NCBI GenBank assembly: GCA_017430675.1
Contig: JAFRMM010000085.1
Coordinates: 1 to 30,891, forward strand
Source: Prevotella sp.
GTDB taxonomy: Bacteria > Bacteroidota > Bacteroidia > Bacteroidales > Bacteroidaceae
Direction of reading: 5' to 3'
Length of the DNA: 30,891 nucleotides
Of this stretch, positions 1 to 30,891 are shown in pieces. A model generated the notes under the pieces. The model was not told where the DNA came from. It did not search any database and saw only the letters and a list, made by a program, of their open reading frames with translations. Numbering within the stretch: position 1 is the stretch's first letter; each line of letters opens with the position of its first letter. The position numbers were made by a program, and so were the translations under genes.

Positions 1-1804
1 CATGGATGTAGTTCTCGATGCCGGCGGCCTTGAGGTCTTCCATGCAAGCAGGCGCACCAGCCACAACAAACATCGCACGACCATTTAGATACTTGAAGGC
101 GGGGATGGCATACTCGGCATACTCATCGTCGCTGGAGCAGATGACCACGATGTCGGCCTTGGCCTCCAGCGCAGCATCGACACCTTCCTCGACTGTCTTG
201 AAGCCGAGGTTGTCGATGACCTCGTAGCCAGCGCAAGCCAGGAAGTTGCACGAGAACTGTGCACGAGCCTGACGCATGGCCAGGTTACCGATGGTCAGCA
301 TGAAGGCGGTAGGCACCTTGGTCTCCTCCGTGTGGATGCGCAGATCCTCGAAGTCGGCAGCCAGGCGGGTGGTCTGGAGTTTCTTGAAGGGAGCCTCCTC
401 TGCTGCACTTGCTGCTGTGGCACAGCAGCATGCAGCACCGGCGGGGCGCTTACCCTCACTCTTCTCAGTGAAGTTGGGGAACTGGTTGGTACCCAGCAGG
501 AACTCCTTACGCTTGGCGGCGTCGCCATGACGCTTCACGTTGGTAGCATTGATATCATCCTGTATGATGCCCTTCTTACAAGCCTCCAGGAATCCGCCCT
601 CGTCTTCAATCTTGAGGAACAGTTTCCAACCTTCCTGAGCCAGAGCATCTGTCAGGTGCTCGATATAATAGGAGCCCGCTGACGGATCGACGATACGGTC
701 GAAGTGGCTCTCTTCCTTGATGAGCAACTGCTGGTTACGGGCGATGCGCTCGCTGAAATCCGTAGCCTTCTCATAAGGTGCATCAAACGGTGTCACCACC
801 ATCGAGTGGATTCCCCCGAGGGCTGCACTCATGGCCTCTGTCTGAGAACGGAGCAGGTTCACGTATGAATCAAACAGTGTCTGATTATAGGTTGACGTAG
901 TCGCGTTGATGGTCATCTTGCAAGATGCATCGTCCTTCGGTTCATACTGCTTCACGATCTGAGCCCAGAGCAGACGGGCGGCACGGAACTTGGCAATCTC
1001 CATGAAATAGTTCTCGGAGATACCCATGTAGAACTTCATCTGACGGGCTGCAAGATCCACATCCACACCAGCATCCACGAGTTGCTGCAGGTACTCATTA
1101 CCCCAGGCGAGGGCATAGCCCAGTTCCTGAACGATATAGGCGCCAGCATTGTTGAGTGTTTCCGTATGAACGGTCATCACATGAGCCTTCGGATAGTCCT
1201 TCAGCAGAGCCACGATCTTCGGACCGTCGGACAGGCGCGCCGTCACATCCTTACCCTTCGTCAGCATGTTCTCAATGGGATCGAAGCCCACCGTGAACGA
1301 CAGTTTCTCCTTGTCGAAACCCTTCTTGGTGAAATAGGCATCAACAATCTCTGCCAGCATCAGCGCGTGACAGGGACAAGTGCGGAAGTTCAGATCCACG
1401 ATCTCGCAGTAGATACCTTCGAGCAACGTCTCGATGGCCTGGGCACTCACCAAGTCCTTGGGAATGCGGAAACCGAGGGAGTCAACACCCTTGTTCAGAA
1501 TGTCGAGTGCCTTCTTGTTGGCCTCTGCTGGATCGTTCACGGCGATGTTCTGACGAACATACCACTCATTGGAGTCTTTCTTGTTGCCGCGCACGAACGG
1601 GAACTCCCCGGGGAGAGCATCCGGAGTCTTCAGATCCTTCAAGTCCTCACGACGGTAGAAAGGCTGTACATTAAAACCTTCATTTGTTCTCCATACCAGA
1701 CGTTTCTGGAAGTCGGCACCCTTGAGATCGACCTGAATCTTGTCAAGCCATTCCTGGGTGGTCGGCGACTGAAACTCGGTAAAGAGTCTTTCTTTGTTTG
1801 CCAT
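1..1804 (-). CDS. mutA: Methylmalonyl-CoA mutase small (beta) subunit, 3' end cut by window edge
   Basis: Open on the minus strand from an ATG at 1804 to the left edge, giving about 601 residues without a stop, so only the last few dozen residues should be missing. The start reads MANKERLFTEF and is followed by QEWLDKIQVDLKGADF and LVWRTNEGFNV, typical of the small subunit of Bacteroidota methylmalonyl-CoA mutase. This subunit pairs with the catalytic MutB subunit, which carries the adenosylcobalamin and interconverts succinyl-CoA and methylmalonyl-CoA. The C-terminal part looks like the B12-binding-like Rossmann fold (DIVVICSSDDEYAEY), without the DxHxxG motif in what is visible. An alanine-rich linker around residues 455-470 holds three consecutive cysteines (C459-C461). 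It is divergent from the sodium-decarboxylase operon, which acts on the same intermediate. MutB is expected just left of the window. Confidence 0.93.
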   Translation of the reverse strand, partial: MANKERLFTEFQSPTTQEWLDKIQVDLKGADFQKRLVWRTNEGFNVQPFYRREDLKDLKTPDALPGEFPFVRGNKKDSNEWYVRQNIAVNDPAEANKKALDILNKGVDSLGFRIPKDLVSAQAIETLLEGIYCEIVDLNFRTCPCHALMLAEIVDAYFTKKGFDKEKLSFTVGFDPIENMLTKGKDVTARLSDGPKIVALLKDYPKAHVMTVHTETLNNAGAYIVQELGYALAWGNEYLQQLVDAGVDVDLAARQMKFYMGISENYFMEIAKFRAARLLWAQIVKQYEPKDDASCKMTINATTSTYNQTLFDSYVNLLRSQTEAMSAALGGIHSMVVTPFDAPYEKATDFSERIARNQQLLIKEESHFDRIVDPSAGSYYIEHLTDALAQEGWKLFLKIEDEGGFLEACKKGIIQDDINATNVKRHGDAAKRKEFLLGTNQFPNFTEKSEGKRPAGAACCCATAASAAEEAPFKKLQTTRLAADFEDLRIHTEETKVPTAFMLTIGNLAMRQARAQFSCNFLACAGYEVIDNLGFKTVEEGVDAALEAKADIVVICSSDDEYAEYAIPAFKYLNGRAMFVVAGAPACMEDLKAAGIENYIH

Positions 1805-1861
1805 AAAATTGATACGTTTAATTACTATATAAGTTTGTTTTAAGTTACACGTTTCAGCCCA

Positions 1862-1869
1862 CAAAGATA
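1862..1869 (-). promoter_or_regulatory. Bacteroidota -7 box for mutA
   Basis: On the minus strand this reads TATCTTTG, matching the TAnnTTTG -7 element of the Bacteroidota primary sigma factor. It lies about 58 bases before the mutA start. A TTG on the same strand about 23 bases further upstream could serve as the -33 element, a slightly long spacing. Confidence 0.6.
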
Positions 1870-1949
1870 CAAACTTTTTGCTCAATTTGGCACAATGAAT
1901 TGTGAAAGAAATAAAAAAACAGTTTTTATTCAAAATTAAATGCACAAAT

Positions 1950-1982
1950 TTGCTTGTGATGAGCAATTTTTAAGTAACTTTG
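1950..1982 (+). promoter_or_regulatory. Promoter of the transporter/decarboxylase operon
   Basis: TAACTTTG at 1975-1982 matches the TAnnTTTG -7 element and TTG at 1950-1952 is a candidate -33 element, 22 bases apart. The predicted transcript would start about 10 bases before the ATG at 2010, which supports that ATG over an upstream TTG at 1980 that overlaps the -7 box. Confidence 0.6.
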
Positions 1983-2009
1983 CACTCGAATTTTCAGTTA
2001 GTATTGATT

Positions 2010-3701
2010 ATGGAATCTTTTCAATGGTTGAAAGACCTGTTTGTGACCACTGACTCTGTGGCACATATTGTCCTGCTCTACGCCATCGTCATAGCCATCG
2101 GTGTCTATTTGGGCAAGATCAAGGTCTTCGGCATTTCTCTTGGCGTGACGTTCGTGCTCTTTGCCGGCATCCTCGCCGGACATGTTGGCTTCACGGCCCC
2201 GACTTCCATCCTGACGTTCGTACAGGATTTCGGCCTGATACTCTTCGTGTTTATGATCGGTATGCAGGTAGGACCAGGTTTCTTTGAGAGTTTTGGTACA
2301 CAGGGCATCAAACTTAATGGACTGGCTGCTTCAGCCATCCTGCTGAATATCCTTGTGATGTTCGCCTGCTATTATATCTTCTTCGACACCAACAACGTGA
2401 CGAGTCTGCCGATGATGGTGGGTACGCTGTATGGTGCCGTAACGAACACCCCCGGACTTGGTGCTGCCAACGAGGCCATGAGCAACGTCTTTCCCCACGG
2501 CGCTCCCCAGATTGCTTCTGCATACGCCTGTGCCTATCCCCTTGGTGTGCTGGGCATCATCGGTGCTACTATATTAATAAGGTATATATGCAAAATCCGT
2601 CTTGAGGAGGAGGAGGCACGTCTGAAGGCCATGGAAGAGACCAACGCTAACAAGAAGCCCTATAAGATGCACTTGGAGGTGACCAACCAATACCTGGAGG
2701 GCAAGACGCTGTTGCAGGTCCACGATTTCCTGAACCGTGATTTCGTGGTGTCACGATTAGTCCACCAGGGTGAGGTATGCATTCCCAACCGCAACACGCT
2801 ATTCCATGTCGGCGACCAGATGCTCATCGTCTGTGCTGAAGCCGATTTTGAGGCTATCGTCGCCTTCATCGGTCCGAAGATCGATGTTGACTTTGAGGCG
2901 CAGGATCAGCCTATGGTGGCCAAGCGCATCCTGATCACCAATCCCAAGATTAATGGTAAGACCCTGGCCTCCATGCATTTCTCGAGTGTCCATGGTGTGA
3001 ACGTCACCCGTGTCACCCGTCACGGCATAGACCTCTTTGCCTCGGCAGGTCTCCCCTTGCAGGTGGGCGACAAGATCATGGTGGTGGGTCCAGAGGATGC
3101 CGTGGATCGCGTGGCCAACCAGATGGGCAACTCCACGCGCCGCCTCAACGCACCGAACATCGCCACCATCTTCGTGGGCATCTTCTTAGGACTGATTCTC
3201 GGTTCCCTGCCCTTTGCCATCCCTGGCATGCCGGTACCCGTGAAGTTGGGTCTGGCAGGTGGTCCACTGATCATCGCCATCCTCATCGGGCGCTACGGCT
3301 ACAAGATCCACCTTGTAACCTATACGACGACATCTGCCAATATGATGCTCCGCGAGATTGGTCTGGTACTGTTCCTAGCATCCGTAGGCATCAAGGCTGG
3401 TGCAGGATTCTTTGAAACGGTGATCGAGGGCGACGGTCTGCTCTACGTGCTGACAGGTTTCCTAATCACGGTAATCCCCATCCTAATCGTTGGTCCCATC
3501 GCACGGATACGCTACAAGTTCAACTACTTCACTATTGCAGGTATGGTCGCAGGTACCTATACTGATCCTCCTGCCCTGGCATACGCCAACAGCATTTGTT
3601 CGAAGGAGGCACCTGCCCTGGGATACTCGACGGTCTATCCCCTTTCGATGTTCCTGCGTATCTTCACGGCACAGATCATTGTGCTCTTCTTCTGTGGCTA
3701 G
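2010..3701 (+). CDS. AspT/SucE-type (AAE family) dicarboxylate transporter with two TrkA-C domains
   Basis: The protein has 563 residues from ATG 2010. An in-frame TTG at 1980 is rejected because it lies inside the promoter. The layout is that of the aspartate:alanine exchanger family: an N-terminal block of hydrophobic helices including [18 protein letters not shown], a cytoplasmic centre with two RCK_C/TrkA-C-like units (around residues 205-285 and 290-375), and a C-terminal membrane block with the repeat-like [18 protein letters not shown] and [13 protein letters not shown]. The family includes Tetragenococcus AspT and the Corynebacterium succinate exporter SucE1. It is the first gene of an apparent operon with sodium-pumping decarboxylase subunits and is divergent from mutA. 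Succinate or another C4-dicarboxylate is therefore a reasonable substrate guess, but substrate cannot be read from the sequence. Confidence 0.85.
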
Positions 3702-3711
3702 CCATAGGCTT

Positions 3712-3741
3712 TCCTAAGTTCTCCTAGAATATCCTAATAAA
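3712..3741 (+). repeat. Intergenic tandem repeat, 10-bp period, three units
   Basis: Three units begin TCCTA at 3712, 3722 and 3732 in the gap between the transporter and the OadG-like gene. Only the first half of each unit is well conserved. It belongs to the set of short-period AT-rich repeats found in several gaps of this window. Confidence 0.55.
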
Positions 3742-3759
3742 AATAATACACTTAGCAAA

Positions 3760-4776
3760 ATGAATCAAATCAAGATCCTGCTCGGCAGCATGCTGTTACT
3801 CAGTTCCTCGACGATGTTCGGCCAGGGTGCCAAGAACATCCGCATCAATGAGGTACTGACGAACAACACCGCCAGCATCGTGGATGAGTTCGGTAACCGT
3901 GAGGCATGGATAGAGTTGGAGAACACCTCGTTCACCACCTACAATATCCGTGGCATGTACTTCACCACCGACCGTGCCGTCCTCGACCCTCAGATGAGCG
4001 TGCCCGAACGCATCAAGCGCATGAGCGTCATCCCCAGCGGTGATCCCCGCACTCAGATTGGCGGACGGCAACACATCGTGATCTTCTGCAACTCCAACCC
4101 TGCTCAGGGCAAGTTGCACCTCTCACTTCAGGTTCCCATGTCGGAACCCCTTTGGCTCGGATTCTATAACGGTAATGCCGAGGAACTCATCGACTCCGTC
4201 ACAATCCCTGCGCTGGCTGCTGACCAGAGTTATGCCCGTCAGGGGACAGCAAAGTGGAACGTGAAGTCGGCTGAGAACGTAACACCAGGCATCGAGAACT
4301 TCATCAAGACTGATGAGACGAAAGATGCCAAACTGAAGCGCGAGGATCCCCACGGCTTCGGTATCACCCTGCTTGCCATGGGCATCGTGTTCTTCTGTCT
4401 GGCTGTGCTCTTCCTGTTCTTCTGGCTTTTCGGTTTCATCATGCGCCACTTCGATGCAGCGAAGTCTGTACAGCCCATCAAGGCCGTAACGAAGACCGTG
4501 GAGGTCACCCACGATATCGCCCACGCCACAGGCAACATCCTGCAAGACGGCCTGAAGACGAAGGGCATTGACAAGGAGGTCTATATCGCTGTCATCTCTA
4601 TGGCCCTGAAGCAGTATCAGGACGATGTGCACGACGTGGAAAGTGGCATCATCACCATCAAGACGAAGGACACAGGCTGGAGCGACGAATACAGTCAGAT
4701 GACCCACTTCCACGACCCGTTGCAGCCATCAAGCCATACGGCTCCGAGAATACCAACAACCCCCGACTTGAGATAG
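3760..4776 (+). CDS. OadG-like gamma subunit of a sodium-pumping decarboxylase, with N-terminal lamin-tail domain
   Basis: The 338-residue protein starts with a signal peptide (to about residue 22). A lamin-tail-like domain follows (INEVLTNN, EAWIELEN, around residues 28-165), then a linker, and one strong membrane helix near residues 204-228 (ITLLAMGIVFFCLAVLFLFF). After that comes the small OadG domain, with the conserved stretch around VYIAVISMALKQY. OadG anchors and assembles the carboxyltransferase and biotin carrier onto the membrane subunit. The LTD-OadG fusion is characteristic of Bacteroidota decarboxylases. The biotin carrier and beta subunit follow directly. The last 30 or so residues (rich in Pro, Thr and His) are less conserved-looking and could be lineage-specific. 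Confidence 0.85.
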   Translation: MNQIKILLGSMLLLSSSTMFGQGAKNIRINEVLTNNTASIVDEFGNREAWIELENTSFTTYNIRGMYFTTDRAVLDPQMSVPERIKRMSVIPSGDPRTQIGGRQHIVIFCNSNPAQGKLHLSLQVPMSEPLWLGFYNGNAEELIDSVTIPALAADQSYARQGTAKWNVKSAENVTPGIENFIKTDETKDAKLKREDPHGFGITLLAMGIVFFCLAVLFLFFWLFGFIMRHFDAAKSVQPIKAVTKTVEVTHDIAHATGNILQDGLKTKGIDKEVYIAVISMALKQYQDDVHDVESGIITIKTKDTGWSDEYSQMTHFHDPLQPSSHTAPRIPTTPDLR

Positions 4777-4782
4777 ATTATG

Positions 4783-4810
4783 GTTTATAGTTTAAAGTTT
4801 ATAGTTTAGA
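4783..4810 (+). repeat. Intergenic tandem repeat, 7-bp period, four units
   Basis: Units GTTTATA, GTTTAAA, GTTTATA and GTTTAGA run head to tail with exact 7-base phasing between the OadG-like gene and the biotin carrier gene. The array ends six bases before the ATG at 4817, so it occupies the ribosome-binding region. Confidence 0.85.
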
Positions 4811-4816
4811 GAGAAG

Positions 4817-5269
4817 ATGAACAAGTATCAATATAAAGTACAAGGCGTCGATTACGACGTAGAGATTGAAGAAGTAGAGGGCAACGTCGCCAAGGTTAAT
4901 GTCAACGGCATCCGTTTCGATGTGGAGATGAAACAGCCCATCAACCCGACGAGCACCCTGAAGAAAGTGCACGTTGAGGCTCCGAAGCCCGTGGCCCGTC
5001 CTGTCGTGGCACCAGCCGCAGCCCCCGCTGCCGACAAGCCTATGGCTGCCGGCACAGGTTCGCCAGTAAAGGCACCGTTGCCTGGCACCATCACGGATGT
5101 GAAGGTCAACGTGGGCGACACTGTCAAAATCGGCGATGTCGTTCTGGTGCTGGAGGCCATGAAGATGCAGAACAACATCGAATCAGAGTATGAAGGAACC
5201 GTCACCTCCGTCATTGTCAAACCTGGCGAAAGTGTCATGGAAGGTGCCGTGCTCATGACCATAGGATAA
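4817..5269 (+). CDS. Biotin carboxyl carrier subunit of the decarboxylase
   Basis: The protein has 150 residues. An N-terminal 50-residue region is followed by a flexible Pro/Ala linker (residues 55-75) and then a biotinyl domain (about residues 80-150). The biotinylation motif is EAMKMQ with Lys116, and the flanking glycines and GESVMEGAVL are standard. In methylmalonyl-CoA or oxaloacetate decarboxylases this protein moves CO2 from the carboxyltransferase to the membrane beta subunit encoded next. A separate small carrier, as here, is the arrangement of methylmalonyl-CoA decarboxylase (MmdC-like). The carboxyltransferase (MmdA/OadA) is not in the cluster. Confidence 0.93.
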   Translation: MNKYQYKVQGVDYDVEIEEVEGNVAKVNVNGIRFDVEMKQPINPTSTLKKVHVEAPKPVARPVVAPAAAPAADKPMAAGTGSPVKAPLPGTITDVKVNVGDTVKIGDVVLVLEAMKMQNNIESEYEGTVTSVIVKPGESVMEGAVLMTIG

Positions 5270-5270
5270 C

Positions 5271-5299
5271 GGTTATTTGGTTAATGGTTATTGGTTAAT
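5271..5299 (+). repeat. Intergenic tandem repeat, 7-bp period, four units
   Basis: GGTTATT, GGTTAAT, GGTTATT and GGTTAAT follow each other with one extra T after the first unit. The array fills the gap between the carrier stop and the beta-subunit ATG at 5304. Different sequence but the same period and position as the array at 4783-4810. Confidence 0.85.
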
Positions 5300-5303
5300 A
5301 ATT

Positions 5304-6461
5304 ATGGATTTACGACAGTTTATCATACAGAATTTTGAAGAGTTTCTGACCTATACGGCGTTCGCTAACGCCACCGTCGGAAATCTCATCATGATCGCGG
5401 TGGGAGCCTTTTTCATCTGGCTCGCCATCAAGAAGGACTTCGAACCACTGCTGCTCGTCCCCATCGGACTGGGCATCATCCTCGGTAATATCCCCTTCCG
5501 TGCCGATGCCGGACTGGAAATCGGACTCTACGAAGACAATTCCGTGCTGAATATCTTCTACCAAGGTGTGCGCCAAGGCTGGTATCCGCCGCTGATCTTC
5601 CTTGGTATCGGAGCCATGACCGACTTTACAGCCCTGCTCGCCAATCCCAAACTCATGCTCATCGGAGCCGCAGCGCAGTTTGGTATCTTTGGTGCCTATA
5701 TGGTGGCCTTAGCGATGGGCTTCGAGCCCTCACAGGCAGCCGGTATCGCCATCATCGGTGGTGCTGACGGTCCTACGGCCATCTTCCTCAGTTCGAAACT
5801 CTCGCCCAACCTGATGGGTGCCATTGCCGTATGCGCCTATTCATACATGGCTCTCGTGCCCGTGATCCAGCCGTTCATCATGCGTCTGCTCACCACGAAG
5901 AAGGAGCGCGTCATTAAGATGAAGCCAGGTCGTGAGGTGTCTCAGACGGAGCGTATTCTCTTCCCCATCATCGGACTGTTGCTCACCACGTTCATCGTTC
6001 CCTCGGGCCTACCCCTGCTCGGTATGCTGTTCTTCGGCAACCTGCTCAAAGAGAGCGGCAAGACCACCCGCTTGGCAAAGACTGCTGGTGCAGCCCTCAA
6101 CGATATCGTAGTGATGCTCCTGGGTCTCACCGTAGGTTGTTCGACCCAGGCCAGCGAGTTCCTGACACTGAATACCATCAAGATATTCGCCCTCGGAGCC
6201 ATGGCCTTTATGATCGCCACCGCCTCGGGTGTCTGCTTCGTGAAGGTTATGAACCTCTTCCTGCCTGAAGGTAAGAAGTTGAATCCGCTGATTGGTAATG
6301 CTGGCGTGAGTGCCGTGCCGATGGCAGCGCGCATCTCGAATAACCTCGGACTGGAGTACGACCGTCACAACTTCCTGCTCATGCACGCCATGGGTCCGAA
6401 TGTGGCTGGCGTCATTGGCTCTGCCGTTGCCGCAGGTGCCCTACTGGGCTTCCTTTCATAA
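5304..6461 (+). CDS. Sodium-translocating decarboxylase beta subunit
   Basis: The protein has 385 residues from ATG 5304. An upstream in-frame ATG at 5277 lies inside the 7-bp repeat array and is less likely. It is a polytopic membrane protein with the family motifs GGADGPTAIFLSSKL (the sodium-binding aspartate region), NAGVSAVPMAARISNN and a C-terminal GPNVAGVIGSAVAAG. It decarboxylates carboxybiotin and couples this to sodium export. Length is close to the usual 370-430 for OadB/MmdB. Next to mutA, methylmalonyl-CoA (yielding propionyl-CoA) is the most likely substrate, although beta subunits of oxaloacetate and glutaconyl-CoA decarboxylases look alike. Confidence 0.93.
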   Translation: MDLRQFIIQNFEEFLTYTAFANATVGNLIMIAVGAFFIWLAIKKDFEPLLLVPIGLGIILGNIPFRADAGLEIGLYEDNSVLNIFYQGVRQGWYPPLIFLGIGAMTDFTALLANPKLMLIGAAAQFGIFGAYMVALAMGFEPSQAAGIAIIGGADGPTAIFLSSKLSPNLMGAIAVCAYSYMALVPVIQPFIMRLLTTKKERVIKMKPGREVSQTERILFPIIGLLLTTFIVPSGLPLLGMLFFGNLLKESGKTTRLAKTAGAALNDIVVMLLGLTVGCSTQASEFLTLNTIKIFALGAMAFMIATASGVCFVKVMNLFLPEGKKLNPLIGNAGVSAVPMAARISNNLGLEYDRHNFLLMHAMGPNVAGVIGSAVAAGALLGFLS

Positions 6462-6479
6462 ACGATAGAGCATAGGCTT

Positions 6480-6902
6480 GTGAAACATCTGATCCTCCCC
6501 AACGACATCGAGACCATCCCCCGGCTCAATGAGTTCATCGATGGATTCTGCGAAGAAACAGGGATAGGAATGAATGTATGCACGAGTCTGAATTTAGCCA
6601 TTGAGGAGGCCGTTGTCAACGTCATGAACTATGCCTACCCAGAGAAAACGGTTGGACATGTCGATATCGGAATGGAAGCCGACGGGAACAGTCTGACTGT
6701 CGTCATCAGCGATACAGGCAAGCCCTTCGACCCAACCCAAAAAAAGGATGTGGATGTTACCCTCCCTGCTGAACAACGGGAGATTGGTGGTCTGGGCATT
6801 CACCTGATACGCCAGATTATGGACTCCATCGGCTACGAATACACAGATCATAAGAATATACTGACATTAAGAAAGAAACTCAATAAACAAGAAGCATTAT
6901 GA
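6480..6902 (+). CDS. RsbW/SpoIIAB-like anti-sigma ATPase-fold protein
   Basis: The 140-residue protein has a GTG start at 6480, 18 bases after the beta subunit. It is a HATPase_c domain of the serine-kinase type: an N-box LNLAIEEAVVNVMNYAYP (Glu42/43, Asn47, Asn50), a G1 box SDTGKPFDP (Asp78) and a G2 loop GGLGIHLI (103-110). Such proteins hold a partner (usually a sigma factor) until an STAS antagonist displaces it. The STAS gene follows with an ATGA overlap. No phosphatase of the RsbU/SpoIIE type is in the window, and Bacteroidota lack SigB, so the target is unknown. Its position at the end of the decarboxylase operon suggests co-expression. Confidence 0.88.
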   Translation: MKHLILPNDIETIPRLNEFIDGFCEETGIGMNVCTSLNLAIEEAVVNVMNYAYPEKTVGHVDIGMEADGNSLTVVISDTGKPFDPTQKKDVDVTLPAEQREIGGLGIHLIRQIMDSIGYEYTDHKNILTLRKKLNKQEAL

Positions 6903-7204
6903 TTATTATTACTGAAGAGAACGATGGGTTAAGGGCCACTTTTAAAGGACGTCTCGATACCCCCGCTGCCGTCAAAGCACAGCAGGAGATTGCGCCCCTG
7001 CTGGAGAATGCCGACAAAACAATTATCCTGGACTGCACGAACCTGGATTATATCAGCAGTTCTGGTCTGCGACTGTTTCTGACACTCCGTAAGGAGGCAG
7101 GAGCCAAGGGAGGTCAGGTGATTATTGAGAACATCAATGAGGATATCCGTAAGATATTTATGATGACAGGTTTCTTCAATCTGTTTGATATCAAGAATGC
7201 ATAA
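6899..7204 (+). CDS. STAS-domain anti-anti-sigma factor (RsbV/SpoIIAA-like)
   Basis: The protein is a 101-residue single STAS domain. The start ATG (6899) overlaps the previous stop in ATGA, implying translational coupling at equal amounts. The phospho-switch motif is LDYISSSGLRLFL, with Ser55 just before the glycine, the position phosphorylated by the kinase partner in SpoIIAA. With the 6480 gene it makes a minimal partner-switching pair without a visible phosphatase. Confidence 0.9.
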   Translation: MIIITEENDGLRATFKGRLDTPAAVKAQQEIAPLLENADKTIILDCTNLDYISSSGLRLFLTLRKEAGAKGGQVIIENINEDIRKIFMMTGFFNLFDIKNA

Positions 7205-7802
7205 CAGCGAAGCACAAAGACCCAGGATTGCCATCATCGACCCCAACACCCTTTCGGCGCTGGGGTTGAAGAGTATCCTCCAAAACGTCATACCCATCAT
7301 GACGGTCGATATCTATGGCTCGTTTTCTGAGTTGTCGGCCAATGGCCCAGACGGCTATTTCCACTATTTCACGTCAATGAATGTCGTGCTGGAGAACATG
7401 GCATTCTTTCAGGAACGACGACGGAAAACCATCGTCCTGACGCTGTCACTCGACACGATGTCGCAACTTTCCGACTTCCATTGCCTGTGCACAAATGTCC
7501 CCGAGAACGAGTTGGTGCGCTCCATCCTTTCCCTCCAGCAATATGCCCACGGCCATGGGGAGCACCTGCCGCCGATGCCCGCTATCCTGAAGCAGAAGAT
7601 CCTCACCGACCGCGAGATCGAGGTGATGTCGCTAATTGTACAGGGTTATATCAATAAGGAGGTCGCCGATAAACTGAATATCAGCCTATCGACAGTTATC
7701 ACCCACCGCAAGAACATCATGGAGAAACTCGGCATGAAGAGTGTCTCCGCCCTCACCATCTACGCTGTCATGCACGGCTACGTTGATATCAACAAAATTT
7801 AA
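7197..7802 (+). CDS. LuxR/NarL-type regulator with a degenerate receiver-like N-terminus
   Basis: The protein has 201 residues from ATG 7197, overlapping the STAS gene by 8 bases. The C-terminus is a LuxR/FixJ HTH (LTDREIEVMSLIVQGYINKE then KLNISLSTVITHRKNIMEKL). The N-terminus begins like a receiver (RIAIIDPNTLSALGLKSIL), but no acidic phospho-acceptor is visible where one would expect it (around HYFTSMNVVLE), so it is probably not phosphorylated. Its HTH and the tail LTIYAVMHGYVDI match the HTH of the convergent hemerythrin regulator at 7829-8791 closely, so the two likely share ancestry and perhaps operator sequences. A shared hairpin terminator separates them. Confidence 0.87.
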   Translation: MHNSEAQRPRIAIIDPNTLSALGLKSILQNVIPIMTVDIYGSFSELSANGPDGYFHYFTSMNVVLENMAFFQERRRKTIVLTLSLDTMSQLSDFHCLCTNVPENELVRSILSLQQYAHGHGEHLPPMPAILKQKILTDREIEVMSLIVQGYINKEVADKLNISLSTVITHRKNIMEKLGMKSVSALTIYAVMHGYVDINKI

Positions 7803-7824
7803 TCCCTGTCAATTGGCAGGGATT
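7801..7824. terminator. Bidirectional hairpin terminator between convergent regulators
   Basis: AATCCCTG at 7801-7808 pairs with CAGGGATT at 7817-7824. An inner C-G pair and a T-G wobble extend the stem around an AATT loop. T-rich bases follow on the plus strand, and A-rich sequence precedes it so that the minus strand also ends in T. The first gene's TAA stop overlaps the stem. Confidence 0.8.
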
Positions 7825-7828
7825 CTTC

Positions 7829-8791
7829 TTATAGTTTTACACTGGAGATGTCCACCAGACCGTTGACAATGGCATAGATCGTCAGACCCGCAGGGGAATG
7901 GATCTGCAGTTTACGGGCGATATTGCGACGATGGGTAATAACGGTGTTCGTGGAGATACAGAGATGATCGGCTATCTCCTTGTTTGACATGCCCTGTACC
8001 AGAGAGACTATCACATCTTTCTCACGGTCGGAAAGAGCATCGGGATTCTGGGCGACACTACTCTTGAACACCATATCCGAGATATTCCTCGTCACGTCAC
8101 TCTGCTTGGCCATCTGCTCCAGACGGCGGATGGCGGGCACGAAGATGTGATCCTCAACCTGCGCATGCTGGCGCAGCCATGCCTCATTGTCGTAGATGTC
8201 GTGAAGTGTGGCTGTCAGTTGGTTGTTATGGAGTCCGTCCTGCGGCAGATACTTGATAATCAACAATTTGAGTTCACGCAGTTTTTTGTCGGCAGCACCA
8301 TGGTGCTTCGAGAAGGTTTCCACGTTATAGTCGCTGGCAGGACGGCCTTCCAATAATGATTGTACGTAGGGGAAGAGTGTCTTCTGCTCATACTTCATGT
8401 GACGGCGTATCTCGTGGGCATACTCATCGTAAAAGCGGAGAATGAGCCGAGCCAGCGAGTCGTCTTCATTGAGCGACTCTGCCAGTTCACGACGGATGAA
8501 GGGCAACTGGAAGTCAAGAAAATAAGCATGACTCGCCTCGAGATAGTGGAGCAGTGTAGGCACATCAAGTGCCTCGTCAGCCTCAAACTCTCCATACCCG
8601 TTGATGGAATAGTTCACCACAGCCAAGAAAGTATAGGTATCTACCTGATTATCCTCACAAGTCTCCTTGACGGTCTTGTCGCCAAAGCCGAGACTGATGC
8701 CGAAACCTCCTAATGACTGCAACAGGTCGTAATTATCGCGGATGAGGGATATCATCTTGTCGTCCGCCTCATACATCTTCTGATTCTTCAT
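7829..8791 (-). CDS. Hemerythrin-LuxR fusion transcription factor with degenerate DUF542 N-terminus
   Basis: The 320-residue protein has three parts. Residues 15-60 resemble the DUF542/ScdA_N domain of RIC proteins, but the CC pair is replaced by Leu-Gly (FGISLGFGDKT). Residues 80-225 form a hemerythrin-like helical bundle in which all six di-iron ligands of E. coli YtfE have counterparts: His88, His131/Glu135, His163 or His164, His209/Glu213. Residues 252-320 form a LuxR HTH (LSDREKDVIVSLVQGMSNKE) with the tail LTIYAIVNGLVDI shared with the 7197-7802 regulator. Hemerythrin domains sense or handle oxygen, nitric oxide or iron, so an iron- or redox-responsive DNA-binding protein is a reasonable inference. 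It is divergent from the porin/imelysin/di-haem operon, its likely target. Confidence 0.9.
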   Translation of the reverse strand: MKNQKMYEADDKMISLIRDNYDLLQSLGGFGISLGFGDKTVKETCEDNQVDTYTFLAVVNYSINGYGEFEADEALDVPTLLHYLEASHAYFLDFQLPFIRRELAESLNEDDSLARLILRFYDEYAHEIRRHMKYEQKTLFPYVQSLLEGRPASDYNVETFSKHHGAADKKLRELKLLIIKYLPQDGLHNNQLTATLHDIYDNEAWLRQHAQVEDHIFVPAIRRLEQMAKQSDVTRNISDMVFKSSVAQNPDALSDREKDVIVSLVQGMSNKEIADHLCISTNTVITHRRNIARKLQIHSPAGLTIYAIVNGLVDISSVKL

Positions 8792-8800
8792 CGTCGTATG

Positions 8801-8934
8801 CTACCTAATAATGATTACCGGGTGCAAAATTAGGCATATTTTCCGAGATGTGCAATAATCACAATTAGGTATTTTCACTGTCGTCATCCCCTCAATTAAC
8901 CCCTTTTTGGCCGATTTCACCATTTTTAGGTATT
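8801..8934. promoter_or_regulatory. Cluster of four TTAGG(T/C)A boxes, candidate operators
   Basis: TTAGGCAT occurs at 8830-8837, TTAGGTAT at 8865-8872 and TTAGGTAT at 8926-8933 on the plus strand, and TTAGGTA on the minus strand at 8802-8808. They sit respectively on the regulator's -7 element, just upstream of its -33 element, on the -33 element of the porin promoter, and in the regulator's leader. The reverse complement TACCTAA matches six of seven positions of the TACYYMT heptamer recognised by NarL-type HTH proteins. Binding by the hemerythrin-LuxR protein is inference. Confidence 0.5.
8825..8855 (-). promoter_or_regulatory. Promoter of the hemerythrin-LuxR gene
   Basis: On the minus strand TTG (8855-8853) is followed after exactly 20 bases by TAATTTTG (8832-8825), a good Bacteroidota -33/-7 pair. 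The start codon at 8791 is 33 bases downstream. The TTAGGCAT box starting at 8830 overlaps the -7 element. Confidence 0.7.
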
Positions 8935-8963
8935 GGTGATGAACCCGATTAGACCTACCTTTG
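8933..8963 (+). promoter_or_regulatory. Promoter of the porin/imelysin/di-haem operon
   Basis: TTG at 8933-8935 and TACCTTTG at 8956-8963 are 20 bases apart, a close match to the Bacteroidota -33/-7 pattern. The TTAGGTATTGG box at 8926-8936 covers the -33 element. Confidence 0.7.
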
Positions 8964-8988
8964 CACCCGAATTGATAATAAAAGTAAT

Positions 8989-10236
8989 ATGAGAAGACTA
9001 TTCAGTTTATTGACAAGTATTATTATAATAAGTAACGCACACGCGCAACTGACCGTCGGCGGATATGGTGAGGTAGCCTATAGCCGCAATTTCTACAGTG
9101 ATCACGTGAGCCGCTATAGTCAGCCCGAACAGCATAAGGACGACCCCAGTCACGGACGCTTCGACATCCCCCACGCTGTAGGCTATTTAGGCTACGACTT
9201 CGGCAAAGGCTGGTCAGTGGGTACGGAGATTGAGTTTGAACATGGTGGTATAGGCAGCGCCTATGAGAAGGAAGACGAAGAAGGCGGTGAATGGGAACAG
9301 GAGACCGAGAAAGGCGGAGAGGTGGAACTGGAGCAGTTCTGGATCCAGAAGAGTTTCGGCAAGGCCGCCAACCTGCGCTTCGGACATATCGTCGTACCCG
9401 TGGGTCTGAACAATGCCCACCATGAGCCACTGAACTTCTTCACCGTCTATCGTCCTGAGGGCGAGAACACCATCCTGCCCAGCACATGGCACCAGACGGG
9501 TCTGTCGTTCTGGGGGCGCTACAAGGACTTCCGTTATGAGGCACAGTTCCTGGCTGGACTGAATGCCGACAACTTCACCAACACAGGCTGGATCAACAAA
9601 GGTCCTGGCTCACCGTTAGAGTTTGAGGTGGCCAACAAATACGGTGTGGCCCTGCGTCTGGACAACTATTCCATCCCTGGCCTACGCATCGGACTGAGCG
9701 GTTACTATGGCGAGAGCATCGGCAACAGTTATCCCAAGAATGCCAACGGCGTGGATGCCGAGTACAAGGGACAGGTGCTGGTAGGTGCCCTGGACTTCAC
9801 CTATAAGGGTCACAACTGGATCGTTCGCGGACAGGCTGACTACGGCTATCTGGGCGATGCGGAGCAACTGAAATACGTGTATAACCGCCTGAACTCGAAG
9901 TCACCCTACAAGCACTCGGCCTTCGTGAGCAAGAACGCCTATGCCGTAGGTGTGGAGGCTGGCTACGATGTGTTCTCGCAAATTAAGAGCCTGCGCGACA
10001 AGGAACAGGAACTATACGTGTTTGGACGTTATGAGCAGTACAACCCCTACGCCAGCGACACCAAGGGTACAGCCTACGACTATACAGCCGTAAAACGTCT
10101 GGCTGTGGGTGTGAACTATCACCCCCTGCCACAGATCGTCATCAAGGTCGAATACTCGAACCGTTTCCTGAAGGACATCTACAACAACGAGCCTTCCGTG
10201 AACATCGGCGTGGCGTATGAGGGATTCTTCTTATAA
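8989..10236 (+). CDS. Outer-membrane porin-like beta-barrel protein
   Basis: The 415-residue protein has a clear signal peptide ending in NAHA before QLTVGGYGEV. The mature part alternates aromatic and polar residues as in outer-membrane beta-strands and ends FLKDIYNN...GVAYEGFFL with a C-terminal aromatic region. It includes a run of Glu-rich sequence (residues about 88-110, EKEDEEGGEWEQETEKGGE) in an apparent loop, which could bind cations. It resembles the phosphate-selective porin/OprP-like or maltoporin-like barrels of Bacteroidota but no subfamily can be fixed by eye. It is first in the operon, so it probably admits the substrate (perhaps a metal complex) used by the two lipoproteins encoded after it. 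Confidence 0.8.
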   Translation: MRRLFSLLTSIIIISNAHAQLTVGGYGEVAYSRNFYSDHVSRYSQPEQHKDDPSHGRFDIPHAVGYLGYDFGKGWSVGTEIEFEHGGIGSAYEKEDEEGGEWEQETEKGGEVELEQFWIQKSFGKAANLRFGHIVVPVGLNNAHHEPLNFFTVYRPEGENTILPSTWHQTGLSFWGRYKDFRYEAQFLAGLNADNFTNTGWINKGPGSPLEFEVANKYGVALRLDNYSIPGLRIGLSGYYGESIGNSYPKNANGVDAEYKGQVLVGALDFTYKGHNWIVRGQADYGYLGDAEQLKYVYNRLNSKSPYKHSAFVSKNAYAVGVEAGYDVFSQIKSLRDKEQELYVFGRYEQYNPYASDTKGTAYDYTAVKRLAVGVNYHPLPQIVIKVEYSNRFLKDIYNNEPSVNIGVAYEGFFL

Positions 10237-10260
10237 AGGTAAAAAGGTAAAAAGGTAAAA
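10237..10260 (+). repeat. Intergenic tandem repeat, 8-bp period, three units
   Basis: Three identical copies of AGGTAAAA follow directly after the porin stop codon and precede the imelysin gene at 10279. Confidence 0.85.
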
Positions 10261-10278
10261 CAATAAATAAAAACGACA

Positions 10279-11601
10279 ATGAACAAGAAATTTATTTTCT
10301 CCATGGCGCTCCTGATGGGCGCGCTGACCTTCACATCATGCAGCAGCGATGATGACAAGAAAGACAATAGCAGTGACACCTCATTCGACCTCGTGACAAC
10401 CACACCGATCGTCGATGAGGACAACTATGCAGCCAACACCTCGAACTACGACAACAAGGCCTTCGGGCAGACGGCCATCGATGCTTGCGGAGATCTCGAG
10501 GACGAACTGACCGCCGCCAACTCACTGATTGCCACTGCACAGTTGACGGAGGCCCAGGAGACCTATCTGCGGGAGGTCCTGAAGAATCTGGTGAACAACG
10601 TGATCGTGCCCACCTACACCAGTCTCGCCAACGAGACGGAGAAGTTGGAGCAGACACTGAACGGTCTGACCACCTCGACCATCACCCAGGCACAGATTAA
10701 CGCTGCCTGTGAGGACTTCAAGGAAGCCCGTAAATACTGGGAGCGCTCTGAGGCTTTCCTGATGGGTGCCGCCTCGGATTTCGATGTTGATCCCACCATC
10801 GACTCATGGCCGCTGAACCGTTCTCTGCTGTTGAGTTACTTCAACAACGGCATGGACGACGAGATGCTCGACGATGCCACTATCCTCGGTTTCCATGCCC
10901 TGGAGTTTATCCTCTTCCGCGACGGACAGCCCCGTAAGGTGGCTGAGTTGCAGACCAACGACACCTATAAGAACTTCGAGAAGATTACAGGTGCCCAGGA
11001 ACTGGCCTACGCCCAGACTATCTGCACCCTGCTGAAGCAGCGCACCTTCCAACTGCAGTGCGCCTGGGACAATGGTGCCAACACTAATCGCCTGGCCGTC
11101 GTGAAGGCTGCAGGTCTCGACTACCAGACGGAGAAAGGTCTGTCGTACGGCGACAACCTGATCAATGCTGGCGTCAGTGGCAGCAACAGCACCTTCCCCA
11201 CCCTGAAAGCCGCCATCGCACAGGTGCTCTCCGACGATGTGGGCAGTTGTCTGGCTATCTGCGGTGAGGTGGGAACGGCCAAGATCGCCAACCCCTTCTC
11301 GGCAGGTGACGTGTCGTACGTGGAGTCGCCGTACAGTTACAACTCCATCGCAGACTTCCGCGACAATATCCGTTCCATCCGTAACATCTGGCTGGGATCC
11401 ACGGATAAGACTGCCAACAAGTACAGTTTCCACACGTTCTTTGCCAGCGTGAAGAACGAGAATGTGAACAAGAGTGTGGAGAATGGGTACGTCAGCGCCA
11501 TCGAGGGCATCAGCAACATGCCGTCGCCCTTCGTGAAGTACTGCTGCACCATCTGGAACATTGCTTTTGAGGACGATGAAGACTGGGACGTAGAAGAATA
11601 A
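10279..11601 (+). CDS. Imelysin (peptidase M75 family) lipoprotein
   Basis: The 440-residue protein carries a lipoprotein signal (LTFTSC, Cys21) followed by an Asp-rich linker. The imelysin domain fills the rest. The signature GxHxxE appears as GFHALE at residues 204-209 (His206, Glu209), and EARKYWERSEAFLMGAAS is the typical earlier helix. Despite the peptidase label, imelysin and the related EfeO M75 domain are linked to iron uptake rather than proteolysis. It is placed directly before a di-haem oxidoreductase with a 3-base gap, an association also known in proteobacterial imelysin loci. Likely periplasmic or surface-exposed and iron-linked; the actual ligand is unproven. Confidence 0.92.
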   Translation: MNKKFIFSMALLMGALTFTSCSSDDDKKDNSSDTSFDLVTTTPIVDEDNYAANTSNYDNKAFGQTAIDACGDLEDELTAANSLIATAQLTEAQETYLREVLKNLVNNVIVPTYTSLANETEKLEQTLNGLTTSTITQAQINAACEDFKEARKYWERSEAFLMGAASDFDVDPTIDSWPLNRSLLLSYFNNGMDDEMLDDATILGFHALEFILFRDGQPRKVAELQTNDTYKNFEKITGAQELAYAQTICTLLKQRTFQLQCAWDNGANTNRLAVVKAAGLDYQTEKGLSYGDNLINAGVSGSNSTFPTLKAAIAQVLSDDVGSCLAICGEVGTAKIANPFSAGDVSYVESPYSYNSIADFRDNIRSIRNIWLGSTDKTANKYSFHTFFASVKNENVNKSVENGYVSAIEGISNMPSPFVKYCCTIWNIAFEDDEDWDVEE

Positions 11602-11604
11602 TAT

Positions 11605-13365
11605 ATGACAAGTTATCGTAATATTTTAAGAATGGTACTGGCAGGGCTCTTAGTAGCGCCTGCCTTTACCGCTTGTTCGGACAACGATGATCCGAACGAA
11701 CTGGGACCGTTGGTACCCGAGGAGCAAGCCTTCGGAAAGGCCAACGACGTGTTCAGCGCCGAGGAGTGGTATCCTGGCGGTGAGTTAGGAACAACGGAGA
11801 AAGCCAGTTACTCGGCACCCACCCCTGCAGTGGAGCAGATTGCAGACATGGAGAGCGACTTCCAAACGGGTGAGGACTTCTTCGAACATCTCTATACCTT
11901 CGACGTGGCACCGCGTAAGGGTCTTGGCCCCGCCTGGGTACGCAACAGTTGCATCGCCTGTCACCCCAGTTACGGCCACGGCAAGCGACAGACGGAGTAC
12001 CGTGCCAACACCATCGGCAACGGCTACCTGCTCGTCATCTATCACCCTGACAACAACGCCTATATCTCTGAGGTGACAGGTATGCCGCAGACGGCTGCCA
12101 TGACACCTTTTAAGGCCCCCATCGACGAGAATCAGATCCAGATAGAGTGGAAGACCGTCACGGAGATGGAGAGCGGACTGGCGATGGCCTTCCCTGACAA
12201 CGGCGAGCGCTATGAACTGATCTATCCTGAGGTGCGCATCCCTCAGACAGCCTTCAACACCAATCCCAAACCCGAGAACTACGAGGTGCGCCTGGAATCC
12301 ACCATCGGCATCTACGGCACTGGTCTGCTCGACGCCCTCGACGATGAGGAGATCGAGAGGCAGTGGGCTGCTGAGGCACCTTACGTGGAACTGAATCCCG
12401 CCATGTGGGATAAGGAGGCTAACACTTTCAAGGAGACGGCCTATTACAGCGCGCCCTATAACGACACAGGCACACACCGTGGCAGCCACGGACCACTGAA
12501 GCGCTTCACCTACGCCATGACGCGTGGTTCGCTGCAGGACGGCGCTGGCGCCAACGCCATCTGGAACATCACCAACGTGACGCGCTCCGACCGTCACTGG
12601 CTCTATACCACCACGGCATGGGCTAAGGCCCAGAGCGAGGACCAGGAGGTGATCGACTATATCAAGGAACATGGAGAGCCCTCAATGAGCATCCTGCACC
12701 CCTACTATGCCGATGGTACGGATGAGGGCATCTCTGCCCGTATCTACGAGGTGCTGAACACACCCTCCGTCGCCTTTGCGGAGACCTTCGAGAAATACCT
12801 GCTCAACGATCCCTACTACAATGGTGAGGAGGAGATGAGCGACAAGCAGTACTACCAGTTCATGGTGTGGCACCGTGGTCTGGCCGTGCCCGCCGCCCGT
12901 AACCTGAACGACGACGACGTGAAGCGTGGCAAGACGCTCTTCACGGAGTTGGGCTGCGCCCAGTGCCACCGTCCATCGTGGAAGACAGGCTCTGACAATA
13001 TGTGGGTGGATGCCAGCATCAAGGCCTACGCCCAGTCTGTTGGCAAGGATTACAAACAGATGCTGCCCAAGTATGCCAACCAGACCATCTGGCCCTACAC
13101 GGATATGGTGCAGCACCGTCTGTTCATGAAGAACGATATCCGTACGGGCTGGTGCCGCACGACGCCCCTCTGGGGACGTGGCCTCTCCCGTCAACTGACA
13201 GGTGCCGACGACCGTCTGCACGACTGTCGCGCCCGTACTCTCATCGAGGCCATCATGTGGCATGGCTACTCCAAGGAGTCGGATGCCTATCGCGCCACGG
13301 AAAAGTTCTACAACCTCCCCAAGGCCGACCGCGATGCCATCGTGAGATTCCTGGAATCGATATAA
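11605..13365 (+). CDS. Di-haem c-type oxidoreductase lipoprotein (DHOR, DUF1111/PF06537 type)
   Basis: The 586-residue protein has a lipobox (APAFTAC, Cys24). Two c-type haem sites are visible: CIACH at 116-120 and CAQCH at 451-455. The family context is clear around them (GLGPAWVRNS before the first, CRTTPLWGRGLSRQL and EAIMWHGYSKES near the end, ending AIVRFLES). Relatives are called thiol oxidoreductase or MauG-like di-haem peroxidases. With imelysin it could oxidise or reduce a metal at the cell surface, similar in logic to the haem peroxidase EfeB beside EfeO. Both haems need a cytochrome c maturation system; a fragment-like relative of one is encoded next. Cysteine and histidine spacing is intact, so it should be functional. 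Confidence 0.92.
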   Translation: MTSYRNILRMVLAGLLVAPAFTACSDNDDPNELGPLVPEEQAFGKANDVFSAEEWYPGGELGTTEKASYSAPTPAVEQIADMESDFQTGEDFFEHLYTFDVAPRKGLGPAWVRNSCIACHPSYGHGKRQTEYRANTIGNGYLLVIYHPDNNAYISEVTGMPQTAAMTPFKAPIDENQIQIEWKTVTEMESGLAMAFPDNGERYELIYPEVRIPQTAFNTNPKPENYEVRLESTIGIYGTGLLDALDDEEIERQWAAEAPYVELNPAMWDKEANTFKETAYYSAPYNDTGTHRGSHGPLKRFTYAMTRGSLQDGAGANAIWNITNVTRSDRHWLYTTTAWAKAQSEDQEVIDYIKEHGEPSMSILHPYYADGTDEGISARIYEVLNTPSVAFAETFEKYLLNDPYYNGEEEMSDKQYYQFMVWHRGLAVPAARNLNDDDVKRGKTLFTELGCAQCHRPSWKTGSDNMWVDASIKAYAQSVGKDYKQMLPKYANQTIWPYTDMVQHRLFMKNDIRTGWCRTTPLWGRGLSRQLTGADDRLHDCRARTLIEAIMWHGYSKESDAYRATEKFYNLPKADRDAIVRFLESI

Positions 13366-13368
13366 ACC

Positions 13369-13935
13369 ATGAGACTACACTTAATAAGCCGTTTTACACT
13401 ACTGGCCCTGCTTCTTTCAGCAGGGTCAGTTGCCGTTAAAGCCATCCCCAAGACCATTCCCCAGGCACAGGCAGCCCACTTCTGCCAACTGCTCATCAAC
13501 GACGACGGGAAGATCTATCCGCTGAGTTACCAGGCGCATCACCTCCTGACACCCAGTGACAGCCTCACTGTCGAACAACTGTTCATGACATTCATCTTCC
13601 ACGACGACAACTGGCAGGTGTTGCGCCTATTCCCCCATACGGCCGACGATGGTGCCGTCAACTGGTATGCCCCTATCGATGTCCTGCCCACCTCACTCGG
13701 TACGGAGCATCAGAAATACATCCGTGAGGTGCTCCCCCGTCTGCAACGCGAGGTCATGGCCGGGAACTGGCCCGTGGTCGATGACTGCATCGACAAGATG
13801 ATCCGATACCAATGTAAATACGGTGGCCAAAGTGCCCAGACATCGTCGTTTCCCACCTATTTATTCTATGTCTTCGTAGTTTTCCTGGTGTTTGCAGTCT
13901 TCATTTACTTGCATAAAGTACCCACTCATGATTAA
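13369..13935 (+). CDS. Stand-alone CcsA/ResB-like periplasmic domain with one C-terminal membrane helix
   Basis: The 188-residue protein starts 3 bases after the di-haem gene. A signal peptide covers about residues 1-25. Residues 36-152 (HFCQLLINDDGKIYPLSYQA, LTVEQLFMTFIFHDDNW, AGNWPVVDDCIDKMIRYQCK) recall, from memory of the family, the extracytoplasmic region of the large ResB-CcsA fusion that matures c-type cytochromes in Bacteroidota. A single helix at about 163-181 ends the protein, and the haem-handling WWD membrane domain is absent. Either it is a trimmed paralogue serving the di-haem protein, or the gene lost its 3' half. The sequence downstream is non-coding. The tidy ending with a membrane anchor favours a genuine short protein, but the homology is my reading, not an alignment. 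Confidence 0.6.
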   Translation: MRLHLISRFTLLALLLSAGSVAVKAIPKTIPQAQAAHFCQLLINDDGKIYPLSYQAHHLLTPSDSLTVEQLFMTFIFHDDNWQVLRLFPHTADDGAVNWYAPIDVLPTSLGTEHQKYIREVLPRLQREVMAGNWPVVDDCIDKMIRYQCKYGGQSAQTSSFPTYLFYVFVVFLVFAVFIYLHKVPTHD

Positions 13936-13992
13936 TCGGTTTTAAGATCTCGTCAGACTCCTTACGGTGAACCGTCCCCTATGAGTCACGAA

Positions 13993-14333
13993 CTGAGGGT
14001 GTCAGGGTGTACAAATGCCGATGTACAGGGCTTATGCACCCTCTTGAGCAGGGTGTCAGGGTGTACAGAGGGTGTACTGGCTGTAGTAGGCATATCACTT
14101 TAGACGCACCATGCAAGGCCCTGCGCCTGAAAAGCACTGACTTTTCGCTGAATTCTCTCGAGAATTGGAACAAAAAGCAGTGCTTTAGCATCGTCAGGAG
14201 CCACTAGACGGTCAAATTCTCGAGAGAATTGAATCACAAGAATACATGTACACCCTCTGTACACCCTCGCACCCTACAAAACAGGGTGCCATCGCCTGTG
14301 TTTATAGGCATTTGTACACCCTGACACCCTCAG
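13993..14333. repeat. Nested inverted-repeat element with AGGGTGT motifs (gene-free)
   Basis: The outer arms 13993-14019 and 14307-14333 are perfect 27-base inverted copies. Inside them 14058-14077 and 14248-14267 are perfect 20-base inverted copies, and 14151-14166 and 14215-14230 are perfect 16-base inverted copies of AATTCTCTCGAGAATT. A further 9-base pair (14131-14139 with 14178-14186) surrounds the left central copy. An 18-base direct repeat (13996-14013 and 14050-14067) doubles the AGGGTGTCAGGGTGT motif. AGGGTGT or its complement occurs about nine times in all. No convincing gene lies in 13936-14469. The element could be a MITE-like mobile remnant, a genome-wide repeat, or a transcribed structured RNA; no clear target-site duplication is visible. 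Confidence 0.85.
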
Positions 14334-14427
14334 ACAACGTTTGAAGCCTTACTATGATATCATCGACTTTCACAAGACTTGCGAACCTGTTTTTGGGGGT
14401 CGAATTGCGTTAATCTTCCATAATCCG

Positions 14428-14458
14428 TTGTTCTTTACAACCTTTTTTCGTATCTTTG
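14428..14458 (+). promoter_or_regulatory. Promoter of the metal permease gene
   Basis: TTG at 14428-14430 and TATCTTTG at 14451-14458 are 20 bases apart and match the Bacteroidota -33/-7 pattern. The position fixes the start at ATG 14470 and excludes the 43 in-frame codons upstream. Confidence 0.7.
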
Positions 14459-14469
14459 CAAATAGTTAT

Positions 14470-15756
14470 ATGGACCTACAGAGTTTTTTCACATCGCTCT
14501 TGAACGTGGTTTGCGAGATGGCTCCCTACTTGCTTTTGGGATTCCTGATCGCAGGAGTGCTGCATGTGTTTGTACCACAGAAGTTCTATGCCAATTATCT
14601 GTCGCGCAAAAACAGGCTGTCCGTGCTTTGGGCGGCGCTGCTCGGCGTGCCCCTGCCGCTGTGTTCGTGCGGCGTGATTCCAACGGCCATCGGTCTCAGG
14701 AATGAGAAAGCGTCGAAGGGGGCTATTGCCTCGTTTCTCATTGCCACGCCACAGACGGGCATCGACTCCATCCTGGCCACCTTCTCGCTGATGGGACTGG
14801 GCTTTGCCATCATCCGTCCCGTAGCAGCGCTCATTACAGGTATCTGCGGCGGATTGCTGGTCAACCGTCTGGTACGTGAGGATAACATGACGGCTGAACC
14901 CAACGCCTCATGCCAGATGGAGCGAGGCAACAGGATTTGGCGAGTGCTGAAATACGCCTACTATGACATGATTCGCGACATCGGTCTGCGACTGCTTATC
15001 GGACTTATTGTGGCGGCATTGATTCAGGTAGCAGTGCCCGATGAGTTCTTCCTTTCCTTCGGCAGTCAGCCGCTGTTGCAGATGCTGGTTATCCTGGTCA
15101 TTGCCGTGCCGATGTATATCTGCTCTACGGGTAGCATTCCTGTGGCTGCGGCACTAATGATGAAGGGGCTCTCGCCGGGAGCGGCACTGGTGATGCTGAT
15201 GGCTGGACCAGCGGTCAATCTGGCCTCCATCCTCGTGGTTCACAAAGCGATGGGACGGCGTTTCACTTCGATTTATCTGATGACCATCGTGGGCTTTGCC
15301 GTCCTCTTCGGCCTACTGCTGAATGCCGCCGAACAATTATCAATTGTCAATTATCCATTGTCAATTAACGACGCTTGCTGCATGAACGCCGCCGCCCTGC
15401 CCAGCCCGTTCAAACTGATATGCGCCACAGTATTAACACTACTAATCATATTTGCTCTTATGATGAAACTATTCAGCATGTTTACTGCCAAGAAACCGTC
15501 AGACCCCGATGTGACGGTCTATAGGGTCGAGGATATGCATTGCAGCCATTGCGAGGCAGCCGTCGTCCGTGCCGTTGAGGAGGTGCCCGGCGTTGAGAAA
15601 GCCAAGGCCAGTGCCTCGGCCAATACCCTCACCATCAAAGGCTCCGCTACGGAAGAAGCCATCCGCACGGCAGTCGAAGGGATTGGCTATACGTTCAAGG
15701 GACGGAGCAGCGAGAGTCATCATACTCGCTTGCGCTCGACCTCTGAAAACAAATAA
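14470..15756 (+). CDS. SO_0444-type Cu/Zn efflux permease with C-terminal HMA domain
   Basis: The protein has 428 residues from ATG 14470. Membrane segments run from residue 12 onward, with the family motif PLPLCSCGVIPTAIGL (Cys65, Cys67) and the paired copy MYICSTGSIPVAAAL in the second half, as in DUF318-type permeases. A last membrane helix near 315-335 leads to a heavy-metal-associated domain (about residues 345-415) with the metal-binding MHCSHC (Cys358, Cys361). Likely role: export of copper, zinc or a similar thiophilic metal, the HMA domain delivering or sensing it. Residues 289-300 are encoded by a 7-bp-period tandem repeat (15334-15368) sitting in frame in the loop before the last helix. 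It has its own promoter and follows the inverted-repeat element. Confidence 0.87.
   Translation: MDLQSFFTSLLNVVCEMAPYLLLGFLIAGVLHVFVPQKFYANYLSRKNRLSVLWAALLGVPLPLCSCGVIPTAIGLRNEKASKGAIASFLIATPQTGIDSILATFSLMGLGFAIIRPVAALITGICGGLLVNRLVREDNMTAEPNASCQMERGNRIWRVLKYAYYDMIRDIGLRLLIGLIVAALIQVAVPDEFFLSFGSQPLLQMLVILVIAVPMYICSTGSIPVAAALMMKGLSPGAALVMLMAGPAVNLASILVVHKAMGRRFTSIYLMTIVGFAVLFGLLLNAAEQLSIVNYPLSINDACCMNAAALPSPFKLICATVLTLLIIFALMMKLFSMFTAKKPSDPDVTVYRVEDMHCSHCEAAVVRAVEEVPGVEKAKASASANTLTIKGSATEEAIRTAVEGIGYTFKGRSSESHHTRLRSTSENK
15334..15368 (+). repeat. 7-bp-period tandem repeat inside the permease gene
   Basis: Five units, CAATTAT, CAATTGT, CAATTAT, CCATTGT and CAATTAA, follow each other exactly. 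They are translated in frame as residues 289-300 (QLSIVNYPLSIN). Other repeats of this period in the window lie between genes. Confidence 0.9.
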
Positions 15757-15790
15757 AAAGAGTATCCTTCGCACTTTTATTGGCGATTTT

Positions 15791-15821
15791 TTGGTTTTTC
15801 ACTCATTTATTCGTAACTTTG
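15791..15821 (+). promoter_or_regulatory. Promoter of the Rid-family/FMN-binding gene pair
   Basis: TTG at 15791-15793 and TAACTTTG at 15814-15821 are 20 bases apart. The ATG at 15842 follows 20 bases after the -7 box. Confidence 0.7.
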
Positions 15822-15841
15822 CGCCCCAAAAGGAACAAACA

Positions 15842-16987
15842 ATGAACGAACAACTCTTTCACATAGCATTTGAGAACGCATCCGCCGACGTGTCGTGCTT
15901 CGACAATGGCACGGAGGTAAAGGAGTATCATGCCATGATCCATGTGGATGCCAAACGGCTCCCCTACTCCCAGCAGTTAGAGGCCGTCCTCAGTGCATAC
16001 AACCAACTGATCGAAGGTCCATTGAAGGGGGCTCAGGCCGTATTCAAGCGCTACTTCCTCAGCGATGCTGCTAATCAGGCAGATGAAGTCATCCTCTCCG
16101 ATGTTACAGACTGCGCCAAGAGCATTATTGAACAGGCACCCCTCGACGGCTCGAAGATCGCCCTCTGGTGCTACCTGATGACGGGTGTGCAGACAGGTGT
16201 CAGCAAGAGCGGACTCTACGAGGTGAAGCACGGCACATACCGTCACCTCTGGAACGGCTCTGCCCACAATATGGCCGCCAACTCGGAATACCAGACGCGT
16301 CTGCTCTTCAATGAATATAATATGCAACTGCTTGAAGAGGGCTGTACGCTGGAGGCTAACTGCATCCGCACGTGGCTTTTTGTCAATGACATCGACCTGA
16401 ACTATGGCGGTGTGGTGCGTGCCCGCAACCAGTTCTTCTTCACCCAAGGCCTAACCGTACACACCCATTTCATCGCCTCCACAGGCATCGGTGGCCGTCA
16501 GCAGGATCCCAACGTGCTCTGTCAGATGGATAATTACGCCATCGCTGGCATCCAGAAGGAGCAGATCCATTACCTCTACGCCCCCACTCACCTGAACCGT
16601 ACCAGTGACTACGGTGTCAGTTTCGAGCGTGGCACGTATATCGACTATGCCGACCGTCGCCATGTGCTGATCTCAGGTACCGCCAGCATCAACAACAAGG
16701 GCGAGATCATGTACCCGAAGGACATCGTGAAGCAGACCCGCCGTATGTGGGAGAATGTCGAGGCACTGCTCGCAGAGGCCGGGTGTACTTACGACGATGT
16801 GTGTGAGATGGTGGTCTATCTCCGCGACCTGGCAGACTATGAACTGGTGAAAGAGATGTACGAAGAACGATTCTCCGACAAGCCCTACGTCATCGTACAG
16901 GCTCCCGTATGTCGCCCAGGCTGGCTCGTAGAGATGGAATGTATGGCTGTGAAAAAGATGGATAACCCGGAATATGAAGCGTTTTAA
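15842..16987 (+). CDS. Rid (YjgF/YER057c/UK114) family protein, large two-domain form
   Basis: The protein has 381 residues from ATG 15842; upstream in-frame sequence is excluded because it precedes the promoter. The C-terminal third (about 250-370) is a Rid domain: QTRRMWENVEALLAEAGCTYDDVCEMVVYL, then VQAPVCRPGWLVEMECMAV with Arg358 at the position of the catalytic arginine of RidA. The N-terminal 240 residues form a second, more divergent related domain, as in chorismatase-like (FkbO/Hyg5) and large bacterial Rid proteins. Typical Rid enzymes hydrolyse reactive enamine/imine intermediates, but the long forms vary and the substrate cannot be predicted. The FMN-binding gene overlaps its end by 14 bases. 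Confidence 0.82.
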   Translation: MNEQLFHIAFENASADVSCFDNGTEVKEYHAMIHVDAKRLPYSQQLEAVLSAYNQLIEGPLKGAQAVFKRYFLSDAANQADEVILSDVTDCAKSIIEQAPLDGSKIALWCYLMTGVQTGVSKSGLYEVKHGTYRHLWNGSAHNMAANSEYQTRLLFNEYNMQLLEEGCTLEANCIRTWLFVNDIDLNYGGVVRARNQFFFTQGLTVHTHFIASTGIGGRQQDPNVLCQMDNYAIAGIQKEQIHYLYAPTHLNRTSDYGVSFERGTYIDYADRRHVLISGTASINNKGEIMYPKDIVKQTRRMWENVEALLAEAGCTYDDVCEMVVYLRDLADYELVKEMYEERFSDKPYVIVQAPVCRPGWLVEMECMAVKKMDNPEYEAF

Positions 16988-17363
16988 GAAGATACTGCTG
17001 TTGCCCGCCGGCCTGTGCCTGATGAGTTTCATGGTGGGCGACAACACCCTGACGAAAGAGGATGCTGTCTATATCATCAACACTACCGAGATCGGTAGGG
17101 ACGTGGAAGGCTACAACGGTCCCACGCCCCTGAAGATATACATCAGTAATAATAAGGTGGAGAAGATCGAGGCCCTGAAGAATCAGGAGACACCCAAGTA
17201 CTTCGCCAAGGTGAAGAAAGAACTGCTGGAGAAGTGGAACGGCCTAAAGGTCAAGGATGCCCAAGCCCAACAGGTCGATGCCGTCACAGGTGCCACCTTC
17301 TCCTCCGAGGCCGTCATCAAGAATGTTCAATTAGGTCTCGACTATTATCAGAATCATAAATAA
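16974..17363 (+). CDS. Exported FMN-binding domain protein (flavinylation site present)
   Basis: The 129-residue protein overlaps the Rid gene by 14 bases. A short signal-like hydrophobic start (residues 6-22) is followed by an FMN_bind domain like those of NqrC and RnfG. The motif VTGATFSS carries Thr108, the position where ApbE attaches FMN through a phosphoester bond. It is a small, stand-alone domain of the kind used in extracytoplasmic electron transfer. No ApbE or partner oxidoreductase is in the window. A strong terminator closes the pair. Confidence 0.85.
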   Translation: MKRFKKILLLPAGLCLMSFMVGDNTLTKEDAVYIINTTEIGRDVEGYNGPTPLKIYISNNKVEKIEALKNQETPKYFAKVKKELLEKWNGLKVKDAQAQQVDAVTGATFSSEAVIKNVQLGLDYYQNHK

Positions 17364-17396
17364 ATGAATCCCGCCGATTGGCGGGATTCATTTATT
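17359..17396. terminator. Strong bidirectional terminator
   Basis: Bases 17359-17375 and 17380-17396 form a perfect 17-bp stem with a GATT loop and a GC-rich core (CCCGCC). A and T tracts flank both sides. The stop codons of the FMN-binding gene (17361-17363) and, on the other strand, RNase Y (17392-17394) both lie within the stem. Confidence 0.95.
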
Positions 17397-18933
17397 TTGC
17401 ATAAGCAACACTTCGTGTCTCTCGGATGACAGTAATCTTCACCTGTCCAGGATAGGTCATCTCATTCTGGATCTTCGTGGCGATATCACCACTGAGGGCC
17501 TCAGCCTCGGCATCGTTCATCTTGTCGGCCCCAACGATGACGCGGAGTTCTCGGCCTGCCTGGATGGCGTAGGTCTTCGTGACGCCGGGATAACTCATAG
17601 CGATAGCCTCCAGATCATTCAGGCGCTTGATGTAGGCCTCGACGATCTCACGACGGGCACCGGGACGGGCACCTGAGATAGCGTCGCACACCTGTACGAT
17701 GGGCGCCAACAGTGTCTGCATCTCCATCTCGTCGTGGTGGGCACCGATGGCGTTGCAGATATCAGGCTTCTCCTTGAACTGCTCGGCAATCTTCGCACCA
17801 TAGAGTGCATGAGGCATCTCACTCTCCTCATCGGGCACCTTGCCGATATCGTGAAGCAGACCTGCACGCTTGGCTTTTTTCGGGTTGAGTCCGAGTTCAG
17901 CAGCCATCACGGCACAAAGGTTTGCGGTCTCACGGGCATGCTGCAACAGATTCTGGCCATACGAAGAACGGTATTTCATCTTACCGATAATACGGATGAG
18001 TTCAGGGTGCAGTCCGTGGATACCGAGGTCGATGGCCGTACGCTTACCTGTCTCGATGATCTCGTTGTCGAGTTGTTTCTTCACCTTAGCCACAACCTCC
18101 TCGATGCGTGCGGGGTGGATACGGCCGTCGCTGACGAGTTGGTGGAGTGCCAGACGGCAGACCTCGCGGCGCACAGGATCGAAGCCAGAGATCACGATGG
18201 CCTCAGGAGTATCATCGACGACAATCTCCACACCTGCTGCAGCCTCAAGGGCACGGATGTTACGACCCTCACGGCCGATGATACGGCCCTTCACCTCGTC
18301 GTTGTCGATATGGAACACGCTGACGGAGTTCTCGATGGCAGTTTCTGTAGCCACGCGCTGGATGGTCTGTATGACGATCTTCTTGGCCTGGGCATTAGCA
18401 TTGAGTTTGGCCTCATCCATGATCTCATTGATGTAGGAGGCGGCAGCGGTCTTGGCCTCGTCCTTCATCGACTCCACGAGACGAGCCTTAGCATCCTCGG
18501 CACTGAGACCAGACACCTCTTCGAGCATCTCGCGCTCCTTGAGTTGCATCTTCTCCAGTTCCTCGGCCTTCACGGCCAACAGTTTCTTCTCATTGTCAAT
18601 GCGGTTCTGCTGGTTGTCGAGTTCGTTCTTGCGACGTCCGAGTTCCTCCTGACGCTGGTTCAGAGAGATCTCGCGCTGCTTCAGTTTGTTCTCACTCTGC
18701 TGGATGTGCTGGTTGCGCTGCTGCACCTCCTTTTCCAGTTCACTCTTCTTGTTAAGGAACTTCTCCTTCACCTCGAGCAGTTTCTTTTCCTTAATGACTT
18801 CTGCCTGTTTCTCGGCAGCATCTACCATCTCGTTATACTTCCCTTTCAGGACATAACGGAAAACCAAATATCCGCCGACACCTCCCAATACGAGGGCACC
18901 GGCAGCAATCAAAAGTACAATAATTAAATCCAT
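17392..18933 (-). CDS. rny: Ribonuclease Y
   Basis: The protein has 513 residues, the normal length. An N-terminal membrane anchor (residues 3-30) is followed by a long coiled coil (30-200, rich in Lys, Glu, Gln), a KH domain with [22 protein letters not shown] (about 215-275), and an HD domain with the metal site GLLHDIGKV and [10 protein letters not shown] (about 335-430). It is a membrane-bound endoribonuclease that starts mRNA decay. It is downstream of zapA and a ZapB-like gene (gaps 28 and 18 bases), a common Bacteroidota arrangement. Confidence 0.97.
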
Positions 18934-18961
18934 ATAAAATCTATGATGTTAAAATGTATTC

Positions 18962-19261
18962 CTATTTTAGCGCTTCCTCAATCTCAGAAGTCAACTTCTC
19001 AAGAATACCATCATAGGGGGCCGTATCGTTCTTGCCACGCTCCCGCTCATACATCAGGGCAATATCAATCAGCGTCATGAGCGCGATCGTATGCTCGCCC
19101 TTCCTACCCTTATAAGCCTGTGCATAAGCATTATAACGGTCTGTGATGAGCTTGGCTGCCGCACGATAGAACTCCTCGTCGGAACGCTTCACCGCTACTT
19201 GGATCTCCTCGTCATAGACGTGCAGCCTTATATTGAGTTTCTCATTGTTCACTTCTGCCAT
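18962..19261 (-). CDS. zapA: Cell division protein ZapA
   Basis: The 99-residue protein starts MAEVNNEKLNIRLHVYDEEI and continues FYRAAAKLITDRYNAYAQAYKG, then a central helix with HTIALMTLIDIALMYERE. This is the ZapA fold, which binds and bundles FtsZ at the division site. It is encoded between the ZapB-like coiled coil and RNase Y. Confidence 0.88.
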   Translation of the reverse strand: MAEVNNEKLNIRLHVYDEEIQVAVKRSDEEFYRAAAKLITDRYNAYAQAYKGRKGEHTIALMTLIDIALMYERERGKNDTAPYDGILEKLTSEIEEALK

Positions 19262-19279
19262 TGGTATAGCAATTTACTG

Positions 19280-19576
19280 TTACTGTTCGTCACTTAGGAT
19301 GGCGATGCACTTGTTCACCTCGCGGATCATCTTGGCGATGCGTGCCTTGGCACTCTCCAAGTCACCGTCGGTGATTTCCATCATCTTGGCCATTTTCAGT
19401 GACTGATAGTCGTTGTCCGCCTGAGTCAGCCTATCCTGCAGGGTCTTGATGTCCTGCTGATTCTTCTCCACGAGCGTCTGCAGATTCTCATTCTCCTTTT
19501 TCAGTTCCTGAAAACGGAGGATCATCTGCCTGACACGGGTTTCAAAAGTAGAAAGTGCTTTCTCGTTTGGATTCAT
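19280..19576 (-). CDS. ZapB-like coiled-coil protein
   Basis: The protein has 98 residues from ATG 19576; the GTG one codon earlier is less likely. Residues 10-65 are a heptad-rich coiled coil (LRFQELKKENENLQTL and NQQDIKTLQDRLTQAD), followed by a second helix. It is placed directly before zapA with an 18-base gap. ZapB partners ZapA in linking FtsZ to the chromosome terminus in E. coli; here the function is suggested by context and coiled coil only. Confidence 0.65.
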   Translation of the reverse strand: MNPNEKALSTFETRVRQMILRFQELKKENENLQTLVEKNQQDIKTLQDRLTQADNDYQSLKMAKMMEITDGDLESAKARIAKMIREVNKCIAILSDEQ

Positions 19577-19595
19577 CACATAACTATTTATGGCA

Positions 19596-19603
19596 CAAAA
19601 TTA
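19596..19603 (-). promoter_or_regulatory. -7 box for the ZapB-like/zapA/rny operon
   Basis: On the minus strand the bases read TAATTTTG, 20 bases upstream of the ATG at 19576. A clear -33 element is not seen. Confidence 0.5.
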
Positions 19604-19657
19604 TGCAATTTCCTTGTTAAAGAATCGGATAGCCCTTATCTTTTAAGATTATTTAAT

Positions 19658-20278
19658 CTATTTTTCGTCACCAGAGGGGCGCGGCTCCTTCTTGGCGAGC
19701 ATCACAACCTTATAGACAAAATCCGTAATCCACTTCTGGGAGAAGCCCAGACGACGGTTGTATTCACGCACAGCGACCACGGTTTTCATCACGGAAGCAT
19801 CGGAGAAGTCGTTCTTGTTGAAGATGTCATTCACCGTCTTCTCGGTCATCGTATAAAGTGCCTTCTTCAAGAAGCCAGGCAGACGGAGTTTGAACTTCAT
19901 CAAGTTGCCTGTAAGCATCATAATGTCCTGTGTGAAGCCTTGGAACTGCAACAGGTAGGTCTGTGCGTCCTGCACTTTTTTACAGCGGCGGCGAAGACTC
20001 CCGTCGATCTCCTTGAAGAAGTCGTCCTCCATGCCGTACATCGTCTTCAGCATGTTCTTGCAACGGCTGCGCTCTCCCACACCCAGTTTATTATTGACCG
20101 TAGGCACCTTCAACGTGGTCTTGAACACCCGAAGATCGGGCAGTGCGGCCAGGTTGGAGATACCCAGGTCTGCGGCCATAGCGGCCTGGAAATAGACGCG
20201 GATCAGGGTCATGAAATCCTCCATACCACCTACCTTCTGAGCGTCTTTCTTTCCGAAAATTTTATTCCAAAATCCCAT
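19658..20278 (-). CDS. Conserved-looking protein of unknown function
   Basis: The 206-residue protein starts MGFWNKIFGKKDAQKVGGME. It is basic, mostly helical in appearance, with a central stretch LRRRCKKVQDAQTYLLQFQG and a moderately hydrophobic segment near DIMMLTGNLMKFKLRLPGFL, and no signal peptide or firm membrane helix. It does not resemble a family I can name. It is cytoplasmic by appearance, has its own -7 box upstream, and lies just upstream of the zapB-like operon on the same strand. Confidence 0.75.
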   Translation of the reverse strand: MGFWNKIFGKKDAQKVGGMEDFMTLIRVYFQAAMAADLGISNLAALPDLRVFKTTLKVPTVNNKLGVGERSRCKNMLKTMYGMEDDFFKEIDGSLRRRCKKVQDAQTYLLQFQGFTQDIMMLTGNLMKFKLRLPGFLKKALYTMTEKTVNDIFNKNDFSDASVMKTVVAVREYNRRLGFSQKWITDFVYKVVMLAKKEPRPSGDEK

Positions 20279-20309
20279 AATCTCTTGATAAATATTTGTA
20301 AATCGTCTG

Positions 20310-20317
20310 CAAAATTA
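20310..20317 (-). promoter_or_regulatory. -7 box for the unknown gene at 19658-20278
   Basis: On the minus strand the sequence reads TAATTTTG, 32 bases upstream of the ATG at 20278. It abuts the repeat array that lies upstream of rfbA. Confidence 0.5.
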
Positions 20318-20324
20318 CAAAATA

Positions 20325-20359
20325 ATTATGAATTATGAACTATGAATTATGAATTATTT
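20325..20359 (+). repeat. 7-bp-period tandem repeat in the rfbA promoter region
   Basis: Five head-to-tail units: ATTATGA, ATTATGA, ACTATGA, ATTATGA, ATTATTT. The array directly precedes the TATCTTTG -7 box at 20361-20368 and therefore occupies the expected -33 position. Confidence 0.85.
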
Positions 20360-20360
20360 G

Positions 20361-20368
20361 TATCTTTG
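20361..20368 (+). promoter_or_regulatory. -7 box for rfbA
   Basis: TATCTTTG, 22 bases before the ATG at 20391. No TTG is found 20 bases upstream, where the 7-bp repeat lies instead, so the promoter may be weak, repeat-modified or activator-dependent. Confidence 0.6.
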
Positions 20369-20390
20369 CAACCAACAAAACAATCTCTTT

Positions 20391-21275
20391 ATGAAAGGAA
20401 TCGTATTAGCAGGAGGTTCCGGCACCCGCCTCTATCCTATCACCAAGGGTGTCTCGAAGCAGTTGATCCCCATTTTCGACAAGCCGATGATCTACTATCC
20501 CATCTCGACGCTGATGCTGGCTGGTATCCGCGACATCCTGATCATCTCTACGCCCTACGACCTGCCTGGCTTCAAGCGTCTGTTAGGCGACGGCAACGAA
20601 CTCGGCGTAAGATTCGAATATGCGGAGCAGCCTTCTCCCGACGGTCTGGCCCAGGCCTTCATCATCGGCGAGGAGTTCATCGGCGACGACTGCGCCTGTC
20701 TGGTACTCGGTGACAACATCTTCTATGGCAGCGGATTCACCGGGATGCTGAAACAGGCGGTGATCAATGCAGAGGAGAACGGCCACGCCACCGTCTTCGG
20801 CTACTACGTGAACGACCCAGAGCGCTACGGTGTGGCTGAGTTCGACAAGGACGGCAACTGTCTGAGCATCGAGGAGAAACCCGCCAATCCCAAGTCGAAC
20901 TACGCCGTGGTAGGGCTCTACTTCTATCCCAACAGTGTGGTGGAGATTGCGAAGAACATCAAGCCCAGCGCCCGTGGCGAATTGGAGATCACGACTGTGA
21001 ACCAGAAGTACCTGCAGCAGAAGAACCTGCTGGTGCAGACGCTCCAGCGTGGCTTTGCCTGGCTCGACACAGGCACACACGACTCACTCTCTGAGGCCTC
21101 GACCTTCATTGAGGTCATCGAGAAGCGTCAGGGACTGAAAGTGGCCTGTCTGGAGGAAATCGCCTACAAACGCGGTTGGATAGACAAGGAACAACTGAAA
21201 AAACTGGCAGAACCAATGGCCAAGAACGACTACGGCCAGTATCTGCTTCGCCGCGCAGAAGAGTACGTCAAATAG
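20391..21275 (+). CDS. rfbA: Glucose-1-phosphate thymidylyltransferase
   Basis: The protein has 294 residues from ATG 20391. The nucleotide-binding motif is [20 protein letters not shown] at the N-terminus, with the metal-binding LGDNIFYG and [20 protein letters not shown] further on, all typical of RmlA. It makes dTDP-glucose from dTTP and glucose-1-phosphate, the first step to dTDP-L-rhamnose. rfbD lies nine kilobases away on the other strand; rfbB and rfbC are not in the window. Its end overlaps the kinase-nucleotidyltransferase gene by 8 bases inside an inverted repeat. Confidence 0.96.
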
Positions 21276-21285
21276 CGTACTCTTC
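21258..21285. terminator. Inverted repeat at overlapping gene ends, probable bidirectional terminator
   Basis: GAAGAGTACG at 21258-21267 and CGTACTCTTC at 21276-21285 form a perfect 10-bp stem around an 8-base loop. The arms encode the last residues of both convergent proteins (EEYVK and EEYAI). No long T tract follows, so termination strength is uncertain. Confidence 0.65.
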
Positions 21286-23202
21286 CACGCAACGACGGAG
21301 CGCCTCAGGGTTGCCCATATCGTACATACGGCCTTTTAAACGGTAACCCATCATACCGCTACGTTTACGGACAGCCTCCAAGGCTGAGGTGAGTTCTATC
21401 TCTGTGACATGGTCACCCTCCATCTCCTTCTGCATAATATCCTCGTGCAACTGGGCAAACACCTCTGGTGTCAGGATATACTGACCAAAAACACTGTAGT
21501 ATTCCTTTTCTCCATTTATGTTACGAACACCCAGGAAATCCTCTGCATAACTGGATTTGGGTTTCTCCATCATGGTATCTACATGCAGCATCGTACGTTC
21601 CTTGTCCTCCCATCTGCCATGAAGGATACCATAGCGACTCACCTCAATCAAAGGTATCGGATGAATACTAACCATCAGACTGTTGTATCGCTCATAGCCT
21701 TCCACCATCTGCAAGGCACAAGGCTTGTTAGAATCACTACGATAGAGCGTGTCGCCCAACAAGAGCAAAACAGGCTCATTACCCGCAAATTGGGCTGCTT
21801 GATAGACGGCATGGCCAAAGCCTCTCTTCTCCCTCTGATAGACATAGTGCAGACGCTTGCCAATGTCAAGGATATGGTTTTCCAACTCCTGAGCCTCAGG
21901 GTTCAGTTTGCGCAGATGTTCCTCTGACAACGGCCGCTCGAAATAGTCGGCATACTGCTGACGCTCCTCTTCCGAACCAAGTACCAGACATATTTCCTCG
22001 ATACCACTCTGCACCAGTTCCTCCAGTAAGATAAGGATGACAGGGCGCACCATACCATCAGAACAGGGAATCGGGAAGAAATCTTTCTTGATGGCACGTG
22101 TAGCAGGATAGAGCCGAGTGCCGAAGCCAGCCACGGGGATGATGGCCTTGCGGACTGTATGAACGGGGTTCAAGGTCAGTGTATAGGCTTTCATTCCATG
22201 AGCATTCAAATAGTCGGCCAATTGCTGCTGTGCTTCCTGACCACGGGCCAGGAACTGCACGGAGCCGTCGCCATGGGAGCCAACGCCCTTACCACCCCAT
22301 ACAAGCGGTTGGATATTGGGATCCTGTAAGACGGCATGGAGTTTAGGCGACCAAAGAGCAGGAGACATCGGAGCCACCTTCTCGTCAAAGAGTGCCTCGG
22401 CCTCTGTCATGAGTCGGCCCAGCGATTCGGCATCACCCTCCGCCATATACTTGATGGCTCGATCCACTATCTCCAGATTATTTTCTCCCAAGGCCTCATG
22501 CTCTGCACGCTCCGCATCACTATTAGGGAAAGGATAGGCTTTATTCAGGTCAGAGAGAATTTTGATGGTATCTTTCTCAGCACAGAGATCGGCAAACACC
22601 CAGTACAAATGCTTCTTGACGTTCAGCGATCGAACCTCTATCTCATCACCATCGAATGTCATCAGGTTGGGCTTGACACCAAAAGCACAGGCCTGATCCA
22701 GACGACCACAACGACTACTGGTACGGAGTTCACCGACATAGGCAATATTCATCTCACCCAGTGTGTTGAGGTTCAGATTATATAATAAATTGAACGCGCG
22801 CGCAACAAGGACGCAGATAGCAGCGGAACTGGAAAGGCCGCTCTTCATGGGGAGGGTCATCGAAGTGATACGGATACGCACGCCGCCCACCTTGTACCAT
22901 TCCAGCATATAGGAGGCCACACCAGCACAGTAACTGAAGAAAGAGCCCGACTTGGCGATGCGTTTCAGTTCCATCTCATCCATCCGGCAAGAGAAGTCCT
23001 GCCAGACGCCGTCAATCTCCTTGGCACTACTGTACATCTCAAAGATACTGGATTTCTCCACCTCGGCATAGATACCTTCCTCTATACCCGTCACAATGGC
23101 GGCACCTGGCTTGATATCGGCATTCATCGTGCGATAATGGCCTGCCCAGTCTGTATGTTCGCCAAAAAGACACAATCGTCCAGGAACAAATAGTTTTAAC
23201 AT
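21268..23202 (-). CDS. Fusion of a GHMP sugar kinase with a GalU-like nucleotidyltransferase
   Basis: The protein has 644 residues from ATG 23202, placed 24 bases after a TAACTTTG box; upstream in-frame codons precede the promoter. Residues 1-345 are a GHMP kinase: [16 protein letters not shown] (substrate loop, galactokinase-like), [18 protein letters not shown] (ATP loop) and [18 protein letters not shown]. From residue 352 a GalU-like UTP-type nucleotidyltransferase follows ([27 protein letters not shown] truncated here at [24 protein letters not shown]). The fusion would phosphorylate a sugar at C1 and then make the nucleotide sugar, a salvage route. Fkp, the known L-fucose version, has the opposite order and a different kinase. 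The sugar is unknown; galactose or a uronic acid are possible. Confidence 0.87.
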
Positions 23203-23225
23203 ATCAGTTTTAGCATTTCTTAATG

Positions 23226-23233
23226 CAAAGTTA
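23226..23233 (-). promoter_or_regulatory. -7 box for the kinase-nucleotidyltransferase fusion
   Basis: On the minus strand the bases read TAACTTTG, 24 bases before the ATG at 23202. The -33 region is AT-rich without a clear TTG. Confidence 0.55.
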
Positions 23234-23273
23234 AGAAAAAACAGGCACATATTAAAGATTTTCGTCTTTTTTT

Positions 23274-23304
23274 TTGGTCGTTTCAACAAAAATTCATACT
23301 TTTG
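23274..23304 (+). promoter_or_regulatory. Promoter of the interrupted sigma factor gene
   Basis: TTG at 23274-23276 and TACTTTTG at 23297-23304 are 20 bases apart. The ATG at 23380 is 75 bases after the -7 box, giving a leader of about 65 bases, longer than for the neighbours. Confidence 0.6.
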
Positions 23305-23379
23305 CCGCCAGTATTAACAATTAAAACAGATTATTGCCTATCGAAACAGACTTTACTCAGTATTAAATGAGATTAAAGT

Positions 23380-23979
23380 ATGAACACGTTGGAAAGTATG
23401 ACCGACGAGGAGTTGGCATTAGCATACATCGATGGTAATAACAGAGCATTCGACGAGTTGCTTTCACGGAGTCAGGACAAGATTTTCACCTATATCATGT
23501 ATGTGGTGAAGGATGAGGACTTGGCCAATGATCTTTTCCAGGAAACCTACCTGAAAGTCATCACCAAGATGCAGAACGGAAGATATACCGACACAGGTAA
23601 GTTTATCTGGTGGGTAACTCGTATTGCACATAATGTCATCATCGACCATTAAAGAACCTTAAAGAGCAGTAAGATCATAGAGCCAGGCAAGGACAATGAC
23701 CTGACAAACCTGAACAGCACCTCTGTGCTGGACAGCAACCGCGAGAGTGAACTGGCCAATGAACAGGTGCTGCGCGATGTGAAGCGTCTGGTGGAAGCCC
23801 TGCCTGAAACACAGCGCGAAGTGGTCATCATGCGCTTCTATCAGGAACTGTCGTTTAAGGAAATCGCCGAACAGACGAATGTCAGTATCAATACGTCATT
23901 AGGACGTATGCGTTACGCCCTGATGAACCTCCGGAAACTGACTAAAGAGTACGGGGTTAGCCTGGCTATAGAGTCCTGA
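23380..23979 (+). pseudogene. ECF-type sigma-70 factor interrupted by one in-frame TAA
   Basis: A single reading frame spans 199 codons with one TAA at 23650-23652 (codon 91). The first part (90 residues) contains sigma region 2: DELLSRSQDKIFTYIMYVV, NDLFQETYLKVI, and FIWWVTRIAHNVIIDH. After the stop the frame continues without shift as RTLKSSKIIEPGKDNDLTNL and then region 4: LPETQREVVIMRFYQELSFK and the HTH around EQTNVSINTSLGRMRYALMN. Relatives usually have an aromatic residue after IIDH, so a Tyr codon changed to TAA by one substitution fits. It could be a fresh pseudogene, a base-call error, or readthrough. A GTG at 23725 could restart region 4 alone. It overlaps rpe by 14 bases at the convergent ends. 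Confidence 0.85.
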
Positions 23980-24613
23980 GATCACGGATGACCTGCTCAG
24001 GATCGGAGGCGTTGAAGACATAACTGCCGCTGACGAGCACATCGACACCTGCCGCCACCAATCTGGGAGCCGTCTCGCCCTGAACACCACCATCCACCTC
24101 AATGAGTGTCTGTAGTCCCTTCTCAGCAATCATCCTGCGAAGGCGTTTCACCTTGTCTATCGTATTCTCGATAAACTTCTGGCCGCCAAAACCAGGATTG
24201 ACGCTCATCAGCAGCACCATCTCCACATCGCCGATAATATCCTCCAAAACGGAGACGGGCGTCGAGGGGTTCAGCGTCACTCCCGCTTTCATCCCTGCGT
24301 CATGGATCTCCTGCACCGTACGGTGCAGATGGACGGAGGCTTCATAGTGCACGTTCATCATCATGGCACCCAGTTTGGCCGTCTGCTTGATATATCGCTC
24401 AGGCTTCTCGATCATATAGTGCACGTCAAGCGGTTTCTTACATACCTTGGCCACAGCCTCCAGCACAGGGAATCCGAAGGAGATGTTGGGGACGAAGGAG
24501 CCATCCATCACGTCAAGATGAAGCCAGTCGGCTTCGCTCTTGTTAATCATGTCGATGTCGCGGTCGAGATGCAGAAAGTCGGCAGCGAGCAATGAAGGTG
24601 ATACTAATGCCAT
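23966..24613 (-). CDS. rpe: Ribulose-phosphate 3-epimerase
   Basis: The protein has 215 residues, a TIM barrel with SLLAADFLHLDRDI, LHLDVMDGSFVPNISFG (metal-binding His and Asp), VNPGFGGQKFI and IEVDGGVQ. It interconverts ribulose-5-phosphate and xylulose-5-phosphate in the pentose phosphate pathway. Its start follows a 37-residue small ORF by three bases and lies downstream of fmt and the ClC gene in the same direction. The 3' end overlaps the sigma factor gene. Confidence 0.97.
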   Translation of the reverse strand: MALVSPSLLAADFLHLDRDIDMINKSEADWLHLDVMDGSFVPNISFGFPVLEAVAKVCKKPLDVHYMIEKPERYIKQTAKLGAMMMNVHYEASVHLHRTVQEIHDAGMKAGVTLNPSTPVSVLEDIIGDVEMVLLMSVNPGFGGQKFIENTIDKVKRLRRMIAEKGLQTLIEVDGGVQGETAPRLVAAGVDVLVSGSYVFNASDPEQVIRDLRTL

Positions 24614-24616
24614 TTC

Positions 24617-24730
24617 TCAATTCAGGCTATACGCCTCTTTAGTGTTTGGTCTGTAGGTGTAGGCTACCTGCCGGATCATGTCGAGCGTTATGGCTCGGGG
24701 TTTAAATTCTTCGGGAGTAAAATGCTTCAT
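24617..24730 (-). CDS. Possible 37-residue small protein coupled to rpe
   Basis: An ATG at 24730 opens a frame of 37 residues beginning MKHFTPEEFKPRAITLDMIR and ending EAYSLN, with its TGA three bases before the rpe ATG. The composition looks protein-like (amphipathic helix LDMIRQVAYTYR) and there is no other gene in the gap between fmt and rpe. It may be a genuine small protein, or a leader ORF controlling rpe. No family is recognised with confidence. Confidence 0.5.
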   Translation of the reverse strand: MKHFTPEEFKPRAITLDMIRQVAYTYRPNTKEAYSLN

Positions 24731-24779
24731 AGGCAATCGCAATTTGTAGTTGTTTATACCTAAGAAACGCACACACCTA

Positions 24780-25757
24780 TTATTTTATTATATAACTCTC
24801 AATATTTTTATTTCCATTGAGGAAATCACGGGCTCTCATGCGATCCCTTCCAGCCATCTGAAGTTCATCTATCTGGAGCAGATAGTCGGCGGTGGTGATA
24901 TAGAGCACACCCTTATAGATGACGATCGTTCCCGGCTTCATGCCAACGGATTTCTCTGTCTTAGTGGTCTTGAAGATCTTCAGATCCACCGTCTTACCAT
25001 TAGGTCCCAGGAGCGATGTCCATGCACCAGGATATGGACTCAGCCCACGGATGAAGTCATAGACACGTTTGCAAGGACGGTTCCAGTTGATCTCACAGAT
25101 ATTCTTGAAGAGTTTCGGGGCCTCGTAGAGATGCTTGAACTTCCCCTCCAGTTCCTCCTGCGGGATGCTCTCAGGATAGCCGTCTGCGGCGATGATCTTC
25201 TCCAGCGTCTCCAGACAGACCTCCGCCCCAAGGTGCATCAGACCGTCATAGACATATTCCACATTGGCCTCATCGGGAATATCGAAAGGTTTCTGAAGGA
25301 TGACGCGCCCTGTGTCAATATCCTTATCGAGGAAGAAGGTGGTGACACCCGTTTGGGTTTCTCCGTTGATGACAGCCCAGTTGATAGGGGCAGCACCGCG
25401 ATACTGGGGCAACAAGGCGGCATGGACATTGAAGGTGCCATATTGGGGCATATCCCATACCACCTCAGGCAACATACGGAAGGCGACGACGATCTGGAGA
25501 TTAGCCTTGTACGACTTCAACTGCTCCACAAAAGCAGGGTCTTTCATCTTCTCAGGCTGCAGTACAGGTAGGTTATGCTCCAAGGCATATTTCTTCACCT
25601 CAGAGGGTTGTACCTCTGTCTGGTGACGCCCCACGGCCTTGTCTGGCTGTGTCACGACGGCCACCACATTATACTCATTCTCCACCAACGCCTTCAGGGT
25701 CTCCACCGCAAACTCAGGCGTTCCCATAAACACAATACGTAAGTCCTTTTTCTCCAT
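24780..25757 (-). CDS. fmt: Methionyl-tRNA formyltransferase
   Basis: The protein has 325 residues. It starts MEKKDLRIVFMGTPEFAV, with VTQPDKAVGR, the catalytic region FNVHAALLPQYRGAAPINWA and FFLDKDIDTGRVI, then a C-terminal domain with IRGLSPYPGAWT. It formylates initiator Met-tRNA using 10-formyl-tetrahydrofolate. The gene sits between the ClC gene and rpe, in the same direction, as in many Bacteroidota. Confidence 0.97.
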   Translation of the reverse strand: MEKKDLRIVFMGTPEFAVETLKALVENEYNVVAVVTQPDKAVGRHQTEVQPSEVKKYALEHNLPVLQPEKMKDPAFVEQLKSYKANLQIVVAFRMLPEVVWDMPQYGTFNVHAALLPQYRGAAPINWAVINGETQTGVTTFFLDKDIDTGRVILQKPFDIPDEANVEYVYDGLMHLGAEVCLETLEKIIAADGYPESIPQEELEGKFKHLYEAPKLFKNICEINWNRPCKRVYDFIRGLSPYPGAWTSLLGPNGKTVDLKIFKTTKTEKSVGMKPGTIVIYKGVLYITTADYLLQIDELQMAGRDRMRARDFLNGNKNIESYIIK

Positions 25758-25788
25758 ACTCTAAACTATATATTCTAACCTATAAGTC

Positions 25789-27594
25789 CTAATCCTCGCT
25801 CATATCAGCCACCATCTTACGATACATCGTGTAGATACGCTGACGCGAGATATAGCCTTTCAGATGATTCTCCACGTCAAACACAGGCAGCCAATTGGCA
25901 CCCGTGCGGTCGAAGGCCCTCATCACGTCAGCCATCGGTGTGGCATCACTCAACTGTGCCTTGGGTTCCACCATCAACTGCGAGGCCGTAAAATGGTGGT
26001 ACAGTTCGATGCGGAACAGCACATTCCTGATCTTGGCAATATCGATCTCACCCAACAGCATCCCGGCAGCATCGAGCACTGGCAACACGGACGTATGGCT
26101 ACGGCTGATCTTATGCACGATCTGTCCCAGTTCCATATCGGGTGTCACACTCATATAATCCTTCTCAATCACACTGTCCAGATTCATCAGCGTCAGCACG
26201 GCGTGATCCGTATGATGGGTGAGCAATTTTCCCTGTCTGGCAAGCCGATAACCATAGATACTATGGGGCTCGAAGATGATAATTGTCAGATAGGCACAGA
26301 CACTGACGATCATCAGGGGCATGAACATACTATAGCCGCCTGTCAACTCTGCTATCAGGAAGATACCCGTCAAAGGTGCATGCATCACCCCCGACATCAC
26401 ACCTGCCATACCCAGCAGGGCGAAGTTCTTCTCTGGCACATAAACACCTATCTGGTGCATATTCCATAGGCGGGAGAACAAGAATCCCGTAAAACAGCCT
26501 ATGAACAACGAGGGCGCGAACGTACCGCCACAGCCGCCGCCACCATTCGTGGCCGAAGTGGCAAAGACCTTTGTGAACAGTACCAAGGCGATGTAGGGTA
26601 TCAACAATGAGCCCTGCCCAGAGAACAGCGAGTTGTTCAGGATCTGGTTCCAGTCTGCCTCCGTCTGACCGTTCAGCAACAGGTTGATGCTGCTGTAACC
26701 CTCACCATAAAGCGCAGGGAAGAGGAAGATGAGCAGACTCAGCACCGTACCACCTATCGCAAGTTTGATATGCGGATGATCCTTGAACTTCGCAAACACA
26801 TCCTCGCAGACACCCATCATCCTGATGAAGTAGAGCGACACGAGTCCACAGGATATTCCCAGTAACACACAGGCGGGGATACGCTGTACGGACCATACAC
26901 TGTCGAGATGGAAAGTAAACAATGCCGCATCACCTTTGAAGATATAAATGAATACCGTAGCCGTCACACAGGAGACAAGAATCGGCAACAAGGCCGACAT
27001 CGTCATGTCGATCATCAGCACCTCCAACGTAAACACCAGTCCTGCTATCGGGGCCTTGAAGATGCCCGCAATGGCACCAGCAGCACCACAGCCCACAAGC
27101 GTCATCAGCATCTTACGGTCCAAATGGAACAACTGCCCGAGGTTCGAGCCGATGGCCGAACCCGTGAGTACGATAGGTGCCTCGGCTCCCACAGAACCAC
27201 CGAAGCCGATGGTGATGGCAGAGGCGATCACAGACGACCAGCAGTTGTGCGACTTCAGCCTCGACTTGTTCGATGAGATGGCATAGAGAATCCTCGTGAT
27301 ACCATGTGAGATATTATCCTTGACGATATAGCGCACGAAGAGCGAAGTCAGGTAGATACCCACCACAGGATACACCAGATAGAGCCAGTTGGAATGTGTA
27401 TGATCAAACGAACTCGTGAGCAACAGCACGATCTGGTTGATGATCCAGTGCAGGACAAAGGCAGCCACGGCGGCAAAGAAGCCTACAATCAGCGCGAGGA
27501 TGATCATGAACATCTTCTCGCTGACATGCTCCACGCGCCACTCATGCAGTCTCTGGAGCCATTTGGGCCTATTATCTACAACTGCCGCCTCCAC
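25789..27594 (-). CDS. ClC-family chloride channel/transporter with two CBS domains
   Basis: The protein has 601 residues with a GTG start at 27594, as no ATG is available before MFMIILALIVGFF within the first helix. Family motifs are visible: GGSVGAEAPIVL (the gating-glutamate region), GIFKAPIAGLVFTLE, and NGGGGCGGTFAPSLFIG. The C-terminal 130 residues hold two CBS domains (IEKDYMSVTPDMELGQIV and FTASQLMVEPKAQL) that usually sense adenine nucleotides. It moves chloride, possibly in exchange for protons. A 7-bp-period repeat (GTTTATA) lies between the tsaC stop and this start, so the GTG follows directly on the repeat. Confidence 0.93.
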   Translation of the reverse strand: MEAAVVDNRPKWLQRLHEWRVEHVSEKMFMIILALIVGFFAAVAAFVLHWIINQIVLLLTSSFDHTHSNWLYLVYPVVGIYLTSLFVRYIVKDNISHGITRILYAISSNKSRLKSHNCWSSVIASAITIGFGGSVGAEAPIVLTGSAIGSNLGQLFHLDRKMLMTLVGCGAAGAIAGIFKAPIAGLVFTLEVLMIDMTMSALLPILVSCVTATVFIYIFKGDAALFTFHLDSVWSVQRIPACVLLGISCGLVSLYFIRMMGVCEDVFAKFKDHPHIKLAIGGTVLSLLIFLFPALYGEGYSSINLLLNGQTEADWNQILNNSLFSGQGSLLIPYIALVLFTKVFATSATNGGGGCGGTFAPSLFIGCFTGFLFSRLWNMHQIGVYVPEKNFALLGMAGVMSGVMHAPLTGIFLIAELTGGYSMFMPLMIVSVCAYLTIIIFEPHSIYGYRLARQGKLLTHHTDHAVLTLMNLDSVIEKDYMSVTPDMELGQIVHKISRSHTSVLPVLDAAGMLLGEIDIAKIRNVLFRIELYHHFTASQLMVEPKAQLSDATPMADVMRAFDRTGANWLPVFDVENHLKGYISRQRIYTMYRKMVADMSED

Positions 27595-27608
27595 TATAAA
27601 CTATAAAC

Positions 27609-28190
27609 CTACTTCCTAATCACCACGACCTCCCCGTTCTCCTTCAGTTTGATGATGCCCGAGGGCGCATGGGGCTTATGCTCCTGACGGCGCGACCAGC
27701 ACACATAATCCACCGCCTCGATGATTCTCGGATCGATGTCGCAGAAGTTCTGTGCAGCAGGTTCTCCGCTGATATTCGCCGAGGTAGAGACAATGGCTTT
27801 CTGGAATCTGTAGCAGAGTTCCTTTGAGAAAGGTTCATTGGTAATACGCATGCCCACACTGCCATCCTCGGCTATCAGATTCTCTGCCAGATTGATGGCT
27901 CCGTCGAGAATGAGTGTCGTAGGTTTGGTATCACCATCTTTCAGGCTATCCACGATCTGCCACGCCACATCAGGCACATTCCTGAAATACCGCTGCATAC
28001 GGGCATCGCTATCTACGAGACAGATCAGCGCCTTCGAGTCGTCACGCTGCTTGATCTTATACACTTTCTCCACAGCCTCGGCATTCGTCGCGTCACAGCC
28101 AATGCCCCACACGGTATCCGTCGGATAGAGTATCACCCCACCCTTCCGCATCGTCTCCACTGCCTGTCTGATATCTTCTTCTCTTGTCAT
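27609..28190 (-). CDS. tsaC: Threonylcarbamoyl-AMP synthase (Sua5/YrdC family)
   Basis: The 193-residue protein has the YrdC fold: GGVILYPTDTVWGIGCDA, VYKIKQRDDSKALICLV, RITNEPFSKELC and VSTSANISGEPA. It makes threonylcarbamoyl-AMP for the t6A modification of ANN-decoding tRNAs. A short C-terminal extension (HAPSGIIKLKENGEVVVIRK) is common in Bacteroidota. Its start overlaps the prfC stop by one base (TGATG), suggesting coupled translation. Confidence 0.92.
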   Translation of the reverse strand: MTREEDIRQAVETMRKGGVILYPTDTVWGIGCDATNAEAVEKVYKIKQRDDSKALICLVDSDARMQRYFRNVPDVAWQIVDSLKDGDTKPTTLILDGAINLAENLIAEDGSVGMRITNEPFSKELCYRFQKAIVSTSANISGEPAAQNFCDIDPRIIEAVDYVCWSRRQEHKPHAPSGIIKLKENGEVVVIRK

Positions 28191-29779
28191 CAGAATTCAC
28201 TCGTAAAATGGAATTTAATATGCTTGAAGTCCTCCTGCGCCATCGAGAGCACATAGCCGCTGTCCGCGAGGAACACGTCGCGCCCCTCCTTGTCCTTGGC
28301 CATATACTGATACTTGCGTTTCTTGAAGTTCTCGAGTTCCGCGTCATCGTCGCTCTCTATCCAACAGGCCTTATACAGATGTACGGGCTCCCAACGGCAC
28401 TTCGCGTTGTACTCGTTCTCCAGACGGTACTGGATCACCTCAAACTGCAACTGTCCCACAGTACCGATGATCTTACGGTTATTGAACTGGTTGACGAACA
28501 ACTGGGCCACACCCTCGTCCATCAACTGGTCGATACCCTTCTGAAGTTGCTTCGACTTCATGGGGTCGTCGTTCTCGATATACTTGAACAGTTCTGGCGA
28601 GAACGAGGGCAGTCCGCGGAAGTGGAGTTGTTCACCCTCCGTCAGTGTGTCGCCAATTTTGAAGATACCACCCGTATCTGGCAGTCCTACAATATCCCCA
28701 GGCCATGCCTCGTCGATGGTGCTCTTACGCTGCGCCATGAACTGCGTGGGCGAGGTGAAGCGCATCGTCTTACCCTGGCGCACATGGAGATAGGGCTGGT
28801 TACGCTGGAACTTACCACTACACACCTTACAGAAGGCGATACACGAACGATGGTTGGGGTCGATATTGGCCGTGATCTTGAAGATGAAACCTGTAAACTT
28901 GGGTTCCTCAGGCTGCACGTCGCGCTCCTCGGCCTTCGTGGGACGGGGACTGGGAGCGATCTCCACGAAACAGTTCAGCAGTTCCTGCACGCCGAAGTTA
29001 TTCAGGGCAGAACCGAAGAACACGGGCGCCACCTCCGCTGAACGGTAGGTCTCCACATCGAACTCCGGATAGACACCATCCACTAGTTCGAGATCCTCGC
29101 GCAGTTTGGCAGCATCCTGCTCCCCTACCCTGCCGTCGAGTTCCTCACTGGCGATATCCACCTCCACCTTGTCCGTCACGCGCTGTTTGTCTGGCGTAAA
29201 CAGGTCGAGTTTCTGTTCGTAGATATTATACACGCCCTTGAACTTCGCGCCCTGGTTGATGGGCCACGACAGCGGACGCACCTTGATCTCCAGTTCCTGT
29301 TCCAGTTCGTCGAGCAGATCGAAGGGATCACGCCCCTCACGGTCCATCTTATTGATGAAGATGATAACAGGAGTCTTCCTCATACGGCAGACCGTCATCA
29401 GTTTCCTGGTCTGTGTCTCCACACCCTTGGCTCCATCCACCACAATGATGGCGGAATCGACAGCCGTCAGCGTACGGAACGTATCCTCGGCAAAGTCCTG
29501 GTGACCCGGGGTGTCGAGGATATTCACCTTATATTCTATGTCCTTGCCGTCTGGCGTATAGTCGAACTCCATCACGGAGGTGCTCACCGAGATACCACGC
29601 TGTTTCTCGATGTCCATCCAGTCGGAGGTGGCCGTCTTCTTGATCTTATTGTTCTTGACGGCACCAGCCACCTGGATCTGTCCACCAAACAGCAGGAACT
29701 TCTCCGTCAGTGTCGTCTTACCCGCATCCGGGTGCGAGATAATCGCAAATGTCCTTCTTCTTTCTATTTCCTGATTCAT
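28190..29779 (-). CDS. prfC: Peptide chain release factor 3
   Basis: The protein has 529 residues from ATG 29779; the in-frame TTG one codon upstream is not needed. It is a translational GTPase with [20 protein letters not shown] (P-loop), [10 protein letters not shown] (switch), [16 protein letters not shown] and [16 protein letters not shown]. The rest fits RF3 domains II and III ([20 protein letters not shown]). It recycles release factors 1 and 2 after termination. Confidence 0.97.
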
Positions 29780-29789
29780 CAATCTTTTT

Positions 29790-29819
29790 ACTTCGATTAT
29801 TCAATTCTTCAATTTTTCA
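29790..29819 (-). repeat. 8-bp-period TTCAATT-type repeat spanning the rfbD stop
   Basis: On the plus strand TTCAATTC, TTCAATTT and TTCAATAC follow each other around 29799-29822. The rfbD stop codon (TCA on the plus strand at 29801-29803) and its last residues lie inside the repeat. Confidence 0.6.
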
Positions 29820-30655
29820 ATACACTCGGCGAGACTCTCCTCCCAATAGGGGACTTCGATGCCGTATGTCTGTTTGATCTTCGTCTTGTCAAGCACACTA
29901 TAGTGCGGACGGTTGGCGGGTGTAGGATATTCAGCCGTATGGAGTGGCCGCACATGGCACTGTGTGATCCCCGCGATACGGTGGATAGCCTTCGTGAAGT
30001 CATACCATGAAATGACACCCTCGTTCGAGAGATGATAGATGCCAGGCTTCACACCCTGATTGATGGCTGCGAAGATTGCCACGGCGAGGTCACGGGCATA
30101 CGTCGGTGTACCGATCTGGTCGAAGATCACGCCGAGTTCCGGTTTCTCCTTTCCCAGACGGATCATCGTCTTCACGAAGTTATTGCCGAAGGTCGAGTAG
30201 AGCCATGCCGTACGGATGATCATCGTCTTCTGACAGGCCTTCTGTACAGCCTCCTCACCAGCCAGTTTTGTTCGTCCATAGACACTGTTGGGACACACGG
30301 GATCCGACTCCACATACGGTGTATGGTTCGTACCATCAAACACGTAGTCCGTCGATATCTGTATCATCCACCCCCCACGCTTCTCCACGGCCGCGGCCAG
30401 GTATTCTGGGGCAGTGGCATTCAGTTTCGTACAGAGTTCCTGATTCTCTTCCGCCTTATCCACAGCGGTGTAGGCGGCACAGTTCACGATACCGTCAATC
30501 TCATGCTCATCCACAAATGCCTCGATGGCCTTCTGGTCCGTGATGTCCAACTCAGCCACGTCCGTATTAAAATAGGTGTGCTGGGGATTTTCCTTCTCCA
30601 GCAACTGCATCTCATTTCCCAACTGGCCGTTACAACCAGTAATCAATATCTTCAT
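29801..30655 (-). CDS. rfbD: dTDP-4-dehydrorhamnose reductase
   Basis: The protein has 284 residues from ATG 30655 (upstream TTG at 30667 rejected). It is an NAD(P)-binding extended SDR: MKILITGCNGQLGNEM, INCAAYTAVDKAEENQ-like GIVNCAAYTAVDKAE, QISTDYVFDG and the catalytic VYGRTKLAGE. It completes dTDP-L-rhamnose synthesis. The C-terminus IEKLKN is encoded within an 8-bp-period TTCAATT-like repeat that also supplies the stop (29801 region). rfbA is far away on the other strand. Immediately upstream is the DUF4924 gene, four bases away. Confidence 0.95.
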   Translation of the reverse strand: MKILITGCNGQLGNEMQLLEKENPQHTYFNTDVAELDITDQKAIEAFVDEHEIDGIVNCAAYTAVDKAEENQELCTKLNATAPEYLAAAVEKRGGWMIQISTDYVFDGTNHTPYVESDPVCPNSVYGRTKLAGEEAVQKACQKTMIIRTAWLYSTFGNNFVKTMIRLGKEKPELGVIFDQIGTPTYARDLAVAIFAAINQGVKPGIYHLSNEGVISWYDFTKAIHRIAGITQCHVRPLHTAEYPTPANRPHYSVLDKTKIKQTYGIEVPYWEESLAECIEKLKN

Positions 30656-30659
30656 CTTT

Positions 30660-30891
30660 TTATTCAAACTTCAGTCCTTCTTCCTTATCTTTTTTATAGT
30701 AATCGCTGAGCATGCCGATGAAGGTCGAGATCTCCTTGACGGCATGCTGCGTGTCAGGCGATATCTCCTTCTTCTGCAGACGGAGCATCATCACCCCGTA
30801 GAGCGAGTTAAAGCAGGTTTCGATCTCATTTTCCTCCTTGTTGGCCCCGCGGTTGCGCAGTTCCACGATATACGGCAGCACCTTGTAGTAC
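30660..30891 (-). CDS. DUF4924-type protein, C-terminal part only
   Basis: The frame is open to the right edge and ends in TAA at 30660-30662. The visible 76 or so residues (LPYIVELRNRGANKEENEIE, LYGVMMLRLQKKEISPDTQ, STFIGMLSDYYKKDKEEGLK) match the C-terminal half of DUF4924, a helical Bacteroidota protein of about 170 residues with unknown role. A GTG at 30881 is probably an internal Val, not the start. It is upstream of rfbD and probably in one transcript with it. Confidence 0.75.
   Translation of the reverse strand, partial: YYKVLPYIVELRNRGANKEENEIETCFNSLYGVMMLRLQKKEISPDTQHAVKEISTFIGMLSDYYKKDKEEGLKFE

Follow-up and report, generated by a model that had tools for sequence, protein, structure and literature searches.

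A gene cluster in the gut bacterium Prevotella sp. probably forms the local part of a regulon (we put the chance at roughly 0.64), in which an autoregulated, hemerythrin-based iron-starvation regulator of the CdhR type controls a surface iron system built on an imelysin and a di-haem protein, DHOR. The DNA studied, here called the window, is the whole stretch of 30,891 nt at positions 1-30,891 of contig JAFRMM010000085.1 (GCA_017430675.1, forward strand). Three features are new: the linkage of a divergent regulator to the operon, an operator-like dyad at both promoters, and the distribution of this site across the genus. The site is shared by iron-starvation genes, which suggests that the hemerythrin (HHE)-LuxR switch may run much of the iron response.

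Gene content and conservation of the cluster

The regulator gene (7829..8791, minus strand) encodes a 320-aa transcription regulator in which an HHE domain (PF01814) is fused to a LuxR domain (PF00196; HTH at residues 252-307). Divergent from it lie four plus-strand genes with intergenic gaps of 42, 3, and 3 nt, which encode an outer-membrane porin (8989..10236, 415 aa), an imelysin (M75) lipoprotein with a GFHALE motif (10279..11601, 440 aa), a DHOR/DUF1111 di-haem lipoprotein (11605..13365, 586 aa; CIACH at residue 116, CAQCH at 451), and a stand-alone CcsBA middle domain (13369..13935, 188 aa). The initial annotation had described this arrangement, and its open reading frames and spacings proved exact. 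The search for the same gene order elsewhere, which it had proposed, yielded conservation above chance: the divergent regulator is retained at 62 of 80 DHOR loci, and regulator and operon are divergent neighbours within 7 kb in 48 of the 84 genus genomes having both. An HHE gene is present in 84/85 DHOR-bearing genus genomes vs. 22/35 of the remainder (Fisher 1.9e-7; phylogeny ignored), and a distant genome (G030) carries a split HHE-LuxR divergent from the porin operon.

The porin matches no Pfam family, but was identified by alignment, which reveals many invariant Glu and His residues, and by a structure model, a beta-barrel that resembles general porins according to Foldseek, in keeping with the barrel first seen in the sequence. 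A PDB sequence search gave no match for the porin or the DHOR. The imelysin belongs to PF09375 (3.9e-38; 132.1 bits vs. a cut-off of 23.5) and has the canonical, not permuted, order; in the alignment, the GxHxxE motif is found in the imelysins of 77/78 loci, the exception (L002) being a 378-residue match. The DHOR belongs to PF06537 (2.6e-32; 112.4 bits vs. a cut-off of 22), with a match that spans profile positions 331-499 of 499, and two CxxCH motifs occur in 81/81 DHORs (80 loci and the window). Both lipoproteins are what the initial annotation took them to be. Median dN/dS values are 0.095 for the imelysin, 0.065 for the DHOR, and 0.032 for the porin. In Bacteroides, the signal peptide of BT_2479 has been used for colicin export (PMC13192842), which is, by analogy, in keeping with an exported imelysin.

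The last gene had been described as CcsA-like, and its 188-aa product does correspond to the middle domain of CcsBA, but it is not an intact CcsA: the ResB and Cytochrom_C_asm/WWD parts of a CcsBA haem lyase are absent. The protein has a signal-like N-terminus, a C-terminal membrane-type helix, and no Pfam family; its model (pLDDT 69.6) finds CcsBA 7s9z as the top Foldseek match, at a non-significant E of 1.4. In other genomes, a full-length CcsBA with ResB and Cytochrom_C_asm/WWD parts occupies the same place. One such gene (L018) matches the system II haem lyase CcsBA of H. hepaticus (PDB 7s9y/7s9z, E 8.8e-97), whereas the window gene retains the middle domain alone. The middle-only short form occurs at 33/80 loci, a count that leaves out L070 (682 aa) though it shows the same pattern class, and other short forms likewise lack ResB and WWD. 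This recurrence, together with a median dN/dS of 0.142 (37 usable of 78 pairs, 13 sequences), makes a pseudogene unlikely. That all haem lyases were lost along with the intact CcsBA is mostly ruled out by PF01578 matches in the genomes: it was detected in 41 of 46 genomes searched (from the 80 loci) and in 24 of 29 middle-only genomes, and was not found in L002, L009, L021, L031, and L051, all middle-only and possibly incomplete. The short protein might be a chaperone-like remnant of a dedicated CcsBA haem lyase.

Copper, offered earlier as an alternative substrate, found no support, the evidence pointing neither way. A copper system was set aside, and the ArsP_1-HMA gene at 14341-15756, of the Cu/Zn efflux family SO_0444, was placed outside the system because a hairpin element intervenes and because ArsP occurs only at L009 among the 80 mapped loci.

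An operator-like site at both promoters and across the genus

In both divergent promoters, the -7 box is preceded at a distance of 20 nt by an operator-like dyad, AATACC-N8-GGTATTG, whose left half-site is degenerate on the porin side. The predicted promoter and operator of the regulator (8824..8873, minus strand; window scan score 11/13) comprise AATACC (8873-8868), N8, ATTATTG (8859-8853), N20, and TAATTTTGC (8832-8824); those of the operon (8915..8964, plus strand; 9/13) comprise TAGGTATTG (8927-8935), a 20-nt spacer, and the -7 box TACCTTTGC (8956-8964). Of 63 intergenic regions between regulator and porin, 54 contain the strict pattern, and in 52 of these the spacer is 20 nt; the pattern is absent from 9/63 porin promoters and from 4/10 loci without a divergent regulator. 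At the regulator promoters (55 of 63 regions scorable), the dyad score is 8.58/13 at spacer 20 vs. 2.80-4.67 at 18 other spacers. The spacing score on the porin side is partly circular, the box having been defined in part from the porin promoter; this applies less to the score on the regulator side. Inverted half-sites, TACC-N8-GGTA, can be seen in L115, in L124, in the regulator promoters, and in a consensus built from 22 non-porin sites. Presumably, this arrangement follows the 7-2-7 layout of NarL-type (GerE) operators and does not resemble a Fur box. The site also lies immediately ahead of the regulator gene in L131, L133, and L150, and ahead of a split HHE operon in genome G131.

A search of the genus for the right half of the dyad plus the -7 box, with spacers of 10-26 nt allowed and the reversed pattern as control, returned 261 matches in 100/120 genomes vs. 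4 for the control, and the spacer was exactly 20 nt in 143/150 among the matches listed (hand count). With the same range of spacers, a 10-genome search gave 33 matches in 9/10 genomes, all at 20 nt, vs. 0 for the control. The sites precede flavodoxin/DUF2023, TetR, SAM-methyltransferase, and TonB genes, as well as the regulator itself. Of the first 30 site loci, 22 precede gene classes that belong to the published low-iron stimulon (Lewis and Gui, 2023; PMC10434189), as do 27 of the second 30; among these 49, 10 are TonB receptors, a weak target class because such genes are common. HMA genes lie downstream of 3 further site loci and were not found in the stimulon paper (PMC10434189), and 8/60 site loci are odd or without an assigned class (e.g., enolase). 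An order-wide search produced 47 matches in 33/149 genomes, 21 of them at 20 nt, including 5 from G001 (hand count). At this level, HHE is present in 12/14 genomes with a 20-nt site vs. 103/149 overall (hand count; noisy search), a weak association; G121 has a site before flavodoxin and no HHE match at 1e-12, and in G036 a site is present and HHE was not found. Genomes and loci are related, and the counts are therefore not independent events.

The regulator and its possible mode of action

The initial annotation had ascribed a complete di-iron ligand set and a LuxR HTH to the regulator. This is well founded: Pfam scores are 9.6e-14 (Hemerythrin) and 1.6e-17 (GerE), and the ligands H88, H131, E135, H164, H209, and E213 are invariant in 65/65 regulators (64 loci and the window). 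We take this six-ligand set to resemble that of YtfE. A PDB sequence search returned 32 matches, all within the C-terminal HTH part. An HHE di-iron domain joined to a LuxR HTH is the domain layout of CdhR-type regulators, although kinship to PG1236-PG1237 rests on a figure legend reporting a fused form of HHE and regulator in P. intermedia (PMC10434189), not on sequence. In other Bacteroidales, HHE and LuxR form split pairs in adjacent genes. The LuxR partner of such pairs has the same length and HTH type as a 205-aa LuxR protein encoded convergently with the HHE-LuxR regulator (7185..7802, plus strand), which is hence a candidate second CdhR-like regulator.

We propose that HHE-LuxR is a one-component regulator, presumably dimeric, whose YtfE/RIC-like di-iron domain would read intracellular iron, or its oxidation or nitrosylation. 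The NarL-type HTH would bind AATACC-N8-GGTATT(G), the inner edge of which overlaps the -33 region, at its own promoter, at the divergent porin-imelysin-DHOR operon, and at distant flavodoxin/DUF2023, TetR, SAM-methyltransferase, HMA, and TonB receptor genes. An empty di-iron site would switch the regulon on, with the protein acting as an activator in the way that CdhR is published to act on hmu (Wu, 2009, cited in PMC10101095). The operon products would together handle iron at the surface: beside the acidic, His-bearing porin, the imelysin would bind it, and the di-haem DHOR may alter its redox state. Control by the adjacent di-iron protein, claimed from the start, is supported by inference from the shared site. 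The opposite direction, i.e., a repressor that is released in low iron, is rather unlikely: the site overlies the -33 region in promoters whose -7 box is good, a position that suits repression and activation equally, but CdhR is called an activator.

The signal might also be NO or O2 instead of iron, in which case host or nitrosative stress would trigger the regulon and low iron would induce it indirectly. Among named families, the HHE part comes closest to the RIC/YtfE iron-sulphur repair proteins (TIGR03652, E 1.4e-11), albeit at 44.6 bits vs. a curated cut-off of 204.7, which places the regulator outside that family (the split HHE of L111, at 2e-15, likewise falls below); in one source, homologues carry the name 'regulator of cell morphogenesis and NO signaling', and the related B. 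thetaiotaomicron locus BT2473-BT2482 is strongly induced in colitis as well (PMC10434189). However, the putative targets serve iron economy and uptake (flavodoxin, TonB, imelysin), and the published induction comes from iron depletion (PMC10434189), so that we consider this unlikely.

Fur-family matches occur in 26/26 genomes examined, and therefore another iron regulator exists. A Fur-family protein or the 205-aa LuxR paralogue might bind the site, with the HHE-LuxR gene merely a target; a LuxR205 homologue lies in the fetched flank of 16/80 loci, and sites are still present in 8/14 genus genomes in which no HHE gene was detected (genomes possibly incomplete). This is unlikely, given that the site geometry appears NarL-type and not Fur-like, that no LuxR205 was found in the fetched flank of 64/80 loci (flank short in some), that the site faces the regulator gene itself at the same geometry, and that genus genomes with HHE have more sites (mean 2.35 vs. 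0.86; Mann-Whitney p 0.0007; phylogeny ignored). The CdhR-type regulator remains our preferred reading. That the operon serves peroxide protection or thiol/redox functions, without a role in iron uptake, is very unlikely: Pfam describes DHOR as a putative peroxidase and imelysin biochemistry is poorly understood (PMC3143127), but BT2473-BT2482 is up 63-324x in low iron (Lewis and Gui, 2023; PMC10434189) and the P. aeruginosa imelysin-DUF1111 operon PA4370-4373 is Fur-regulated (Xu, 2011; PMC3143127).

Relation to known systems and meaning

The operon is not undescribed, as had been supposed, since imelysin-DUF1111 operons (PMC3143127) and BT2473-BT2482 (PMC10434189) are already in print. The latter shares a porin, a thiol oxidoreductase (equated with DHOR by name and order, not sequence), a peptidase M75 (imelysin), and CcsA with the Prevotella operon, which has the CcsBA middle domain only as its last gene. 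The regulator listed for the B. thetaiotaomicron locus is BT2482, an HTH protein, and the HHE pair BT0519-0520 lies elsewhere, whereas in Prevotella the fused HHE-LuxR is adjacent. Low iron also raises this HHE/cdhR operon (PMC10434189), which supports the link to iron made at the outset. Like CdhR/PG1236-PG1237, the pair combines HHE with a DNA-binding regulator and is induced by low iron; the Prevotella form is fused, with a site and a regulon proposed. Neither 'motif' nor 'binding site' appears in the main text of PMC10434189. A search of the openly licensed literature found no paper on hemerythrin plus LuxR in Porphyromonas or Bacteroides, on imelysin combinations, or on a DUF2023 regulon, and a CdhR site may be in print.

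More distant likenesses are instructive, too. PA4370-4373 combines a GxHxxE imelysin with a DUF1111-type haem protein and is iron-regulated, as the Prevotella operon would be, but through Fur; the Prevotella operon instead has what we assume is a non-Fur-like site, a porin, and a CcsBA-derived gene. EfeUOB likewise places an M75 domain next to an extracytoplasmic haem protein, yet a domain search of the operon proteins revealed neither an EfeU permease nor a cupredoxin-M75 EfeO, and the cluster is not an EfeUOB system. RIC/YtfE/ScdA proteins have the HHE domain in common with the regulator, which lies far below the family cut-off and is fused to a DNA-binding domain. The hemerythrin domain of FBXL5 and plant BRUTUS has been proposed or shown to sense iron (PMC12022348), but these are ubiquitin ligases, not DNA-binding proteins, and the likeness to HHE-LuxR is an analogy of working only. 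That HHE-LuxR works like them as a direct iron sensor and that Prevotella relies on it as its principal regulator in iron starvation, with a lesser role for Fur, is a tentative extension.

The question addressed here is the means by which anaerobic Bacteroidales of the gut and mouth perceive iron: the regulatory mechanisms of their iron response are described as scarcely known, and iron binding by CdhR as not shown (PMC10434189). A fused regulator, an exact operator-like site, a genus-wide target list, and a putative target lying divergently beside the regulator reduce this question to a binding and knockout test. If the proposal is true, the HHE-LuxR regulator would be a bacterial counterpart to the hemerythrin iron sensors of animals and plants.

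Gene order and surroundings of the cluster

The five genes lie exactly where the initial annotation had placed them (7829-13935), their positions coinciding with open reading frames. Pfam assigns Hemerythrin and GerE domains to the regulator (7829-8791, reverse strand), and Imelysin and DHOR to the second and third genes of the divergent operon (8989-13935, forward strand); no Pfam family was matched by the porin or the last operon gene. The closest relatives of the window are Prevotella and Prevotellaceae records (DHOR identity at most 86% among 80 genome contigs retained from 416 confirmed ones), and several close homologues of the regulator bear the name Prevotella.

The regulator adjoins the porin gene divergently in 62 of the 80 fetched loci. 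The other 18 comprise three loci without a porin match, five contigs starting at the porin, and ten with upstream DNA that lacks the regulator (in L030, this DNA spans 603 bases only). In two of these ten (L058, L066) the regulator lies behind the operon, and in six the operator-like site described below still precedes the porin. Among 120 genus genomes drawn separately, 106 contain the regulator, 85 DHOR and 84 both; in these 84 the two are divergent within 7 kb (48 genomes), linked otherwise (1), farther apart on one contig (7), or on different contigs (28). An order-wide Bacteroidales draw contained DHOR in 13/149 genomes. Among the 13 loci mapped from it (12 DHOR genomes, without G001, plus L129, whose DHOR is below threshold), all keep the porin-imelysin-DHOR order and ten have a full CcsBA match (not L111, L125 and L129). 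The regulator is split and divergent in G030, fused at the other end in G028, split at the other end in G115, and about 11.5 kb from the porin in G130; in the remaining loci, the fetched stretch does not contain it.

Downstream of the operon, a long, near-perfect hairpin (13993-14333; MFE -180 kcal/mol, z -14.4) precedes the ArsP gene. Parts of the hairpin, chiefly a ~79-bp end unit, recur in 9/120 genus genomes, and the end units form opposite-facing pairs 420-455 bp (G209) or ~2.4 kb apart (G209:C79, G255:C70); a 2.4-kb version (L162) encodes a 704-aa VapE/BT4734-like protein. The hairpin family is MITE-like. The following gene (14341-15756), an ArsP_1 permease with a C-terminal HMA domain that scores above the SO_0444 Cu/Zn efflux family cut-off, is near the operon in only one of 80 mapped loci (L009). 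A RutC-like gene that weakly resembles FkbO/Hyg5 chorismatases is present at 15569-16987, in L001 (12334-13473) and in L129. Its 4-nt overlap with the 193-aa gene in L001 and its place beside the HHE-LuxR pair in L129 make it a possible member of the system.

Operon products and the reduced haem lyase

With a pLDDT of 75.9 (below 50 at residues 86-108), the porin model resembles general porins, at a Foldseek probability of 1.00 and a query TM of 0.47-0.57 among the 50 matches listed. An alignment of 36 porins contains an invariant run of glutamates (E93, E98, E101, E103, E105, E107, E111, E115) as well as invariant H145 and H168, and such an acidic porin would be suited to cations. Acidic residues following the lipobox cysteine are a signal for surface export. 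At least two of the next six residues are acidic in 68/78 imelysins and 69/80 DHORs, counted with a rough pattern that gets some starts wrong; this would fit export to the surface. Against the B. ovatus crystal structures 3n8u/3oyv, the imelysin matches in swapped order; since PMC3143127 describes the B. ovatus protein as circularly permuted, the window imelysin is the canonical form.

The gene after DHOR, 188 aa in the window, was sorted by hand with patterns that, for some long forms, overlook WWD or the middle domain: it is a short middle-only form in 33/80 loci, a long CcsBA (628-804 aa) in 27, plus two cut off by the contig end, of another kind in seven, and not found in four. In the remaining seven (L032, L035, L040, L062, L065, L067, L078), a CcsBA of 369-395 aa has ResB and WWD without the middle domain and thus complements the window's short gene. 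In L018, the long form is a match to H. hepaticus CcsBA (E-value 8.8e-97). The two short forms are therefore complementary reductions of the dedicated haem lyase. Another CcsA-type gene, found in 24 of 29 middle-only genomes tested, could provide for DHOR maturation, and the retained middle domain, under moderate purifying selection as part of the last gene, may present apo-DHOR or haem to its product.

The regulator and its relatives

All six di-iron ligands and C45 are invariant in 65/65 aligned regulators. The window regulator is distantly RIC/YtfE-like, with a score below that family's cut-off. Beside the regulator, HATPase_c_2, STAS and a second LuxR gene (205 aa, 7185-7802) overlap serially (6480-7802), an arrangement kept in several loci; the former two form an RsbW/RsbV-like partner-switching pair. 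In G174, a Fur-family match directly adjoins the HHE-LuxR gene (C1:355213-356619). HHE genes were matched in 103/149 Bacteroidales genomes. Among the matches listed, many are HHE genes of ~240 aa beside LuxR genes of ~205 aa, and the fused form occurs in G001, G028, G152, G089, G149 and G035, in agreement with PG1236-37, BT0519-20 and the fused P. intermedia genes published in PMC10434189.

An operator-like site and its putative regulon

Across 63 aligned intergenic regions, a near-invariant TTTTTAGGTATTG stands ahead of TACCTTTGCA. A gapped pattern allowing 10-26 nt gave 33 matches in 9/10 genomes, all at 20 nt (reversed control: 0), and a slightly shorter one gave 261 matches in 100 of the 120 genus genomes (control: 4), with 20-nt spacing in 143/150 of the matches listed, counted by hand. 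The consensus of 22 non-porin sites from the 10-genome search includes a second half-site, the whole reading ~AAcACc-N8-GGTATT. On the other strand, AATACC-N8-GGTATTG scores 8.58 of 13 at 20 nt from the regulator's own -7 box vs 2.80-4.67 at 18 other spacings (55/63 regions scorable); within the window, scores of at least 8 occur only at both promoters and at coding-region position 5643.

Thirty loci from each search were surveyed for the genes behind the site (10-genome, then 120-genome counts): the porin operon (8, 7), flavodoxin/DUF2023 (8, 8), SAM-methyltransferase (2, 1), TetR (2, 1), HMA (2, 1), TonB receptor (2, 8; start distant or uncertain in L144 and L145) and the regulator itself (0, 2; with a further site in L131). 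Eight of the 60 loci fall outside these classes (L081, L084, L090, L134, L160, and a barrel in L093, DUF3089 in L095 and enolase in L100). According to the part of PMC10434189 available, low iron strongly induces flavodoxin/DUF2023 and also induces TetR operons in 3/3 species studied. Induction of SAM-methyltransferases is described for P. gingivalis and B. thetaiotaomicron; for P. intermedia the paper reports no comparable locus. No HMA proteins turned up in that text.

Sites are more numerous in genus genomes with an HHE gene (mean 2.35 vs 0.86; Mann-Whitney p 0.0007; any site in 92/106 vs 8/14, Fisher 0.013). The regulon does not require the operon, because 22 genomes with HHE and without DHOR still carry a mean of 2.45 sites (16/22 with any). 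Incomplete assemblies could account in part for these patterns.

The initial annotation, which proposed a new iron or redox system under a hemerythrin-LuxR regulator, was close at the system level, but the novelty of its two halves did not stand, as both are already in print as low-iron genes. Judged from sequence, the regulator is a candidate binder of the operator-like site, with its di-iron site as candidate sensor. What is added here is the link: one operator-like sequence of rigid geometry, common to the fused regulator, the neighbouring operon and the iron regulon.
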